DNA from: Gammaproteobacteria bacterium
GTDB taxonomy: Bacteria > Pseudomonadota > Gammaproteobacteria > Pseudomonadales > Pseudohongiellaceae
NCBI GenBank assembly: GCA_029244985.1
Contig: JAQWQD010000041.1
Location: 62,001-126,000, forward strand
Direction of reading: 5' to 3'
Length of the DNA stretch: 64,000 nt
A program made the translations under genes and the position numbers. The notes under the pieces were generated by a model. It searched no databases. It was not told the DNA's origin and saw nothing but the letters and a program-made list of their open reading frames with translations. Below, piece by piece: positions 1 to 64,000 of the stretch (position 1 is its first letter; each line of letters begins with the position of its first letter).

Positions 1-319
1 TCAAAAACCCTTCGACTAGTTTGTTGTTACTGCCATTTTGAATCTGCAATTGAGGCGTTTGACCGAGTGCTCTATTAAATGAAGCCTTTATCAAAATTCT
101 TGATTCATTGACTGCTGGCAATAAGTGCCTGACGATTCCGGAATCCCAATCTTCTTCAAATGGATTTAGATCCTGTTGTGCGGCGAGCTTTTGCCAAGGC
201 CAGGCAGACATCCAAGCACCAGCCATTCCGCCAGCACTAGCGCGCAGAAATTCCCGCCGTTTCACGCGGGGTAAGTACAAATCTTGTTTAGTCTGATTTT
301 TATCCTTTCTTTTAGTCAT
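1..319 (-). CDS. Tat-exported protein, N-terminal fragment (possibly PhoD-like metallophosphatase)
   Basis: The reading frame opens with ATG at 319-317 and runs off the left edge, so only about 106 residues are visible. A twin-arginine signal is clear: a basic N-terminus, then R-R-E-F-L-R-A-S-A near residues 21-29, a short hydrophobic stretch and a likely cleavage near A-A-Q-Q. The mature part begins N-P-F-E-E-D-W and continues with R-H-L-L-P-A-V-N-E-S-R-I-L-I-K-A-S-F, which resembles the start of some PhoD-type alkaline phosphatases. That resemblance is from memory and weak. Export by Tat suggests a cofactor- or metal-containing periplasmic enzyme. It is co-directional with the PQQ-propeller gene upstream, 125 bases away. 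Confidence 0.6.
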   Translation of the reverse strand, partial: MTKRKDKNQTKQDLYLPRVKRREFLRASAGGMAGAWMSAWPWQKLAAQQDLNPFEEDWDSGIVRHLLPAVNESRILIKASFNRALGQTPQLQIQNGSNNKLVEGFL

Positions 320-444
320 GAATTACCTAAACTTTCCAAATGGTAAACTTTGAAGCAGCAATATAAATTAATTTTGAGTCAAGCTTATAAATATAGTACT
401 TATTCTATCCATCCTTCTTATTTAAATGCTATTCGATAAAAGCG

Positions 445-2121
445 TTATTCCGCTGGCTTGAAGGCCAGTAATACATTGCCGGGCACTTGACGGAACTGAC
501 CATATCCGGAACCAACAAACACCATGCCCGATCCTGCGGCAATAGAATGACTGTCAATCGAGCCTCCATAACCTTCAACGCCATTAACAGTTTCATAATC
601 CTTCACTGTGTCAAATTGGAAAATCAGTTCGCCTGAACCCGAGTTGAATACGAACAATCGTCCATCGAGCCCGCCAGTGATGACTGCTCCATCCACAGAT
701 AGTGGCGTGGCAGAGAAACCATAGAGCGATTCGCAACGTCTAAGCCGTTCGCTGCGCTGGTCATTGCATTCAGGCTGGGCTTCGTAGAACCAGCTTGGCT
801 CTCCTGTACCAACAAAATAACTATAGAGCCCCGGGCGGCTATTTCCATTCATACCCCCAGGATCGTTGATAGTCATAAAAGCGCGCTCAGAATCCATGGC
901 GATACCCCAGTGATTGCCGCCCAACGCTGTTCCTTCTCCGACGCGTTGATTCCAGACCAGCGCACCTGTCTCGGGGTTCAACGCCCAAAGATCACCAGAT
1001 TTCTGACCAGCAATAAGCAACTCCCCCTCATCTGTTCCTACTAAAATAGCAGGTCCGCCAAAATCGAAATCCACAGAGTTAGTGTCCTCTAGAATGATGC
1101 AGTTTGGACCACGAGCGCTGCAGCCGAAATTCCACATATCATTCTCGAGCGCCTGAAAAACCCAGTTTGCCTCGCCTGTCTCAATATCCAGGGCAATAAT
1201 TGCATCACTAGTATTGGTGGTAGGATGCGAAGTATTTTCACCGGTTGTGACATAAACCTGAGCACGCTTTGCATCAATGGTAGGTGTAGTCCAGATGGGT
1301 GCGCCTGAGGGGCCACGTTGTTTGACGCCAGTGGAGCTGAGCTGTCCAGTGTATTCAGCGGCTGGCATAGTGTGGTATTCCCATAGCTTTTCACCCGTGT
1401 GTACATTCAGTGCAGTGACAGCGCCGTGATTCTCACAGCATTCATAGTTTGGATTGCCCCCAGTAATAACACCAGAACCAGAAACTGGTACGATAATTTT
1501 ATCTTCGTGAATAACAGGTGTGCCAGTCAGCATTCCCTGATTATTCGAAGCTTGTCCACTCGCGATCCAAATCAGCTCGCCAGTTTTTGCATCAACGGTA
1601 TGAACCATGCCTCCTGAATCGGTAAACACCAGCATCCGCAAGTCATCGATTTCTGAATAGGCCAAAGAAGAGCGGAGGCGCGAGTCTGCTTCATAGACCC
1701 ATTTAGCACACCCATTGTTGGTATCCAGTGCAAAGACCCGGCCTGAATCAGTAGCAGAATAAAAAATAGTTGAGCCAATAATCACCGGAGCGGCGCGTAA
1801 ACCCGAGGTGTCAGGGAAAGCGACCACCCAAGCCAATTCCAAATTAGATAAATCGGCCGTAGAAAGGCCTGCCTGTGCTGCGTCTAGATGGCGCGGGTTA
1901 TTTCCATCAGATTGAGTAAAAGTGAAGGAAGGTGCCTGATCAAGGTTTATCACACGATTATCTACCGCACACATAGTGTCAGCCACCCAGTCATCAATCT
2001 CGCCGTGCGCGGTCTGTTCCTGAGCCAAGTTTGGCTGAGTAGCGGCAAGTGCAATAGTAAGTAGCGCGGCTATGGAAAAATAAGGTTTAAGATTTGATTG
2101 AAGATGAAAGTAAAAAAACAT
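445..2121 (-). CDS. Exported PQQ-binding-like beta-propeller dehydrogenase, PVA-dehydrogenase type, without heme domain
   Basis: This 558-residue protein has a Sec signal peptide (hydrophobic stretch about residues 14-30, cleavage near L-A-Q-E). The rest is an eight-bladed PQQ propeller with repeated W-motif blades such as V-F-A-L-D-T-N-N-G and G-E-L-I-W-I-A. An adjacent cysteine pair (C228-C229, in N-Y-E-C-C-E-N) matches the vicinal disulfide region of quinoprotein alcohol dehydrogenases. The G-P-S-G-A-P-I-W and G-E-N-T-S motifs resemble polyvinyl-alcohol dehydrogenase. Unlike its relative at 19124-20989 it has no CxxCH cytochrome domain, so electrons would have to leave to a separate carrier. 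It is expected in the periplasm. The substrate is unknown; PVA-type activity is a family label, not a demonstrated function. Confidence 0.85.
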   Translation of the reverse strand: MFFYFHLQSNLKPYFSIAALLTIALAATQPNLAQEQTAHGEIDDWVADTMCAVDNRVINLDQAPSFTFTQSDGNNPRHLDAAQAGLSTADLSNLELAWVVAFPDTSGLRAAPVIIGSTIFYSATDSGRVFALDTNNGCAKWVYEADSRLRSSLAYSEIDDLRMLVFTDSGGMVHTVDAKTGELIWIASGQASNNQGMLTGTPVIHEDKIIVPVSGSGVITGGNPNYECCENHGAVTALNVHTGEKLWEYHTMPAAEYTGQLSSTGVKQRGPSGAPIWTTPTIDAKRAQVYVTTGENTSHPTTNTSDAIIALDIETGEANWVFQALENDMWNFGCSARGPNCIILEDTNSVDFDFGGPAILVGTDEGELLIAGQKSGDLWALNPETGALVWNQRVGEGTALGGNHWGIAMDSERAFMTINDPGGMNGNSRPGLYSYFVGTGEPSWFYEAQPECNDQRSERLRRCESLYGFSATPLSVDGAVITGGLDGRLFVFNSGSGELIFQFDTVKDYETVNGVEGYGGSIDSHSIAAGSGMVFVGSGYGQFRQVPGNVLLAFKPAE

Positions 2122-2466
2122 AAGTAGTGCCCATTCGGTAAATGTTAACTGTTAATTCCTATGCTGCGAGAATCCACATTTGAGTAGCCACCTCATTCGG
2201 ATGCTAATACAGAACATCAAAAATACAATAATTATTCACATTGTGCGAATCCAGCTTTGAATCAAATTAACAAGGAACTTTAATAACTCATTTTGCATTA
2301 AATATCAGGTCTATTTTTGTTTGTGGATTACATAGGCCTTCAATTCTTATCCCTTTTAAGCGCTGACTTGTCGATTATACGTGTAGGGCAACTACTGATG
2401 ATTGATTTAATGTTAGGCTCAAAAATGCATAAAAACTTCTGATTCTATTTAGAGGACACATAAATC
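2122..2466. other. Divergent intergenic region, AT-rich
   Basis: These 345 bases lie between the minus-strand PQQ gene and the plus-strand small repeat protein, so they must hold two divergent promoters. I see no convincing pair of -35 and -10 boxes, no strong hairpin and no additional ORF with a ribosome binding site. The plus-strand gene has a GAGGA ribosome binding site at about 2452-2456. Confidence 0.5.
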
Positions 2467-2859
2467 ATGGAAATTATGAGAAAAATTTTAGCAATAACTT
2501 TAATTGGTGTTTTTTTGCAAACCTCTATGGCGCAGAATCAAGAAGCAACTGAAGCCCTCCAAGAAATTGCAAGTATCGTAATTTCAATAAATCATTTCCC
2601 ATCTGATGAAAATAAAACTGTATTGGAAAGAATTTCTGGCAACAACAACCTACCGCAGGGTATACGTCTTATTGCAAGCTCTGTATCTGATATACAGCAC
2701 TCTCCGAATGAGCAGGGCAAGCAAGTAATGTCTCAGATTCAAGCAGCTGCTGGAGCTCCAGAGGCTATAAAGTCACTAGCGGCAATTATTGCAAACTTCA
2801 ACCACACAGCAAGCGATGAAGAGAAAGCGTCACTTGCACTGTTATTTCAATTACCGTAA
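2467..2859 (+). CDS. Small secreted protein built from three tandem ~35-residue repeats
   Basis: The protein has 130 residues and a Sec signal peptide (about residues 5-22, cleavage after S-M-A). The mature part is three copies of one unit in register every 35 residues, starting near residues 33, 68 and 103. Each copy has a short helix, then I-N-H, I-Q-H or F-N-H, then P-S-D-E-N-K, P-N-E-Q-G-K or A-S-D-E-E-K, then a second helix. The conserved His and the S/N-D/E-E/Q-x-K turn stand out. It is probably an all-helical periplasmic or secreted protein. I do not recognise a family. A GAGGA ribosome binding site precedes ATG 2467; an in-frame ATG at 2476 is the alternative start. Confidence 0.7.
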   Translation: MEIMRKILAITLIGVFLQTSMAQNQEATEALQEIASIVISINHFPSDENKTVLERISGNNNLPQGIRLIASSVSDIQHSPNEQGKQVMSQIQAAAGAPEAIKSLAAIIANFNHTASDEEKASLALLFQLP

Positions 2860-2974
2860 TTAGCTTCATAGATAAGTTCTTAGTTGATAACTTACTTTAA
2901 TTAGCGTGGCTATTAAAAAGCTCCGAAATCAATAGCGAAGGGTTTCTTTTTTAGAAACGTTGGTAAGCAAAATT

Positions 2975-3531
2975 ATGACCCGTATCAGTTCTAATTTTAT
3001 GCAAAAGCTATTATTTGTATGTGTAACCCTAGTACTACTTTCGGTTTCACTACTTGGTTCTCTTGCAATAAAAGCACAGTTTTCTGACGGGCCGTCTGTG
3101 CTATTCAGCGGCGGCCCGCTCATTGCAGGCGAATGGTGATTGGACAGGAGCCAGACTGGAGTTTCGTTCGCAATATTAGAACCTTCGAGCTACAACTCAT
3201 AAACCCAGCCAACTCAAGAACGCTTTGGATTGTAGAACATGATGGCAAACTCTATTTAAATTCTAATTAGATGGGTGGTTTACGACAACGTCTATGGAAG
3301 AGGTGGCCAGAACAAGCAGAACGAGATGGTCGCGCGATAATGCGTATTGAAGGCAAACGCTACCAACGTAATTTGGTGAGAATAAAGACAGGCCCCATTG
3401 TTGGGCATATCACCCAGGAATTTACCGAAAAGTACCCAATTGAGATGACAGCTGCCGAAGTTGAGGCGGAAGAGCTTTGGCTTTTCGAACTGGCACCGCG
3501 GAACCCGAAAACTCATGGAGGCTTAAGATGA
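2975..3531 (+). pseudogene. Broken gene for a membrane-anchored small protein (one frameshift, one amber stop)
   Basis: The first segment (2975-3139) encodes a hydrophobic N-terminal anchor followed by S-G-G-P-L-I-A-G-E-W and then hits TGA at 3137-3139. The conserved-looking continuation (E-P-D-W-S-F-V-R, then D-G-K-L-Y) is in the next frame from 3136. That frame stops at TAG 3268-3270 and resumes directly as M-G-G-L-R-Q-R-L-W-K-R-W-P, then D-G-R-A-I-M-R-I-E-G-K-R-Y. One missing G near 3134-3138 and one Tyr-to-TAG change would restore a single protein of about 185 residues. From memory, related proteobacterial proteins read S-G-Y-M where this one has S-N-stop-M. The C-terminal D-G-x(3)-R-I-x(4)-Y pattern resembles the proteins at 9506-10009 and 29608-30114. 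Assembly error is the alternative explanation. Confidence 0.6.
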
Positions 3532-3650
3532 AGTCTTCCTACAAGAAATTAGGGATTTTCTTAATTGTGCTTATGCTTATTATTATTGTTCCAGGAATTG
3601 GAAATATCATTGAGCGTTTGCTATTACTATTTCTCGCTTCGCTAGGATAG
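3528..3650 (+). CDS. 40-residue single-span membrane protein
   Basis: ATG at 3528 overlaps the TGA that ends the broken gene (ATGA, 3528-3531), the usual arrangement of translational coupling. The product is a basic N-terminus (M-K-S-S-Y-K-K) followed by one long hydrophobic segment rich in Leu and Ile, a P-G-I-G-N turn and a second hydrophobic stretch. No family is recognised. If the upstream gene is truly decayed, this small gene may be losing its translation as well. Confidence 0.4.
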   Translation: MKSSYKKLGIFLIVLMLIIIVPGIGNIIERLLLLFLASLG

Positions 3651-3693
3651 TCTGACACTTATTGTTAAAGGCGATTTATTTTTCTGGCATCTT

Positions 3694-4308
3694 TTAAATG
3701 GCTTTCATTTTTCGCTGATAGCTTTTTAACCATGAGAACCATCCAAAGAAGATAATGACTATATACACAGCAAACAGTATTGCGGTGAAATAAAGCTCAC
3801 GATCGAGATAGAGATAAATTGAAACTAAATCAATTGCCAGCCAATAGATCCAATTCTCTAATATCTTGCGCGCCACCATGAAGGTAGTAACAACACTTCC
3901 CCAAGTCGTCAGGGAATCCATATAAGGTAATTGAGCGTCTGTCCCTGAATGCAGAAGATGTCCTGATATAAAGGTAAAAAAAACAATAAGAGCTAAGGCT
4001 CCTGCATGTTGTTGCATACTCCACATAGAGATCGGCAAGGTCGTCGAGCTGTCACTAGGAAGTTTCCACTGATACCAGCCGAAAACTGCCATAACAAGAT
4101 AGTAAACTTGTAAACCAGACTCCATGTATAGTTTAGCGCCCCAAAAAATATACAAGAAAATGAGTGCAGAAATACCTGCCGCAAGCCAGCAAAGGATATT
4201 TGTTTTGACTGCAAGAAGCAGGTAGACAATTGCAAATATTACCGCGGTCAATTCCAACAAAGAATTCTGTAGGAATTGTTCACTGACGGTGTTAAAAAGT
4301 TCAATCAC
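3694..4308 (-). CDS. pnuC: PnuC-family permease, probably a thiamine transporter (PnuT)
   Basis: This inner-membrane protein of about 204 residues has seven or so hydrophobic segments and PnuC-type motifs: the Y-Y-L-V-M-A-V-F-G-W-Y-Q-W segment, then N-W-I-Y-W-L-A-I-D and Y-F-T-A-I-L-F-A-V-Y near the C-terminus. PnuC proteins are facilitators for vitamin precursors and depend on intracellular phosphorylation. Those under TPP riboswitches are assigned as thiamine transporters (PnuT). Here it is the third gene behind a TPP riboswitch, so thiamine is the likely substrate. I prefer the GTG start at 4308, overlapping the end of the upstream gene by 8 bases and giving the usual M-I-E-L-F start. The same frame is open to an ATG at 4347. 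Confidence 0.85.
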   Translation of the reverse strand: MIELFNTVSEQFLQNSLLELTAVIFAIVYLLLAVKTNILCWLAAGISALIFLYIFWGAKLYMESGLQVYYLVMAVFGWYQWKLPSDSSTTLPISMWSMQQHAGALALIVFFTFISGHLLHSGTDAQLPYMDSLTTWGSVVTTFMVARKILENWIYWLAIDLVSIYLYLDRELYFTAILFAVYIVIIFFGWFSWLKSYQRKMKAI

Positions 4309-4591
4309 TAGACAGACCCCGAAGATCGCCTCCCAAAAATTTGACAACCAAAATACTCTTCTCGTACTGCTCCCAGCTTAGCCTAATTTCAATCTTCAAA
4401 AGCTCCATTATCTGCTCATAGTCACCAAGCAGCTGTGTCGAAAAATCATTGCGTACTACCGCGATCGCAGGGTATTGCTGAACTCTCTCGATAAATTCAT
4501 TGATGGCAGGAATATGCTCGTCTGCCAAGGGATAAAGGCTAATATCAACTGACGCTTCCATAGCTATCGACCTTCTAGCTGTTGTGTTCAT
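4301..4591 (-). CDS. YkoF/MTH1187-like thiamine-binding protein
   Basis: This 96-residue cytoplasmic protein begins with a beta strand, V-D-I-S-L-Y-P-L, followed by I-P-A-I-N-E-F-I. The pattern is typical of the thiamine/HMP-binding YkoF-type ferredoxin-like fold, which has one domain in MTH1187-like proteins. Its start ATG overlaps the stop of the TonB receptor (ATGA, 4588-4591), and its end overlaps the permease gene, so the three genes form one operon. An in-frame ATG at 4561 has a better ribosome binding site (AGAAGG) and may be the true start. The role is probably binding or buffering thiamine after uptake. Confidence 0.8.
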   Translation of the reverse strand: MNTTARRSIAMEASVDISLYPLADEHIPAINEFIERVQQYPAIAVVRNDFSTQLLGDYEQIMELLKIEIRLSWEQYEKSILVVKFLGGDLRGLSSD

Positions 4592-6672
4592 AACTGTACT
4601 TCATAGGTAACACCGATTATTCGAGGTTCACCGAATTGAAGATAAGGTTCAGGCGCGTAGCCTTTTCTTGGGTCATTGCCGAACTCCCCAAAAAAGAACC
4701 CTCTAACAGCATAATCTTGATCAGCAAGATTACGACCCCAAAGGCTTAGGCTCCATCGTTCGGTAGAATAACGGACCCTCATATTCAATAATTCATAAGG
4801 ATCGCTTTGCACGTGATGGCTATCGGAAAAATAAAAATCGTCTTTAGCATCAAGGGTGACTGCGATAGACCAGGCGCCCACATTGTAGTCAATGGCCAGA
4901 TGCGCCATATAGCCTGGGGCATGGGCTTGATCACGCCCTGATAAATCCTGATTTTTCGAATTCAGGAAAGAGTCGAACGTTGCATCCAGCAACCCTAAAC
5001 TGGCTGTGAGGCCCAGTCGCTCGGAGGGATACCAAACTGCTTCAAACTCCGCACCATTATTCGTTCCTTCCGCGGCATTGCCTATGAAATCGATGAATTC
5101 TGTGCTGCCGTTAGCACGAATTCTGCCAGTCGAACTCTTTACTTGCTGCTCGTTTCGGTCATCATGAAACAAAGCTGCTTTCAAATGCAAAGTGTTATCA
5201 AGCAAATTCGATTTCATACCTAGCTCATATTCAATAAGGAATTCTTCGCCGAATTCTCGTAAATCTACATCTAATGTTCCGTCGGTGTTAAAACCTCCGG
5301 CCTTATAGCCACGAGCAATGCTGACGTAGGCCATACTACTCGAATTGAATAAGTACTTGATTGCGACTCGACCACCCCAGAGGGTTTCAGCGGGTGAAAA
5401 GCTAAGCAGTTCTGAGTCTCGATAAGTCGTGTCGCGCTTCTCTACTCTTATGCCTGTTTCCAAAGTCAGTTTTTCTCTAAGCATCGAATCCAATTGAAAG
5501 AAGGCCGCGGCAGTATCAAAAGCATAATTACTATAAAAATCTGAAGTCAGATAGGTGTACTCTCGCCGTAACCCCTCGTCATTATTGAGTGTGTGCACAC
5601 CGAACAGCCAATCAGTAGAATTGGAAAATAGCCGACTACTGTCATTCGACAAAAACCTCAGCTCCAGACTACGGGTTTTCCGGTTGCGGATATAATTATC
5701 TTGCGACATGTATCCATCTGGGTGAATTCCCGCAAAGGTCCAGTCCTCGTCGTAGCCATATTCCATATCTGAATCAGCAAGACTCACGATGAATTTCAAA
5801 TCAAAATTATTCAGCTGCCAGGTACTATCAATTGCTAATGCATCAGATTCTTGCTGATCCTTTCCCGGCTCGTCAGAAAGAGTTGTGCGTGAATTATCCA
5901 GCGTAAATGCATCATACCCGTTGTCGATGCTCACGTGAGACAAAGTAAGATCTAATCTCCAATTGGAAGACAATTCTGCGTTTAGCTTTCCTCGAATTGA
6001 TAGCTCGTCCTGTGCATTATTTTTCTTCGTTCGCAGATAGTCATTTTCATAGTAGCCATCGGAACGATGGCTCTCCATGGCTAACCGCCCGCTTACCATT
6101 TCAGACATTGGTCCAGTAAGCATTGCTCCAATTGTTTTTGTATTGAAGTCTGCAGCTCCGACTTTCAAATTTGCTCCAAACTGATCCTGCGGGTCATGAG
6201 TCTTGATGTTGATCAGGCCAGCCAACGCATTAGCACCGTATCTCGTTCCTTGAGGCCCCCGCAGTACTTCAACCTGCTCAACATCCAGCATGGTGGCAAT
6301 AGTAGCAGCTCCGCTGAAGTCTACATTGTCCACCAAAAACCCGACCGAGGGATTGATTGGCGCTGCAAATTGACTCCTCTCACCGATCCCCCGAATCTGA
6401 AAAAAGCGTGCTCGATTGGAACCAGCAGCATAATTAAGGTTGGGGATGGCATTCACTAGCTCCTCAAAATGTTGAGCTGCTCTAGATTTTATGATCTCCT
6501 CCGTCATCACTGTGATACTGGTTGGTGTGCTCAATTCATTTCGATCCCTAAAATCTGCGGTAACGATAATTTCTTCAATCGTATTTTCTGCGGCGACAGA
6601 AAGACTCTGCGTGAACCCCAGGCAGCAAAATAGGTATAAGGTGATATATAGTTTGTAACGAGAATCAAACAT
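4588..6672 (-). CDS. TonB-dependent outer-membrane receptor, predicted thiamine uptake
   Basis: This protein of about 694 residues has a signal peptide (cleavage near S-V-A-A-E), a TonB-box-like segment I-E-E-I-I-V-T-A and a plug domain with R-G-I-G-E-R and V-E-V-L-R-G-P-Q-G-T-R-Y-G-A-N-A-L. A 22-strand barrel follows, ending in an aromatic-rich C-terminus (G-V-T-Y-E-V-Q-L). ATG 6672 is chosen because GGAGAG lies 4 bases upstream; a TTG further upstream is in frame but has no such site. The TPP riboswitch directly ahead of it and the two thiamine-related genes overlapping behind it argue that its ligand is thiamine or a thiamine precursor or phosphate. Confidence 0.9.
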   Translation of the reverse strand: MFDSRYKLYITLYLFCCLGFTQSLSVAAENTIEEIIVTADFRDRNELSTPTSITVMTEEIIKSRAAQHFEELVNAIPNLNYAAGSNRARFFQIRGIGERSQFAAPINPSVGFLVDNVDFSGAATIATMLDVEQVEVLRGPQGTRYGANALAGLINIKTHDPQDQFGANLKVGAADFNTKTIGAMLTGPMSEMVSGRLAMESHRSDGYYENDYLRTKKNNAQDELSIRGKLNAELSSNWRLDLTLSHVSIDNGYDAFTLDNSRTTLSDEPGKDQQESDALAIDSTWQLNNFDLKFIVSLADSDMEYGYDEDWTFAGIHPDGYMSQDNYIRNRKTRSLELRFLSNDSSRLFSNSTDWLFGVHTLNNDEGLRREYTYLTSDFYSNYAFDTAAAFFQLDSMLREKLTLETGIRVEKRDTTYRDSELLSFSPAETLWGGRVAIKYLFNSSSMAYVSIARGYKAGGFNTDGTLDVDLREFGEEFLIEYELGMKSNLLDNTLHLKAALFHDDRNEQQVKSSTGRIRANGSTEFIDFIGNAAEGTNNGAEFEAVWYPSERLGLTASLGLLDATFDSFLNSKNQDLSGRDQAHAPGYMAHLAIDYNVGAWSIAVTLDAKDDFYFSDSHHVQSDPYELLNMRVRYSTERWSLSLWGRNLADQDYAVRGFFFGEFGNDPRKGYAPEPYLQFGEPRIIGVTYEVQL

Positions 6673-6740
6673 GAGTCTCTCCAAAAATTTAATTTAAGAG
6701 ACCCGGCGCTGTTAGGACGTGTGATGAGATGTGGAATGCA

Positions 6741-6828
6741 TCCTTTTCCTACGCCGGTATTAACCGGATCAGGTTCTAGGGTTAACTGGCGTACCAGAGT
6801 CTCAGGTCAATTGACCACCCCTAAGGAA
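6741..6828 (-). promoter_or_regulatory. TPP riboswitch (THI element)
   Basis: Read on the minus strand, the element has all the usual TPP aptamer blocks in order: A-GGGGTG, a self-complementary hairpin GGTCAATTGACC, CTGAGA, then GAACCTGATCCGGTTAATACC followed by GGCGTAGGAAA. The closing P1 helix pairs TTCCTT (6828-6823) with the A/G-rich AAAAGGA at the 3' end. It sits about 70 bases ahead of the TonB receptor start. It is expected to reduce expression of the receptor, binding protein and permease when thiamine pyrophosphate is plentiful. Confidence 0.95.
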
Positions 6829-6927
6829 CAGGGCGAAGTATAACAATTAGCTAAGCCAATAGTTATAAAGAGATTCATTTATCCAGCTTTTTATATAGTA
6901 TTTAACTAAGAATAGGGTTCTTGGATC

Positions 6928-7479
6928 ATGGAGCTTGGCATAAGAGTTAATTTAATGAGCACTGAAATCATAGTTATTACAGGCCCTGAATCTTCCGGGA
7001 AGACCACGCTAGCTGGCCAACTCTCTAATTCCTGGAAAACACCTCTTGTTCCAGAAATAGCCAGAGATTACCTCAAAGAAAAGATTTATTACCAGAAATC
7101 TGATTTGTTAAAAATTGCCAAGCAACAGCATAAAAAGGAACAAGCACTTCTTTCTCATTCGCCAGAAAAACTAGTTTGCGACACAGATTTGCTTGTTATC
7201 ATGATCTGGAGCGAAGTTAAGTATGGCCACTGTGACCAGTGGATTTGTAAAACTTTTGAGAACAACATCAATCAACAGTCTTCGACCAGACATTATTTCT
7301 TGTGTGATTCTAAAATTCCCTGGCAAACTGATCCCCTTCGAGAAAATCCACACGACCGGAATGAGTTATTCAATCTGTACCTTAGAAAACTTAAGGAATA
7401 TGACCTGGACCATTGCGTCGTAAAAGGCAATCCCCAGGAACGTTTGCAGCAAATTCTTAATCGTTCGGATTCAAGATAA
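6928..7479 (+). CDS. NadR-like P-loop kinase, predicted thiamine kinase
   Basis: This 183-residue AAA_28/NadR-type P-loop protein has Walker A G-P-E-S-S-G-K-T-T at residues 19-27, P-E-I-A-R-D-Y typical of the NadR kinase domain, and C-D-T-D-L-L as the Walker B-like acidic segment. NadR kinase domains phosphorylate nicotinamide riboside. Stand-alone forms next to PnuT under thiamine control are predicted to phosphorylate thiamine and trap it. This gene is divergent from the riboswitch operon and not itself behind the riboswitch. The start is uncertain: ATG 6928 or ATG 6955 (M-S-T-E), neither with a strong ribosome binding site. Confidence 0.75.
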   Translation: MELGIRVNLMSTEIIVITGPESSGKTTLAGQLSNSWKTPLVPEIARDYLKEKIYYQKSDLLKIAKQQHKKEQALLSHSPEKLVCDTDLLVIMIWSEVKYGHCDQWICKTFENNINQQSSTRHYFLCDSKIPWQTDPLRENPHDRNELFNLYLRKLKEYDLDHCVVKGNPQERLQQILNRSDSR

Positions 7480-7711
7480 TCCTAGCAAATGAGGAATGAC
7501 ACGAACAAGAGTCCCTTGGATGCAGTTATAGCTCTCCCGAAAGAATCGTAGAACGACTAAATCGAAAAAACGGTAGCACTATAAATAGAATCTAATTAAT
7601 GGACCAGAGATTACTACTCAATAAATCAAGGTTCTTTTTATAGGTTCAGAAATTTGGCCTACCCCTGTTTTCTGGTATTCTTGCGGACCTTATTAATTAT
7701 TAATATGTATC

Positions 7712-8614
7712 ATGGTTATAATAATTCACGAAAATAATGAATGGATCGCCCCATTCGAAACGGCCTTTCAAAAACTCAGCATTGATTACCGTATTTGGTA
7801 TGTGCCAAATATGAGTCTCGACCTTTCTGAAGTTCCTCCAGATGCAGTTTACTGGAATCGAATGAGCGCCTCGTCTCATACCCGAGGTCACCGTTATGAA
7901 CCTGAGTTAGCCGCTGGGATACTTGCATGGTTAGAGAGACATAACAGAACTGTCGTAAACGGTCCCAAAGCACTCGATCTTGAAATTAGCAAGATGCGAC
8001 AATATCAATGCCTCGAACAATTTTCGATTCAGACGCCTAAAACGTTCTGTGCGATCACCAAAGAACATTTGGCAAGTGGTGCCTTGCGAATTGGTTTTCC
8101 ACTAATCACCAAGCATAACCGGGCGGGAAAAGGGTTAGGTGTGAGGAAATTTGATAATGAAGCAACTCTTCAAGCCTACCTCAACAGTGATGACTTTGAA
8201 GAATCGCCGGATGGTATCACTTTGTTGCAGGAATATATCGAAGCACCGACTGCATCCATATTTCGCATGGAATTTGTAAATTGTAAATTTTTATATGCGG
8301 TTGAAGTCGACACCTCTCAAGGTTTTGAATTATGCCCTGCTGAAGTTTGTGAGCTTGAATCCAATTGCCCGACGGAAGAAATTGCGAAATTTACAATTGT
8401 CAAAGATTTTTCAATTCCTAATATAAGTAACTATGAATCATTCTTAAAGCAATCAGATATTGGCATCGCTGGGATCGAAATTATCTACGACAAGAATGGC
8501 GGCTACTGGACTTATGATGTGAATACAAATACGAATTATAATCCGGAAGCAGAACACAAAGGCAACCAAAGCGCGCCAGAAGAAATCGCTAAATACCTAA
8601 GCTCTCTCGCTTGA
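7712..8614 (+). CDS. ATP-grasp (RimK-like) ligase family protein
   Basis: This 300-residue cytoplasmic protein has the layout of RimK-like ATP-grasp enzymes: a preATP-grasp N-terminal domain (I-I-H-E-N-N-E-W), then F-P-L-I-T-K-H-N-R-A-G-K-G-L-G-V for ATP binding (about residues 129-144), L-L-Q-E-Y-I, and the metal-binding end Y-D-V-N-T-N-T-N-Y-N. Such enzymes join a carboxylate to an amine or thiol using ATP; the substrate here is unknown. The gene stands alone between unrelated neighbours. No Shine-Dalgarno sequence is visible ahead of ATG 7712, and an AT-rich TATTAAT lies about 20 bases upstream, so a very short or absent leader is possible. Confidence 0.8.
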   Translation: MVIIIHENNEWIAPFETAFQKLSIDYRIWYVPNMSLDLSEVPPDAVYWNRMSASSHTRGHRYEPELAAGILAWLERHNRTVVNGPKALDLEISKMRQYQCLEQFSIQTPKTFCAITKEHLASGALRIGFPLITKHNRAGKGLGVRKFDNEATLQAYLNSDDFEESPDGITLLQEYIEAPTASIFRMEFVNCKFLYAVEVDTSQGFELCPAEVCELESNCPTEEIAKFTIVKDFSIPNISNYESFLKQSDIGIAGIEIIYDKNGGYWTYDVNTNTNYNPEAEHKGNQSAPEEIAKYLSSLA

Positions 8615-8743
8615 CGCTTTGAGTTTCAAGGTGTCTACAATTCTCTTAATTCTTATTGTTCACCATAAGCAAGTCATAGAATCACTAATTATCAGCGGGA
8701 ATTCTTTACTATTTTCATTGGAGACAGTTTTTACAAGCTATTC

Positions 8744-9262
8744 TTACAAGCTATCAGTTTCAAACACAGCAAGATTCACCTGACCTTCCAAACCAGAGCT
8801 GCGATTGCTGCTGATAGCTTGATACTCGGCAGACTGTGCCATCTGCAACAATGCTCGCGCATTTGGATAGCGCACCATCGCTACGCTATCCCACTCAGCG
8901 CCGCCAATAAACGTAGCCTGACACACGCCAGAGAAGATAATCTCGGCACCGATGCTTTCAAGAATCCTTGCAACATCTCTGCCATATTGTGCGTAGTCTT
9001 CAGCACCTACGCCACTATTGCTAAACTTAAGCAGGTTTACCATAACTACCGGCTTATCTGGAAGTTGCATAAATGCCTGAGCTTGCTCTGGAGTTGGCCC
9101 CATAGCGTTCAGACCTAGCTCTTGAGCATTTACTATTTCACTGCCGCTGAATAAAGTCGCCAAGGCTGCAAGCGCAGTTGCCGTGCCTGCAGAGGCAATG
9201 AAGTCTCTTCTTGAACTATCGTTTTCTATTTCCTTCTTTGCTTCGTTCTTGGATTCGCGCAT
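8744..9262 (-). CDS. Tat-exported DUF1330-like protein
   Basis: ATG 9262 is preferred because AGAGG lies about 8 bases upstream; the frame also extends to 9322. The protein of about 172 residues has a twin-arginine signal (S-S-R-R-D-F-I-A-S-A-G) and then a ferredoxin-like alpha/beta-barrel domain. The pattern M-V-N-L-L-K-F, Y-A-Q-Y-G-R-D-V, W-D-S-V-A-M-V-R-Y-P-N-A-R-A is that of DUF1330/Dabb-like dimeric domains. Function unknown. A 12-base direct repeat (TTACAAGCTATC-like) duplicates the last codons just past the stop. Confidence 0.75.
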   Translation of the reverse strand: MRESKNEAKKEIENDSSRRDFIASAGTATALAALATLFSGSEIVNAQELGLNAMGPTPEQAQAFMQLPDKPVVMVNLLKFSNSGVGAEDYAQYGRDVARILESIGAEIIFSGVCQATFIGGAEWDSVAMVRYPNARALLQMAQSAEYQAISSNRSSGLEGQVNLAVFETDSL

Positions 9263-9505
9263 GACAGACACCTCTTTAGTTTTCAATAAGCTTACAATAA
9301 AAACCGAAGTAAAGTTAAACATGATAAATTTGTTAATAATTACCTCGAGAATTCTACTGAAAGATGAAAGATTTTTTATTTCCTTTAGTTAAATATCTGA
9401 GACCAAATTACTTGCCGCGCCATAATCGATTGCAAGTGAATATAAATCTATCCCTGGGTGATTATTCTGGCTATTATTCTTAATCATTACTGAAGAGGAT
9501 GCATA

Positions 9506-10009
9506 ATGAATAATCGAGGCCGCGCTGGAATTTTAATCGGGGCAGGACTAATTGTCGGAGTGCTTAGCTGGATATTCACGGCACCTTACCTCGGGAATAC
9601 TGGGCTTGCTCGAACGCCTGGCGTCATCATTGGAGGCACACCGACTCCTGCATTGAACGACTTCACACCACTCAACGCAAGCAATCCGGGACCATTGTTA
9701 ATGAAGCAAGCTGGATTCCCGTCTTTCGTAAGCTATCTATCTTGGGTAGGTACGCCTGACGGAATAATCACAGCTACTCAACCGGATGGCGCTCTATGGG
9801 CACGACGAGTGAGAGATCGCGGCGGGGATGGATGGCTACGCATTGGTGATGCAACTTATGCGATGGAGGCGGTCGAAATTTTCGGTGACGATCGCATTGA
9901 TATGATGGGGCAATGGGCCAATATGGTTGGCAGAACATTAGATGACCCGCTCTATGAAGGTGGAGCATCACTTCGTGAATTTGAAGTCTTTTTTTGGAAA
10001 CCTAGATAA
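9506..10009 (+). CDS. Membrane-anchored protein of unknown family, paralogue of 29608-30114
   Basis: This 167-residue protein has an N-terminal hydrophobic anchor (about residues 9-27) and an exterior domain. It is plainly paralogous to the protein at 29608-30114: both have T-A-P-Y-L-G-N-T-G-L after the anchor, then G-P-L-L-M-K-Q, Y-L-S-W-V-G-T-P, G-W-L-R-I-G, R-T-L-D-(D/E)-P-L-Y-E-G, and end F-F-W-K-P-R. A GAGGA ribosome binding site precedes the ATG. The order of short beta strands is reminiscent of split-barrel FMN/F420-binding proteins, but this is an inference with no family match I can vouch for. Confidence 0.75.
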   Translation: MNNRGRAGILIGAGLIVGVLSWIFTAPYLGNTGLARTPGVIIGGTPTPALNDFTPLNASNPGPLLMKQAGFPSFVSYLSWVGTPDGIITATQPDGALWARRVRDRGGDGWLRIGDATYAMEAVEIFGDDRIDMMGQWANMVGRTLDDPLYEGGASLREFEVFFWKPR

Positions 10010-10352
10010 AGCGATCCACATCCCAGCAAGAAAAATAACAAATGTACCTGACTCTATTTTAAATTTTGAGATTATAGCCTTTAGTGTCACTAAATTAGTT
10101 CTAGCTTTTGTATTAAATCTAGCAGTGGTTGGCCACCTTCGATCAATACATAAAGTCTAGCTAAGGGTGGCCTTTATGGGTGGTCGTATGCCAAATTCGC
10201 TCGCGGGCTCTGATATCAAACTTGCAAGATAATAAGACTGTACAGCAGATTACAGAAATTAGTTTAATTTCTGTTGTGACTCCTTTAATTAAACTTAAAT
10301 TTTAAGAAATAATAAAACCAATTCGACCTGCCCGATTTTTTAAGGAACAGTT
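10010..10352. other. Intergenic region with one imperfect hairpin
   Basis: These 343 bases separate the small anchored protein from the acyl-CoA ligase. An inverted repeat pairs GGCCACCTT (10131-10139) with AAGGGTGGCC (10163-10172), with one bulged G and a loop of about 23 bases, and is followed by TTTAT. It could act as a weak terminator on the plus strand. I see no further gene. The ligase has an AAGGAA ribosome binding site just ahead of its ATG. Confidence 0.4.
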
Positions 10353-11999
10353 ATGCAAGCACTAATGATGAATACTCAACTCATGATCTCGTCGATACTG
10401 AAACACGCTGAGAAAAATTTTCCAGACGTTGAGATGGTATCAGTGACAGTTGATAGCCCCCGACACCGACAGAACTACAAAACATTCGCTAAGCGCAGTC
10501 GGCAGCTCGCAAATGTGCTGGAATCATTAGGAGCCAAGTTTGGCGACAGGATCGGCACTCTTGCCTGGAACGATTTTCGTCACATGGAACTTTATTATGC
10601 TGTCTCCGGCAGCGGCATGGTATGTCACACTATTAACCCAAGACTCTTTCCTGAGCAAGTGGCTTACATTATCAATCACGCAGAGGACAAAATTTTATTT
10701 GTTGATGTCTTGGTTATGCCTTTACTAGAGGCGTTGCAAGCCCATCTATCAAAAGTTGAAACAATAGTGATTCTTACTGATAAGGCTCATATGCCTGAGT
10801 CAACTTTACCTAATGTTTTGTGCTATGAAGAAATACTCGAGGCCCAATCTGATAACTATGATTGGCCGGAATTCGACGAAAATACCGCCAGTGGTATGTG
10901 CTATACCTCTGGTACTACAGGAAACCCCAAAGGCGTAGTTTACAGTCACCGATCAACAGTTATTCACGCGCTCTCCGGATCACTCCCCGACGTAACTGGG
11001 GCATCCATTATGGAAACCAGCTTACCCGTAGTGCCAATGTTCCACGTCAATGCCTGGGGAGCACCTTATGCGGCGCTGATGGTGGGAACAAAATTAGTAC
11101 TGCCGGGGCCGAAAATGGCGGACGGTGAAACCTTGCATGATTTGATCACCACAGAAAACGTTACAGTTAGCTCTGGGGTGCCCACTATTTGGTTAGCCCT
11201 GCTCGACTATCTAGAAGCAAATCAGAAGTCTGTGCCTAGCCTTAAGCGAGCAAGCGTTGGCGGTGCTGCATGTCCGCGAATTATTGTTGAGCGATTCAGA
11301 GAACAACATGACTGTGCAGTTGTACAGGGTTGGGGAATGACAGAGACTAGCCCGCTGGGTACCGTATTCTGCTTGAAGAATGGCATGGAACAGCTCTCAA
11401 CAGAAGAAGTTACAGATTTGCAATGCCTGCAAGGCCGCGGAGTTTTTGGCATAGAAATGTGTATCGTTGATGAGAACAACGAAGAATTACCCTGGGACGG
11501 TGTGGCGTTTGGCGCACTAAAAGTGAGAGGTCCATGGGTCGCCAATGGATATTATGGCTTATCGGATGTACCTGGCGAAGAAGACTGCCCAGTGGATAAA
11601 GATGGCTGGTTTCAAACTGGAGATGTTGCATCTATTACCCCTGACGGCTATCTGCAAATTACAGACAGAACTAAAGATGTCATCAAATCGGGTGGAGAAT
11701 GGATTAGCTCAATCGAGATAGAAAATGCAGCAGTAAACCACGCTGATATCGCAGAAGCTGCGGTAATAGGTCGCTATCACCCTAAATGGACTGAGAGACC
11801 ATTACTAATCGTTGTAATACAAGAAGGTAAATCATTAACAAGAGAGGACGTGCTGGAATTTTTAAAGGACAAACTACATAAAATGGCGATGCCTGATGAT
11901 GTCGTTTTTATTAACGAGTTGCCTCACACCGCAACTGGGAAAATAAACAAGCTTGGACTGCGCAATACCTTCGAGAACTATCAGTTTCCAGCGGAATAG
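10353..11999 (+). CDS. Medium/long-chain acyl-CoA ligase (AlkK-like, AMP-binding)
   Basis: This 548-residue adenylate-forming enzyme activates a fatty acid to its CoA thioester via an acyl-AMP. The P-loop motif [12 protein letters not shown] lies near residues 184-195. [11 protein letters not shown] is motif A5, and D-G-W-F-Q-T-G-D followed by [15 protein letters not shown] is the hinge region. The catalytic lysine is in T-G-K-I-N-K near the end. The N-terminus ([10 protein letters not shown]) resembles AlkK. Length is normal. AAGGAA lies 6-11 bases ahead of the ATG. No other beta-oxidation gene is adjacent. Confidence 0.92.
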
Positions 12000-12011
12000 T
12001 TGCTGCTGAAC

Positions 12012-12031
12012 GTCATGACCTCATGACTTTT
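12012..12031 (+). terminator. Possible intrinsic terminator after acyl-CoA ligase
   Basis: GTCATG (12012-12017) pairs with CATGAC (12022-12027) around a 4-base loop, ACCT, followed by TTTT. The stem is only six pairs, so this is a modest candidate. It lies 12 bases past the ligase stop, between convergent genes. Confidence 0.4.
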
Positions 12032-12119
12032 CCCCCATCACAACATGCTGAGGATCTTCTGACGTCACTCTCGGCTTAGATAGAGAGCTCACTTGTTGAT
12101 TAGTTTCCGGAGTCAGAAT

Positions 12120-13100
12120 TTAATCGATTAGGATATCTTCAGAACCAGACGGCAGTGATATTACCATTGCGTCTTCTGTTATAAGTGCTCCTTCCGGAAT
12201 GCTTCGATTAAAAGCTGCAACAGCCATAGCGTTACGTGGTGCTGGTACCAAATGATATAAAGCTAACAAACCTATTTCAGCCTCATCTACCAAACGCTGA
12301 AGATCTTCAGTAGTTGCATGGTAGTCCTGAATATCATGCAGAACCGTAGCAGTGCGAGTGACACCCGCGTTACGCAACACATTCTCAGCAGTTTGTACTA
12401 GTTGTAATTCCATCGCGTCATGCAGTACGACGTCGGCGCCATCAGATATTTCCACAATCTTGTCGGTGACGAGACTATCCCCACTAATTACAACTGATCG
12501 ACCACCATAATCTAGTCGGTAACCAAAGGCTGGTTCAATCGGTGGGTGAGAAACTTCGAATGCAGTAATGCGCAATCCATCTTCATCAACAATAACTCCT
12601 TCACTGATACTGCGGGACTGAAGAATGCCAAGCTCAGGATTAAGAAACTCTGCACCATGATGAAAAACTCGATATCCACGATCTAGCTCATAGGTAATAT
12701 TGAGTCCTTCAACGATGCGATCAACACCATCGGGACCAATGACTTGAAGTGGCTGAGGTCTGCCAGCTACCCAGGAATTTAAATTGAAATCACCAATGTC
12801 TGAGATATGATCAGAGTGAAAATGAGTAAGCAAAATACCACGCAATTTTTCGGTCGGAACACCGGCAAGAGTAGCTGTGGCTGCCGAGCCAGAACCTGCA
12901 TCGACTAGATAGAGATGCTTAGGTGTCTCGACCGCAATACAGGCTTGCGCTCGTCCTGGCGCTGGTAATGGAGAAGAGGTGCCGCAAAGAGTTATCTTTA
13001 ACCCATCATAGATCGTCCCAGCAGACGCCAGTTGTGCCGAACTAATAGAGCAAAAAATCAATGACCCTATGATACCCACTATTCTTAAAGCCATTCGCAA
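12120..13100 (-). CDS. Exported metallo-beta-lactamase-fold hydrolase
   Basis: The protein of about 326 residues has a Sec signal peptide (cleavage near L-A-S-A) and a metallo-beta-lactamase fold of the RNase Z/AtsA-like branch. Counting from the internal ATG at 13094, the zinc motif T-H-F-H-S-D-H has H91, H93, D95 and H96. Further ligand candidates are D in V-V-I-S-G-D-S and the late H in A-L-Y-H-L-V-P. The start is ambiguous: GGAGAGG is well placed for TTG 13100 (6 bases) and also allows ATG 13094 (12 bases). It probably hydrolyses an ester or lactone in the periplasm. It heads the minus-strand run of exported enzymes. Confidence 0.85.
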   Translation of the reverse strand: MRMALRIVGIIGSLIFCSISSAQLASAGTIYDGLKITLCGTSSPLPAPGRAQACIAVETPKHLYLVDAGSGSAATATLAGVPTEKLRGILLTHFHSDHISDIGDFNLNSWVAGRPQPLQVIGPDGVDRIVEGLNITYELDRGYRVFHHGAEFLNPELGILQSRSISEGVIVDEDGLRITAFEVSHPPIEPAFGYRLDYGGRSVVISGDSLVTDKIVEISDGADVVLHDAMELQLVQTAENVLRNAGVTRTATVLHDIQDYHATTEDLQRLVDEAEIGLLALYHLVPAPRNAMAVAAFNRSIPEGALITEDAMVISLPSGSEDILID

Positions 13101-13268
13101 AACTTACCTCTCCTATGATTTATCCAAAGCTTTCTAAAATTGTTTATTCCAGAAAAATCGCATCAGTACTTTTTTGAAATAATATAATTGAAACTATTAA
13201 AGCATTCAAAGACCTGTATCATTCAACAGCCCCTTACGATCACTTTTAAGATATCCCTTTCTACTCTA

Positions 13269-14192
13269 TTAATGCGACGCTTCAATAGTTTGTCGTTGCG
13301 AACTCAGGCCCTCGACACCAACACGAACAACATCGCCAGGTGTCAAATAGCTTGGTGGGTCCATGCCATCCCCAACACCCGCTGGTGTTCCAGTAAAAAT
13401 GATGTCGCCCGGATTGAGAGTCATGAAATGGCTTAAATGGCTGACAATTTCTTTGACACCAAAAACCATATCTGTGGTATTGCCTTGTTGCCGCATCTCT
13501 CCATTCACTTCAGACCAAATTGAGAGGCTTTGCACATCTTCAATGTTGTCACGCGTTACCAGATATGGACCAACAGGCGCAAAAGTGTCGGCACTTTTAC
13601 CTTTAGTAAATTGACCACCGCGCTCGCGCTGAAACGCACGCTCGGAAACATCGTGGCCTACAGTAAAACCGGCAATATAGTCGAAGGCTTCTTCTTCGCT
13701 TATATATTGCGCTCTACGCCCAATAACTATGACTAGTTCTGACTCATAATCCAGCTTACGACCATTACGCGGCTGAATTACATTGTCGAATGGGCCCGTT
13801 AAAGCTGAGGTAGCCTTCATGAATACCAATGGTTCTGTCGGCAGTTCCACAGCCATTTCTGCAGCGTGGTTCACATAATTAAATCCAATAGCAATAATTT
13901 TTCCTATTCCTGTAAGTGGCACTCCGATTCTAGGATCACCTTCTATAACAGGTAATTGGTTAATTGGAATTTGAGCTATCCGTTCAAGCGCTGCATCTGA
14001 AAGTTGATCCGGTGTAATATCGTCGACAAATGCCGAAAGGTCGCGAATCAGGTTTTGAGCGTCAACTAAGCCAGGCTTTTCCTCTCCGACAGGTCCAAAT
14101 CGCAACAACCTTAACTCTGTTGCATTCAGCAGCCCATTAAAAGCCAAGAGAATACAGGCAACAGAAACGCTGACAAGTTTGTGCTTTAACAT
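13269..14192 (-). CDS. Exported fumarylacetoacetate-hydrolase-family protein
   Basis: This 307-residue protein starts with a Sec-type signal peptide (M-L-K-H-K-L then a hydrophobic stretch to about residue 24, L-N-A-T-E). It continues as a complete FAH-family domain: I-G-F-N-Y-V-N-H-A-A-E, P-L-V-F-M-K, the metal-binding D-Y-E-S-E-L-V-I-V-I-G, G-H-D-V-S-E-R, and F-T-G-T-P-A-G-V-G. FAH-fold enzymes cleave or hydrate oxo-acids (for example in meta-cleavage pathways) and are normally cytoplasmic. Export would be unusual. The neighbours are also exported hydrolases. The acidic metal ligands E-x-E appear intact, so it is probably active. Confidence 0.85.
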   Translation of the reverse strand: MLKHKLVSVSVACILLAFNGLLNATELRLLRFGPVGEEKPGLVDAQNLIRDLSAFVDDITPDQLSDAALERIAQIPINQLPVIEGDPRIGVPLTGIGKIIAIGFNYVNHAAEMAVELPTEPLVFMKATSALTGPFDNVIQPRNGRKLDYESELVIVIGRRAQYISEEEAFDYIAGFTVGHDVSERAFQRERGGQFTKGKSADTFAPVGPYLVTRDNIEDVQSLSIWSEVNGEMRQQGNTTDMVFGVKEIVSHLSHFMTLNPGDIIFTGTPAGVGDGMDPPSYLTPGDVVRVGVEGLSSQRQTIEASH

Positions 14193-14353
14193 TATTTACC
14201 CCAGTATTATGGTTTTTATCGTGATGTTGAGTGGTGGAAGTGTAGCCATTAGTTTGCACCTTGTCTTGTCCCCAACTTCGTACAGACAATTAAAAGTTTT
14301 TATAGAATGATAAGTCCATTATTTACAAGAAAATCCATCTCTTGTATCAAAAG

Positions 14354-15349
14354 TCAGGTCCCAAGAAATCGAATCAACTCCTTGCTCACCACGTCCGGTA
14401 CTTCTTCATGGGGATTGTGCCCTACTCCAGGAATTAAGAAGACTTCTCCATTTGGGAAAATATCTGCAGCATGCTGCGCTTCAGCTGCATAAGTAGGATA
14501 GTCCTCTTCGCCACCTAGTATTAGAGTCTTCGTTTGAATAAGGTGCCAGTCATTAACGACTGTGTCCATAGCACGCATATGACCAGTCAATCTGCTCACA
14601 TAAGCTAGCCTTGGCCAATCTCCACTCAACCGCTGGCCGTAGCGGATACGCATATGGTCAATGAACTCCGGCTGCCAAGTGCTATAGTTTTCAGAAGCCC
14701 ACCGCAGCAGGCCAGAGTAAACAGCATCCATGTCTGGGTCTGCATCGACTTCTCCCGTTAATGGGCGAAAGCCTTTACCTCTGCGCCGGTCCGTTAGGCC
14801 AACCTGATTCACAGTGACGAGATGAGTAATTCTCTCTGGATAGAGAAACGCAAAGCGTGTGACCATTTGCCCACCAATGGAATGACCTACAAGCGCGGCT
14901 TGATCAATCTCTAAATAATCCATTAGGCGTGCAGTATTAGAAGCCCATAAATTGATGCTGTAGGGAATTGCTGGCTTAGAAGATTTACCCCAGCCCAGCC
15001 GGTCTTTCACCACTACGCGATAGCCCTCTTCACTCAGTGCTCTTATTTGGGCACTCCAATACCAACCGTAATACAAACCACCATGATGAAGAATAACTGT
15101 GCGCCCGTTTGAAGTTCCTCTCGGCGCAACATCCATATAAGCGATGCGCACATCTTCACCATAGACACTGAAATTCATGTACTCAACAGGATAGGGATAT
15201 TCATATTCCTCCAAACTAATTGAGATCGGACCCCAATCAGCAGGTGGCGAAGAAGGAGGTGAGGACTGCGCTGACAATAAGCCTGCATATGAGACAATAA
15301 CTAGAGATAACAAAGTTACCCATAGAGACAGGTAGCGAGAATTCCTCAT
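14354..15349 (-). CDS. Exported alpha/beta hydrolase
   Basis: This 331-residue protein has a Sec signal peptide (cleavage near L-S-A-Q) and an alpha/beta-hydrolase domain. The oxyanion region is L-H-H-G-G-L-Y-Y (about residue 87), the nucleophile elbow is G-H-S-I-G-G with Ser157, and the catalytic His is in P-G-V-G-H-N-P-H. GGAGGAAT lies just ahead of ATG 15349. It likely cleaves an ester or related bond in the periplasm. It is co-directional with the FAH-family gene 161 bases downstream and the sulfatase upstream. The substrate is unknown. Confidence 0.87.
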   Translation of the reverse strand: MRNSRYLSLWVTLLSLVIVSYAGLLSAQSSPPSSPPADWGPISISLEEYEYPYPVEYMNFSVYGEDVRIAYMDVAPRGTSNGRTVILHHGGLYYGWYWSAQIRALSEEGYRVVVKDRLGWGKSSKPAIPYSINLWASNTARLMDYLEIDQAALVGHSIGGQMVTRFAFLYPERITHLVTVNQVGLTDRRRGKGFRPLTGEVDADPDMDAVYSGLLRWASENYSTWQPEFIDHMRIRYGQRLSGDWPRLAYVSRLTGHMRAMDTVVNDWHLIQTKTLILGGEEDYPTYAAEAQHAADIFPNGEVFLIPGVGHNPHEEVPDVVSKELIRFLGT

Positions 15350-15508
15350 AATTCCTCCATATTCAAATTAATTTTTGTAAAGTAAATAAAAAAGGCGAAG
15401 TAATCGACAATAATACATTTTAGAGAATTGGGATAGTCAGTAATTAAAAGTACTTGTCCTACATTTCGCTTTCAGACAATTCATTTTCCCCGATGGGTTG
15501 AAGATTTT

Positions 15509-16990
15509 CTAACGCATTAATCGCACATCGAAAAGTGGTGGTTTTACTTCGAGTGTTCCGCGATGACGTCTAACTGCTTCTTCTATCTCAGCAACGACTT
15601 CCGGGTTATCTTCCGCGACATCAAATCTCTCGGAAGGATCATTCAGCAAATTATAAAGTGCTGGGGTTTCCAATTTTATGTAGTCTGGCGGCTGGCCATA
15701 GGCGCCCTGAAAACTGTAGTGCAGTTTCCATGGACCCAGACGATAGGCGTATAATTCACCTCTTCGATAATAAGGCATTTCATTCCGGGAGCTATTGCCT
15801 TGTCCAAACAATACATTACTCAAATCAATTCCGTCGATACCCGAAGTATTTTCCTGACCAGTAAGACTCATTGCTGTGGCAAATAGATCGAGAGTCGAGC
15901 CGATTTCACTAATTACAGCTGGTTGAATATGGCCAGGCCAATAAAAAATAGTAGGCACTCGCATACCTCCCTCAAAAGTTGTTCCCTTGCCCATTCGCAG
16001 TAACCCAGCACGACCACCTTCAACACCCATCGTTAACCATGGGCCATTATCGCTAGTAAAAACGATCAGTGTATTTTCTGCTATGCCTAACTCCTCTATC
16101 GCGGTTCGAATCTGGCCAACACTCCAGTCGATTTCTTCTATAACATCGCCATAACGACCCCCGATGCTGCGACCGTTAAATTCATCGCTTCGAAACAAAG
16201 GCGTATGCGGCATAGTATAAGGGACGTACGCCAAGAATGGGGATTCTACATTACGAGTCATGAAGTCGATTGCCGCTTCCGTATAGCGACGCGTCAATAA
16301 ACTCTGATCCGTTGGCTGTTCAATAGTGAACTCCCCACCGGCTGAGCTATCAATCAATGGGGTGTTCCAGTACTCGGGACGCGGCTCAGCATATTTATTG
16401 GGCCTGGTAGCAGTAATTCTGGCGCCTTCTTCAGTTTCACCCCTAGCTAACATGGCACGCATTTCATCAAAATCAGGATCGCCTACCCAATCCATATCAT
16501 TGGAATAGGGAATACCAAACCATTCATCAAAGCCGTGCACTGTTGGATAAGCATGCGAGGCATCACCTAGGTGCCATTTTCCAAAGATTCCCGTTGCATA
16601 ACCTTGATCTTTTAAGGACTCAGCAATGGTTTCCTCTTCAGCAGGAAAGCCCCCTGGTTCATTTGGAAAATAGACACCCATCTGTCGTCCGTAGAGCCCG
16701 GTTCGCACCGGCAATCGGCCAGTTAAGAGTGCCGCGCGACTCGGAGAACACACTGGCGCTGCAGCATAAAAATCCGTCCAGCGTTGTCCTTCAGCGGCCA
16801 AGCGATCCAGCTCTGGCGTCCTGATATACGGATGCCCGAATACTCCAAGATCACCGTATCCCAGGTCATCGGTAAATAGTATTACTATATTGGGAAGTCG
16901 AATTGAATCTTCAGCTAACGTTTGTGTATTCTGTGGTGAGCAGGTAACAAAGCTGGCTAAAACAATAATAGATAGACTCATTCGCAGCAT
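15509..16990 (-). CDS. Exported sulfatase (arylsulfatase family)
   Basis: This 493-residue type I sulfatase has the formylglycine signature C-S-P-S-R at residues 81-85 followed by A-A-L-L-T-G-R. The N-terminal calcium ligands are F-T-D-D-L-G-Y-G-D (D41, D42), G-K-W-H-L-G-D carries the active-site Lys/His, and F-T-S-D-N-G-P gives the second metal pair. The N-terminus is a signal peptide; a cysteine at about residue 17 could be lipidated, but the lipobox is not typical. It needs a formylglycine-generating enzyme or AtsB-type maturase, neither of which is in the window. GGAG precedes ATG 16990. The substrate cannot be told; it could be algal polysaccharide or an aryl sulfate. Confidence 0.93.
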   Translation of the reverse strand: MLRMSLSIIVLASFVTCSPQNTQTLAEDSIRLPNIVILFTDDLGYGDLGVFGHPYIRTPELDRLAAEGQRWTDFYAAAPVCSPSRAALLTGRLPVRTGLYGRQMGVYFPNEPGGFPAEEETIAESLKDQGYATGIFGKWHLGDASHAYPTVHGFDEWFGIPYSNDMDWVGDPDFDEMRAMLARGETEEGARITATRPNKYAEPRPEYWNTPLIDSSAGGEFTIEQPTDQSLLTRRYTEAAIDFMTRNVESPFLAYVPYTMPHTPLFRSDEFNGRSIGGRYGDVIEEIDWSVGQIRTAIEELGIAENTLIVFTSDNGPWLTMGVEGGRAGLLRMGKGTTFEGGMRVPTIFYWPGHIQPAVISEIGSTLDLFATAMSLTGQENTSGIDGIDLSNVLFGQGNSSRNEMPYYRRGELYAYRLGPWKLHYSFQGAYGQPPDYIKLETPALYNLLNDPSERFDVAEDNPEVVAEIEEAVRRHRGTLEVKPPLFDVRLMR

Positions 16991-17071
16991 TAACGATCTC
17001 CATTCTTCACTGCTTTGATCTGAAAATGATAGCAGTCACTCAAAAATTTGATTGAAATCCACGCAGCTTAC

Positions 17072-17749
17072 TTAATCTTCAAACCCTACAAATGTTACTG
17101 CATCATCCATGGTCTTCCGTTCAGAGACAACCACATTGGCGGGAAAACTGTCATCGGGAAACCCCACTGCTACACAGATCATGATGACTTGATCATCAGG
17201 GATATTCGCATGCTCTCTAACAACTGGGGACTGCATAATCCCCTGACTATTAATTACGCAGCCGAGACCACGAGACCAGGCCGCATTAACGAGAGCATTG
17301 GTTACACCACCGCAATCGAAAGGCGCAATATCACCGCCGTGAATCGATCGATCATAAGTTACAACTACCGACACCGGAGCATCAAACTGCCTGAAGCCAC
17401 GCAGCACCCAACTTTGTCTCCCTTCTTTATCTTCGCGGTCAATTTTCATTTCTTTGAAAAGTTGTTTAGCAATACCTATTTGTCGCTCACGATGCACACC
17501 TTCATAAGCACCATGATTTCTAAATTCTCTTGAGTCGGGGACGCCCGCAAGGTTCCGCTCAGTATTGCCTGCACGAATTTTGTCTAGGGCCTCTCCCGCT
17601 ACTACATAAAAATTCCAGGGCTGTGTATTTAGAGACGAAGGTGCACGTATTGCTATTTCTATGACTTCTTTTATTAGTTCACGTGGAACTGGTTTTTTCT
17701 GATAACCACGAATACTTCTTCTCCCTAATACAACTTCGTCATACTCCAT
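17072..17749 (-). CDS. Nitroreductase-family FMN oxidoreductase
   Basis: The protein has 225 residues, no signal peptide, and the classic nitroreductase start: R-R-S-I-R-G-Y near residue 11, then R-A-P-S-S-L-N-T-Q-P-W-N-F-Y for FMN phosphate binding, and G-L-G-C-V near the centre. The central insertion contains a charged segment (K-I-D-R-E-D-K-E-G-R). It would reduce quinones, nitroaromatics or enones with NAD(P)H in the cytoplasm. GAGG lies ahead of ATG. It is flanked by exported enzymes and is one of the few cytoplasmic products in this run. Confidence 0.9.
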   Translation of the reverse strand: MEYDEVVLGRRSIRGYQKKPVPRELIKEVIEIAIRAPSSLNTQPWNFYVVAGEALDKIRAGNTERNLAGVPDSREFRNHGAYEGVHRERQIGIAKQLFKEMKIDREDKEGRQSWVLRGFRQFDAPVSVVVTYDRSIHGGDIAPFDCGGVTNALVNAAWSRGLGCVINSQGIMQSPVVREHANIPDDQVIMICVAVGFPDDSFPANVVVSERKTMDDAVTFVGFED

Positions 17750-17943
17750 AATTCAATTCCTCAACTTTCATTATTAATTTCCATATGACTAATTCGTTGC
17801 AAAAGTTCTTCAATTATTGAGAGTTCGAATTTGCTAACACGAATAGAGAAATATTAAGTTATTACAAAATAATTAATAACAAAATAATTTCTAGGTGAGT
17901 GAAGCAACAAAGTAGTTTTATAATTGCCTTGCTTCTATTATGA

Positions 17944-19041
17944 CTACAATTCCAGCTGCGGCACCGAGTAAGGTGAATTAGGATCTACTGCCTGACGTAA
18001 AGAAAAAACATTGCCATCGATATCATTAGCGTAGACCTGCCAGAAGTTTCCTAACAGCACTGGCTCACTGACGAACTCCACGCCCAAACCAACCATGCGA
18101 AAATACTCTGCTTGAATATCGCCCACCTCAAGTGAATAAGAATAACCAAAATCTGTACTGCTACGTTCACCATCTTGTTCGGGCGTTGCAGGGCTAACAT
18201 ATTCCCAAAATTCCATGGATTTCGACTGTGCAGCCATTTTGAAGAACATAACTTTGAGAGACAAATTGTCAATATCAGTAGCATCATCGAAGGTGGGACG
18301 CCCCTGGATATCAGCGGTTCGATAAGGATCAAAACCCATTATTTCAGAGTAAAAGTCAGTTAGTCGCTCGATGTCGTGGGTTACCAAAGCCACTTGTGTC
18401 ATCCACATGTCAAAACCTTGCTCAACCCATTCAGGACTTCGACGGTCGCCGCCTAAGCGATCAAAATCAAGCTGTTCTAGCTCGAGCATATTTCCTTCTG
18501 GGTCATATGCATAAGCATAGGTTACTCCCTGACCCAATAGATCTATAGGGCCGTCGCCGCGACTGAGCATCTCTGCTCCAGCTCGTTTAAACTTATCGTA
18601 TCCCGAAAGATGTGCAGGCGATTGAAAACAAGTATGAGTCATCCCCGGACCCTGCACTGGCATCTTACTAAGCGACTTGTTCCGGTTATGACTAAACGCG
18701 GTAAGTTCAAACAGCATATTTGGCGCTTCGAGTACGGCCACTTCATACTCTATGTTTTCATGACCAAACAATTTATCTGCTGCACTGTTATTGCGAACAC
18801 TTTCTCTACTGATCAATTTAAAGTCCGAAGCAGATTGATAGAATTCTAGTATGGAATCGAGGTCCTTTACAGAAAGAGCGATATGGTTAATACCAAGTAT
18901 CGAAGTCGGCGAATCAACAATCGATGCATCGGGATCAATTTCATAAGCCATTACGAAATAATTGCTAGCGACCAAAATTATCAGGCTCAAGAGTCGTAAT
19001 CCGATTCTAATATTAGCTGAACAAGTGTTTTTGTTATTCAT
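17944..19041 (-). CDS. Exported protein with two VOC (glyoxalase/dioxygenase-like) domains
   Basis: This 365-residue protein has an N-terminal signal peptide or anchor (hydrophobic about residues 14-31) and two vicinal-oxygen-chelate domains. The first begins I-N-H-I-A-L-S-V-K-D-L and ends D-P-E-G-N-M-L-E-L-E. The second begins M-T-Q-V-A-L-V-T-H-D-I and ends D-G-N-V-F-S-L-R. The first has the His/His/Glu pattern of a metal site (I-N-H, M-T-H, L-E-L-E); the second lacks the first His (T-Q-V) and the final Glu (S-L-R), so it is probably structural. Such a layout resembles extradiol dioxygenases, but the reaction is not determined. Confidence 0.85.
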   Translation of the reverse strand: MNNKNTCSANIRIGLRLLSLIILVASNYFVMAYEIDPDASIVDSPTSILGINHIALSVKDLDSILEFYQSASDFKLISRESVRNNSAADKLFGHENIEYEVAVLEAPNMLFELTAFSHNRNKSLSKMPVQGPGMTHTCFQSPAHLSGYDKFKRAGAEMLSRGDGPIDLLGQGVTYAYAYDPEGNMLELEQLDFDRLGGDRRSPEWVEQGFDMWMTQVALVTHDIERLTDFYSEIMGFDPYRTADIQGRPTFDDATDIDNLSLKVMFFKMAAQSKSMEFWEYVSPATPEQDGERSSTDFGYSYSLEVGDIQAEYFRMVGLGVEFVSEPVLLGNFWQVYANDIDGNVFSLRQAVDPNSPYSVPQLEL

Positions 19042-19123
19042 AATTAGTTGACTTAATTCCTTATTGAGAATCTAAATTCATCACGACTTCGCAAAACCCC
19101 GATCACAAGAAACGACTGTATGC

Positions 19124-20989
19124 TTATTCACCGTGTAGCGAATAAACCAACAATACATTTCCAGGGGTTTCCGCCCATTTTTCATAGCCAGACGTGATAT
19201 AGACCTGACCATTTGCAATCACAGGACCATCTGATTCAATAGAACCACCTCTAGCTTTTATACCATTGCGCAGTCCAAAACTTTGATTGGTGTTTGTCTC
19301 CCAAAGAATCTTGCCATCGTCCACATCGAAGGCACGCAAAATTCCATCCAAGCCACCAGCAAAGACAAGCTCGGACGTACTGCTCACTGCGGCTGAAATT
19401 CCCCTCCAACAGAGAAACTGACTGTCTACACATTTGTCCGGCAAATCATTACGCCAAAGAATTTCTCCAGTGCTGGGGTTCATGGCATGTACACCTGGAT
19501 GTGCAGGCCCCACATTATAAGGATTATTTGTCGGCAAATCAGAAACTCCCACGAAGAGTTTGTCTCCATTCGAACTCATCCCATAGTGAATACCGCCCAT
19601 GGTGCCGCCGCTGCCAGCCCGCTGCTCCCAGATCAAGGCTCCATTGTTTGCCGGGTCCAAAGCATAGACCATACCTGATTTTTGGCCCACCATAATGATG
19701 TCTTGGCCATTCTCATCCTGAGTTAAAATTGGCGATGCACCAATGTCGTAATCGGGCCCGTCTTCTTCCGGGCAGTTAGGCGTATTTCTCGAACAGGCAC
19801 CATTCCATGCATCGTCTTTGGTTAGTTGTGCCGACCAAATGATTTCACCCGTGTCTAAGTCCAAAGCCAAAACAGCATCGCTTAAGTCGTTAGCAGGCGA
19901 TGAATAATTTTCCCCAGTTCCAGCGTAGACCAGGTTTCTCTCCGCATCAATAGTTGGACTCGACCAGATAGGCGCACCCGATGGCCCGTATTGTTGAATG
20001 CCTGCCGTGCTAATAATAGTTGGTCGCGGTTCATCTGTAGTGTAGGTTCGCCAAAGTTCATCGCCGCTACTAATGCTAAGCGCAACAAGCGCACCTCGAA
20101 ATGAGCAACAAGAGTATTCCGTTCTCGCCGCTAACAAAACTTCCAGAGATGAGACTGGCACGACGACGATATCATCATGAGCGATTACCGATCCAGTGAG
20201 TGTGGCTTGAGGATGCTCATGTACTTTCTTTTTCCAAATCAGCTTGCCGGTTTGTGCATTAACGGCATAAGCGCTGGCAGAAAAATCTCCAAATAAAAGT
20301 GTCTCGGGTAAGCCTAACTCGTCAGTATCGACATAGATCGCGCCACGAACTTCTGCATCGGCACTAAAAGTCCACCATGGACAGCCAGAGGAATTGTCTA
20401 ACGCATAGATAGTTCCGTCTTGGCTCCCAATATAAGTCACTTCCGGTGTTACTACGGGTTGTGATCGAGCTCTTGTTGCACTCGGAAATGCAAATGCCCA
20501 TTTAAGCGCCAATTGATCTACATTGTCTTTATTAATAATAGTTTCAGCAGCTTGATATCGGGCGTTTCCGGTTTTACCACCCCAACCATTCCAAACTATG
20601 GCTTGGCTTAGAGATGAAGATGAGTCCAATTTAGATTCACAACTAAAACTGGCTGTCTCGGTGCGGGACTCATCATAACGATCACCAGAAAGATAATAAG
20701 CCACGTTTCTTTTTTCCTCCCGGGTTAAAGCCATTCCTGAAGTAGCCATTGAACCAAATTCAAGTACATCCACAATTCGTTGAGGGGTATAGAGATCGAA
20801 GGCTGCCCTTCTTGGCGCTTCAAGCAAAGAACCCTCATGGCATTCTGCACAAAAAAGTTGGTATTGAGCTTCCCCATCCGCTAGTTCAGTCTCACTTTGT
20901 AATACCTGTGCTGATTGAGTAAAAGCAAATAAAGGTATAAGGAGAAGCGCGTGTAAGGTAATCGATAACTTTAATTTTCTTTGCAGCAT
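19124..20989 (-). CDS. Periplasmic cytochrome c-PQQ dehydrogenase, PVA-dehydrogenase type
   Basis: The protein has 621 residues. After a signal peptide (cleavage near A-F-T-Q) comes a small cytochrome c domain with C47-A-E-C50-H51 and a likely axial Met in the F-G-S-M-A-T-S-G-M region. An eight-bladed PQQ propeller follows, with vicinal C294-C295 (Y-S-C-C-S-F), G-P-S-G-A-P-I-W and G-E-N-Y-S motifs. It should oxidise an alcohol and pass electrons through its own heme to the respiratory chain. It is related to the heme-less protein at 445-2121. No PQQ synthesis gene is visible. It lies between the double VOC protein and the MFS transporter, all on the same strand. Confidence 0.9.
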   Translation of the reverse strand: MLQRKLKLSITLHALLLIPLFAFTQSAQVLQSETELADGEAQYQLFCAECHEGSLLEAPRRAAFDLYTPQRIVDVLEFGSMATSGMALTREEKRNVAYYLSGDRYDESRTETASFSCESKLDSSSSLSQAIVWNGWGGKTGNARYQAAETIINKDNVDQLALKWAFAFPSATRARSQPVVTPEVTYIGSQDGTIYALDNSSGCPWWTFSADAEVRGAIYVDTDELGLPETLLFGDFSASAYAVNAQTGKLIWKKKVHEHPQATLTGSVIAHDDIVVVPVSSLEVLLAARTEYSCCSFRGALVALSISSGDELWRTYTTDEPRPTIISTAGIQQYGPSGAPIWSSPTIDAERNLVYAGTGENYSSPANDLSDAVLALDLDTGEIIWSAQLTKDDAWNGACSRNTPNCPEEDGPDYDIGASPILTQDENGQDIIMVGQKSGMVYALDPANNGALIWEQRAGSGGTMGGIHYGMSSNGDKLFVGVSDLPTNNPYNVGPAHPGVHAMNPSTGEILWRNDLPDKCVDSQFLCWRGISAAVSSTSELVFAGGLDGILRAFDVDDGKILWETNTNQSFGLRNGIKARGGSIESDGPVIANGQVYITSGYEKWAETPGNVLLVYSLHGE

Positions 20990-21299
20990 TTACTATTCCA
21001 TTCGTTCATAGCTAAGGCGTCTAGCTGTCTTGTCTATCAATCTACTTAATTTACTATCATATGGTGATAACACCACTATTTAGAAATTGAATCTTGACGG
21101 CAAAAGAAACTAACACCAAAAAATATAAATTAGCCTTATTGCTGCGGCACAATCGAGCCATTCTCACTCCCCATAGCTTCCAGCAATAATCAGTTGCTAT
21201 ATGAGAAAGATCTCCTTGAATCTAGCGATGCTACTTTTTCGATCAGACTAGTTATAATCCTATTCCGAGCATACCTAAATTTGTAACCGATGAATAATT
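20990..21299. other. Intergenic region, no gene seen
   Basis: These 310 bases lie between the MFS transporter stop and the start of the PQQ dehydrogenase on the minus strand. A short perfect hairpin, TGGTG-ATAA-CACCA, occurs at 21062-21075. I find no ORF with a ribosome binding site and no confident promoter. Confidence 0.4.
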
Positions 21300-22631
21300 T
21301 TATTCAGGTGCTTGCTCCAATTCCACTAACAGCGTTCGGGAAGCTAAATAGAAATGGATGCTCGACCAAATCATTACTGTTGGCAGAAGTATCAACATGG
21401 AATAGCGCAAAGATTCAGCGCCTAAAGTTGGTGCAAGAAAATCGCTTAGGGAGCCGATTGCAAAAGGGCCAAGTCCAAGTCCGATAATATTAATTACTAG
21501 CAGTAAAATTGCAGAAGCAGTCGAGCGCCAGCGCAATCCCACCAGGTTATGAGTGGTTGCGATCGAATTGCCCAGATAAACATTTTGTAATAATCCAGGG
21601 ATGAATACGCTCACCAGCGCAACATATTGATAATTTGTGAGAAACACGATCAGCAGAAATGGAACAACCAGAATTGTTGCAAGACCGGGTATCCATTGAT
21701 ACCAGCGCTTATCTCTTTTGGCGAGCTTATCACCTAAAATTCCACCGAAAAGAATTCCAATAGCACCGAAAAGGCCAGTAGATAATGCCAGCCAGGTTCC
21801 CAATTCACCTGTCGACATTTCATGGCTACGAATAAAAAAGGAGGCAATCCAATTTACTGTTCCATATCCGACAAAAGCATTAAGGCCACAAGCAAATGCC
21901 ATATGCCTAAATGTCTTGCGTTGCCACAAAAGAGATACCACTTCCCGAAACGGTACTTGTTTTTCTGAGACCTTCTTATTCTCAATCAGCCCGCGAATTG
22001 GCTCACGCACCGTGGCTCTCACAATAATGGCCAAAATAATTCCAGGCACCCCTACTACCATAAAAGCAACACGCCACCCAAAAAACTCATTAAGCCATCC
22101 GCCGAACAGAAAACCGAATAAAATGCCGAGATTTACACCTGTGGAATAAAATGCGAGAGCACTTGCTCTTTTCTCTGGCGGAAAAATATCCGAGACAATT
22201 GAATGAGAAGGTGGGCTTCCCCCTGCTTCGCCGATACCGACACCAATTCTCGCAGCCAGCAGTTGACCATAATTTTGGACAAAACCACTTATCGCTGTCA
22301 TAAAACTCCAAAGCCCTACCGAGACAGCGACTATGTTTCTTCGGTTGCTTCTATCTGCTAAACGAGCAATTGGAATTCCTGCAGTTACGTAGAACACGGC
22401 AAATGCAAAACCGGTCAACAACCCCAATTGGCTATCTGATAGAGACAGGTCTATTTTGATTGACTCCTGCAGAATAGACAGTAATTGTCTATCGATAAAA
22501 TTAAACGTGTAGACGAGAGTGAGAACCACCAGTGCATAATTCCTGGCACTAGTATTAGCATATGGATTATCCACTGATGCAACTGGTGGTATTTTGATCT
22601 TGTCCTTGCCGTCTTCAGTACGATCGATCAT
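21300..22631 (-). CDS. MFS transporter, spinster-like family
   Basis: This 443-residue inner-membrane protein has twelve predicted transmembrane segments. The first segment ends F-N-F-I-D-R-Q-L-L-S-I-L, typical of spinster-like and MHS-type transporters. The MFS motif A loop appears as G-I-P-I-A-R-L-A-D-R-S-N-R-R, followed by R-I-G-V-G-I-G-E-A-G-G-S-P-P-S in segment 4. These carriers often move small organic anions, aromatic acids or lipids. AAGGA precedes ATG 22631. Its position upstream of the exported catabolic genes suggests it imports a product of that run; this is inference. Confidence 0.9.
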   Translation of the reverse strand: MIDRTEDGKDKIKIPPVASVDNPYANTSARNYALVVLTLVYTFNFIDRQLLSILQESIKIDLSLSDSQLGLLTGFAFAVFYVTAGIPIARLADRSNRRNIVAVSVGLWSFMTAISGFVQNYGQLLAARIGVGIGEAGGSPPSHSIVSDIFPPEKRASALAFYSTGVNLGILFGFLFGGWLNEFFGWRVAFMVVGVPGIILAIIVRATVREPIRGLIENKKVSEKQVPFREVVSLLWQRKTFRHMAFACGLNAFVGYGTVNWIASFFIRSHEMSTGELGTWLALSTGLFGAIGILFGGILGDKLAKRDKRWYQWIPGLATILVVPFLLIVFLTNYQYVALVSVFIPGLLQNVYLGNSIATTHNLVGLRWRSTASAILLLVINIIGLGLGPFAIGSLSDFLAPTLGAESLRYSMLILLPTVMIWSSIHFYLASRTLLVELEQAPE

Positions 22632-22791
22632 GACTGGTCCTTTTATTATTATTTATCACTACCTAAGAATTGCAGGAAAATGCAATATCTGAGAGTAGCG
22701 TAAAATATCAACCCATTAAAACATTCTCTTACGAATATAGCTTTGGCTATTTCGAACGATTCCAACGCTAAAAAGCCTTATTGCTATTTTT

Positions 22792-22818
22792 AGATCAGGC
22801 TCACCGGAGCACTGATCT
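22792..22818. other. Strong hairpin upstream of glyoxalase II
   Basis: AGATCAGGCTC (22792-22802) pairs with GAGC-A-CTGATCT (22807-22818), giving eleven pairs with one bulged A and an ACCG tetraloop. It lies in the divergent region between the MFS and gloB-like genes. It has T residues before it on the plus strand rather than after, so it does not look like a terminator on either strand. It could be an operator or a leader structure. Confidence 0.5.
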
Positions 22819-22908
22819 TAATCAATACTCAGCTGTTGACAAAGTTCGTTACAAAATACGCTCTGTAATCTATTATTCAAATCACGATTCATAACATTAA
22901 AAAAATCT

Positions 22909-23688
22909 ATGCTAATCAAACAAATTCCCATCCGAAACAGCTTAAGCAACTACATGTATTTATTGGCTTGCGAACAGACCTTAGAAGCAATTGCCATTGA
23001 TCCCCTGGATCATGACTTGTGCTTGCAAGTTGCCACAGACCTAGGTTGGCTCATCAAAACCGTTGCCAACACCCATCACCACCATGACCATATTGGTGGT
23101 AATGGCCCAGTTATCGATGCTACTGGCGCGAGATTAGTTGCTCATGCTGAAGCCATGGACGCGATCCCAAATGTAGATAGAGGATTATATGCTGGTGACA
23201 CATTACAATTTGGTGAAATAATCTTGAAAGTGATGGATACGCCAGGCCATACGATGAGTCATATCTGTTTGTATTTTTCAGGCACTAATGCAGAACAACC
23301 TGCCCTGTTCTGCGGTGATACTTTATTTAATGCTGGTGTAGGCCGTTGTGATTTTGGTGGCGAACCCAAAGTTTTGTACAACACTTTTGCGGAACAAATT
23401 TTTACACTGTCAGATGACGTACGAATTTTTCCAGGCCATGACTATATTCAAAACAATTTGGAATTCACTCTCGATCGCGAGCCTGACAATCAATCAGCGA
23501 TTGACTTACGAGCAAAATTTCAAGAAGGGCTAGACGCTGAAAGTTTTGTAAGCAACATTGGCATTGAAAGAGAAATAAATGTTTTCTTCCGGCTTGATCA
23601 GGCCCAAGTGCGCGAAGGTATTGGCGCAGGCGCGCAAGATGATCAATCAACTTTTATTGAATTGCGCCGATTGCGGGATAATTGGTGA
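22909..23688 (+). CDS. gloB: Hydroxyacylglutathione hydrolase (glyoxalase II)
   Basis: This 259-residue metallo-beta-lactamase-fold enzyme hydrolyses S-lactoylglutathione to lactate and glutathione in methylglyoxal detoxification. The binuclear metal motif T-H-H-H-H-D-H lies at residues 55-61 (H56, H58, D60, H61), followed by I-G-G. H in D-T-P-G-H-T, D in F-C-G-D-T-L-F and H in F-P-G-H-D-Y complete the ligands. The C-terminal glyoxalase II helical domain is present (L-R-A-K-F, then L-R-R-L-R-D-N-W). Length is normal. No clear ribosome binding site is seen ahead of ATG 22909. Confidence 0.93.
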   Translation: MLIKQIPIRNSLSNYMYLLACEQTLEAIAIDPLDHDLCLQVATDLGWLIKTVANTHHHHDHIGGNGPVIDATGARLVAHAEAMDAIPNVDRGLYAGDTLQFGEIILKVMDTPGHTMSHICLYFSGTNAEQPALFCGDTLFNAGVGRCDFGGEPKVLYNTFAEQIFTLSDDVRIFPGHDYIQNNLEFTLDREPDNQSAIDLRAKFQEGLDAESFVSNIGIEREINVFFRLDQAQVREGIGAGAQDDQSTFIELRRLRDNW

Positions 23689-23872
23689 GCGCTCTATTTA
23701 CGCTAAAGGAAATATTTTCTGCTTAAGAGCACGATACTCCCGCAAAAATAAATGGCTGTATTAAATAGCAAACTCTTACGTTTCAATAGGCCCTTCAAAT
23801 GCTTGAATAATTGGAGTACTGTCATCATCCCAAATGCCGACAATAACAATAAATATTCGGCTGGAGACTCTA

Positions 23873-24847
23873 ATGACTCAAAAATGGCTCGCCCCACTAA
23901 TAATTACAACAACACTTAGTTCCGCACTCCAGGCTCAACAAGAAATCCCGCGTACTCTGCATGGTCATCCGGACCTACAAGGTACCTATACCTTTCGCAC
24001 CCTCACCCCTTTGCAACGACCTTCAGAACTGGCGGACAAGGCAACGCTAACTCGTGAAGAAGCCGAGGAATGGGCCGCTTACGAAAACAACCGCCAGAAT
24101 CGGGATCTCATTATTGACTCCGTAGGTGGCGCAGGCTATCCACCAGGTGTGATTTCCTATAATGAATTCTGGTATGAGCGCGGTAAGGATACTGTCGGAG
24201 ATTATCGGACTTCACTAGTTTTCGATCCGCCAAATGGCCGATTGCCTGCCCTCAGCAAAATTGGCAAAGAACGAGCTGACTATACCCAACAAATCCGACG
24301 AGAGAGTGCGGGACCAGAAGCTCGCACCCTAAATGATCGATGCATCATTAATAACCGCACAGGCCCTCCAATGGTCTCGGGCTCATACAACAACAATATG
24401 CAGCTGGTGCAGACCGAACATCACGTGATGATCATGACAGAGATGGTGCACCATGCCCGAATAATTCCTTTTACTGACGTGGATGACGCATCTTTTTCGC
24501 AATGGACTGGAAATTCGATTGCTCGATGGGAAGGAGACACTTTGGTAATTAACACGCAGAATTTTTATCCGGATTATGGTTGGCGTAATACTTCACCAGA
24601 CATGAAAATTGAAGAGCGCATTAGTTGGCTCGATGAGAATACGCTAGACTATGAATTCACAGTGAATGATCCAAATACTTGGGAACAACCCTGGTCCGCT
24701 AGGTTACCAATGAGCCGCATGTCTGAACGAATTTATGAATTTGCTTGCCATGAAGGTAATCACGGATTAGCAGGAATTTTAGCTGGCTGGAGACGCTGGG
24801 AGGTTGAGGGTAAAAATTCAGGAAGCATTCCATCAGTAGATGACTAA
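23873..24847 (+). CDS. Exported protein of the G-x-P-D-L-x-G-x-W family, unknown function
   Basis: ATG 23873 is chosen because GGAG lies 7 bases upstream and a signal peptide begins there (cleavage near L-Q-A-Q); the frame is open to 23834. The protein of about 324 residues shares a pattern with the two at 60658-61605 and 61616-62647: H-P-D-L-Q-G-T-Y near the start, Y-N-N-N-M-Q-L-V-Q in the middle, then H-A-R-I-I-P, W-E-G-D-T-L-V-I, Y-E-F-T-V-N-D-P, and Y-E-F-A-C-H-E-G-N-H-G at the end. The family is widespread in environmental bacteria without a known role. It is periplasmic. The conserved C-H-E-G-N motif may bind a metal. Confidence 0.82.
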   Translation: MTQKWLAPLIITTTLSSALQAQQEIPRTLHGHPDLQGTYTFRTLTPLQRPSELADKATLTREEAEEWAAYENNRQNRDLIIDSVGGAGYPPGVISYNEFWYERGKDTVGDYRTSLVFDPPNGRLPALSKIGKERADYTQQIRRESAGPEARTLNDRCIINNRTGPPMVSGSYNNNMQLVQTEHHVMIMTEMVHHARIIPFTDVDDASFSQWTGNSIARWEGDTLVINTQNFYPDYGWRNTSPDMKIEERISWLDENTLDYEFTVNDPNTWEQPWSARLPMSRMSERIYEFACHEGNHGLAGILAGWRRWEVEGKNSGSIPSVDD

Positions 24848-24914
24848 GAGGATTATTGTCAGGAACTACTAATTAGAGCTTGATTGGCTCTGCCCGCAAG
24901 CAAGGAATGCTGGA

Positions 24915-26609
24915 TTACTTAAGATCGGCCTTTCTTATCGGCTTTCCTTCTCGCTGCCGGTTTTGCCATTCCATCGGAACCTTTATCGACACCTCTGACC
25001 TTGCAAGAGGCTCCTCACCAAGAATTACGTCAGCAATTTTTTCTGCCACCATTATAACTGGCGCATTTATGTTCCCGTTAGGCAGGGTTGGGAAAACTGA
25101 CGCATCAACCACGCGCAAATTTTCTATTCCAAGCACATTGCAATTCTTATCAACAACCGCCAAAGGGTCTTCTGAATTACCCATCTTACAAGTGCCCGCA
25201 GGATGATAAGCGCTTTCGACGTTCTGCTTTACCCAAGCATCTATCTCAGCATCACTGTTTACATCAAATCCTGGCTGAATTTCTGCTCCACGATATTTAT
25301 CCATAGCTGGCTGCTGCATGATTTCTCGAGTGAGGCGGATGCATTGTCGCCAAGATTGAATATCTTCTTCGTGCTGATAGTAGTTGAAAAGAATACTGGG
25401 TACCGCTAAAGCATCTGCCGAATTTATTCTTACACATCCTCGGCTCTTTGGCTTATTTGGACCTACGTGTACTTGAAATCCATGGCCATCAATAGAAGGC
25501 GTTCCATCATAGCGCATCGCTGCAGGCAAGAAGTGATATTGAATATCTGGAGATTTTAAGCCTTTCTTTGAACGGATAAACGCACAGGATTCGAAATGAT
25601 TAGTTGCACCCAAACCCTTTTTAAATAAAAGCCATTTGGCGCCTATTACAGCTTTGCTGAATAGATTTAATTTCGAATTCAAAGTTATGGGCTTTTTACA
25701 ATGAAACTGAAAATATACTTCCAGGTGATCCTGCAAATTCTCACCAACACCACAAAGGTTATGTATTATTTTTATACCGGCCGTATTTAATATCTCTTCG
25801 CTGCCTATTCCTGACCGTTGCAACAGCATTGGAGATGCAATTGCGCCCGCAGTTAAAAGCAATTCTCGTCCAGCATAGATACTTTTCGAAGTACCGCCTA
25901 TTTCCAAACGGATACCAATTGCCCGATTTTCTGCAAACTCAATATGATGAACCAGTGCATTAGTAAGAATTGTGAGATTTGAGCGGTGCATGATGGGCTT
26001 TAAATAGGCTCGTGCCGTTGACTCACGGACGCCATTACGCACAGTCATGTGCATAGGGCCAAAACCTTCCTGATGTTCGCCATTGTAGTCTTTGGTTCCT
26101 GGATAACCAGCTTCGACTCCTGCATCGATAAAGGCCTGGTAGAGAGGATTCAAGCGCATTTCATTTCCTGCGCTCACTCCAAGATAACCGTCTCCACCTC
26201 GGTAGGTATCACCTCCTCCAACCCATGTTTCAGCTCTCTTGAAGTAAGGTAGGCAGTCTCGATAACCCCAACCCTCAGCCCCTAAGGACTCCCATTCCTC
26301 AAAATCATGAGCGTTGCCACGCACATAAACCATGCCATTGATTGATGAGGTGCCGCCCAGCCCCTTACCGCGAGGACAGCTAATAGATCGGCCATCTAGA
26401 CCCGGCTCAGGCTCAGAATAATAGCCCCAATTAAATCTATCCATGGCCATTGGGTAGGACAATGCCGTTGGCATTTGCACGAGAATATTTTTATCACGGC
26501 CACCCGCTTCGACTAACAGCACACGGTTAGACGGATTAACAGACAATCTGTTTGCCAATACACAACCCGCCGAACCTGCGCCTACTATTATATAGTCGAA
26601 TTCACCCAA
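24915..26609 (-). CDS. GMC-family FAD oxidoreductase (choline/alcohol dehydrogenase-like)
   Basis: The protein has 564 residues with the GMC dinucleotide-binding motif [10 protein letters not shown] at the N-terminus. GMC signature 1 is [16 protein letters not shown] and signature 2 is [15 protein letters not shown]. The catalytic His is in [12 protein letters not shown], with N-G-N-I-N-A-P near the end. It oxidises an alcohol to an aldehyde using FAD. The start is TTG 26609 with AGGGG upstream. It is 12 bases behind a BCCT-like permease gene, which suggests choline or another alcohol as substrate, although similar GMC enzymes act on aliphatic alcohols. Confidence 0.92.
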
Positions 26610-26621
26610 GGTGATCCCCTG

Positions 26622-27818
26622 TTAAGTGTTTGTCGAAAGTGTAAGCATCTTCCTGCGAAAATAAATCAATACTGAGATTGCAGCATAGAAACCAATAACT
26701 ACTAATCCGATCCATTCAATCTGTAATGGCGTAAATTGATAAAACAATATTAGTCCAAATAGTAGACACCAGTGTATGCCAATATATTTTAGCTTACCAA
26801 GCCGACCGACAGTCAAATGAAGATTCTCTGAGTAAAGTCTTGTTAATGAATCTAAAGAGTTAGTAACGAAGATGACTCCCACCAAAATCATAAACCCATT
26901 TATAAAACCAGAAATGTCTAGACCCTGCTCATAGACTTCAAATAGTACAGAGAACCATAGTGCGATTGGTATGGAAGGTATAATTAACAAAGCTATCAAT
27001 AGCTGCCAAGTACGCAAACCACCAACAAATCGAGAAACAAATTGCCCAATCATGATACTCCAGGCGAACCACCAGAATAGATAGAACGCATGGTAATCTG
27101 AGAAAGGCAAAATAAAATGATAGATATTTATAAAATAGTCACTAATTTCAAGAAGATTGGTAACCAAACCGCCCAAACCTAAACCACCAAAAGCCCACAT
27201 CAATAGTATTAATGCGAAGAACAACCACGTAGAGGACAAACTTAGAATTTTGACATAACGAATATCAGTGCTGGAAAAAACGGCTCCCATAAGCACAATA
27301 GCAACGATGGAGAATCTAAAAAATGGGGGAATCCCTGGGAAGTAGTCCGGTAAGTATTGTAAAAACAAATAGCCAGAAAATGCACAGGTGGCAATGATGA
27401 TGACGTTGTTTATGAATTTCACCCAAGGAATTTCAAAGATCTTCAAACGTGGTTCAATAATGCAAAAATAACAGGTCGTTAGAAAATAGAAAATCCAAAT
27501 AAAAAAGCCCCAAAAACCGAACTCGATAGCAATAGGGTTAGTAAAGCTATAAACCTGCTCAACCTCATAGATCGGAAATTCGGTCAGCGGAAACATGATC
27601 AGCCCCACATCGAGACCCGAAGTAAACAAAATCGCAAAAAAGGCAAAAAAACGAGCTGGCATCTGACCAGTAAGAATAAGATTACCCCAACGCAATATTA
27701 TCAGGAACGAAACAATCAACACTGCTATAACAGCGCTTGAGAGAATCGTCTGCATCACGAACCGGTACTCTGCGGAAAAATAGTTGAGTTCATTACCAAT
27801 GAGTCTATCAGACTCCAT
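26622..27818 (-). CDS. Short BCCT-like membrane transporter
   Basis: The protein has 398 residues and about ten hydrophobic segments. The stretch F-Y-L-F-W-W-F-A-W-S-I-M-I-G-Q-F-V-S-R followed by G-G-L-R-T-W resembles the BCCT signature (W-x-W-W-x-x-W-x-P-x-x-G-x-F-x-A-R-x-S-R-G-R-T) of choline, betaine and carnitine carriers. It is about 100-150 residues shorter than usual BCCT proteins and lacks several consensus residues, so its assignment is tentative. AGGG lies close ahead of ATG. It is co-directional with the GMC oxidoreductase (12-base gap), consistent with uptake and oxidation of one substrate. Confidence 0.7.
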   Translation of the reverse strand: MESDRLIGNELNYFSAEYRFVMQTILSSAVIAVLIVSFLIILRWGNLILTGQMPARFFAFFAILFTSGLDVGLIMFPLTEFPIYEVEQVYSFTNPIAIEFGFWGFFIWIFYFLTTCYFCIIEPRLKIFEIPWVKFINNVIIIATCAFSGYLFLQYLPDYFPGIPPFFRFSIVAIVLMGAVFSSTDIRYVKILSLSSTWLFFALILLMWAFGGLGLGGLVTNLLEISDYFINIYHFILPFSDYHAFYLFWWFAWSIMIGQFVSRFVGGLRTWQLLIALLIIPSIPIALWFSVLFEVYEQGLDISGFINGFMILVGVIFVTNSLDSLTRLYSENLHLTVGRLGKLKYIGIHWCLLFGLILFYQFTPLQIEWIGLVVIGFYAAISVLIYFRRKMLTLSTNT

Positions 27819-27869
27819 TTAATCCCTGTTAAACTTTCCCAGATAGAAACACAACCAAAGAGATAACCT

Positions 27870-28871
27870 ATGTCACCAATTCCCTCGTCATTGATGGGGC
27901 CTACTAGATTTGTCTGTCTAGTGGTTTTAGGTCTAATTCTTTCGGGATGCCAATTAGCAAATGACGCATCAAAATCAGCACCAAAGGCTATATTTATTAT
28001 AGTTGATGGAATTCCTGCGGACGTGCTTGAACAAGCTCAAACGCCGAGTATTAATGAACTCGTTACCAATGGAGGCTATACAAGGTCATACGTCGGTGGC
28101 GAGGTGAGCGGAGCCACTCAAAGCCCAACGGTTTCAGCGGTCGGCTATAACAGCCTATTAACAGGAACTTGGGCGAACAAGCATAATGTTTATGACAATG
28201 TTATCGAAAACCCTAATTATCAATACTGGGATATTTTTAGAATTGCCAAATATCATAACAGCTCATTAAAGACAGCCTTATTTTCGACATGGTTAGAAAA
28301 CCGAACTCGTTTAGTCGGCGATGGATTAAGCGAGGCTGGCGGATACAAGCTTGACTACTATTTCGATGGATTTGAACTAGACCTTGACCGTTTCCCTCAT
28401 GATGAGGATAGAAACTTTATAAGGGATATTGATGACTTGGTTAGCAACGAAGCTGCGGGCTATATTCGCGAGTATGCCCCCGATTTGTCCTGGGTATATC
28501 TGGAATATACGGACGATGTGGGCCATCTATTTGGTGATGGGCCTAAACTCATGAATTCGGTAACACTCATGGATAGTTATGTAGGTAGAATTTGGAATTC
28601 TGTGAAGTCTAGACAAGTAACGCATAATGAAGATTGGCTGTTCATAGTGACAACCGATCATGGCAGGGACTTTGCCACTGGCAAGAATCATGGCGGCCAG
28701 AGTGAGCGAGAACGAACAACTTGGATAGCCACCAATAGCAAAAACCTAAATAGTCGATTTAGCAGTTCTCCAGCAGTAGTTGATATTTTGCCTTCGATAG
28801 CAAACCACCTTCAACTATCTATCCCTGACGATATTTTTTCTCAATTAGATGGCCAGTCATTTATAGATTGA
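27870..28871 (+). CDS. Lipoprotein of the alkaline phosphatase/nucleotide pyrophosphatase superfamily
   Basis: The protein has 333 residues and a lipoprotein signal ending L-I-L-S-G-C (Cys about residue 27). The domain is a type I phosphodiesterase/NPP fold: I-I-V-D-G-I for the first metal Asp, a nucleophile region with S-P-T-V-S-A-V-G-Y-N-S-L-L-T-G, then Y-T-D-D-V-G-H-L-F-G and T-T-D-H-G-R with N-H-G-G for the second metal. It is anchored to a membrane facing the periplasm and would hydrolyse phosphodiester or phosphomonoester bonds. It is divergent from the BCCT/GMC pair with only 51 bases between, so release of choline or another head group is a possible link. Confidence 0.87.
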   Translation: MSPIPSSLMGPTRFVCLVVLGLILSGCQLANDASKSAPKAIFIIVDGIPADVLEQAQTPSINELVTNGGYTRSYVGGEVSGATQSPTVSAVGYNSLLTGTWANKHNVYDNVIENPNYQYWDIFRIAKYHNSSLKTALFSTWLENRTRLVGDGLSEAGGYKLDYYFDGFELDLDRFPHDEDRNFIRDIDDLVSNEAAGYIREYAPDLSWVYLEYTDDVGHLFGDGPKLMNSVTLMDSYVGRIWNSVKSRQVTHNEDWLFIVTTDHGRDFATGKNHGGQSERERTTWIATNSKNLNSRFSSSPAVVDILPSIANHLQLSIPDDIFSQLDGQSFID

Positions 28872-28985
28872 TTGCTGTCTGCCATTTTTTCCTATCATCT
28901 ATAGCAAAGATATTATTTCTGAATTGAAACATTCTTTGGGTGAAAAGGGGATTTGACTTGAAAATATATAAGTCAAAAATTCCTC

Positions 28986-29026
28986 ATACGGTCCCGTATT
29001 GTATCTATTTTGTAGAGATTTATAAT
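28986..29026 (+). promoter_or_regulatory. Candidate sigma-70 promoter with overlapping palindromic operator
   Basis: A -35 box TTGTAT (28999-29004) and a perfect -10 box TATAAT (29021-29026) are separated by 16 bases, 33 bases ahead of the thioesterase ATG. A 14-base palindrome ATACGG-TC-CCGTAT (28986-28999) touches the -35 box, as expected for a repressor or activator site. A second inverted repeat, TTGACTT/AAGTCAA, lies just upstream. Confidence 0.5.
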
Positions 29027-29059
29027 CGAACCTTAACTTAGAGGAAAGGAATTAATCCT

Positions 29060-29464
29060 ATGAATCACGTGACTGCAGATGGCGAAAGGTGTTTCGTCTG
29101 TGGGCCAGGAAATAATATCGGCCTTAAACTGGTGTTTCGCTTAGATGATGACAACGTGTGCCGTTCAGAATTTAGTCCAGACGCTTTGCATTGTGGCTGG
29201 GATGGCGTAACCCATGGCGGGATTATTTTTAGTGTACTAGATGATGTAATGGCGAATTGGATTCATCTAAATGGCATGCGCGGCTTCACTGCAAAATGCG
29301 ATATTCGTTATAAAGGTAGCTTGCCGACTGGCACAAAAGTAAAACTCGAAGGCCAGTGTATTAAGCAACGTGGCAGACTCGTTGTGATGGAGGGGAAAAT
29401 GTTTAGAGCCAACACCGGGGAGCTAGTTGCTCAAACTGAAGCTAGTTTTATGCAAGGAGCATAA
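29060..29464 (+). CDS. Hotdog-fold thioesterase (PaaI/acyl-CoA thioesterase-like)
   Basis: This 134-residue cytoplasmic protein starts with C-F-V-C-G-P-G-N-N-I-G-L-K-L, typical of a branch of hotdog thioesterases. It then shows the catalytic region G-V-T-H-G-G-I-I-F-S-V-L-D-D and the central strand A-K-C-D-I-R-Y-K-G-S-L-P. It would hydrolyse an acyl-CoA or similar thioester. AGGAAAGG lies ahead of the ATG and a good promoter further upstream. It appears to be a single-gene unit. Confidence 0.88.
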   Translation: MNHVTADGERCFVCGPGNNIGLKLVFRLDDDNVCRSEFSPDALHCGWDGVTHGGIIFSVLDDVMANWIHLNGMRGFTAKCDIRYKGSLPTGTKVKLEGQCIKQRGRLVVMEGKMFRANTGELVAQTEASFMQGA

Positions 29465-29537
29465 CTTTGTAAAAGGTTAACTCATAAACCAGAAATGTAG
29501 TCTTGAAAATCTTTAGACAACAATGATCTAGGTTATC

Positions 29538-29572
29538 GAACAATAAAAGAGTCCAAACCTCTTTTATTGTTC
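29538..29572. terminator. Bidirectional terminator-like hairpin between convergent genes
   Basis: A perfect 14-base inverted repeat (29538-29551 with 29559-29572) encloses a 7-base loop. Its arms contain AAAAGAG and CTCTTTT, so a T-rich stretch ends the arm on either strand. It is low in G and C and lacks a separate T tract. Its place between convergent genes supports a terminator role in both directions. Confidence 0.6.
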
Positions 29573-29607
29573 AATACGATTCTGATAGGAACTGGAATTG
29601 TGCTGAA

Positions 29608-30114
29608 CTATGACCGAGGCTTCCAGAAAAAAACCTCCCAATCACGAAGTGGCTCGGATCCTTCATAAAGTGGCTCATCTAATGTTCTGCCAGATTTTGA
29701 AGCCCATTGTTCCATCATCGCAATACGTTCATCATCATGAATTTCAAACGCTTCCATCTCGTAAACCGCTTCACCTATACGCAGCCAACCATTTCCACCA
29801 CGATCGCGAACACGCTGCGCCCAAAGTCCACCATCAGGGCGAGTGGCAGTAATAACACCTTCGGGAGTACCCACCCAAGACAGATAATTTACGAAGGGCG
29901 GAAAACCACTTTGCTTCATCAGCAAGGGACCGCGAACACTTTCATTAAGTGAAGTGAAGTCGCTCGGCACTTCGGCGAATTCCCCACCCAGAATAATGCC
30001 TGGGACGCGGGAGAGTCCCGTGTTTCCGAGGTAAGGAGCCGTGACCATCCAGCTAAACACTCCCCCAAGGAGTACTAATCCAATTACAATTGAGGTCAGC
30101 TCAACTTTTCTCAT
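29608..30114 (-). CDS. Membrane-anchored protein of unknown family, paralogue of 9506-10009
   Basis: ATG 30114 is chosen because GGAG lies 8 bases upstream; the frame is open to 30162. The protein of about 168 residues has an N-terminal anchor ending W-M-V-T-A-P-Y-L-G-N-T-G-L and an external domain with G-P-L-L-M-K-Q-S-G-F-P, W-V-G-T-P-E-G-V, G-G-N-G-W-L-R-I-G and a W-K-P-R-S end. It is about 60 percent identical by eye to the protein at 9506-10009. The R-V-R-D-R-G-G-(N/D)-G-W-L-R-I segment is the best conserved. No function is assigned. Confidence 0.75.
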   Translation of the reverse strand: MRKVELTSIVIGLVLLGGVFSWMVTAPYLGNTGLSRVPGIILGGEFAEVPSDFTSLNESVRGPLLMKQSGFPPFVNYLSWVGTPEGVITATRPDGGLWAQRVRDRGGNGWLRIGEAVYEMEAFEIHDDERIAMMEQWASKSGRTLDEPLYEGSEPLRDWEVFFWKPRS

Positions 30115-30294
30115 CACGATTTCTCCATCTTGATCTGTTCGAAAAGGAAACAGTATATCCAATTCAGGGCTTTGTCCAATAGCATATGGTTAGTACGTTT
30201 TGGCTTTTAGAGTCACATCAAATTCTTAAAGATTCACTCGAGCTGCCACTTTACAACCAAATTTTTGCTAATTCTTCCAAGGCCCCAACAGCTG

Positions 30295-32304
30295 CTAATT
30301 CCCAGGAAGAGCGAAAACAAGCAGCTCAGGAACCGGCGTATTGTTGACTGCAATTGCAATGTATTGCTTGCCGTCGACGGCATAACTCATAGGCGCAGCT
30401 CCTGGATTCGCCGGCAGTTCGAGAGAAGAAATTTCTTCACCTGTCTCTTTATCGCGAGCGATAAGCAAAGAGCCATAGCCAGCATTCTGCCCATGGATAA
30501 GTAGCGTTGCCGTCACTAATACCGGGTGACGCCCACCTCCACCAAGAGGAGGTAAGTCTATTCCCTCAACCGCAGAACTGTTTTCCACTCGAGCCATACC
30601 GTCACCGTTTGGCACTTGCCATAGAATTTCGCCTCGATCCATGTCGTAGGCAGTGATGGTCGAGTAAGGTGGTTTGAGCAGAGGCAAGCCGCGCGGTCCG
30701 GAAACGCCTCGATTGGCCAAGCGATAAAAACGGAAGTTAGATTCGTCTTCGGGCAGCGTTCCCATAAAAGGATAAAAGGCACCGTTAGAACCAGGGACAA
30801 ATAAGACATTTGTTTCAGGATCAACACCAGCGCCAGGCCAGTTTGCGCCGCCACCGGCACTAGGTACAAAAATCGTACCACGGGTGCCAGTGTTGTCATT
30901 GGGTAGGCTAGCTGGCGTGAAGAGAGGGCCATAGGCATAGTTGTCAAGAATTTCTAATGCCTCCGCCTTTAACTCAGGAGTGAAGTCGATAAGATCATCT
31001 TCTGTTAATCCTTGCACCACAAAAGCGGGCGGCTTAGTGGGAAAGGGTTGAGTCAGCGATGTGCGTTCTCCAGGCATTGTTCCCTGAGGAACTGGTCGCT
31101 CAATAATCGGCCAAACTGGAACGCCAGTGGCGCGATCAAACACGTAAGTGAACCCTTGTTTGGTAACCTGAGCTAGCGCTCTAATCTCTCTGCCATCGAC
31201 ATTGATATCGATTAAGTTTGGTGCAGCAGGTGTGTCATAGTCCCACACACCATGATGAATCATTTGAAAATGCCAGACTCGTTCTCCGGTGGCAGCATCC
31301 AATGCTACAACACTTTGAGTAAACAGATTATCCCCTGGCCGGTGACCCCCATAAAAATCATTCGTTGGTGCTTCGGTTGGCAAATAGACATAGCCTAATT
31401 CAAGGTCAGCGCTCATTTGGGTCCAGACACCACCATTACCAGTGTAACGCCAGGATTCTTCTTGCCAGGTATCTACACCGAATTCCCCGCCCTGGGGAAT
31501 AGTATGAAATGTCCAGATTAATTCTCCAGAAAGAATGTTATATCCACGAACAAAAGTAGGCGGGCGTTCTTTATAGTGGGGACGATTAGAAGTGATCTGA
31601 TTAACTATAAGTACATCTCCAACCACGATCGGCGGAGAAACGGTTCCTAGTGGGACTGCTCCAGTGTAGTCCAAGGCAACTCTATTTGCTCTCGGTACGC
31701 CATCGGTCATATCAATGCGACCACCAGCGAAAGCTAAATCAGGCTCACCAGTACCTGCGTCTAATGAGAAAAGATAACCATCGTTAGTCGCGAACAATAC
31801 GCGAGACTTGTTGCCGTTACTCCAGTAGGCAACACCGCGATGGTGATATCCCAGTGGGCTAATGGACGTGCCCGAGAGGTAAGCTTGCGGATCAAAGGAC
31901 CACATCAATTCCCCTGTTGTAGCACTTAAGGCCGCAACTTGATTAACTGCTGTGATCATATAAAGCGTACCGTCAATCATTAGAGGAGTTGCCTGTAATC
32001 GTCCATAGCTCACATCCGCATCAGGACCTAACATTGCTTCAAAATCTAGATCACCATCGATGGAGGCCCAGCGCCATGCAATTTCTAATTCATCAAAATT
32101 ATCAGCATCAATTTGATTAAGATTGGTGTATTTGGTTGAACCTGCATCAGCTGCATAGCTCGTCCACTCCCCATCAGCATTGCCGGACTGGGCGAACATG
32201 CTCGGTGTGAACAGAAGAAAAATTCCACTTGCAAATATTCCACACGCATATCTTGAAGAAAGAATTCTAGCGCCTGTTTTTGGAATCAATCTTCTAGTAC
32301 CCAT
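30295..32304 (-). CDS. Periplasmic PQQ-dependent dehydrogenase (glucose-dehydrogenase-like propeller)
   Basis: The protein has 669 residues with a signal peptide (cleavage near M-F-A-Q) and an eight-bladed quinoprotein propeller. Motifs include D-G-E-W-T-S-Y, G-S-T-K-Y-T-N-L-N-Q-I, H-H-G-V-W-D-Y-D-T-P-A-A-P-N-L around the catalytic Asp, F-D-R-A-T-G-x-P-V-W-P-I, T-Q-P-F-P-T-K-P-P, and the glycine-rich G-G-G-A-N-W-P-G near the C-terminus. There is no cytochrome domain. It would oxidise a sugar or alcohol in the periplasm. Its start overlaps the amidohydrolase gene by 19 bases, so the two are co-translated. A related enzyme is encoded at 42943-44979. Confidence 0.92.
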   Translation of the reverse strand: MGTRRLIPKTGARILSSRYACGIFASGIFLLFTPSMFAQSGNADGEWTSYAADAGSTKYTNLNQIDADNFDELEIAWRWASIDGDLDFEAMLGPDADVSYGRLQATPLMIDGTLYMITAVNQVAALSATTGELMWSFDPQAYLSGTSISPLGYHHRGVAYWSNGNKSRVLFATNDGYLFSLDAGTGEPDLAFAGGRIDMTDGVPRANRVALDYTGAVPLGTVSPPIVVGDVLIVNQITSNRPHYKERPPTFVRGYNILSGELIWTFHTIPQGGEFGVDTWQEESWRYTGNGGVWTQMSADLELGYVYLPTEAPTNDFYGGHRPGDNLFTQSVVALDAATGERVWHFQMIHHGVWDYDTPAAPNLIDINVDGREIRALAQVTKQGFTYVFDRATGVPVWPIIERPVPQGTMPGERTSLTQPFPTKPPAFVVQGLTEDDLIDFTPELKAEALEILDNYAYGPLFTPASLPNDNTGTRGTIFVPSAGGGANWPGAGVDPETNVLFVPGSNGAFYPFMGTLPEDESNFRFYRLANRGVSGPRGLPLLKPPYSTITAYDMDRGEILWQVPNGDGMARVENSSAVEGIDLPPLGGGGRHPVLVTATLLIHGQNAGYGSLLIARDKETGEEISSLELPANPGAAPMSYAVDGKQYIAIAVNNTPVPELLVFALPGN

Positions 32305-33668
32305 CTTGTCTTTAACCCCTCCCGATCTACAGCTTGACCACGCAAGTAAACCGCGCTGATTTGTCGAGTATTATTAATATCGTTTAGTGGATTTGCATCC
32401 AGAATAACAAAGTCTGCAGCCTTGCCCGCTTGTAAACTGCCCACGTCAGTCAAACCGAAGGCCTGCGCCGCACGCGAAGTTGCAGCTACAACGGCTTCCA
32501 TAGGCGTCATCCCCATCCGCACAAACAGTGCTAATTCGACATGATCCGAATAACCAAAAAAATCACCGACAGCTCCCGCATCAGTGCCGAGAATTATGTG
32601 ATCTTTCAATTTCAATAAGTTACTCGCCAGCATTGTAGATCGTTGCACTGCAGCAGCGTCTTGATTTACAGGTGGCGGATCGTAGTTTTTATTCAAATTT
32701 TCCAACACTGACACGGGCACTTGACCATAGAAGAATGAATCTTGAAATGCAGGAATATAATAAGACTCACGCTTAGTAATCATCCCGAGTGTTGGCACTA
32801 TGAAAACATTGTTCGCTCGAACCATTGCTAAATACTCGTCGTCTACTTCTGTGTCATAAGGCATATGGATGAAACGTCTAGCACCGACGTCGACGAGTGA
32901 TTTATGATCGGACAATGTCGTAGCATGAGCGATAATACGCATATCATAGTTCGAAGCAGTGTTTAGCACGGCGCTATAAATTTCTGGAGCTAGCTTTACT
33001 TCTGAGCCTCGCCGCTGATCGCGAGAATCAACCCAGATCTTAACGATGCCATATCCCTTGGTAGCTAAATCCCTCACGGTTCTTGCGGCTTGCTCAGGAT
33101 CTCCGACAGGATTTACACCCCAGTAATTTGGATCATCCGTAAAACGTGGATTGGGTCCGCCACCAGGAGAGCCCATACCTGGCGAGAGGTGATAGCGGGC
33201 ACCACCTATATTGCCTTTTTGTTGCTCAAGCTTTACCCGACTAGCAATGTCTTCTTTGTCGCTGCCGGTAGAAATAATTGTTCCTACGCCATAGTAGGCA
33301 TGGCGATACAGGTGGTCGGTCAGGTTTTCCTCGGTAAAGAACTGTGATCCCCAATCCCCGTATGCTTCCCAGCCCAAATGAGCGTGGGTATTTACCAACG
33401 CCGGAATAACCGTCTGGCCGTCAAGATCATAACTAACTGCACCTGCTGGTAGATTCATGCTGGAAGCAGGACCCACGGCCAAAATTATTCCAGCACGGAT
33501 TAAAATGGATCCGCGCTCAACTACTGTGCCATCTCCAATAATTATGCGCGCATTATTAAAACTCTGAACAACAGAACCGGGGTCAAGAACCTCAGCTGGT
33601 TGAGCAATTGCCTGCCCCGCAGAAAAAAGAAGGCAGAGAATCATGAGTCTACGCGATAGTGATCTCAT
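32286..33668 (-). CDS. Exported amidohydrolase
   Basis: This protein of about 460 residues has a signal peptide (cleavage near A-I-A-Q) and an amidohydrolase domain. V-N-T-H-A-H-L-G-W-E carries the first metal histidines, I-I-A-H-A-T is a later His, L-G-T-D-A-G-A is the catalytic Asp, and the C-terminal composite domain ends G-K-A-A-D-F-V-I-L-D-A-N-P-L-N-D. It likely hydrolyses a cyclic amide, dipeptide or lactam-like compound in the periplasm. ATG 33668 is preferred over TTG 33671. It lies 9 bases behind the beta-propeller protein at 33678-35918 and overlaps the PQQ dehydrogenase. Confidence 0.9.
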   Translation of the reverse strand: MRSLSRRLMILCLLFSAGQAIAQPAEVLDPGSVVQSFNNARIIIGDGTVVERGSILIRAGIILAVGPASSMNLPAGAVSYDLDGQTVIPALVNTHAHLGWEAYGDWGSQFFTEENLTDHLYRHAYYGVGTIISTGSDKEDIASRVKLEQQKGNIGGARYHLSPGMGSPGGGPNPRFTDDPNYWGVNPVGDPEQAARTVRDLATKGYGIVKIWVDSRDQRRGSEVKLAPEIYSAVLNTASNYDMRIIAHATTLSDHKSLVDVGARRFIHMPYDTEVDDEYLAMVRANNVFIVPTLGMITKRESYYIPAFQDSFFYGQVPVSVLENLNKNYDPPPVNQDAAAVQRSTMLASNLLKLKDHIILGTDAGAVGDFFGYSDHVELALFVRMGMTPMEAVVAATSRAAQAFGLTDVGSLQAGKAADFVILDANPLNDINNTRQISAVYLRGQAVDREGLKTRWVLED

Positions 33669-33677
33669 CAATGACTA

Positions 33678-35918
33678 CTAGTTAGAGAGGGGGGCAGGTC
33701 TAATCTGAAATTTAACCATTTTACTAGTAGTTCCTTTACCGCCTTCGGTATGCCAATTAAAGTTTGTGCCATAGTTAGCCCAAACAGCTCGGCCTTTCCA
33801 CCCAGCATTAGGGTCATCAATGCGCCCGTCCAATCCTCTGGAATAAAACCCTAAAGGATAAGGAACTCGCATAGTGACCCATTCTTCAGTTTCCGGATTA
33901 AGAACCCGAAGGGAATCTGAACCTGACCCTGTAGCTATAGGAATATTTTCACCTAAACCAAGCACGTTATAGTTATCTACCCAATTGTAGTAGTGAAAAT
34001 CAGCTTTAACATCAGTGCCTTTAAGGGTGGGGCCTGGCACTTCATATAATTTCCACCCTTGTTGACAGTGCTGTGAATCAATGACATCAGGCCCATTGAG
34101 AACATCGCACTTGCGACGATCGAAACTAGCGATGTGACTACTACCAGATAATGCTGTCCACACAACGCCATTGTTATCGACATCGAGCCCTCTTGGACCA
34201 AATCCTTGAATATCCCCATTAATTACAGGAAGCTCGTAGACCTCAGTGAGACAAGTTTCAGGGGGGTTAGCGCCGATATCCAGGCGGTAGATACGGCCAG
34301 GGAATTCAGTACCAACTCCCCAAGCAACATTATCCACCGGGTCAACGATAATGCCGTAACTACCTGGGCTCATTCGGGTATCAAGACTTAAATTAACTTC
34401 ACCGAGTTGCTCTCCGCCTCCACCTTCATTTTCGCTACGAAGCGGACCAACTGGTTGATTCCAGGGTTTAGTAATAACTCCATCACCATTGGTGTCTACC
34501 ACCATAGGACACCAGCCCTGAGAAAGTTGCTCGTCGCCAGTACGATCATACTGACGCGTATTTAGCCAACCAATAACATCGCCACCACCACTAAAATAAA
34601 GCATGCGATCTTCGCTAAATCCAAACTGCAAATGGTGGGTACCAAAACAAGTATCAATGAGTCCAAAATCTTCAGTGGCTGGATCATAGTAGGAAGCCTG
34701 ACGAGAGCTGCCCCGGGTTGGGTAGTACTGTACATATTTGTTGGAAGATCCTGCTTGGCACCAATCCGGCAGATTGTTACCACGTACCTTAGTAGTCATC
34801 CAGACACGACCCAACTCATCAAACATAGGATTGTGTGGATCCGCAGGGCCCGTCCACAATGCTTCATCACCATAGTAGGCTGACGGCACTGGAAACTGCT
34901 GAGCAAAGCGGGTAACAGCAGGATTATCCGTATTATTTTTTACTGCAATTTCAATAGTACGAAAGTCATTTGATTTTGTGTCTAACTCAATCAAGGTTCC
35001 ATGCCCTCCATCAACACCGTAAACATATCCGCCTGCATTGAGTGTTGGATCGCGCTTATCAGTTGTAATTTCATCGTGAATATAGGAGGACTCATTACCC
35101 CAATCCCAAAGTGTAAGCACCACATTGCGTTCCAGCCCACTAGGTCGTTCCGGTGCTGGCGGCGTTTCGCCCGCTGCAATTCGATCTGTCCAGTTCGCAT
35201 ACATTTTCATGCCACGCGGGCCGAATCGCCCTGCGAAACTAGACATAAAAGGACCCCGAATTCCCATGGCCGTTCTGTATTGCCAAGCTTCAACACTAGA
35301 ATCAAAATCGAGATGACTGAGGTGATCCAATGTGCGAGTCGCCTTGTTTCCCAATTGATGGCAGAGTTGACAACCTTGCTTAGTCATATCTATCCACTGT
35401 GACTGGCTGCGCATGCCTTCAGAAATCCCGTTACCATCGGGGCCAGTTCCCGGAAATTCCTCAGCATCAGGAACTTCGAGTAGGGAGTACCAGTAGTTGG
35501 CAGGATAGACTTGGGCCGCTTCTGCCGCAGAGTCAGCAACAAAAGTATTTAAAGTAACATCGGCACCACTGCGTAAATAAACTGGCTCCGAATCAACCAA
35601 ACCATAGCCCCGCACCCAAACTTTGTATTGGGCTTCGGGCAATTCTGGCAAAAGAAAACGACCGCCATCATCAGTAACCACGATCTTAATGAAATGAGTA
35701 GGCAAATCATCAGTCTCAGCTATAACCCAAACCCCGGCTTCTAAACCATTACTGCTTTGCACTTTGCCCTCGATTACCCCAAGACCGGGTTGTGGTTGTG
35801 CGGTTGCTGATAGTGTCACCGCAAATAGGGCTGCCAAACAAACACCAGGGCTTAAAAATCGTAAAACTGTGTTTAGAAGAGATGCTTCTCTAAAAAACAA
35901 TTTTTCAACCGAGGACAT
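33678..35918 (-). CDS. Exported carboxypeptidase-regulatory-like / Vgb-type propeller protein with heme motif
   Basis: The protein has 746 residues. After a signal peptide (cleavage near A-T-A-Q) comes a CarboxypepD-regulatory-like Ig domain (about residues 47-125: G-V-I-E-G-K-V, G-G-R-F-L-L-P-E-L-P), then a heme-type motif C183-Q-L-C186-H187. A long propeller of the virginiamycin-B-lyase/SMP-30-like type follows (W-G-V-G-T-E-F-P-G-R-I-Y-R-L-D, G-F-G-P-R-G-L-D-V-D-N-N-G-V-V-W). Similar proteins in environmental bacteria sit next to quinoproteins, so an electron-transfer role is plausible. AAGGAG precedes ATG 35918. It is the first gene of the three-gene minus-strand operon. Confidence 0.82.
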   Translation of the reverse strand: MSSVEKLFFREASLLNTVLRFLSPGVCLAALFAVTLSATAQPQPGLGVIEGKVQSSNGLEAGVWVIAETDDLPTHFIKIVVTDDGGRFLLPELPEAQYKVWVRGYGLVDSEPVYLRSGADVTLNTFVADSAAEAAQVYPANYWYSLLEVPDAEEFPGTGPDGNGISEGMRSQSQWIDMTKQGCQLCHQLGNKATRTLDHLSHLDFDSSVEAWQYRTAMGIRGPFMSSFAGRFGPRGMKMYANWTDRIAAGETPPAPERPSGLERNVVLTLWDWGNESSYIHDEITTDKRDPTLNAGGYVYGVDGGHGTLIELDTKSNDFRTIEIAVKNNTDNPAVTRFAQQFPVPSAYYGDEALWTGPADPHNPMFDELGRVWMTTKVRGNNLPDWCQAGSSNKYVQYYPTRGSSRQASYYDPATEDFGLIDTCFGTHHLQFGFSEDRMLYFSGGGDVIGWLNTRQYDRTGDEQLSQGWCPMVVDTNGDGVITKPWNQPVGPLRSENEGGGGEQLGEVNLSLDTRMSPGSYGIIVDPVDNVAWGVGTEFPGRIYRLDIGANPPETCLTEVYELPVINGDIQGFGPRGLDVDNNGVVWTALSGSSHIASFDRRKCDVLNGPDVIDSQHCQQGWKLYEVPGPTLKGTDVKADFHYYNWVDNYNVLGLGENIPIATGSGSDSLRVLNPETEEWVTMRVPYPLGFYSRGLDGRIDDPNAGWKGRAVWANYGTNFNWHTEGGKGTTSKMVKFQIRPAPLSN

Positions 35919-36150
35919 GAGAGTCTCCTTTGGACTATTTAGTAGCGTCTTTACGCTGAATTCCTACCAAAATTTTAAATCTAGCTTCCCGCTGATTCTG
36001 ATTTGTAGCATTTTTATAAACGGCTGACCTACTAATTTATGCCTGATTTGGAAATTATTGAGAAAACCACTAGGCACAGAGCTATTCTACCGTTACATTT
36101 GTTAATACTAATTATGTCCATTTCCACTCATTTTCAGGAGAAAGCGAGTC

Positions 36151-37254
36151 ATGGATTCTGAAATCAACCATCTGATGAGCGCACTTAAGAAACAGCAAAT
36201 TAGTCGCCGAACTTTTCTAAGTTCCCTGACAGCCCTTGCAGTAGCAGGATTTAGCATAAAAGGCAGACAAAATTCTGCTTTCGCGGCGGCAAACTCCGCT
36301 CCACCCATTCCAGTGGAAGCGATTAACCATATGACTATTAGTGTATCTGACCCCACTGCATCAGTAGCCTGGTATCAGGGGCTCTTTGGTATGCCTATAG
36401 CCGCGCGACAAGGTGGAACAATCGTGTTACAGGTAGGGAATGGTCCTCAATTTATCGCCATAGGGGGGAGCCCTAGCGACAATCCCCGGATCACCCATTA
36501 TTGCCTCGAAGTGGACAACTTCGACCACGAGCGAATTGTGGAAATACTCGCAGAAAACGGTGTGGCGGCTACCGGTCAATCTGGACCATTAGAGTCGCGA
36601 GTAAGAATGCGGGGTGAAGAATTTGGTGGAGCGCCCTCCGGCTCACCAGAACTTTATTTCGGCGACCCGGACGGTATCGTCATACAGTTACAGGATTCCA
36701 GCTACTGCGGTGGTGCTGGCCTGCAAGGTGAAGAATGTTTAGCAACACCTGAACCCTCGCCAACTCCGGGTCTACTTAACTTAATTGAATTCAATCACTT
36801 TACATTGTTTGTAGAAGATCAACCCCGTTCCATTGAGTTCTATCAACGTCTATTCGGCATGCCCATTGATACTTATCAAGGCGCGCTGCCAGTAATGAGA
36901 ATTGGTTCTAGCAAACAGTTTCTTGCTCTACCTGCGGTTCCACCTTTGTCTGGCCGGATTCACCATGCATCTCTGGCAGTTGAAAATTTCGACGTCGATC
37001 AAATTTTTTCATTACTGGAAGGCTATGGCCTGACGATCCTAGGTGAGGCCGGAGGAGCCAATGGTCCTCTACAAGCCTATGTCACCATGCGTGGAGCCGA
37101 TCGCGGCGGCGCAACCGAAGGCACACCAGAACTATATTTCACTGATCCAGATGGCATCCTCATTCAATTACAAGACATTAGCTACTGCGGCGGCAATGGC
37201 TACCTCGGGGAAGAATGCGGAACCGTTGAAAACCCTACAGGAAGGAATATCTAG
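36151..37254 (+). CDS. Tat-exported protein with two VOC domains and repeated CGG..EEC tails
   Basis: The protein has 367 residues and a twin-arginine signal (R19-R20 in S-R-R-T-F-L-S-S-L) followed by two VOC domains that are copies of each other. Each starts N-H-M-T-I-S-V-S-D or N-H-F-T-L-F-V-E-D, has F-G-M-P-I, and ends D-P-D-G-(I)-x-I-Q-L-Q-D. Each domain is followed by a short cysteine-bearing tail: S-Y-C-G-G-x-G-x(2)-G-E-E-C, at about residues 184-198 and 344-356. The tails suggest a disulfide or metal site. AGGAG lies ahead of the ATG. It leads the plus-strand group of DUF1592/DUF1552/ankyrin/PQQ genes. The reaction is unknown. Confidence 0.85.
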   Translation: MDSEINHLMSALKKQQISRRTFLSSLTALAVAGFSIKGRQNSAFAAANSAPPIPVEAINHMTISVSDPTASVAWYQGLFGMPIAARQGGTIVLQVGNGPQFIAIGGSPSDNPRITHYCLEVDNFDHERIVEILAENGVAATGQSGPLESRVRMRGEEFGGAPSGSPELYFGDPDGIVIQLQDSSYCGGAGLQGEECLATPEPSPTPGLLNLIEFNHFTLFVEDQPRSIEFYQRLFGMPIDTYQGALPVMRIGSSKQFLALPAVPPLSGRIHHASLAVENFDVDQIFSLLEGYGLTILGEAGGANGPLQAYVTMRGADRGGATEGTPELYFTDPDGILIQLQDISYCGGNGYLGEECGTVENPTGRNI

Positions 37255-37420
37255 CTGCTTTGAATTATCATTGCTTGCAATCTGGAGGAAAGCCAACAAT
37301 GGCGAGGCGTTCACTTCTTTGAATTGTTCCAATTTGAGACTTCATACTAGCGGTCACCAGTGTTAGCCTACAGAATAGTTAAAAACTAATGCAAAAGTAG
37401 GCGACTTACTAAGATCAGTT

Positions 37421-39889
37421 ATGAATCGGCTTCTATCAACCTGTGTCTACCTAATAGTGTCCGGCCTCTATTTTGAGGCTGCCGCACAGCAACCTGCATC
37501 GCCCGCTCAGTTGTCTCCGCAACGCGCATTGTTGGATCAATATTGTGTTATCTGCCATAACCAAGCGATAGTTAATTCCGCTCCAATCGACAACGAAGGT
37601 CTGCAAACCACTCAATTGCGTAATCTCGGATTAACTCTTGATACAGAAAATGTTTCAAACCTCGCTGCAAATCCTGAGATTTGGGAAAAAGTTGTTAAGA
37701 AGCTTCGGGTCGGTGTCATGCCCCCACCTAACTATCCACGTCCTAATAAAGACAGTTATGAAGAATTTCGAACGTGGCTTGAATCTGGTTTGGATCAAGT
37801 GGCAGAAGCAAGAGTAGATCCAGGTCGAACTCAAGCATTCCATCGACTCAACCAAACTGAATACAGAAACGCCGTTAGAGATCTCTTAGACCTCGACATC
37901 AATGTCGCTGAACTTATCCCGCCTGATCCACCAGATCAATATGGTTTTGATAACAATGCTGAAGTCTTGGCGTTATCACCAGTGTTAGTAGAGCGCTATG
38001 TTTCGGCAGCACACAAGATCGCTGAATTAGCGGTAGGTGCAACGCCCAGAGGCGCTTCGATTAAAACTTATGATGTTCCGTTGAATCTTATTCAAGACGA
38101 TCGCCTAAACGATGAACTGCCTTTTGGTTCTCGCGGTGGCACTGCCATCGAACATATGTTTCCAGTTGACGGCGAATACCGGATTACGGTCAATCTACAA
38201 ACTAATTACGTGGACTTTGTTCGAGGGTATGACTTATCTCACGAAATGGAACTTAGTATCGACGGTGAACAACTAGAGACTTTCAGCTTCGGCGGGGACG
38301 CACCCGGAACACCAGCTCCCTACAGTTATGCTGGTAATATTCGCGGCAGCGATGACTGGGAAGAATTTATGATGGCCTTTGCCGATAAAGGCTTCGAAGT
38401 CTTAGTGTCAGTAAATGCTGGACCTCGAATAATTGGTGCTACTTTCCCGCGCGAGATGTGGGAACCTGAAGGTGTGCAACAACCGAGGTTATTTGGTTAC
38501 CACCTAGCCGTGACAGAACTGCCTGATGTTAATCCGAGTATCGGCAGCATTCAGATTGAGGGGCCCTTATCAGCAACGGGTCCTGGCGATACTCCAAGCC
38601 GGCGTCGCATTTTTTCCTGTAACCCGACGAGTAGCGATGAAGAACCGGCCTGTGCACGGGAAATTTTAAGCGACTTAGCGAAACTCGCCTATCGTCGACC
38701 GATTAACGAACAGGATATCGCGGGACTTATGGACTTTTATAATCAAGGTTATCGCGAAAGTAACTTTGAAACAGGCATTCAATTTGCCTTAGAGCGATTG
38801 CTAGTTTCTCCTGACTTTTTGTTTCGAATTGAACAAGACCCTGTCAATGCGCAACCAGGAACCATGTATGCCATTAGCGATATCGAATTAGCATCCAGGC
38901 TTTCATTTTTCCTTTGGAGTAGCTTGCCTGATGCTGAACTTCTAGATGCAGTTGAACGCGGCTCTTTAAAACAACCGGCTCAACTCGAGGAGCAAGTACA
39001 TCGGATGATGGCTGATGCTCGTGCCGATGCCTTTGTCGAAAATTTTGTTGGCCAATGGCTATACTTACGCAACCTCGATGGAATTTATCCGGACCCCGCT
39101 AGATTCCCAGAGTTCGATGAGAACTTGCGTAAAGCGTTTCAGCGTGAAACAGAATTATTCATCGATGATCAAATTCGTTCCGATAATAGTCTGCTAGAAC
39201 TACTAAGCGCTGATTATACTTTCGTTAACGAACGTCTCGCACAGCATTACAATATTCCTGGTATCTACGGCAGCCGTTATCGCAAGGTGAATCTAGAGGA
39301 TGACCAACGTGGCGGCCTACTTGGTCATGGCAGTTTGATGATGGTAACTTCTTACCCTAATCGAACATCGCCTGTATTACGTGGTAAATTTGTGCTTGAA
39401 AATTTATTAGGTGGGCCTCCTCCAGAACCTCCACCGAATGTACCAGCACTTGAAGAAACGAACGAAGACGGAAGAGTGCTAACGATGCGTGAAGCAATGG
39501 CAATGCATCGAGAAAATCCTGCCTGTCGAGTTTGCCATGCGGCCATGGACCCGATTGGGTTCTCACTTGAGAACTACGATGCAATAGGCAAATGGCGACA
39601 ACAATTTGCAGGTCAGGAAATTGATGCCTCAGGGCTGCTTCCGGATGGCAGTACCTTTGATGGCCCAGACGGATTGAAAAATCTTTTACTGAACAGACCC
39701 GATGACTTTGTTGGCACTGTGACCGAGAAACTTTTGACCTTCGCCCTTGGGCGCAATCTCGAATACTATGACATGCCCTCAGTGCGTTCAATTGTGCGCA
39801 CAGCGGCGGAAGATAACTATAGCTGGTCGTCAATAATTTTAGGCGTAATCAAAAGCACTCCATTCCAAATGCGGAGAACTGAGTTATGA
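37421..39889 (+). CDS. DUF1587/1592/1588/1585 multidomain c-type cytochrome protein
   Basis: This 822-residue exported protein has a signal peptide (cleavage near E-A-A-A-Q) and an N-terminal cytochrome motif C42-V-I-C45-H46 with M-P-P-P in the following segment. The planctomycete-type domain series follows: DUF1587 (F-H-R-L-N-Q-T-E-Y-R-N-A-V-R-D-L-L), DUF1595/1592 (L-A-K-L-A-Y-R-R-P, then F-L-W-S-S-L-P-D-A-E-L-L), DUF1588 (R-T-S-P-V-L-R-G-K-F, C-R-V-C-H, D-P-I-G-F-S-L-E-N-Y-D-A-I-G) and DUF1585 (F-A-L-G-R-N-L-E-Y-Y-D). The second CxxCH is part of the DUF1588 signature. It is coupled to the next gene by an ATGA overlap. Function unknown; redox or polymer turnover has been suggested. Confidence 0.9.
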   Translation: MNRLLSTCVYLIVSGLYFEAAAQQPASPAQLSPQRALLDQYCVICHNQAIVNSAPIDNEGLQTTQLRNLGLTLDTENVSNLAANPEIWEKVVKKLRVGVMPPPNYPRPNKDSYEEFRTWLESGLDQVAEARVDPGRTQAFHRLNQTEYRNAVRDLLDLDINVAELIPPDPPDQYGFDNNAEVLALSPVLVERYVSAAHKIAELAVGATPRGASIKTYDVPLNLIQDDRLNDELPFGSRGGTAIEHMFPVDGEYRITVNLQTNYVDFVRGYDLSHEMELSIDGEQLETFSFGGDAPGTPAPYSYAGNIRGSDDWEEFMMAFADKGFEVLVSVNAGPRIIGATFPREMWEPEGVQQPRLFGYHLAVTELPDVNPSIGSIQIEGPLSATGPGDTPSRRRIFSCNPTSSDEEPACAREILSDLAKLAYRRPINEQDIAGLMDFYNQGYRESNFETGIQFALERLLVSPDFLFRIEQDPVNAQPGTMYAISDIELASRLSFFLWSSLPDAELLDAVERGSLKQPAQLEEQVHRMMADARADAFVENFVGQWLYLRNLDGIYPDPARFPEFDENLRKAFQRETELFIDDQIRSDNSLLELLSADYTFVNERLAQHYNIPGIYGSRYRKVNLEDDQRGGLLGHGSLMMVTSYPNRTSPVLRGKFVLENLLGGPPPEPPPNVPALEETNEDGRVLTMREAMAMHRENPACRVCHAAMDPIGFSLENYDAIGKWRQQFAGQEIDASGLLPDGSTFDGPDGLKNLLLNRPDDFVGTVTEKLLTFALGRNLEYYDMPSVRSIVRTAAEDNYSWSSIILGVIKSTPFQMRRTEL

Positions 39890-41220
39890 ATATCTTTAAA
39901 AAAACCTTACCAAGGCGAACATTGCTCCGCGGGCTTGGTACCAGCATAGCGCTTCCCCTGCTAGACAGCATGGTCCCGGCACTCTCCTCTGCATCAGCAC
40001 AAGAAGCGCAGCCGGCAAAGCGGCTCGGTGTCGTTTACGTGCCGAACGGTATGGCAATGAAATCATGGACTCCAGCAACGGAAGGAGCGAATTTTGAAAT
40101 AACAAGAATTCTTGAGCCCATGGCTGCCTATCAAGACCGCATGACGGTAATAACAGGGCTCAATGGTGCACAGAGCAACGCAGGAGTTCACGCCAGTGCA
40201 TCAACACGATTTCTCACTGGCGCAATTCCCGCGCGGACTGAGTCAGATCTGCAAGCGGCAATATCTATAGATCAATTGGTGGCGCGCCAATTCAGGCGAG
40301 TCACTCAACTCGGCTCATTAGAACTCGCTCTCGACCAAAATGATGTATTTGGTTCTTGTGACATTGGTTTTAGCTGTCAGTACACCAGCACTATCGCCTG
40401 GCGCGACGCCAATACGCCGCTGCCAATGGAAACTAATCCGCGCCTAGTCTTTGAACGTTTGTTCGGTGATATCGGCACTACAGACCCTGCTGTTCGCTTG
40501 CAGCGCATTCGAAAGGATCGGAGTTTACTCGATGCAGTCACCGAACGAGCGGACGAACTGAATCGTTCCGTTGGCGCAAGCGACCGCGCAAAACTAGATC
40601 AATACCTAGATGCAGTGCGCGATGTTGAGCGAAGAATCCAGATGGCAGAAACACAAAGCAATCGTCAAATTCCGGAAGTAGAACAACCCTCTGGAATTCC
40701 AGATACCTATGAAGAACATGCCAAACTAATGTTCGATATGCAGGTGCTTGCCTATCAAACAGATCTGACTAGAGTCATAACATTTATGTTAGGGCGTGAA
40801 CTAAGTGGGCGAACTTATGCTGAAATCGGTGTACCAGATTCTCATCATCCAACCTCGCATCACCGCGATGATCCAGTACTTTATGAAAAGGTCACTAAGA
40901 TAAACGAATTCCATACACGGCTATTTGCAAGTTATCTGGACAAACTTGATGCTACTTCTGATGGCAATGGGTCCCTGTTAGATAATATGCTTCTGCTTTA
41001 CGGTGCTGGCATGTCTGATAGTAACCAACACAGTAACGCTGGACTTCCTTTAGCACTGCTCGGAGGCGGAGCCGGAACACTCAATGGAGGGCGGCACCTT
41101 CGCTATAAGGAAGGTACTCCAATTACTAATCTGCACCTGACTATGCTGGACAAAATGGGCGTGTCTGCAGATAACTTAGGTTATAGCAGAGACAACCTTG
41201 AACTTTTAGCTGAAGTGTAA
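39886..41220 (+). CDS. Tat-exported DUF1552 protein
   Basis: This 444-residue protein has a twin-arginine signal (L-P-R-R-T-L-L-R-G-L-G) and a DUF1552 domain related to the DUF1501/sulfatase-like alkaline phosphatase fold. Recognisable segments are R-L-G-V-V-Y-V-P-N-G-M, V-I-T-G-L-N, H-A-S-A-S-T-R-F-L-T-G, and near the end D-N-M-L-L-L-Y-G-A-G-M-S-D-S-N-Q-H and L-P-L-A-L-L-G-G-G-A-G. DUF1552 genes nearly always pair with DUF1592 cytochromes, and here they overlap by four bases. The substrate is unknown. Confidence 0.9.
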   Translation: MNIFKKTLPRRTLLRGLGTSIALPLLDSMVPALSSASAQEAQPAKRLGVVYVPNGMAMKSWTPATEGANFEITRILEPMAAYQDRMTVITGLNGAQSNAGVHASASTRFLTGAIPARTESDLQAAISIDQLVARQFRRVTQLGSLELALDQNDVFGSCDIGFSCQYTSTIAWRDANTPLPMETNPRLVFERLFGDIGTTDPAVRLQRIRKDRSLLDAVTERADELNRSVGASDRAKLDQYLDAVRDVERRIQMAETQSNRQIPEVEQPSGIPDTYEEHAKLMFDMQVLAYQTDLTRVITFMLGRELSGRTYAEIGVPDSHHPTSHHRDDPVLYEKVTKINEFHTRLFASYLDKLDATSDGNGSLLDNMLLLYGAGMSDSNQHSNAGLPLALLGGGAGTLNGGRHLRYKEGTPITNLHLTMLDKMGVSADNLGYSRDNLELLAEV

Positions 41221-41233
41221 TTTAGACCTGAAT

Positions 41234-42796
41234 ATGATTGTTAGGAATTTGAAGCTCTCTAAAATCTACCTGCCAGTATTGCTGACTGTCTTCTTCATCG
41301 TTGTAAGCGATTTAGCCCAAGCTGAAAATTCTGAACTCATTAAAACAGCCAAGTATTCAACCGCTGAGGCTGTTCAATTACTATTGAAAGGCGGGGCAGA
41401 CCCAAATTTACGCCAAACTGATGGCGCCACTGCGTTGCATTGGGCTACCTATCGAGAAAATCTTGCCATGGTAAACTCGCTCATTGCTGCAGGCGCTAAT
41501 GTGAACGCGGTTAACCGCTTAAATGCTTCATCGCTTTATCTTGCTGCAAAAGCAGGTAATGCAGAATTAATCGCGATTCTTTTAAAGGCAGGCGCTACCC
41601 CAAACCAAGAGTTAACATTAGGCGAAACCGCTGTCATGACCGCAGCGCGAGCGGGTTCGGCAGCAGGTGTTCAATATCTGATTGATGCCGGGGCTGATGT
41701 TAATGCAATAGAAAATTCACGAGAACAAACTGCTCTAATGTGGGCAGCAGCGCAAGGGCATATTGGAGTGGTATCAGCGCTAGTTAATGCTGGCGCTGAT
41801 TTGGAAGCACGTTCCAAGGAGCGTCCAAGGCTAATGTTTGCTGATGCCACAAATGGTGGCGCCTTTGATCAAGGAATTAACGAACTATTAGGTGGTTTTT
41901 CTCCGCTGTTGTTCGCAGCTCGAGAGGGTCATACCGACGTAGCTCGTTTGCTCCTTAACGCTGGGGCGGAGATTAATAGTATTGCTGCGAATGGTACCAG
42001 TCCGTTAGTCGTTGCCGCGCACAGTGGTCATTCAGATATGGCGCAAATGCTAATAGAAAAGGGTGCCGACACAAATCTGATTGGCGCTGGCTATAACGCC
42101 CTTCATGCAGCAATTCTGCGAGGCGATCTTGATACAGTTGTCGCACTTTTAAAACATGGCGCAGATCCAGATACACGACTGCAAAAACCTAACCCAGTCC
42201 AGCGAGCAAGCGAAGATTGGGCTCTAAAAACCCCTTTAGTTGGAGCCACACCGTTTTGGATTGCTGCCAATTTTAGAGAAGCAGAGATTATGCGTGTGCT
42301 AGCCAATGGTGGCGCGGATCCAATGCTTGCTAATCAAGAACAGTGGAGTAGGCCGAGAGAGCGTGCAGATCGCGCTTCCTACACCCCACAGGCCATCGGC
42401 GGATTTGCTAGCACTGTGCAGGCTGCCATTATAGGCGATAGCACACGCGGTAGATTCTACGTCCAGCCAAATTCAGATCCTGCCGGCGAAGAACGATTAG
42501 CACTAGCGGCAGTGATCGCGGCAGCGGACCTTGGTGTTAACTTGAATCATAGGGACCACAATGGGGCGACAGCAATGCATGATGCTGCCGCTAGAGGATT
42601 ACCCAACATAATACGAGAATTGGCCGGGCGTGGTGCTGATGTAAATGCACTGAATAATCGCGGTATGACACCCCTGGACCTAGCCTTAAGGGCGGAAAGA
42701 CGGCCAAATTTTTTTGGCTTTGATCTTTCTGTACCTGGTTCAAGTGCCAGTGACGTGCTGCAAGAGTTCGGCGGGGTTAGTTCGAGCGCACTATAA
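41234..42796 (+). CDS. Exported ankyrin-repeat protein
   Basis: The protein has 520 residues with a signal peptide (cleavage near A-Q-A-E) and about eleven ankyrin repeats, each marked by G-A-(D/N)-x-N and T-A-L-H-W-A or T-P-L-x-x-A. Repeats fill nearly the whole length, with a degenerate section about residues 310-430. It begins 13 bases after the DUF1552 stop, so it is in the same operon. Exported ankyrin proteins may be scaffolds for periplasmic complexes; here the obvious partners are the DUF1592 cytochrome and DUF1552 protein. Confidence 0.9.
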   Translation: MIVRNLKLSKIYLPVLLTVFFIVVSDLAQAENSELIKTAKYSTAEAVQLLLKGGADPNLRQTDGATALHWATYRENLAMVNSLIAAGANVNAVNRLNASSLYLAAKAGNAELIAILLKAGATPNQELTLGETAVMTAARAGSAAGVQYLIDAGADVNAIENSREQTALMWAAAQGHIGVVSALVNAGADLEARSKERPRLMFADATNGGAFDQGINELLGGFSPLLFAAREGHTDVARLLLNAGAEINSIAANGTSPLVVAAHSGHSDMAQMLIEKGADTNLIGAGYNALHAAILRGDLDTVVALLKHGADPDTRLQKPNPVQRASEDWALKTPLVGATPFWIAANFREAEIMRVLANGGADPMLANQEQWSRPRERADRASYTPQAIGGFASTVQAAIIGDSTRGRFYVQPNSDPAGEERLALAAVIAAADLGVNLNHRDHNGATAMHDAAARGLPNIIRELAGRGADVNALNNRGMTPLDLALRAERRPNFFGFDLSVPGSSASDVLQEFGGVSSSAL

Positions 42797-42942
42797 CCTT
42801 TGCTTAACTTAATAATATATTCGCCCTGCCCAGAAGCAGCCCTATACCTGGAATAAGCATCTTTCAAAAAAAACCGGGAATCTATAAAATCTCCGCAATG
42901 ATTAAAAACTTCTATAATTTTCCATCTACGGAGGGAACGAAG

Positions 42943-44979
42943 ATGAATGCATGTACTAAAAAATCTGCTGGCTCAAGAGCTATTAGGCTGAGCTGCTTGG
43001 CTGTCATATTCGGATTAGTACCACAATTTAGTATGGGCCAGAATTTAGTTACCGGAGATACCGCGGAATGGTTCACCCTCGGCGGTGACTACGCGCACAC
43101 CCGGTACACTCCAGCAGACGAAATTACGGCGGAGAACTTTGATGAACTCGAAGTAGCCTGGGAATGGGATGGATCTAGCTTTAATGGCTATAGCGGTCGC
43201 TCAACACCGACTTATGTCGATGGAAAGCTTTTTACTGTGTCGGGTCCACGCAGAAATGTTGTCGCCATCGACCCAAAGACTGGCGAAACTTTGTGGGCAT
43301 ATCGCCTACCTAATACTCCGCGCTGGGAATACTCTATGCGTGCGTCTTACGGCAAGGGTATTGCCTACTCGCGCATCGACGGCAAAGGCGTAATCTACAT
43401 TTCCACTCCTGGTTTTTTTCTAGTTGCACTTGATGCGCAAACTGGGCGGCCGCTAGAAGGTTTTGGTGGACAAGTGCCAATCCCAGATTTTCCAGAAACC
43501 GGCGTTGTCGATATGCTCGCTGACCTAGGACATCCCTACGATCCTTATGAAGGAATTCCGTTAGAGACTGGATACATTACTGCGTCTTCTCCACCGATTG
43601 TGGTTAATGACACTATTGTCGTTGGCAACTCAGCAGAGCAAGGGTATTTGCAAGCAAGGGTAGAAAACATACCTGGTGATATTCTCGCCTATGACAAACA
43701 CACCGGTGAATTTAAATGGAAGTTTAATGTAATCCCACGTCCTGGTGAATATGGCCATGAAACATGGGAAAACGATGCCTGGCAATGGACTGGCGATGTT
43801 TCTTCTTGGGCGCCATTAACAGCAGACCCTGAAAACAATATTGTTTACGTGCCGACCAATCCACCAACGATTGATTACTACGGTGGTTTTCGTCCTGGTG
43901 ATGGGTTGTTTGGCACCAGTGTCATTGCCTTAGATACGGAAACCGGAGATCGTCGCTGGCACTTTCAGACTGTTAAGCATGATGTTTGGAACTATGACAA
44001 TCCGGCCGCACCGATCCAATTAGATTTAAATTTACCCGGCAGAGGCACAGTTCCGGCAGTCGCACAGGTAACTAAGCAGGGCTTTGTTTACACCTTCGAC
44101 AGACTGACAGGCGAACCAATTTGGCCGATGGAGAATCGTCCAGTTCCTGCTTCCAGTGTGCCCGGCGAAAAACTAGCGACAACCCAACCTTTTCCAACTA
44201 AGCCTCCGCCTTTTGAAATGCAGGGAATTAGCGAACAAGACTTGGTTGACTACACGCCCGAATTACGTCGTGAGGCTTTAGAGGTAATGTCCAGCTATAA
44301 AATGGGACCACTATTTAATCCGCCAATTCATGATGAGAATACCGAAGGATTAATTAGTGCCGCCATGTGCCCAGGCGATGGTGGTGGTGCAAATATTTAT
44401 GCACCCCCCGCAGCTGATCCCACCACTGGTTTTCTCTATGTACCTTCTGCAAACAACTGTAGTTGGCAACGAGTAATTCCTGGTGAAGAAGCCGATGCCC
44501 GCATCGACAAGCCCACTGGAACTACCTTCGCGGCCTATGCTAATGGCGCCGGTGGCAGACCACCGCGCATGCCTTCTGGCCTTCCTTATGTTAAGCCACC
44601 TTACAGCACTGTAACTGCCTATGACATGAACACCGGCGAGATTGCTTTTAGAATTCCTGCTGGTGAAACACCGGATCGAGTTCGCAACAATCCAGCATTG
44701 GAAGGAATCGATGTCGGTGATACTGGAAGCGGTCGGGCTCCTTCAATGGTCGCAACTGCAAACATGCTAATTTACGCCTCTGTGGACCACGATGGCCAAA
44801 CCCCCTTGCTATATGCAGTAGATAAACAGACCGGTGAGCGACTAGGCAGAATTGAAGCCCCTGCAGAAACCCGCTATGGCATGAGCTCCTGGATGCATGA
44901 AGGGCATCAGTATGTCATCTTGCAAACTGGCGCCAAGCTGACAGCAATGGCGTTGCCCGCAGCATCTGCAGATCATTAA
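42943..44979 (+). CDS. Periplasmic PQQ-dependent dehydrogenase
   Basis: ATG 42943 is chosen because GGAGG lies 8 bases upstream; the frame is open to 42898. The protein of about 678 residues has a signal peptide (cleavage near M-G-Q) and an eight-bladed quinoprotein propeller related to 30295-32304. Both share W-x-x-L-G-G-D-Y-x-H-T-R-Y-T, K-H-D-V-W-N-Y-D-N-P-A-A-P, F-D-R-L-T-G-E-P-I-W-P and T-Q-P-F-P-T-K-P-P. It has two extra cysteines (A-A-M-C-P-G-D and N-N-C-S-W) that could form a disulfide. No heme domain. It closes the DUF1592/DUF1552/ankyrin group and may be transcribed with it or from its own promoter. Confidence 0.92.
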   Translation: MNACTKKSAGSRAIRLSCLAVIFGLVPQFSMGQNLVTGDTAEWFTLGGDYAHTRYTPADEITAENFDELEVAWEWDGSSFNGYSGRSTPTYVDGKLFTVSGPRRNVVAIDPKTGETLWAYRLPNTPRWEYSMRASYGKGIAYSRIDGKGVIYISTPGFFLVALDAQTGRPLEGFGGQVPIPDFPETGVVDMLADLGHPYDPYEGIPLETGYITASSPPIVVNDTIVVGNSAEQGYLQARVENIPGDILAYDKHTGEFKWKFNVIPRPGEYGHETWENDAWQWTGDVSSWAPLTADPENNIVYVPTNPPTIDYYGGFRPGDGLFGTSVIALDTETGDRRWHFQTVKHDVWNYDNPAAPIQLDLNLPGRGTVPAVAQVTKQGFVYTFDRLTGEPIWPMENRPVPASSVPGEKLATTQPFPTKPPPFEMQGISEQDLVDYTPELRREALEVMSSYKMGPLFNPPIHDENTEGLISAAMCPGDGGGANIYAPPAADPTTGFLYVPSANNCSWQRVIPGEEADARIDKPTGTTFAAYANGAGGRPPRMPSGLPYVKPPYSTVTAYDMNTGEIAFRIPAGETPDRVRNNPALEGIDVGDTGSGRAPSMVATANMLIYASVDHDGQTPLLYAVDKQTGERLGRIEAPAETRYGMSSWMHEGHQYVILQTGAKLTAMALPAASADH

Positions 44980-45079
44980 TTAGGTCGTAGCGGAAAGAAA
45001 GATCAACACGCTCTACTAGCAGCTAAAAGGGTGGAGGGGTTAATTACCTTGCCGCCTCTTTAGTTGTCTACTCTTAGGG

Positions 45080-45721
45080 CTATTCTGGGAGTTGGCAAAT
45101 TCTCTCCATTGAGGTTGTTCCGATTCCCGGATACTCCCATTTTAATACGTCGCCTTCCATATACCTCTTTACAACCGGCACCAAACCAACAGCATTGAAT
45201 TGAAGTCGGCCATCTATCCACTTAGTCGTTGCACTGGTACGTATGCAAAAATTAAATGAGCCCAAAGTCACTGGACGCACGTCATTTGAGGCGCCAGATA
45301 ATTTACCGTCTGTTGTCATGTCATGAACCACACCAGAGGAAGTCACAACATAACGGTTGCCACACTGCTCGATTCTTTCGATATGGCCTAGGCTGCCATC
45401 ACTTCTGCTCCTAGCCATCCAGAGTCCTCGCATATCAGTTGCGCCTTCCGGCAAAGGTTCAGTGCAACCCGCGAGGAACGGTTTTGGGAATACTTCGTAG
45501 CCACAATTTGGGGTATGCCCTTGAGGAATTTCTTTTGCTAGTAACCCGGAACCATCGAGAATGGGGAGCTGACAATAATTTATAGCTTGCGCACTACCTT
45601 CATAGACATGATCTGGAGTTAGGTTACCTGGGCGTGGGAAAAACAGAAGAGCAAGCACAAATAGAACAGGTATGGAAACTAGAACCCCCAAGAAAATCAA
45701 AAGCCCTCGTTTCCAATTCAC
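45080..45721 (-). CDS. Exported or membrane-anchored cysteine-rich protein, unknown family
   Basis: The protein has 213 residues with one strong hydrophobic segment at the N-terminus (about residues 6-27) and a globular exterior domain. Six cysteines lie outside the membrane segment (in N-Y-C-Q, P-N-C-G, A-G-C-T, E-Q-C-G, N-F-C-I and R-I-C-Q), which suggests disulfides. The start is GTG 45721, only 4 bases past the stop of the selenoprotein, so the two are co-translated. I do not recognise a family. Its link to the TRAP/selenoprotein operon is the only functional clue. Confidence 0.7.
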   Translation of the reverse strand: MNWKRGLLIFLGVLVSIPVLFVLALLFFPRPGNLTPDHVYEGSAQAINYCQLPILDGSGLLAKEIPQGHTPNCGYEVFPKPFLAGCTEPLPEGATDMRGLWMARSRSDGSLGHIERIEQCGNRYVVTSSGVVHDMTTDGKLSGASNDVRPVTLGSFNFCIRTSATTKWIDGRLQFNAVGLVPVVKRYMEGDVLKWEYPGIGTTSMERICQLPE

Positions 45722-45725
45722 CGCT

Positions 45726-46871
45726 CTATCGATCTCCCGGGGCCATATAAAACCAAATTGGCCGCTTTTCTCCAGCTTGCTTCATTGCCGCGCGAGCTTG
45801 CAACACGATTTGACCGGTTTCAGTTATATCGAAAAACCAGTTCGCCCCAGACCAGGCAGCGGGAATATGATCACTAAGTCCCAAGGCAGCGCATTCATAG
45901 TAACCGCGAATGTCTTGAGCAACCCGTGAAGGGATACCAGGGATGCCAGCTTGTTTCCACGGCGTTCCTTCAACAACGCGAATTAGAGACGCCACAGCAC
46001 TTTCAATTTTATCGACTTCGACTACACGCCCTGTTCCGGCACGGTTGCCATAACGTTCTATCGCGCGATCATAGGCGGGCCGCAAACCACGAATCTCATC
46101 AAGGGCTGCATGCAAGCCTTCATTCGAGCGCGGCGGCAATGGGCAAGACAAACTTGCAGCGCCACCTTCTTCGACTGTTTCATTAAATTCTTCTATGAGT
46201 GGGTGCTCTGCACCGAGAAGGTTGAAGGCATGGGCTAAAACTTTGTGTTGAAATTCCTTATCATTCGGCACTCCCAATGGTCTCCCTAATGGAAAGTTGC
46301 ACAATAGGCCGCGCGGTGGCGCACCGCTTTCTAGTTGCTTACGGACAGACCCAAGCGAAATAGTAGCAATACCATGTGCTTCAAAAACATGAGCGAGCGT
46401 ACTCACGGTACGCGTGCATAAAGGTCAGACCGGCGTTAGCAGAACGACGTCAACCCCATTTTCCTTAAGGAATTTCGCGCCAGCTGGGCCACTGTCCATG
46501 CGGGTAGCACTCAAATCGAATTGATTGCCCGCATAGGATAGATGCACATCAGATACTTTCCCAATAGTACCGTCAGCAGCAAGCTCATCTAATCGATCAA
46601 GAGGAATAACGGTATTCATATCTACCACAAATCCGACGGCATCAAAATTTGGACTCCAATGCCCGATTTGAAAATCACGCTTACCGTTATCCAATATCCG
46701 GTAACCCGTATCCGCTGGTGCAAAATCATCCTGCTCTTCATGATGTAAAGATGCCGTGCTAACAATAGCTATTGTTGCCTCATTCAACGGAGGCGGTTGA
46801 GTGAAAGCCCGCTCGTCAAATACCCATGGCGGCTGGTCTTCTCCCATCGCTTTTACAAATACGTCTGACAT
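45726..46871 (-). CDS. Selenoprotein of the glycine/sarcosine/betaine/D-proline reductase B family (TGA = Sec at 46427-46425)
   Basis: ATG 46871 with AAGGA upstream opens a frame that reads to residue 148, meets TGA at 46427-46425, and continues in the same frame to TAG at 45728-45726, 381 residues in all. Around the TGA it reads L-L-T-P-V-U-P-L-C-T-R-T, a UxxC redox motif in the place where PrdB/GrdB selenoproteins carry selenocysteine. Upstream, A-S-L-H-H-E-E, G-Y-R-I-L and I-G-H-W-S-P-N-F-D also fit that family. Downstream, A-H-V-F-E-A-H-G-I-A-T-I-S-L and P-L-G-R-P-L-G fit it too. A SECIS-like hairpin follows. A GTG at 46406 would make a pipeline call two genes. No PrdA or other glycine reductase partner is nearby, so the substrate is unknown. 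It lies 93 bases behind the TRAP permease. Confidence 0.9.
46397..46427 (-). promoter_or_regulatory. Bacterial SECIS-like hairpin with Sec-coding TGA
   Basis: On the minus strand the TGA (46427-46425) is followed by 17 bases and then a 5-base apical loop C-G-U-G-A (46407-46403). A perfect 6-pair stem closes the loop: GCGUAC (46413-46408) with GUACGC (46402-46397). Further weak pairing below (AUG with CAU) is possible. A G in the first two loop positions and a distance of 16-37 bases from UGA to the loop are the usual criteria for bacterial SECIS elements, and both are met. Confidence 0.75.
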
Positions 46872-46964
46872 CGCAGTCCTTTTGGTTTTCTTGTTCTACT
46901 AAAAATGTGGCTTTAAATTATTCGAGGCATTACAGCATTCGCAAGTTGGGCGAATCTGCTAAAT

Positions 46965-48929
46965 TTAACTAGCTTCAGTTTCAACTAAAACAGAATCCGA
47001 GATAGATCTTCGACTAATTAATATGCCCATCGATGCTGTTATCGCACCAACAATAAGTAGCGTCACTTGCCCCACATTAAAACCAATGACCTCAGTAGTA
47101 GGTAACGCAATTAATCCACCGCCAATGATAACTAAGATGCGACCAGCTGCTCCCAGAGATCCTGGACGATCAATGAAACCTATAGCAATTACATAACTTT
47201 GGAGTGTGCCGGCGATTAACACAATACCTATTGCAACTTTTAGTGTGGCAGTTAATGTCTGCAATAAACTACCTTCCATAATTAAGGCTGGCTCCAACAC
47301 AAAGAAAAACGGTATAAAATAGATAATGCTGCCTAAACGCATCGCCTTGAAGCCCGTTGAAAGGGCTGATGAGCCAGCAATACTCGCGGCAGCAAATGCA
47401 CCCAGGGCAACTGGCGGCGTAATAAATGAAAGCATGCCCCAATACAAAATAAAGAGATGGACACTCATTGGATCCAGGCCACCCTGAATAAGAGCAGGGG
47501 CGAGCACTATTGCCAAGAATATATAGGCCGCTGTTACGGTCATACCAATTCCTAACAAGAAACTACTAAACGCTCCCATCAATAAAAGCAGAAGTGTGGA
47601 ATCCCCAGCTAGGTATAAGAGGTCATTAACAAGGGTCCCAGATAGCCCGGTTACTGACAGAGCGCCAACTATCAGACCTACTCCAGCCATTATGGTAAGT
47701 AATTCCATTAGTAACTTTCCAGTGGCAACGAGAAATGAAGCGGCTTGTTTTAGATTCCAACGATTGTCAGTTGAGAGTTGGTTTAAGACGACGAGCACAC
47801 CGGTCGCGATAAACGGCGCTACTGCTTCTCGCTGCAAATAAACTAATAAAAAAATTAATACCGCAAAAGCGGCAATATAAAACCAGCCTTGCTTCATAGT
47901 GGTACTTAAACTTGGCAGCTCTTCCTTGGGAGTTCCAACCAACCCTTTGCGTGCAGCATAAGCATCAACTTGAATAAATAATCCAAAGAAATACAAGAAA
48001 GCGGGAATGGCTGCGGCTAATGCCACAGTGGTATAGGGAACATTTAGAAAAGTCGCCATGACGAACGCGGTAGACCCCATAATCGGCGGCAATAATACGC
48101 CCCCCGTTGAAGCACAGGCTTCGATCCCCGCGGCATAATCTTTTTCCATACCATTTTTCTGCATGGCTGGAATCGTCATCTGGCCTGTAGTCAGTACATT
48201 CGTAATTACGCTTCCACTCATGGATCCCATCAACCCACTAGATACTATTGCCACTTTTGCAGAACCTCCACGCACATGGCCAAAAACTGCGAAAGCTAGG
48301 TTTATAAAAAATCGACCACCGCCTGTTTGTTGCAAAGCAATGCCAAAGATCAAAAAACCAATAACCAACTGAGCGAAAGCTCTAAAAGGCAAACCGAGAA
48401 TACTCTCAATGCTCATGACATGATAAGAAGCAGTCTCCGACAACGATGAAGACATACCGGAAATCGGCCCTGGCAATTTATCTGCAACAATTGGGTAGAG
48501 TGAAAATACCAGCACCAATAAAAATAGCACCATGCCGCCGCTGCGGCGAACCGCTTCCATTATTAGCACCCATAGCAAATAACTAACCCATACTGCATAG
48601 CTTGGTGCCAAAAATTCCCAACCAAAGTCCAGCATAGTTTCCGCATTTACGAAAAAGAAGGCGCAGGACGAAAATGCTGCCAGGCTAAGCACACTATCAA
48701 AATAATAAGATTTAGGACTGCGAAACGTAGGGTAGATCAGGAAACATAGAGGGAGCAACAAACCCATTAAAGCATAGTAATAATGATTCTGAACTGTGAT
48801 AACAAAATCTAAGAGCGGCGCCTCAGCAAATAAACGCAGAGAATCCATGGCTAGAAAGGCACTACCAACCGCGGCAATCCCTGTCACCCACTGGAGCGGC
48901 GTAGGTAATGTACCTGAGTGGCTCGCCAC
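46965..48929 (-). CDS. TRAP transporter fused permease (DctQM-type, TAXI-associated)
   Basis: This inner-membrane protein of about 654 residues has an N-terminal four-helix DctQ-like part and a large DctM-like part. G-L-M-G-S-M-S-G-S-V-I-T-N-V and G-G-V-L-L-P-P-I-M-G are hallmark segments of fused 4TM/12TM TRAP permeases. L-G-I-G-M-T-V-T-A-A-Y-I-F and F-I-T-P-P-V-A-L-G-A-F-A-A-A-S-I-A are the second-half equivalents. I place the start at GTG 48929, which shares one base with the stop of the solute receptor (TAGTG); the frame is open to 48989. It uses the sodium or proton gradient to import the ligand of the adjoining receptor. Confidence 0.93.
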   Translation of the reverse strand: MASHSGTLPTPLQWVTGIAAVGSAFLAMDSLRLFAEAPLLDFVITVQNHYYYALMGLLLPLCFLIYPTFRSPKSYYFDSVLSLAAFSSCAFFFVNAETMLDFGWEFLAPSYAVWVSYLLWVLIMEAVRRSGGMVLFLLVLVFSLYPIVADKLPGPISGMSSSLSETASYHVMSIESILGLPFRAFAQLVIGFLIFGIALQQTGGGRFFINLAFAVFGHVRGGSAKVAIVSSGLMGSMSGSVITNVLTTGQMTIPAMQKNGMEKDYAAGIEACASTGGVLLPPIMGSTAFVMATFLNVPYTTVALAAAIPAFLYFFGLFIQVDAYAARKGLVGTPKEELPSLSTTMKQGWFYIAAFAVLIFLLVYLQREAVAPFIATGVLVVLNQLSTDNRWNLKQAASFLVATGKLLMELLTIMAGVGLIVGALSVTGLSGTLVNDLLYLAGDSTLLLLLMGAFSSFLLGIGMTVTAAYIFLAIVLAPALIQGGLDPMSVHLFILYWGMLSFITPPVALGAFAAASIAGSSALSTGFKAMRLGSIIYFIPFFFVLEPALIMEGSLLQTLTATLKVAIGIVLIAGTLQSYVIAIGFIDRPGSLGAAGRILVIIGGGLIALPTTEVIGFNVGQVTLLIVGAITASMGILISRRSISDSVLVETEAS

Positions 48930-50119
48930 TAGCGCCAGACCGGATCGAAGCCGGCTGCATCTAAGTGTTGCGCACGAATTTGCATCCACGCTGCAACGAA
49001 TTGATCTCGATCACGAATATTTTTTGCAATCACTTCGATCCAGGCAGCCGCCAGAACCTCCTGGCGCCTAATTAGCTCCTGATTGTGGGCATCAATTTCG
49101 TCTGTCCATACGCCTATTTCCCGCCAGTAGGATACAGCACCTTCATGATAGGGGACTACCCAGTCAAAGACTTGTCGGTCGAGTGCCCAGCCAATGGCAC
49201 CAGGGTCCGAGTCTTTATAGTCATCGTAGTTTTCGTTCATTACCCGAGTTAGTGAATAAACCAAATCAGAATCCTGAGTCGTTAGTGCTGTTAACAGAGG
49301 ATAGGGGTATGTCCCTGCTTCAAGGGGATTGTCATCGTTGATAGCAGCTCCGCGGGTCGCCATGTGTTTTGTAAAATAAGGACTGATGGCTAAAAGCCTC
49401 TGCCAACAATCTTCATCGTCATGTGGTACTTCTAGCCAATGAATACCTCGTGGGGAAGCTTCCAGGCGAAACGGTGGTCCGGAAACGGTTGCCCCAAAAC
49501 CAACATCAACATCACCATTAATTATGCCGTTCCAGTTAGCTTCATAGCCGGGAAAATCAACCCGCACCACATCATCCCAAGTCAACCCACCACAGGCCAA
49601 ATGAGCTTCCACAGAAACATTAAGCGCCGGTGCCGCACGCACATAGGCAACTCGGCGTCCCCGCAGATCGGCAAAGCTCGTGACACCAGTATCAGCAGCC
49701 ACAGCGACCGCCTGATTACTCAGCCCATTAGAAGTCATCAATAAACGCAGGGGCTGTGGGCCCCATTCCTGGGAAGCAAATTGGAAAGTGCCTTCTTGAG
49801 CAAAATAAGTGGCAACACCATTGGCCGAGAAATCGACTCGACCAGTTTTAAGCGGCAACAAGCGTGAAACATCGTTCTGACCAGGTATGACCCGCAAAGT
49901 AGTATTGTATTTTTCCCGCAGCATGGCGCCGATGGCAACAGCCTGGTTATACCCTGTCGTGCCTAGGTTATAGGCTGTCCAGGCCATCTGACGCGGGAGT
50001 TCAGGCTCACTAGGCTGGGCCATGGTCACGCCTGATATGAAACAAGTAAGCATTAGGCCGCTAATGGCAAAGACTTTGCTGTAGCGTGAAACTGATGTTT
50101 TCAGGTACTTCAATAACAC
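48929..50119 (-). CDS. TAXI-family TRAP transporter solute-binding protein
   Basis: GTG 50119 is preferred because AGGAGA lies 6 bases upstream; the frame is open to 50236. The protein of about 396 residues has a signal peptide (cleavage near T-M-A-Q) and a TAXI-type periplasmic binding fold. Y-N-L-G-T-T-G-Y-N-Q is the ligand-region motif that gives the TAXI class its name in variant form (usual G-T-A-x-G-x-x-Y). Later come V-D-F-S-A-N-G-V and L-R-G-R-R-V-A-Y-V. Several cysteines occur (A-C-G-G, D-E-D-C-W). It captures a small organic solute, often a carboxylate or amino acid, for the TRAP permease. It is the first gene of the selenoprotein operon. Confidence 0.9.
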   Translation of the reverse strand: MLLKYLKTSVSRYSKVFAISGLMLTCFISGVTMAQPSEPELPRQMAWTAYNLGTTGYNQAVAIGAMLREKYNTTLRVIPGQNDVSRLLPLKTGRVDFSANGVATYFAQEGTFQFASQEWGPQPLRLLMTSNGLSNQAVAVAADTGVTSFADLRGRRVAYVRAAPALNVSVEAHLACGGLTWDDVVRVDFPGYEANWNGIINGDVDVGFGATVSGPPFRLEASPRGIHWLEVPHDDEDCWQRLLAISPYFTKHMATRGAAINDDNPLEAGTYPYPLLTALTTQDSDLVYSLTRVMNENYDDYKDSDPGAIGWALDRQVFDWVVPYHEGAVSYWREIGVWTDEIDAHNQELIRRQEVLAAAWIEVIAKNIRDRDQFVAAWMQIRAQHLDAAGFDPVWR

Positions 50120-50332
50120 TCTTGTTCTCCTGGTGGATTTGCTGCCCGAAGGCCAAAGGATACTAACAAAAGGGGCTGAAGAGATAGAGCAATTGTAGGT
50201 TAAGCGCTTTAATCTCAAATTCGATCGAGAAGCCAATGTTCTTTTCCTTCAATCATTATGTTATTAAGTGGTCAGATTTTCTGCTTCCACCCTTTTATTG
50301 CTGTGCAGATAAGCACTAATTACAGGTATTCC

Positions 50333-53300
50333 ATGTTTTCAGCTCGCCCTCTTTCCAAGAATTTCCTGCTACTAGGCCTCGCTGTCTTAGTAGCAGTTCT
50401 TAATAATAGTTTATCCGGATTTTCATCAAGCTTTGCCGCAGAAGACCTGGTGCTGAAAGAAAACGCCGAAGCTCTGCAATTCTCGGTGAATGAGGGATCC
50501 TGGGTATCTGTAAGTCTGCTGCCTGATGGAGAATCCTTTTTCTTTGACCTGTTAGGAGACATTTATCACTTAAATATCGACGGTGGTATCGCTGAACCCA
50601 TTACTGCGGGCATGGGATTTGATTCCCAGCCGGTTGTTTCTCCAAATGGTGAAAAGATTGCCTTTATCAGCGACCGAGACGGTAAAGATAATCTCTGGAT
50701 TGCGAACGTGGACGGAAGTGACCCACTAAAATTATCCAACGAAACCTACGCTTATTTAATTAGCCCTACTTGGAGCCCCGATGGGCAAAATATAATCGTC
50801 ACCAAACGTACTCGTGAAATAGAACTGGTGCAATATCATATCGAGGGCGGCACAGGTGTCGTCATCACCCAGCATGATGAAGGCGATGCTACCAAAAAGT
50901 CTCCTGGAGTCGGAGCCGCATTTTCTCCTGACGGCAAATACATCTACTTCGCCGAACGGCTAGGTGGACCAGATGCCCCGACCGATGAATTTCCAGTTAC
51001 CCAGATCGTTAGACTGGATCTTAATTCAGGCGCACGCATTCAAATTACTCGAGGAGAAGGTGGAGGCGTCAGGCCAGTTGTATCACCAGATGGACAATGG
51101 TTAGTCTATGGCACGCGTTTCGAAACCAACACTGGCCTTAGGGTGCGCAATTTAAGTAGCGGCGAAGATCAGTGGCTAACTTATCCGATTCAGCGCGATT
51201 CCCAAGAAAACTTTCGCCCTTCAAGCCGCGGCATGTTACCTGGATATGCTTTTACTCCTGATAGTGAAGCAATCGTTCTCTCCACCGATGGACAATTTTA
51301 CCAGATCAGGCTCGACGATAGCTCTCGCTCAATAATCCCTTTTACTGCTAACGTTGATTTAGCAGTTGGGCCTGATTTAACTCAACACTGGCGTGTTCTA
51401 TCTGACCCCTTTCCAGCCACCCTTGTGCAAGACCCTGATCTTTCTCCCGATAATGAAAATTATGTTGCTAGTGTATTAACACGCCTTTACTCCTTAGAAA
51501 AAGGAGAGAATGAACCAGAACCGCTTACACCAGAGGAAATATGGGCATTCAAACCAGTTTACTCACCGGATGGTCGCTGGATTGCCTACGTAAGCTGGTC
51601 CGCTAATGATGGTGGGCACATTTGGAAGATACGCTCCAACGGCAATGGTAGGCCACAACAGCTCACAGAAAATGCCGCCTTTTATACCGACATCGTATGG
51701 CAGCCCGATGGCGAAAGAATCTGGGGGCTGCGTGGAAACGAGTGGATGCGACATCAGGATTACAGTGAATTCAGTGGCCTTAGTATCCCCCTGGAACTTG
51801 TCTCTGTGGGTGAGAACGGTTCTGAAGAGTTCGTAGTGTTAGAGGCTGGCGAAGCCAGAGTGCCTCACTTCGGTCCAGAAGCGGATCGCATCTATCTCAG
51901 CGAAGAAGGTACATTGTTCTCTATTAATCTCTCAGGTGGCGATCGTAAAGACCATATCAAAGTCACAGGGCCTAAAGGAAATCGTTTCCCAGAAGATGCG
52001 CCGGGGGCGGAAGAATTGCGAATTTCTCCTGACGGTAATTTCGTCTTAGCTCACGTAATAAAACAAGTGTGGCTTACACAACTGCCGCGAGCGGGTGCGA
52101 CAGTACCTGAAGTAAGTGTCCGAGGAGGATCCACCCCAATTGTAAGACTAACTGATATTGGGGCGGACTATATTAGTTGGAGTGACGATGGCAAAACTGT
52201 TCTATGGACATTGGGCTCTAAAATCTACGAGCGGGCCCTGGATACTGTTAACTTTAGAAGTGAGAGCGAAGAGGCGAAGGAAAGCATTGTTGGCAGTTCT
52301 TCAAGCAATGAATCTAGTGATGAGGATGAAAACGGAACATCATTTACGCCTCTAGACGAACATCAAGCAGTTGTTGCAACAGAATTTACGGTGATAACAG
52401 CGCACAATGTTCCAAACGGTAACCTGTTGTTACGTGGTGCTAATCTGATCGCTATGACCGGAACCAATCTCGAAGAGCTAAGCGCTACTCTGCCGAATCA
52501 GGATTTACTGATTACTAACAACCGCATTGCTGCAATCGGCGCAACAGGTTCGCTGGGAATTCCTGATGACACTGAGATAATTGATGTGGCTGGCAAATGG
52601 ATAATTCCAGGCATGATAGATACTCACGCTCATTGGGAATTTCGGACTGGAGATGTTTTGGAGCCAACTAATTGGTCTGTCGCGGTCAATTTGGCATTTG
52701 GAGTAACCTCTGGCTTAGATGTACAAACTGCCAATCACGATTATTTCGTTTATCGCGATATGCAGCAAAGCGGGCAAGTCATTGGACAACGTGCCTTCAT
52801 GACTGGCCCTGGTATATTTGGGGCCAATGATTTTCAAAACTACAACGCTGTCCACAGTTATTTGCGTCGCTACAGCGATCACTACAATACGCCAAACATA
52901 AAAGCCTATATCTCAGGCAACCGTGAACAACGGCAATGGGTCGTCAAAGCAGCCCAAGAATTGAAGCTGATGCCTACTACTGAAGGAGGTGGTGATCAAA
53001 AACTTGATCTTACTCATGCTATTGATGGCATGCACGGAAATGAACACAACCTGCCTGACACACCTTTATTTCAAGATGTAGTGCAACTCTATTCACGCAC
53101 AAGAACCGCCTATACCCCAACTTTAATAGTTCAATACAATGCTGAAAGCATGCGTGAATACTTCTTCACCCGCTCGGAAGTGCATGACAACCCAAAACTT
53201 CTTAGATTCTATCCCAGTAATCGACTGGATGAACTCAGCCGCCGCAGGCCTGGATGGATTCGAGATGATGAATTTAGATTTCAAGAAGGTGCTGCTGCCG

Positions 53301-53683
53301 GCGCCGCGATTCAAAGAGCTGGCGGCCTTCTGGGCGTCGGCGGTCATGCTGAATTGCAAGGCCTAAGCTTTCATTGGGAAATGTGGGCGTATGCTATGGG
53401 GGGTATGAGCACTACAGAGATATTGCGAGCCGCCACTATTGACGCCGCACATATTATCGGCGCGCCCAATGATTTAGGTTCAATTGAAATAGGCAAATTG
53501 GCCGATTTGGTAATTTTAAATTCGAACCCCCTTGATAATATTCAAAATAGTGTCGACATAGACCGGGTCGTTCAGAACGGGCGCTTGTATGATGGAGATA
53601 CACTAGAGCAACAATGGCCAGAACAAATTCCATTTCCAGAAACCTGGTGGCAAACCGATCAAGAAACACCACCAGGTGTCTGA
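50333..53683 (+). CDS. Exported TolB/PD40 propeller-amidohydrolase fusion protein
   Basis: ATG 50333 is preferred (ACAGG upstream); the frame is open to 50258. The protein of about 1116 residues has a signal peptide (cleavage near S-F-A-A-E) and two parts. Residues about 60-650 form TolB-like propeller blades with repeated S-P-D-G-(K/R/Q) and W-S-P-D-G. A low-complexity acidic linker (S-S-S-N-E-S-S-D-E-D-E-N-G) follows. Residues about 740-1100 form an amidohydrolase with I-D-T-H-A-H-W-E-F, G-V-G-G-H-A-E and G-K-L-A-D-L-V-I-L-N-S-N-P-L. Such fusions are known in Bacteroidetes and gammaproteobacteria and probably hydrolyse peptides or cyclic amides in the periplasm. Divergent from the TRAP operon. 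Confidence 0.9.
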   Translation: MFSARPLSKNFLLLGLAVLVAVLNNSLSGFSSSFAAEDLVLKENAEALQFSVNEGSWVSVSLLPDGESFFFDLLGDIYHLNIDGGIAEPITAGMGFDSQPVVSPNGEKIAFISDRDGKDNLWIANVDGSDPLKLSNETYAYLISPTWSPDGQNIIVTKRTREIELVQYHIEGGTGVVITQHDEGDATKKSPGVGAAFSPDGKYIYFAERLGGPDAPTDEFPVTQIVRLDLNSGARIQITRGEGGGVRPVVSPDGQWLVYGTRFETNTGLRVRNLSSGEDQWLTYPIQRDSQENFRPSSRGMLPGYAFTPDSEAIVLSTDGQFYQIRLDDSSRSIIPFTANVDLAVGPDLTQHWRVLSDPFPATLVQDPDLSPDNENYVASVLTRLYSLEKGENEPEPLTPEEIWAFKPVYSPDGRWIAYVSWSANDGGHIWKIRSNGNGRPQQLTENAAFYTDIVWQPDGERIWGLRGNEWMRHQDYSEFSGLSIPLELVSVGENGSEEFVVLEAGEARVPHFGPEADRIYLSEEGTLFSINLSGGDRKDHIKVTGPKGNRFPEDAPGAEELRISPDGNFVLAHVIKQVWLTQLPRAGATVPEVSVRGGSTPIVRLTDIGADYISWSDDGKTVLWTLGSKIYERALDTVNFRSESEEAKESIVGSSSSNESSDEDENGTSFTPLDEHQAVVATEFTVITAHNVPNGNLLLRGANLIAMTGTNLEELSATLPNQDLLITNNRIAAIGATGSLGIPDDTEIIDVAGKWIIPGMIDTHAHWEFRTGDVLEPTNWSVAVNLAFGVTSGLDVQTANHDYFVYRDMQQSGQVIGQRAFMTGPGIFGANDFQNYNAVHSYLRRYSDHYNTPNIKAYISGNREQRQWVVKAAQELKLMPTTEGGGDQKLDLTHAIDGMHGNEHNLPDTPLFQDVVQLYSRTRTAYTPTLIVQYNAESMREYFFTRSEVHDNPKLLRFYPSNRLDELSRRRPGWIRDDEFRFQEGAAAGAAIQRAGGLLGVGGHAELQGLSFHWEMWAYAMGGMSTTEILRAATIDAAHIIGAPNDLGSIEIGKLADLVILNSNPLDNIQNSVDIDRVVQNGRLYDGDTLEQQWPEQIPFPETWWQTDQETPPGV

Positions 53684-53816
53684 TTAATCACTAGTTCATT
53701 GTTAATTTTGCCAAATTATTAAAACAATAGAAATTAGTTAACTGTCGCTCACAAGTGACATCGACTAAATACACAGACAAACTATAGATAAGAAAAAACT
53801 GTAATTGGGGAAAACT

Positions 53817-54527
53817 ATGGAAGCTTATATCGGAGAATTTCTTGGCACATTCATACTACTAGTTTTAGGTGCAGGTGTTTGTGCGAATGTAAGCCTTAAG
53901 AAGACTGGAGGCTATGACAGTGGCTATATTGTTATAACCTGCGGCTGGGGTATTGCGGTTTTTGTTGCTGTGTTTATTACCGGTAGTGTTAGTGGCGCCC
54001 ATATAAATCCAGCAGTGACTGTAGGACTCGCCACATCTGGACAATTCCCTTGGGGACAAGTGCCGGGCTATATATTAGCGCAACTACTCGGCGCTTTTCT
54101 TGGCGCTGTCAGCATATGGCTTCAATACAAAGATCATTTTGATGCCACTGAAGACCCTGCAACCAAACTCGGTGTATTTAGTACCGGCGCCGCTATTCCA
54201 AACACGGTTATCAATATTTATTCTGAGATACTTGGCACCTTTATTCTGGTATTAGGTGTTCTTTATATCGCAGAACCCGAAGTTGGCTTAGGCGCACTTG
54301 ATGCTCTGCCCGTAGGCCTCCTGGTTTTTGGCATCGGCATGTCTCTCGGCGGTCCTACAGGATACGCAATTAATCCTGCAAGAGATCTTGGGCCTCGTAT
54401 CGCACATGCCGTGCTACCTCTAAAAGCAAAAGGCAGTAGCAACTGGTCTTACGCGTGGATACCGGTTGTCGGACCCATTCTAGGCTCAATACTTGCTGCA
54501 CTGGTCTATCTTTGGCTTCCGTTCTAG
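53817..54527 (+). CDS. Aquaglyceroporin (MIP family, GlpF-like)
   Basis: This six-helix inner-membrane channel of about 236 residues has both half-helix motifs: G-A-H-I-N-P-A-V-T-V in the first half and G-Y-A-I-N-P-A-R-D-L-G-P-R in the second. The Asp after the second N-P-A-R is the mark of glycerol-conducting members (GlpF-type) rather than strict water channels. ATG 53817 with GGGGAAA just upstream is chosen over an in-frame TTG at 53805. No glycerol kinase or dehydrogenase is adjacent, so it may serve glycerol, small polyols or another uncharged solute. Confidence 0.92.
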   Translation: MEAYIGEFLGTFILLVLGAGVCANVSLKKTGGYDSGYIVITCGWGIAVFVAVFITGSVSGAHINPAVTVGLATSGQFPWGQVPGYILAQLLGAFLGAVSIWLQYKDHFDATEDPATKLGVFSTGAAIPNTVINIYSEILGTFILVLGVLYIAEPEVGLGALDALPVGLLVFGIGMSLGGPTGYAINPARDLGPRIAHAVLPLKAKGSSNWSYAWIPVVGPILGSILAALVYLWLPF

Positions 54528-54586
54528 CAGTCATCTGCGGCTCAGTCTTTTACTGGGCATTAATTTCCGAAAATTTGAGAAAGACA

Positions 54587-56710
54587 CTAAAATGTTGCTT
54601 GTAAACTGAGCACATAATCTGGATCAATCGTCCAATCCTGAACATCTATGCGCTTTATGACGCCATCAACAATATTTCCATCATAAAATGTTTTATCAAA
54701 AACGCGACCATCATCGTTCAGGAAATGTGCCCCAGCGAAACGAACTTTTACGTTAGACGTAAAATTGTACTCGACGAATGCAGAACCGAGATGGATGTCA
54801 AAGTTAGTCGACTCGAAAAGAGAAACGTCTTGGCGCATGCGATGACTGCGCCGATGAGCATTAAAACCATAAGCAAAGTCAGTACCCTCAACATCATGAC
54901 GAAAGCTTATTTGAAAATAATCTGGCGTTGAATAACGTATTCTCCGCTTTTCATGCGTAAAAGGATCTTTTGTTTCAGAATCTTCGAATGTGTAGGAGAA
55001 AGTTAGCACTGCTGATGGGAGGCCCACAAAACCAAAGCGCGTGTTGAAATTAACCGCGAAACTCTTGCGCCAAGCGTCTCCGATATTTCCCACGCCTGCA
55101 TCATCGACTCCGATTAACACCCTATCAATATGATCAGAAATATCTTCATAGGAAGCTTTGAATTCAACAGAACCTCCATCATTAGCAAAACGTCTTTCAT
55201 AACTCACGGAATATCCGTAAATGGATTCAGGTTCTAAATTTGGATTTCCAAAATTAATTAACTCATCATCAATATTGCGGCTAGCAACAAATTCATTAAG
55301 ATTCAACTGACTTACAGTTCGTTCGACCAAGAATCTAAATTGATCAGACCCCGATATGTCATAACGCAGCTCAACTCGTGGTTTCAAATACCGGAAACTA
55401 CGATCATTAGTTTGACCTTCACGATCTTGAAATATTTTTGAATATTCTTCGGTTAAAGCGGATTGTAGATTGATCTTCTCTGTTAAAAGCAAGCTGTGGG
55501 TGACAAATAGCTCAAACCGGTCTTCTTCCACGATTGCGTTTGCAAGTGGGGCATTATTAAAAGCAAACCTTCTATCTAGCGTATTAAATGCGACTTCTCC
55601 ACCGTACTCTAACGTATGACTGCCAACAACGGTGGTCATTGCGGAGCGAACGATTGTTTCGCCTTCCTCATATTTAGCAATACTTGAAAATAGTCGGGAG
55701 ATAATGTCATCCGCGATCGTATCCTGAATAATGCCATCATCATTGTCTCTGCGATTCACAACAAATAACGTTTTAAGACGGCCAAGACTACCCACACCAA
55801 ATTCTAAGTCACCTCCAATTTCAAATTCTTCATTAAAATTATTGATATCACCAACTTCAATAGCATTCGGTATGAACGCCCCAGCGGCACCAATAAGAAA
55901 CTGTTCTTCATACCTGTCATACACTTGTTCATTGTCAGAAATGAGGCCATTCAGTTGCAATATTGCACCGCTCTGAAACTCATAACCAAGATTCCCAGTC
56001 GCTATATGATTGCGGCGAGTTTGGGCATTAAATAGGTGACGAAATTCGCGATGCATACGATCTGGGTCTAGCACCTCTTCATCAACCAGATTCAATCGAG
56101 GACGGGCCTCATATTGATAACTTACGCCAAACTCGAGCGGCCCACGGTTGGCATTGTAAGAAGCAAGCACCGAAGGTTCTGTCTTCATACCATCAATGTC
56201 AGTGGCGCCTACTTCTAAGAAACTAGAAGCAGAACCTTCCGATCCCTCTCGCAAAATTACGTTATAAATTATGCCTTCATTACGAATATCTAAACCTTCA
56301 GCATTGCCGCGGATCAGCTCTATTCTCGCAACTTGCACCGCCTGAATTCGCGCTAATGCATTGGACATATTGTTAATCTTGCCAGACATGCGACGGCCAT
56401 TGATCAACACTTGTGCATCGGTAGCACCAAATCCTCGGTTACCACTTCCACCTGGCCCACCCCTCCGGCGCAGTATCGTTTCACCACCAGGTATATTGCG
56501 GATCATATCTGTCAAGGTTACAGGGTTGTATTGGGCAAAATAGCTGGCTTCGTAAATTACGGTGGAATTGTCCTGTTCTTGCGCGGCCAACGATCTTACT
56601 GCCGAAATCAACAAGAGGATGACCAGCACTTCAGTGCTGAGCCGGGCCGAGACATAGAAATTGGAAAGTGAAACCATATTTTTTTTAAAGCCAGATATTC
56701 GCGAGTACAT
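54587..56710 (-). CDS. TonB-dependent outer-membrane receptor
   Basis: The protein has 707 residues with a signal peptide (cleavage near L-A-A-Q-E), a plug domain with T-L-T-D-M-I-R-N-I-P-G and a glycine-rich loop R-R-R-G-G-P-G-G-S-G-N-R-G-F-G. V-L-I-N-G-R-R and V-A-R-I-E-L-I-R-G-N-A-E-G-L-D follow. The barrel ends Y-V-L-S-L-Q-A-T-F. It lacks a long N-terminal signalling extension. The plug resembles a branch of receptors annotated for oligosaccharides or unknown ligands. The start may be ATG 56710 or ATG 56677; neither has a strong ribosome binding site. It is divergent from the FMN hydroxyacid oxidase gene, hinting at a related substrate. Confidence 0.88.
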   Translation of the reverse strand: MYSRISGFKKNMVSLSNFYVSARLSTEVLVILLLISAVRSLAAQEQDNSTVIYEASYFAQYNPVTLTDMIRNIPGGETILRRRGGPGGSGNRGFGATDAQVLINGRRMSGKINNMSNALARIQAVQVARIELIRGNAEGLDIRNEGIIYNVILREGSEGSASSFLEVGATDIDGMKTEPSVLASYNANRGPLEFGVSYQYEARPRLNLVDEEVLDPDRMHREFRHLFNAQTRRNHIATGNLGYEFQSGAILQLNGLISDNEQVYDRYEEQFLIGAAGAFIPNAIEVGDINNFNEEFEIGGDLEFGVGSLGRLKTLFVVNRRDNDDGIIQDTIADDIISRLFSSIAKYEEGETIVRSAMTTVVGSHTLEYGGEVAFNTLDRRFAFNNAPLANAIVEEDRFELFVTHSLLLTEKINLQSALTEEYSKIFQDREGQTNDRSFRYLKPRVELRYDISGSDQFRFLVERTVSQLNLNEFVASRNIDDELINFGNPNLEPESIYGYSVSYERRFANDGGSVEFKASYEDISDHIDRVLIGVDDAGVGNIGDAWRKSFAVNFNTRFGFVGLPSAVLTFSYTFEDSETKDPFTHEKRRIRYSTPDYFQISFRHDVEGTDFAYGFNAHRRSHRMRQDVSLFESTNFDIHLGSAFVEYNFTSNVKVRFAGAHFLNDDGRVFDKTFYDGNIVDGVIKRIDVQDWTIDPDYVLSLQATF

Positions 56711-56914
56711 TGTCCATCACTAACGAATTCAAATCCTGCTTTTTTTCTGACTTAATTTAATGCCCGTAATTTAACTCATTGATTAAACTAGAGTATAGAC
56801 TCCTCGGCCTATGAAACTTTTCTGCGGCGCTCTGAATAACTTTAACATTCGCACAAAAGCAAGAGATAATCTGGGTTAGAAGTATTACCGGCTTCGACTA
56901 GACAACGGATCCCG

Positions 56915-56926
56915 ACCTAGATAGGT
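56915..56926. promoter_or_regulatory. Short palindrome in divergent region, candidate operator
   Basis: ACCTA-GA-TAGGT is a perfect 5+5 inverted repeat located about 50 bases ahead of the FMN oxidase gene and within the divergent region shared with the TonB receptor. Its size and place fit a transcription-factor site, but short palindromes also occur by chance. Confidence 0.25.
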
Positions 56927-56974
56927 TTAGTCCATCTGAGTGATCTATAAATTGCATTTAACATTGGAGAGACC

Positions 56975-58186
56975 ATGACCCAACGCCGAGAATTTCTTAA
57001 GTTTCTAGCAGCCAGCCCACTGCTTACCAGTTATGAAACTTTTGCCCAAGAAGTAGAAGAAACATTAGGCCAGCGCTTAACTGACCCCTCAGAAGTCATC
57101 AATGTTTTTGAAATGGAAGCAGTTGCGCGTGAAAAAATCCCACCAGCCCATTTTGGCTATTTGTCTACTGGTGTCGATGGCGATCTCACCTTGAGAGCCA
57201 ATCGGGCGGGATTTTCTCGCTTCCAAATTAAACCAAGACGGCTAGTTGATGTTAGCCAACCGGATTTATCTGTGAATGTATTGGGCACCCAGGCAGGTTC
57301 ACCGATTTTTATCTGCCCTGTTGGAAGTCACGGTGGTTTTAATGCGGAAGCAGAAATTGGTGTTGCCAGAGCTGCTGCAGCTAAAAATCATCACATGACG
57401 TTATCAACACAATCGTCTACCCCAATCGAAGCTGTTGCAGATGCGCGCGGCGCACCTATCTGGTTTCAACTTTACCCTACGGATCGCTGGGAAAATACTG
57501 TAGCGATGCTACAACGAGCTGAAGCGGCAGGTTGCACAGCAGTTTGTTTAACCATCGATTTACCAGCTGGCAGAAATACAGAAACTCAATCAATCCTGAT
57601 GCGCGAAGATATGCGTACCTGCTCCAATTGCCACACAGGTCAACCCAAACCAATATTTGAAGGGTTGAATATGCAAGGTGTTGGTCTAAATGACCCCTCA
57701 TTAACTTGGGATGTCATCGGAAGGATAAAAGAAGTCACTGACATGAATGTCTTTATCAAAGGTGTTGAGGTGGGAATAGATGCTTCACTCGCAGTTGAAA
57801 ATGGCGCTGACGGCATCTGGGTTTCCAATCATGGTGCTCGAGCGACGGAAACTGGCAGAGGTACTATAGAATGCTTACCAGAAATCGTGAATGCTATTAA
57901 CGGCAGAATCCCGGTTATTATCGATAGTGGTTTTCGTCGTGGCACAGACATTTATAAAGCACTAGCAATGGGAGCTTCCGCCGTAGGCATAGGGAGACCT
58001 TATATATGGGGGCTGGGTGCTTTTGGACAAGCTGGCGTAGAAAGAGTGTTGGACTTACTGAATCGTGAACTGCTTATTACCATGCAAGGCAGTGGCACGC
58101 CGACGATTACTTCGATCGGCCCTGACTACGTGCTCGATGCGGGCCACAGAGTTCCACGAGGTCGATTAGGTCGTGAATTGCTATAA
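56975..58186 (+). CDS. Tat-exported FMN-dependent alpha-hydroxy-acid oxidase/dehydrogenase with CxxCH motif
   Basis: The protein has 403 residues with a twin-arginine signal (R-R-E-F-L-K-F-L-A, cleavage near T-F-A-Q). The TIM-barrel FMN domain has F-S-R-F-Q-I-K-P-R-R-L-V-D-V, I-F-I-C-P-V-G-S-H-G, S-T-Q-S-S-T-P-I and W-F-Q-L-Y. The catalytic His/Arg are in S-N-H-G-A-R (the usual form is S-N-H-G-G-R), and D-S-G-F-R-R-G-T-D and G-I-G-R-P-Y follow. Unusually, the loop after T-I-D-L-P-A contains C216-S-N-C219-H220, a heme-c attachment motif. This suggests a periplasmic flavocytochrome that oxidises lactate, glycolate or a similar acid. GGAGAG precedes ATG. A D-2-hydroxyacid dehydrogenase gene follows. 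Confidence 0.88.
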   Translation: MTQRREFLKFLAASPLLTSYETFAQEVEETLGQRLTDPSEVINVFEMEAVAREKIPPAHFGYLSTGVDGDLTLRANRAGFSRFQIKPRRLVDVSQPDLSVNVLGTQAGSPIFICPVGSHGGFNAEAEIGVARAAAAKNHHMTLSTQSSTPIEAVADARGAPIWFQLYPTDRWENTVAMLQRAEAAGCTAVCLTIDLPAGRNTETQSILMREDMRTCSNCHTGQPKPIFEGLNMQGVGLNDPSLTWDVIGRIKEVTDMNVFIKGVEVGIDASLAVENGADGIWVSNHGARATETGRGTIECLPEIVNAINGRIPVIIDSGFRRGTDIYKALAMGASAVGIGRPYIWGLGAFGQAGVERVLDLLNRELLITMQGSGTPTITSIGPDYVLDAGHRVPRGRLGRELL

Positions 58187-58203
58187 GAAAATTGGCTTAA
58201 TCC

Positions 58204-58231
58204 GTCGAGCTAAGTCTAGGCTTCGCTCGAC
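58204..58231. other. Hairpin after FMN oxidase gene
   Basis: GTCGAGC (58204-58210) and GCTCGAC (58225-58231) form a perfect 7-pair stem with a 14-base loop, 18 bases past the oxidase stop. No T tract follows on the plus strand, so if it terminates transcription it is not a standard intrinsic terminator. It may instead protect the mRNA 3' end. Confidence 0.4.
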
Positions 58232-58323
58232 AGAAACTATGAATGTAGTCAATTCGAAAAGACAGCCTCTTGCCTTCAAAGAAAATTAGAATGGAAAACC
58301 ACAACATGATTTAATTGCCTGCT

Positions 58324-59265
58324 ATGAAACATTCCCCCATCTTCATTGCCACACATGACGCAGAAGAATATGTGAAACTAATCGAATCTGAACTCGGTTC
58401 TGAGTTAGACATCACTACCGCAACGTCGAAAAAAGGTTTAAAAGAGAGCTACCAAGGCCAACCAATTCTGCTCGCCCGACCCGACTATGCGGCAATAGTT
58501 TTAGAGTGTTCTCCTCCAATCAAATGGATTCAATCTACCTGGGCTGGCGTTACACCCCTAATCAAGAGCCCTTACAAGAACTATCAGCTTGCTGGCGTTA
58601 AGGGCGTATTCGGCGAGCCAATGGCTGAATTTGTAATCGGCCATGTGCTTGCCCATGAGCTAAAAATCGGATGGCGCAAAGAAATCCAAACAGATAGGCA
58701 ATGGAATATGACATCAAACGGCCAACTTAGGGGTAAGACTATGGGTATCATGGGGACTGGCTCCATTGGCGAAGCCGTTGCCGATACTGCTAGGAAATTA
58801 AATATTAAGGTTATTGGGTTCAACAGCAGCGGTGAGAACACAGGAAAGTTTCAGTCGATGTATAGCACTAGTTCCTTAGAGAATTTCTTACGAGCTTGTG
58901 ATTATGTAGTTGGAATTCTTCCCGATGTGCCGGCAACAACAAATCTTCTTGATGAAACGACTCTAAGCTACTTAAAGGAAACAGCGCTGCTAATTAATGT
59001 AGGGCGCGGTAATCTGATAGACGAAGAGGCATTATGCGCAGCGTTGAATGAAGAAAAGTTTGCGGCGGCAGTAATAGATGTATTCAAGAAAGAGCCTCTA
59101 GCTGAATCAAGCCCACTTTGGACTGCGTTGAATCTAAGCGTGACCTGCCACACGGCCGCTGTGAGTCTGCCTGCAAGCATTGCTGGTTTATTTATTCAAA
59201 ACTATCAACGCTACTTAGCCGGCGATCCATTACTTAACTTAGTGGATTTCGAGAAAGGCTACTAG
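58324..59265 (+). CDS. D-2-hydroxyacid dehydrogenase (NAD(P)-dependent)
   Basis: This cytoplasmic protein of about 313 residues has a Rossmann motif (G-I-M-G-T-G-S-I-G) in the middle. The catalytic residues are Arg in N-V-G-R-G-N-L-I-D-E, Glu in F-K-K-E-P-L and His in T-C-H-T-A-A. It resembles glyoxylate/hydroxypyruvate reductase-type enzymes and would reduce 2-oxo acids to D-2-hydroxy acids or the reverse. ATG 58324 is preferred over TTG 58315. Following the exported hydroxyacid oxidase, it points to 2-hydroxyacid metabolism in this region. Confidence 0.9.
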   Translation: MKHSPIFIATHDAEEYVKLIESELGSELDITTATSKKGLKESYQGQPILLARPDYAAIVLECSPPIKWIQSTWAGVTPLIKSPYKNYQLAGVKGVFGEPMAEFVIGHVLAHELKIGWRKEIQTDRQWNMTSNGQLRGKTMGIMGTGSIGEAVADTARKLNIKVIGFNSSGENTGKFQSMYSTSSLENFLRACDYVVGILPDVPATTNLLDETTLSYLKETALLINVGRGNLIDEEALCAALNEEKFAAAVIDVFKKEPLAESSPLWTALNLSVTCHTAAVSLPASIAGLFIQNYQRYLAGDPLLNLVDFEKGY

Positions 59266-59269
59266 GCTG

Positions 59270-59407
59270 TTAGTTAGGTATGCTGGATAACACTGCCATT
59301 GGTTCTTGTGATAAACGCACATCACTTTCCTCTAGAGTCAGATAGTATTGAGTGCAATCAATACCAGGTCTAAATACCTGTTCTCCGTCGGCAAGCACTC
59401 TAACCAT
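59270..59407 (-). CDS. 45-residue small protein with strong ribosome binding site
   Basis: AGGAG lies 6-7 bases ahead of ATG 59407, and the frame closes with TAA at 59272-59270. The peptide has no membrane segment. Its composition looks coding: V-R-V-L-A-D-G-E-Q-V-F-R at the start, P-G-I-D-C-T-Q-Y-Y-L-T-L-E-E in the middle and a short hydrophilic end. It sits 41 bases behind the Rid-like gene on the same strand and stops 4 bases from the convergent D-2-hydroxyacid dehydrogenase stop. I do not recognise a family. Confidence 0.45.
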   Translation of the reverse strand: MVRVLADGEQVFRPGIDCTQYYLTLEESDVRLSQEPMAVLSSIPN

Positions 59408-59448
59408 TCCAGGCTCCTATTAATCAATAATTTAGAGTCGATCGAGAC

Positions 59449-59928
59449 TTATTCTTCGATAACGGCTATTGCTTCCACTTCAACTTGCAACGCTGGGAAA
59501 ACTAGGCCAGAAACACCTATTACAGTTGACGCAGGTGGTGACATCCCAGAAGGAAAATGTCGTTTACGGCCCTGGCTATAAGAAGCAACTTTCTCTCCAT
59601 CGATGTCAACGATATAGCCAGTAAGCTTGACCACATCGGCAAAGCTTGCTCCAGCAGCATTCAGTTGAACTGCCATGTTGGCAAATACGATATCTACCTG
59701 CTCAGAAAATAAATTAGGTACCTCGCCGTTCCTGATTCCCACTTGACCAGAAATGTAGACAGTGGTGATGCCATCACTGGTTACAGTCGCAACTTGAGAA
59801 AATCCTTGAGTTGAGTTTAAAAACTCAGTTTCTAGTTGTGCTGCTACATTGCAATTTACAAATAGAATGGAGAGCAAAGCCCCCAGTAAAATCATCAAAA
59901 GTTTTCTAATGTGCACCTGTTTAATCAT
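59449..59928 (-). CDS. Exported RidA/YjgF-like protein
   Basis: The protein has 159 residues with a signal peptide (hydrophobic about residues 10-27; a Cys near residue 26 may allow lipidation) followed by a Rid-type chorismate-mutase-like domain. Segments are V-Y-I-S-G-Q-V-G, A-N-M-A-V-Q-L-N-A-A-G-A, V-V-K-L-T-G-Y-I-V-D-I and V-E-V-E-A-I-A-V-I. RidA deaminases need an Arg in P-A-R-S; here it reads P-P-A-S-T-V, so the Arg seems absent. It is unlikely to be a normal enamine/imine deaminase. Rid proteins are usually cytoplasmic, so export is notable. Confidence 0.82.
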   Translation of the reverse strand: MIKQVHIRKLLMILLGALLSILFVNCNVAAQLETEFLNSTQGFSQVATVTSDGITTVYISGQVGIRNGEVPNLFSEQVDIVFANMAVQLNAAGASFADVVKLTGYIVDIDGEKVASYSQGRKRHFPSGMSPPASTVIGVSGLVFPALQVEVEAIAVIEE

Positions 59929-59957
59929 CAGTTATATTCACTTGAATAAAAGATAGG

Positions 59958-59996
59958 AAAATAAAAAAGGACAGAGAGAAAAATCTCTCCGTCCTT
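59958..59996 (-). terminator. Intrinsic terminator after the cupin gene
   Basis: On the minus strand AAGGACGGAGAG pairs with CTCTCTGTCCTT (twelve pairs, one G-U) around a 6-base loop and is followed by a T tract (TTTTTATTTT). It lies about 30 bases past the cupin stop and ahead of the Rid-like gene, so the latter probably has its own promoter or depends on read-through. Confidence 0.88.
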
Positions 59997-60024
59997 GGAA
60001 GGAATTGAATCTACTTGGTAGAAA

Positions 60025-60600
60025 TTATTCTGTATAAGGATTCACATAGCCTATTGGTAGTACTTTTTCAGGATCTGGCCGGATACTAATCATTTCCACT
60101 CTAGCATCGACGGAGTGCCAACCATGAAAAACTCCAGCGGGAACCACTACAATATCTCCAGCTCTGACTTCTCTTACTTGCCCATCTCCCCTCGCGACTG
60201 AAGTGGAAAAACTTTCGCCCACTAATACTTCAACAATGTCGGTATTAGCAGGAATATTGTTGCGCCCAAGCAAGGTGCCACCAGTAACTAGAACCCCTGA
60301 ACCTTTAGTTATGTAGTAAACCTCAGAGACATGATTGTGAACAATTCCACTGACCGGCTCATTAGTTACTTCGATTTTGTCACGAAACAATACGCCCACT
60401 GCGACATTTGAATTCCCAATATCAACTATCTTAACCTGACGATCTACGCGACCTTCCGGTGCATGCATGACGTTCTGCCACTCCGAATACACAATATCAG
60501 TTGCTTCGGTGATGGTTCCTTCGTGGGATGCCGCAGTGAATACTATTAAGCCAGTTACGATAACACCCAGACTTGCGAAGAAATTTTTCAAATAGAACAT
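60025..60600 (-). CDS. Exported cupin-domain protein
   Basis: The protein has 191 residues with an N-terminal signal peptide (about residues 8-25) and one cupin barrel. Motif 1 is around V-H-N-H-V-S-E-V-Y-Y-I-T-K-G-S-G (His/His/Glu metal ligands). Motif 2 is R-A-G-D-I-V-V-V-P-A-G-V-F-H-G-W (final His). The metal site looks complete, so it may be an enzyme (isomerase or dioxygenase-like) or a binding protein in the periplasm. GAGGA precedes ATG 60600. It is followed by an intrinsic terminator and lies downstream of the two GxPDLxGxW family genes on the same strand. Confidence 0.85.
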   Translation of the reverse strand: MFYLKNFFASLGVIVTGLIVFTAASHEGTITEATDIVYSEWQNVMHAPEGRVDRQVKIVDIGNSNVAVGVLFRDKIEVTNEPVSGIVHNHVSEVYYITKGSGVLVTGGTLLGRNNIPANTDIVEVLVGESFSTSVARGDGQVREVRAGDIVVVPAGVFHGWHSVDARVEMISIRPDPEKVLPIGYVNPYTE

Positions 60601-60657
60601 AAATTATTCCTCATTTTTTCTTGGCTCTTTATTCTTTTTTTTATTTTCGCTATCTAA

Positions 60658-61605
60658 TTATGTTTTTGTCGAAGCCTGAGCTTCTTGATATCGCGCACCC
60701 CGCAGCGCCCCCTCCATACTGTAGTTGCCTTCATGGCAGGCGTACTCATAAATGTGACCTGAGTCATCGAGAGTGAATGAAAACTCGCCGCGAAATGGTT
60801 CGGTATAATAGACAGGATCATTAACTGTGTATTCGTAAAATAACTCTGTCTCTGAAACACGGGTAAATCGTTCAGTCACCCGGGCTTCGGCGCTGATAAG
60901 CATTGGTCGGCCCATGGATGCTCGCTCTGGGATGGTGTCGCTGTAATGGGTAGTTTCTACGACTAGCGAATCTCCTTCCCATTTCCCGACAGAATGACCT
61001 TCGAATGTGCGAATAGCATCCGGTCGCTGTGCACCGTCCATGTGAATAACCCGCAGCGGCGAATTCTCTTCACTGACAATTGCGATCTTTTCTGGAGTTT
61101 GGACAAAACCATGAAACAATTGATAGGAAAACGCACGCATGGGCGGCGACCCCCAAGCTTCAATGCAGCGCTCCACGCCAGGGCGATCTTCAGGGCCATC
61201 AAATCCCATATTGCCTTTAAAATATTCAAACGATGAGTTTTTAATACCGTGTTCGTTATAAGGTAATATTCCATCTTCTGGATACACGATAACGGAGCTG
61301 CGATACTCTCCTTTCACAATCGCGAGTGTCTGAGGCCCAAACAGATCGATATCCGGATCCGTATTTCCTGACAATCCACCCTCATAAATTGCCTCTGCGA
61401 GTCCTGCAGCCATGTCCGGAGGTAAAACAAGTGGCATTCCGGGTGGGCGCTCTAACATAGTGTTCCATCGAGTACTCCATATGCCTTGAAGATCCGGTTG
61501 GCCATGTTCATTTTTCGACACCTGATAGGGCTCAGCGGTTTGTGCTACCGTCAGAATACTAAAAAGACAAAAAGCAAAGACCACCATCGACTTGTATACG
61601 GCCAT
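60658..61605 (-). CDS. Exported protein of the G-x-P-D-L-x-G-x-W family
   Basis: ATG 61605 is chosen because AAGGAG lies 7 bases upstream; the frame is open to 61662 but no signal peptide starts there. The protein of about 315 residues has a signal peptide (cleavage near T-V-A-Q) and the family motifs: G-Q-P-D-L-Q-G-I-W, W-E-G-D-S-L-V-V-E-T-T, Y-E-Y-T-V-N-D-P and Y-E-Y-A-C-H-E-G-N-Y-S. It lies 10 bases behind its paralogue, so the two are one transcript and probably work together. Confidence 0.82.
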   Translation of the reverse strand: MAVYKSMVVFAFCLFSILTVAQTAEPYQVSKNEHGQPDLQGIWSTRWNTMLERPPGMPLVLPPDMAAGLAEAIYEGGLSGNTDPDIDLFGPQTLAIVKGEYRSSVIVYPEDGILPYNEHGIKNSSFEYFKGNMGFDGPEDRPGVERCIEAWGSPPMRAFSYQLFHGFVQTPEKIAIVSEENSPLRVIHMDGAQRPDAIRTFEGHSVGKWEGDSLVVETTHYSDTIPERASMGRPMLISAEARVTERFTRVSETELFYEYTVNDPVYYTEPFRGEFSFTLDDSGHIYEYACHEGNYSMEGALRGARYQEAQASTKT

Positions 61606-61615
61606 TCCTAACTCC

Positions 61616-62647
61616 TTAGTTACTAGCTTCCGATTCTGTCCGCTCTTCGTAGCGCGCTCCACGCATAGTGTTAATCATTCCATAGTTCCCTTCATGACAA
61701 GCGTACTCGTAGATCTGACCAGCAACTTTACTCATAGGTACGATGGCAGTAATTTTATCGGTATAAGTGGAAGGATCATCTATAGTAAATTCATAGTCCA
61801 CCTGGTCGTAAGATACACGGGTAAATTTTTCCTTAAGTACCATATCAAAGTTTGTACCTCTGCTTTGAAAAGAGGTCTGCATGCCATTAAAGTTATTGGT
61901 TTCCACCACTAAAGTATCACCCTCCCAATAGCCCCGGGAGTCACCAGCCCATAGTCTAATGTCATCACTTAATTCCGGCTTTTCAACGAGAGGCACGATG
62001 CGTGCATCGTGAATCATTTCTGTAATGATGACGAAAGAATCTTTGCTTTGAATTATTTGCATGTTGTTATTATAGAGACTAGGCAGAAATGGCGGTCCTG
62101 CGTTAAATCCCACCAAACAACGTTCTGAAAGGCCTCGGTCTTCGGGTCCATTTTTAGCAATGCCCCCAACGATAAAGCGCACAGGTCTTTCACCACTAAC
62201 ATCCGGCCCTAAGCCACCCGCGATCACTGGATTGCCTTCTACTACTTCTGGTACACGACCGTTTTCTGGGTAAACGATGTGGGAAGTTCTAACATTATCT
62301 CCTCTATTCCCCATTTCTATCCAGAATGTGTTGTATCCCCGGGGCGTTTGACCGGCGGGCGGAGGTTCCGGATTCAAAATGAGTTCTGCTTCTTGAGCGT
62401 CGGCTCTAGCGGCCATTCTGGCTTGGCGCTCGATCTGCTCTTGCACTTGTTCTGCTGTCAGGAATTCCTGAGTGCCATAACGTTCTGACCTTTGCATTGG
62501 TGTACTTGAACTAAAATTCCAGACACCCTGAAGATCGGGCTGCCCATGTTCAGTGCGAGGAATTTCGTAGGCTCCAGCCGATTGGGCTGCTGCTGTCCCG
62601 CTGAATAAAGCGAGTAGGGAAACAATAAAGACTGGTCTGAGTTTCAT
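61616..62647 (-). CDS. Exported protein of the G-x-P-D-L-x-G-x-W family
   Basis: ATG 62647 is chosen (CGGAGG 9 bases upstream) over an in-frame TTG at 62656. The protein of about 343 residues has a signal peptide (cleavage near T-A-A-A-Q) and the motifs G-Q-P-D-L-Q-G-V-W, Y-N-N-N-M-Q-I-I-Q, H-D-A-R-I-V-P, G-D-S-R-G-Y-W-E-G-D-T-L-V-V, Y-E-F-T-I-D-D-P and Y-E-Y-A-C-H-E-G-N-Y-G. It is closer to the protein at 23873-24847 than to its neighbour in the central Y-N-N-N block. First gene of a tandem pair, divergent from the PQQ sugar dehydrogenase. Confidence 0.82.
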   Translation of the reverse strand: MKLRPVFIVSLLALFSGTAAAQSAGAYEIPRTEHGQPDLQGVWNFSSSTPMQRSERYGTQEFLTAEQVQEQIERQARMAARADAQEAELILNPEPPPAGQTPRGYNTFWIEMGNRGDNVRTSHIVYPENGRVPEVVEGNPVIAGGLGPDVSGERPVRFIVGGIAKNGPEDRGLSERCLVGFNAGPPFLPSLYNNNMQIIQSKDSFVIITEMIHDARIVPLVEKPELSDDIRLWAGDSRGYWEGDTLVVETNNFNGMQTSFQSRGTNFDMVLKEKFTRVSYDQVDYEFTIDDPSTYTDKITAIVPMSKVAGQIYEYACHEGNYGMINTMRGARYEERTESEASN

Positions 62648-62886
62648 TGATGGCAACCTCCGCAGGTTAAGGCTTGATAGTTAGCATAAATGCGATGGAT
62701 CAAAGTATACATTAGATTTTCCGCCACTTTACGGGAAATTACAGGGTACAATGACTACCATTCTAGATTCTTTTTGTTGCTTTCACGGCTTTGCCTTGTT
62801 CGCGAGAATTAAGAAGGTAGAAGAAATTGATTTGGCAGCTTTCGCCTTTTATGCGAACCTGCGTTGACAACAAGGAGGAGACAACA

Positions 62887-64000
62887 ATGCTTCGTAATCT
62901 ATTAAGGCTTGCCGGTAGCGGCATGCTCGCGAGTGTAATGGGCTTAGCCCAAGCCCAAACTGACGGAATTTACTATGCTGCCCACCATGATTATCGGGTA
63001 GTAGAAGTTGCCGACGGGTTATTGCAACCCTGGTCTATGACCTGGTTGCCAGGCGGAGATATCCTAGTTACAGAAAAACCTGGACGCCTAAGAATCGTCA
63101 GAGACGGTCAACTGCTTCCTGAAGCAGTACCAGGTGTTCCTGAAGTGCTTTACCAAGGCCAGGGTGGCATGTTCGAAGTCGTTGCCCATCCCAATTTCAG
63201 TGAAAATCGGTGGGTCTACTTAAGTTATGCCAAGCCTGTTGGTGACAGTTCCAGCACTGCCATTGTTCGCGGACGCTTCGAGAACGACCAACTAACCAAT
63301 GTTGTTGAAGTTTTTACAGCCGAAGCGCTGGGATTTGGGCACTATGGCGGCAAGATAGTTTTCGATAATGATGGCTATATGTTCCTGACTCTTGGCGATC
63401 GCCAAGCGCCATCTAGAGGTGATTTAAGGGCACATCCGGCGCAGGATCGCAGTAATCATCAAGGCGTTATCGTGCGACTGAATGATGATGGCAGTGTGCC
63501 AGACGACAACCCTTTCGTGGGTGACCGCGACATACTTCCTGAAATCTGGAGTTATGGTCACCGCAGTCCGCAAGGTCTAGCGATTCACCCGGAAACTGGA
63601 GATCTCTGGATGACAGAACACGGACCTCAGGGTGGAGATGAACTGAATCGGGTTCAGCCAGGAAACAACTACGGCTGGCCAGTAATTGGCTATGGCGTTA
63701 ACTACGGTTCTTCAGGCAGCCCGATTCATGAAGGCATTGGCGAAGAAGGGATGGCTGGGCCTACTCATGTCTGGGTACCATCAATTGCCGTTTCAGGACT
63801 GATGGTTTATACCGGTGACAAATTCCCCATGTGGCATGGCAGCATTATGTCTGGCTCACTTGCAGGCGAACAACTTGCAAGGTTGCACATGAGTGACAAC
63901 TACCAAGATGTAATAGTCGAAGAAACTCTGGCCTATGGCATGGGTCGTATTCGCGATGTTCGGCAAGGGCCAGACGGCTACATCTACCTAGCTATTTCAG
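62887..64000 (+). CDS. PQQ-dependent aldose sugar dehydrogenase-like protein, 3'-truncated by window edge
   Basis: AAGGAGGAG lies just ahead of ATG 62887, and the frame stays open for 371 codons to the window end. The protein has a signal peptide (cleavage near A-Q-A-Q) and a six-bladed GSDH/Asd-type propeller. Motifs are L-L-Q-P-W-S-M-T-W-L-P-G-G, T-E-K-P-G-R-L, G-Q-G-G-M-F-E-V-V-A-H-P, S-Y-G-H-R-S-P-Q-G-L, W-M-T-E-H-G-P-Q-G-G-D-E-L-N and N-Y-G-W-P. These match soluble PQQ aldose dehydrogenases (YliI-like). It would oxidise aldoses in the periplasm. It is unrelated in fold to the eight-bladed quinoproteins elsewhere in the window. Confidence 0.9.
   Translation, partial: MLRNLLRLAGSGMLASVMGLAQAQTDGIYYAAHHDYRVVEVADGLLQPWSMTWLPGGDILVTEKPGRLRIVRDGQLLPEAVPGVPEVLYQGQGGMFEVVAHPNFSENRWVYLSYAKPVGDSSSTAIVRGRFENDQLTNVVEVFTAEALGFGHYGGKIVFDNDGYMFLTLGDRQAPSRGDLRAHPAQDRSNHQGVIVRLNDDGSVPDDNPFVGDRDILPEIWSYGHRSPQGLAIHPETGDLWMTEHGPQGGDELNRVQPGNNYGWPVIGYGVNYGSSGSPIHEGIGEEGMAGPTHVWVPSIAVSGLMVYTGDKFPMWHGSIMSGSLAGEQLARLHMSDNYQDVIVEETLAYGMGRIRDVRQGPDGYIYLAIS

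Follow-up and report, generated by a model that had tools for sequence, protein, structure and literature searches.

Two apparent open reading frames (ORFs) on the minus strand of the window, the whole stretch of 64,000 nucleotides analyzed here, almost certainly form one gene whose internal stop codon encodes selenocysteine (Sec), as judged from the comparative data set out below. The predicted product is a genuine relative of PrdB and GrdB, which belong to the D-proline and the glycine/sarcosine/betaine reductases known from anaerobes, while being neither of the two.

Reading frame, recoded codon and hairpin

The first part of the analysis concerns the following features of the window:

45726..46871, minus strand: predicted selenoprotein gene, PrdB/GrdB-like, long form, 381 codons followed by TAG (from translation and profile matches)
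46425..46427, minus strand: in-frame TGA, predicted Sec at residue 149 in a UxxC site with Cys152 (from the frame, the Cys relatives and the conservation of the TGA)
46404..46406, minus strand: GTG, a false start in automatic annotation (from the ORF list and database entries)
46397..46413, minus strand: SECIS hairpin with a 6-bp stem and a loop with G at +19 (from comparative pairing)

The first-pass annotation had described two same-frame ORFs split only by the TGA at 46427-46425 and six codons, and this was confirmed: from ATG to TAG (46871-45726) the frame is open over 381 residues with TGA read as Sec, and the sole in-frame TGA corresponds to residue 149 within LLTPV-U-PLCTRTV. The sequence AAGGA was seen by eye just 5' of the ATG. 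Without recoding, the frame yields an ORF of 148 aa (46871-46425) and one of 226 aa beginning at a GTG (46406) six codons past the TGA. This GTG, already described as a weak start inside the hairpin, indeed occupies bases +19 to +21 after the TGA, inside the SECIS loop; it is present in 68 long-form genes and missing in the remaining 16 of 84.

A search for relatives gave 1015 proteins at E<=0.001 among 7999 scored candidates, and the best 120 of the 1015 were inspected. These reveal a systematic annotation error, 112 of the 120 being cut at the TGA and comprising only the part after it, and 106 of the 112 starting exactly at residue 156, that is, at the false GTG inside the SECIS loop. The other eight are full length, and all eight have Cys at residue 149, so that homologs with Cys at this site, a check proposed in the first-pass annotation, do exist. 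Regarding nucleotide sequences, genome_contigs, in which 84,980 species are represented by one genome each, was scanned with patterns from which the TGA site was excluded, and 115 relatives were detected. The best 80 of these 115 were kept, and all of them, together with the window gene, have TGA at the exact Sec residue and no second in-frame TGA within the matched region. The TGA is also present in three of three further long forms from the same order, none of which duplicates an earlier locus, giving 84 of 84 long forms; the 81 long-form proteins of the first set are all distinct. Compared with L176, the closest of the relatives fetched, the window gene has an amino acid identity of 68% on the 5' side of the TGA and of 67% on the 3' side, with a dN/dS (NG86) of approximately 0.1 for both (0.29/3.05 before, 0.29/2.58 after); since dS is saturated, the ratio shows only that both sides of the TGA are under purifying selection.

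Regarding the capacity for Sec decoding, the genome of the window (G000, a draft of 3.20 Mb in 76 contigs, 95.72% complete) encodes a tRNA-Sec (61.3 bits, cut-off 47; confirmed by ARAGORN, anticodon tca) as well as SelB (398 bits), SelA (575.9 bits) and SelD (289.4 bits), each above its own cut-off, and selA, selB, selC and selD, named as a check in the first-pass annotation, are therefore all present. A second Sec gene of this genome, of the short form (C37:3566-4183; loci L018 and L128), reads VPLUPVCHQT, has a SECIS element (CCAGAC-CGTGG-GTCTGA) with five of six pairs and adjoins a gene for an HpcH/HpaI-type aldolase. In other genomes, selA, selB and tRNA-Sec come after a mid-form Sec gene in one stretch (G265), selA lies near a related Sec gene (G361), and a SelD-fusion gene adjoins a short-form Sec gene (G091). 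At locus L130 (4860-10332) a PrdB-like Sec gene, selA, selB and tRNA-Sec fall within 5.5 kb, an arrangement that resembles a transferable Sec cassette.

In the window gene, bases +12 to +17 after the TGA pair with +23 to +28 around a five-base loop (+18 to +22) with G at +19, a layout of stem and loop G that agrees with the published bSECIS rule. Single-sequence folding of 46380-46436 gave a stability that was not unusual (z 0.18), which alone counts against a hairpin, and was for this reason replaced by comparative tests of the specific stem. Over the 81 long forms, pairing was found in 99.4% of cells, compared with at most 86.2% when one arm was slid by up to 4 bases. The pair +15/+25 is T-A in 40 of these genes, C-G in 40 and unpaired in one; on the protein tree this switch requires 15 changes, of which branches with good support enforce 8 to 9, and in nine independent supported contrasts the partner base follows in eight, opposes in none and is unchanged in one (p 0.0078). 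At the switch (pairs +14/+26 and +15/+25) the encoded residue is Thr in 41 long forms vs. Val in 34 or Ala in 6, and as the choice is tied to the synonymous third base of an Arg codon, RNA pairing explains it best. An RNA stem would here be shaping a protein residue, Thr or Val/Ala being chosen in step with the synonymous Arg codon at the 15 changes.

The same stem geometry is built from different sequences across subfamilies (GCGTAC/GTACGC, GGGCGC/GCGCCC, TCAGAC/GTCTGA), including a true GrdB (GCGTTG/CAACGC). At least five of six pairs and G at +19 were found in 84/84 long, 6/6 mid, 16/16 short and 1/1 GrdB Sec genes and in a further 7/7 short and 1/1 GrdB Sec genes, 115/115 in total, one duplicate locus having been dropped and the set standing apart from fragment L169, which stops before the site, and from nine order-scan matches. 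Among 20 Cys genes, at least five pairs occur in three and G at +19 in six. The stem is imperfect in some of the Sec genes, an unbroken run of five pairs from the loop being present in 82/84 long, 4/6 mid and 15/16 short forms. Synonymous-codon shuffling showed an effect that was modest on average, with a mean z of -0.71 for the 81 long forms vs. -0.27 to +0.09 in their control windows, and -0.32 for Cys genes; significance in individual genes was rare, a rank of 0.05 or better being reached by nine of the 81 long forms, while the window gene had rank 0.10. No SECIS-type Rfam match was detected in the window at the gathering threshold; elsewhere in the window there is a TPP riboswitch (6729-6832, minus strand, 72.7 bits).

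Decoding of the TGA as Sec is thus supported by tRNA-Sec together with SelA, SelB and SelD, by the Sec/Cys exchange at the site, and by the SECIS geometry with its compensatory changes. Selenium itself is not visible from sequence, and the TGA might in principle be read as another residue (Trp, Cys or through a suppressor), which is highly improbable given the full Sec machinery, the element with its conserved loop G directly 3' of the codon, the Sec/Cys exchange and the fact that the matched region holds just one in-frame TGA in all 81 long-form genes. That there are two separate genes, or that a real stop or a sequencing error interrupts the gene, as the mechanical list of a 148-aa and a 226-aa ORF and the 106 database entries beginning at the GTG would have it, has practically no probability left and is ruled out, pseudogene included, by the TGA in 84/84 long forms over several phyla, the GTG missing in 16 of them, the covarying hairpin, the equal constraint on either side of the TGA and the Cys relatives that read straight across the site.

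Relationship to PrdB and GrdB and the partner subunit

The full protein matches the NCBIfam model of D-proline reductase PrdB (TIGR04483) over residues 27-219 with 105.8 bits, well below the cut-off of 300; the match spans the TGA, and homology across this codon, the lack of which would have refuted the first-pass annotation, is therefore present. Four GrdB-type NCBIfam models match more weakly than PrdB, including TIGR01918 for a GrdB subfamily (38.4 bits, cut-off 65.45). PF07355 (GRDB), which had been suggested as a check, matches residues 75-146 with 26.1 bits, above the gathering score of 22, but aligns to no more than 71 positions at the end of the profile (275-345 of 347). The initial interpretation is supported, none of its refuting conditions having been borne out, with one refinement on the family: as the scores fall below the PrdB and GrdB-subfamily cut-offs, the protein may be called a "reductase-B relative" but not a "reductase B".

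The likeness to PrdB consists of the homology over residues 27-219 across the Sec, the UxxC site and the Cys/Sec exchange, while the window protein differs in its sub-cut-off score and in an additional domain:

45729..46160, minus strand: C-terminal all-helical domain, residues 238-381, beyond the PrdB and GrdB profile matches

With GrdB the protein shares the C-terminal part of the GrdB domain and the Sec position: the Sec of L192, a true GrdB from the same order, aligns to residue 149. L192 and L168 (genomes G944 and G1067) are true GrdB-type Sec genes (UGTCTRC) of the same order, and their SECIS geometry is the same. The window protein differs from GrdB in that the GrdB models match it no earlier than from their profile positions 273-283, in its score below the TIGR01918 cut-off and in its motif, which is UxxC (U149-P-L-C152-T-R-T155), without the third Cys of the UxxCxxC given for GrdB in the accessible part of a review (PMC13188914).

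The added helical domain comprises about 140 residues, and its Cys243 is invariant in a 38-row alignment. Away from UxxC, the same 38 rows have many invariant polar residues (H71, S73, N75, D77, D84, H110, D126, R154, E164, R187, R197, E259, R269, D320, Y325, W345). None of the solved structures compared was near enough for a mechanism to be transferred.

Regarding the partner subunit, PF09338, which comprises the reductase partner subunits, including the pyruvoyl-bearing ones, and covers PrdA, had no match in G000. As this first search had no control match, it was repeated with G944, the genome carrying a true GrdB, in which two matches (652 and 600 bits) were obtained. As G000 is a draft of incomplete coverage, a gene missing there is no proof, and the negative result was repeated in eight other genomes, so that PF09338 was detected in none of nine genomes with PrdB-like genes, all drafts in which absence is not proof (long form: G000, G971, G1028, G1093; mid form: G901, G778, G1061, G265; Cys mid form: G1062). 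The absence of pyruvoyl partners noted at the outset thus holds as far as tested, and the lack of a PF09338-type subunit sets the window protein apart from both PrdB and GrdB. A further difference from PrdB is that the genome of the window has a terminal (cytochrome) oxidase, the haem-copper oxidase subunit I scoring 452 bits, which is consistent with oxygen respiration and fits the earlier description of an aerobic bacterium; the accessible text of a 2016 survey places Sec use in aerobes and anaerobes alike (PMC5029168).

Distribution, published records and gene neighborhood

Going by how the records are labeled, a tree of the 81 long-form proteins includes Actinomycetota, Chloroflexota, Pseudomonadota, Myxococcota, Acidobacteriota and Dormiibacterota; in it, two Pseudomonadales MAGs form a group with the window gene (support 100/99). 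Occurrence is patchy, with any match in 8/369 genomes of the class, 16/398 of the phylum and 27/390 of the order, counts that include the window's own genome and mostly reflect matches to shorter relatives. One metagenome bin in the set (L039) is labeled Klebsiella pneumoniae; its gene copy groups with other bins, and from this position the label looks wrong.

Marine UxxC selenoproteins of this kind have been counted as "PrdB" since 2005 and are not new. In the accessible parts of the marine surveys, 42 Sec and one Cys "PrdB" with UXXC are given for the Sargasso Sea (PMC1088965), 235 Sec and 110 Cys PrdB, with pfam07355 in a table, for the GOS data in 2008 (PMC2398784), and 6.4% of selenoprotein genes are assigned to "proline reductase" in 2021 (PMC9402790). 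The marine "proline reductase PrdB" and the window gene share UxxC, and the former is abundant in the surface ocean; compared by description, the two probably belong to the same broad family. The surveys, as far as their accessible text goes, differ in that the long, mid and short forms are not separated, no test for the partner subunit is included and the function is named as clostridial (PMC1088965, PMC2398784), and the available portions of the 2022 and 2026 reviews give only the D-proline reaction (PMC9312934, PMC13188914). With the broad family already in print, the novelty is smaller than the first-pass annotation implies; within a literature search that lay outside most subscription journals, no report of a partner-less aerobic form and no assigned reaction for the partner-less subfamily were found. 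It is the partner-less, domain-extended variant without an assigned reaction that deserves attention.

The neighborhood of the gene in the window comprises:

46965..48989, minus strand: fused TRAP transporter permease, ending 93 bp before the start of the selenoprotein gene
48929..50236, minus strand: TAXI-family TRAP solute-binding protein; the ORF overlaps the permease ORF and the start codons are uncertain
45080..45721, minus strand: 213-aa ORF from the ORF list, with a GTG start 4 bp past the selenoprotein stop

The TRAP permease and the selenoprotein gene lie on the same strand and possibly form an operon. Among 195 loci, the permease was found only in the window gene's own loci, and since no partner gene is shared across the 81 long-form loci, the link to the transporter comes from one genome. 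The N-terminal part of the 213-aa ORF includes a stretch that is hydrophobic by eye; at E<=0.001 neither Pfam nor NCBIfam gave a match, and there is one weak relative elsewhere, in L082, some kb from the Sec gene. A scan for promoters and terminators remained at chance level. In L176, the locus of the closest relative fetched, a 354-aa gene (10159-11223, minus strand) lies immediately upstream of the long-form gene; no Pfam or NCBIfam match was obtained for this 354-aa gene, and its homologs are located 5 to 7 kb from long-form genes in L073 and L041.

TauD- or PhyH-type dioxygenase genes were detected in four of the 81 long-form loci. In the mid form, TauD-family dioxygenase genes lie within about 2 kb of five of seven genes (beside the Sec, in one case Cys, genes of L177, L178, L179, L180 and L181), in four genomes that each have between 12 and 21 TauD matches, two of the four belonging to one genus and the family having been picked after looking; at both mid-form genes of G265 and G361 this neighbor is missing. 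The association is suggestive for the sister mid-form subfamily and is no evidence on the window gene. Genes upstream in eight related loci each, named by eye as encoding xylose isomerase and xylulokinase, were set aside as local synteny, and genes of dehalogenase-like, sulfatase-like and CoA-pathway types in the vicinity of some loci (named by eye) were too common to weigh.

Proposed reaction and alternatives

The protein is very probably a thiol-dependent redox or reductive enzyme. The best guess, put a little above even, is a Sec enzyme regenerated by thiols that would cleave a C-X bond reductively without pyruvoyl activation; cleavage of C-X is likewise slightly favored over the plain reduction of disulfides or oxidants. 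The product would be a soluble selenoenzyme whose substrate is a small organic molecule, perhaps taken up through the TRAP-TAXI transporter encoded next to it, and that this transporter supplies the substrate is a possibility held at somewhat less than even. In the proposed sequence, the Sec149 selenolate would attack an electrophilic carbon from which N, S, O or halogen can depart as the leaving group, giving a Se-carbon intermediate which Cys152 would resolve to a selenenylsulfide with release of the reduced product, and a thioredoxin-type thiol system would then reduce the Se-S bond; the substrate would be activated by the protein itself and not through a pyruvoyl Schiff base.

Direct attack by Sec alongside a partner that forms no pyruvoyl group has a precedent in the hypothesis on FarB and FarE, as set out in the accessible text (PMC10838667): FarB is a proposed fluoroacetate-cleaving relative of GrdB that would likewise attack a C-X bond directly with Sec; it is without the conserved CxxC residues, and FarE is without the cysteines for a pyruvoyl group. 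It differs from the window protein in belonging to a rumen bacterium and to dehalorespiration, in an operon that also encodes an antiporter and a radical-SAM protein, and in keeping FarE, the partner type missing here (PMC10838667). That even FarB keeps such a partner speaks against the proposed mechanism, and it also counts against it that the strongest neighbor signal, TauD, belongs to the sister subfamily.

A general selenoprotein for thiol-disulfide exchange or for the reduction of oxidants or electrophiles, with the reductase-B fold kept and the lyase chemistry not, is unlikely, if still to be reckoned with. UxxC is common among marine redox selenoproteins according to the available parts of two surveys (PMC1088965, PMC2398784), the long form is without conserved pathway neighbors and an oxidase is present; on the other hand, the many invariant polar residues away from UxxC in the 38 rows look like a substrate pocket and less like a broad disulfide reductase, and five of the seven sister mid-form genes lie beside TauD-family dioxygenases. 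It is improbable that the gene encodes a true D-proline reductase, or a close amino-acid reductase, with an unrelated activating partner: PrdB is the best named match (105.8 bits, residues 27-219) and three of the best 120 relatives are named "D-proline reductase (dithiol) PrdB", but the score is far under the 300-bit cut-off, PF09338 was not found in nine of nine genomes although the positive control matched, and there is the extra helical domain of about 140 residues.

Returning to reductive C-X cleavage, a wider reading is offered tentatively and is itself rather unlikely: the long and mid forms may be stand-alone Sec reductive lyases of O2-respiring bacteria in several phyla, working without a pyruvoyl group or PF09338, in which the C-terminal domain with Cys243 would activate the substrate and which, together with Fe/2-oxoglutarate dioxygenases in the mid form, would provide a new C-X route for small marine organics. 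Taken together, the two versions with Sec and with Cys, the hairpin and the lack of the partner open the function to direct tests in E. coli. If the stand-alone lyase reading is true, the label "D-proline reductase" on many ocean sequences would be wrong; and as marine "PrdB" is, in the accessible survey text, among the more abundant selenoproteins of the surface ocean while nine of nine genomes were found without the needed subunit family, one of the commoner selenoprotein families of the sea may be without an assigned reaction.
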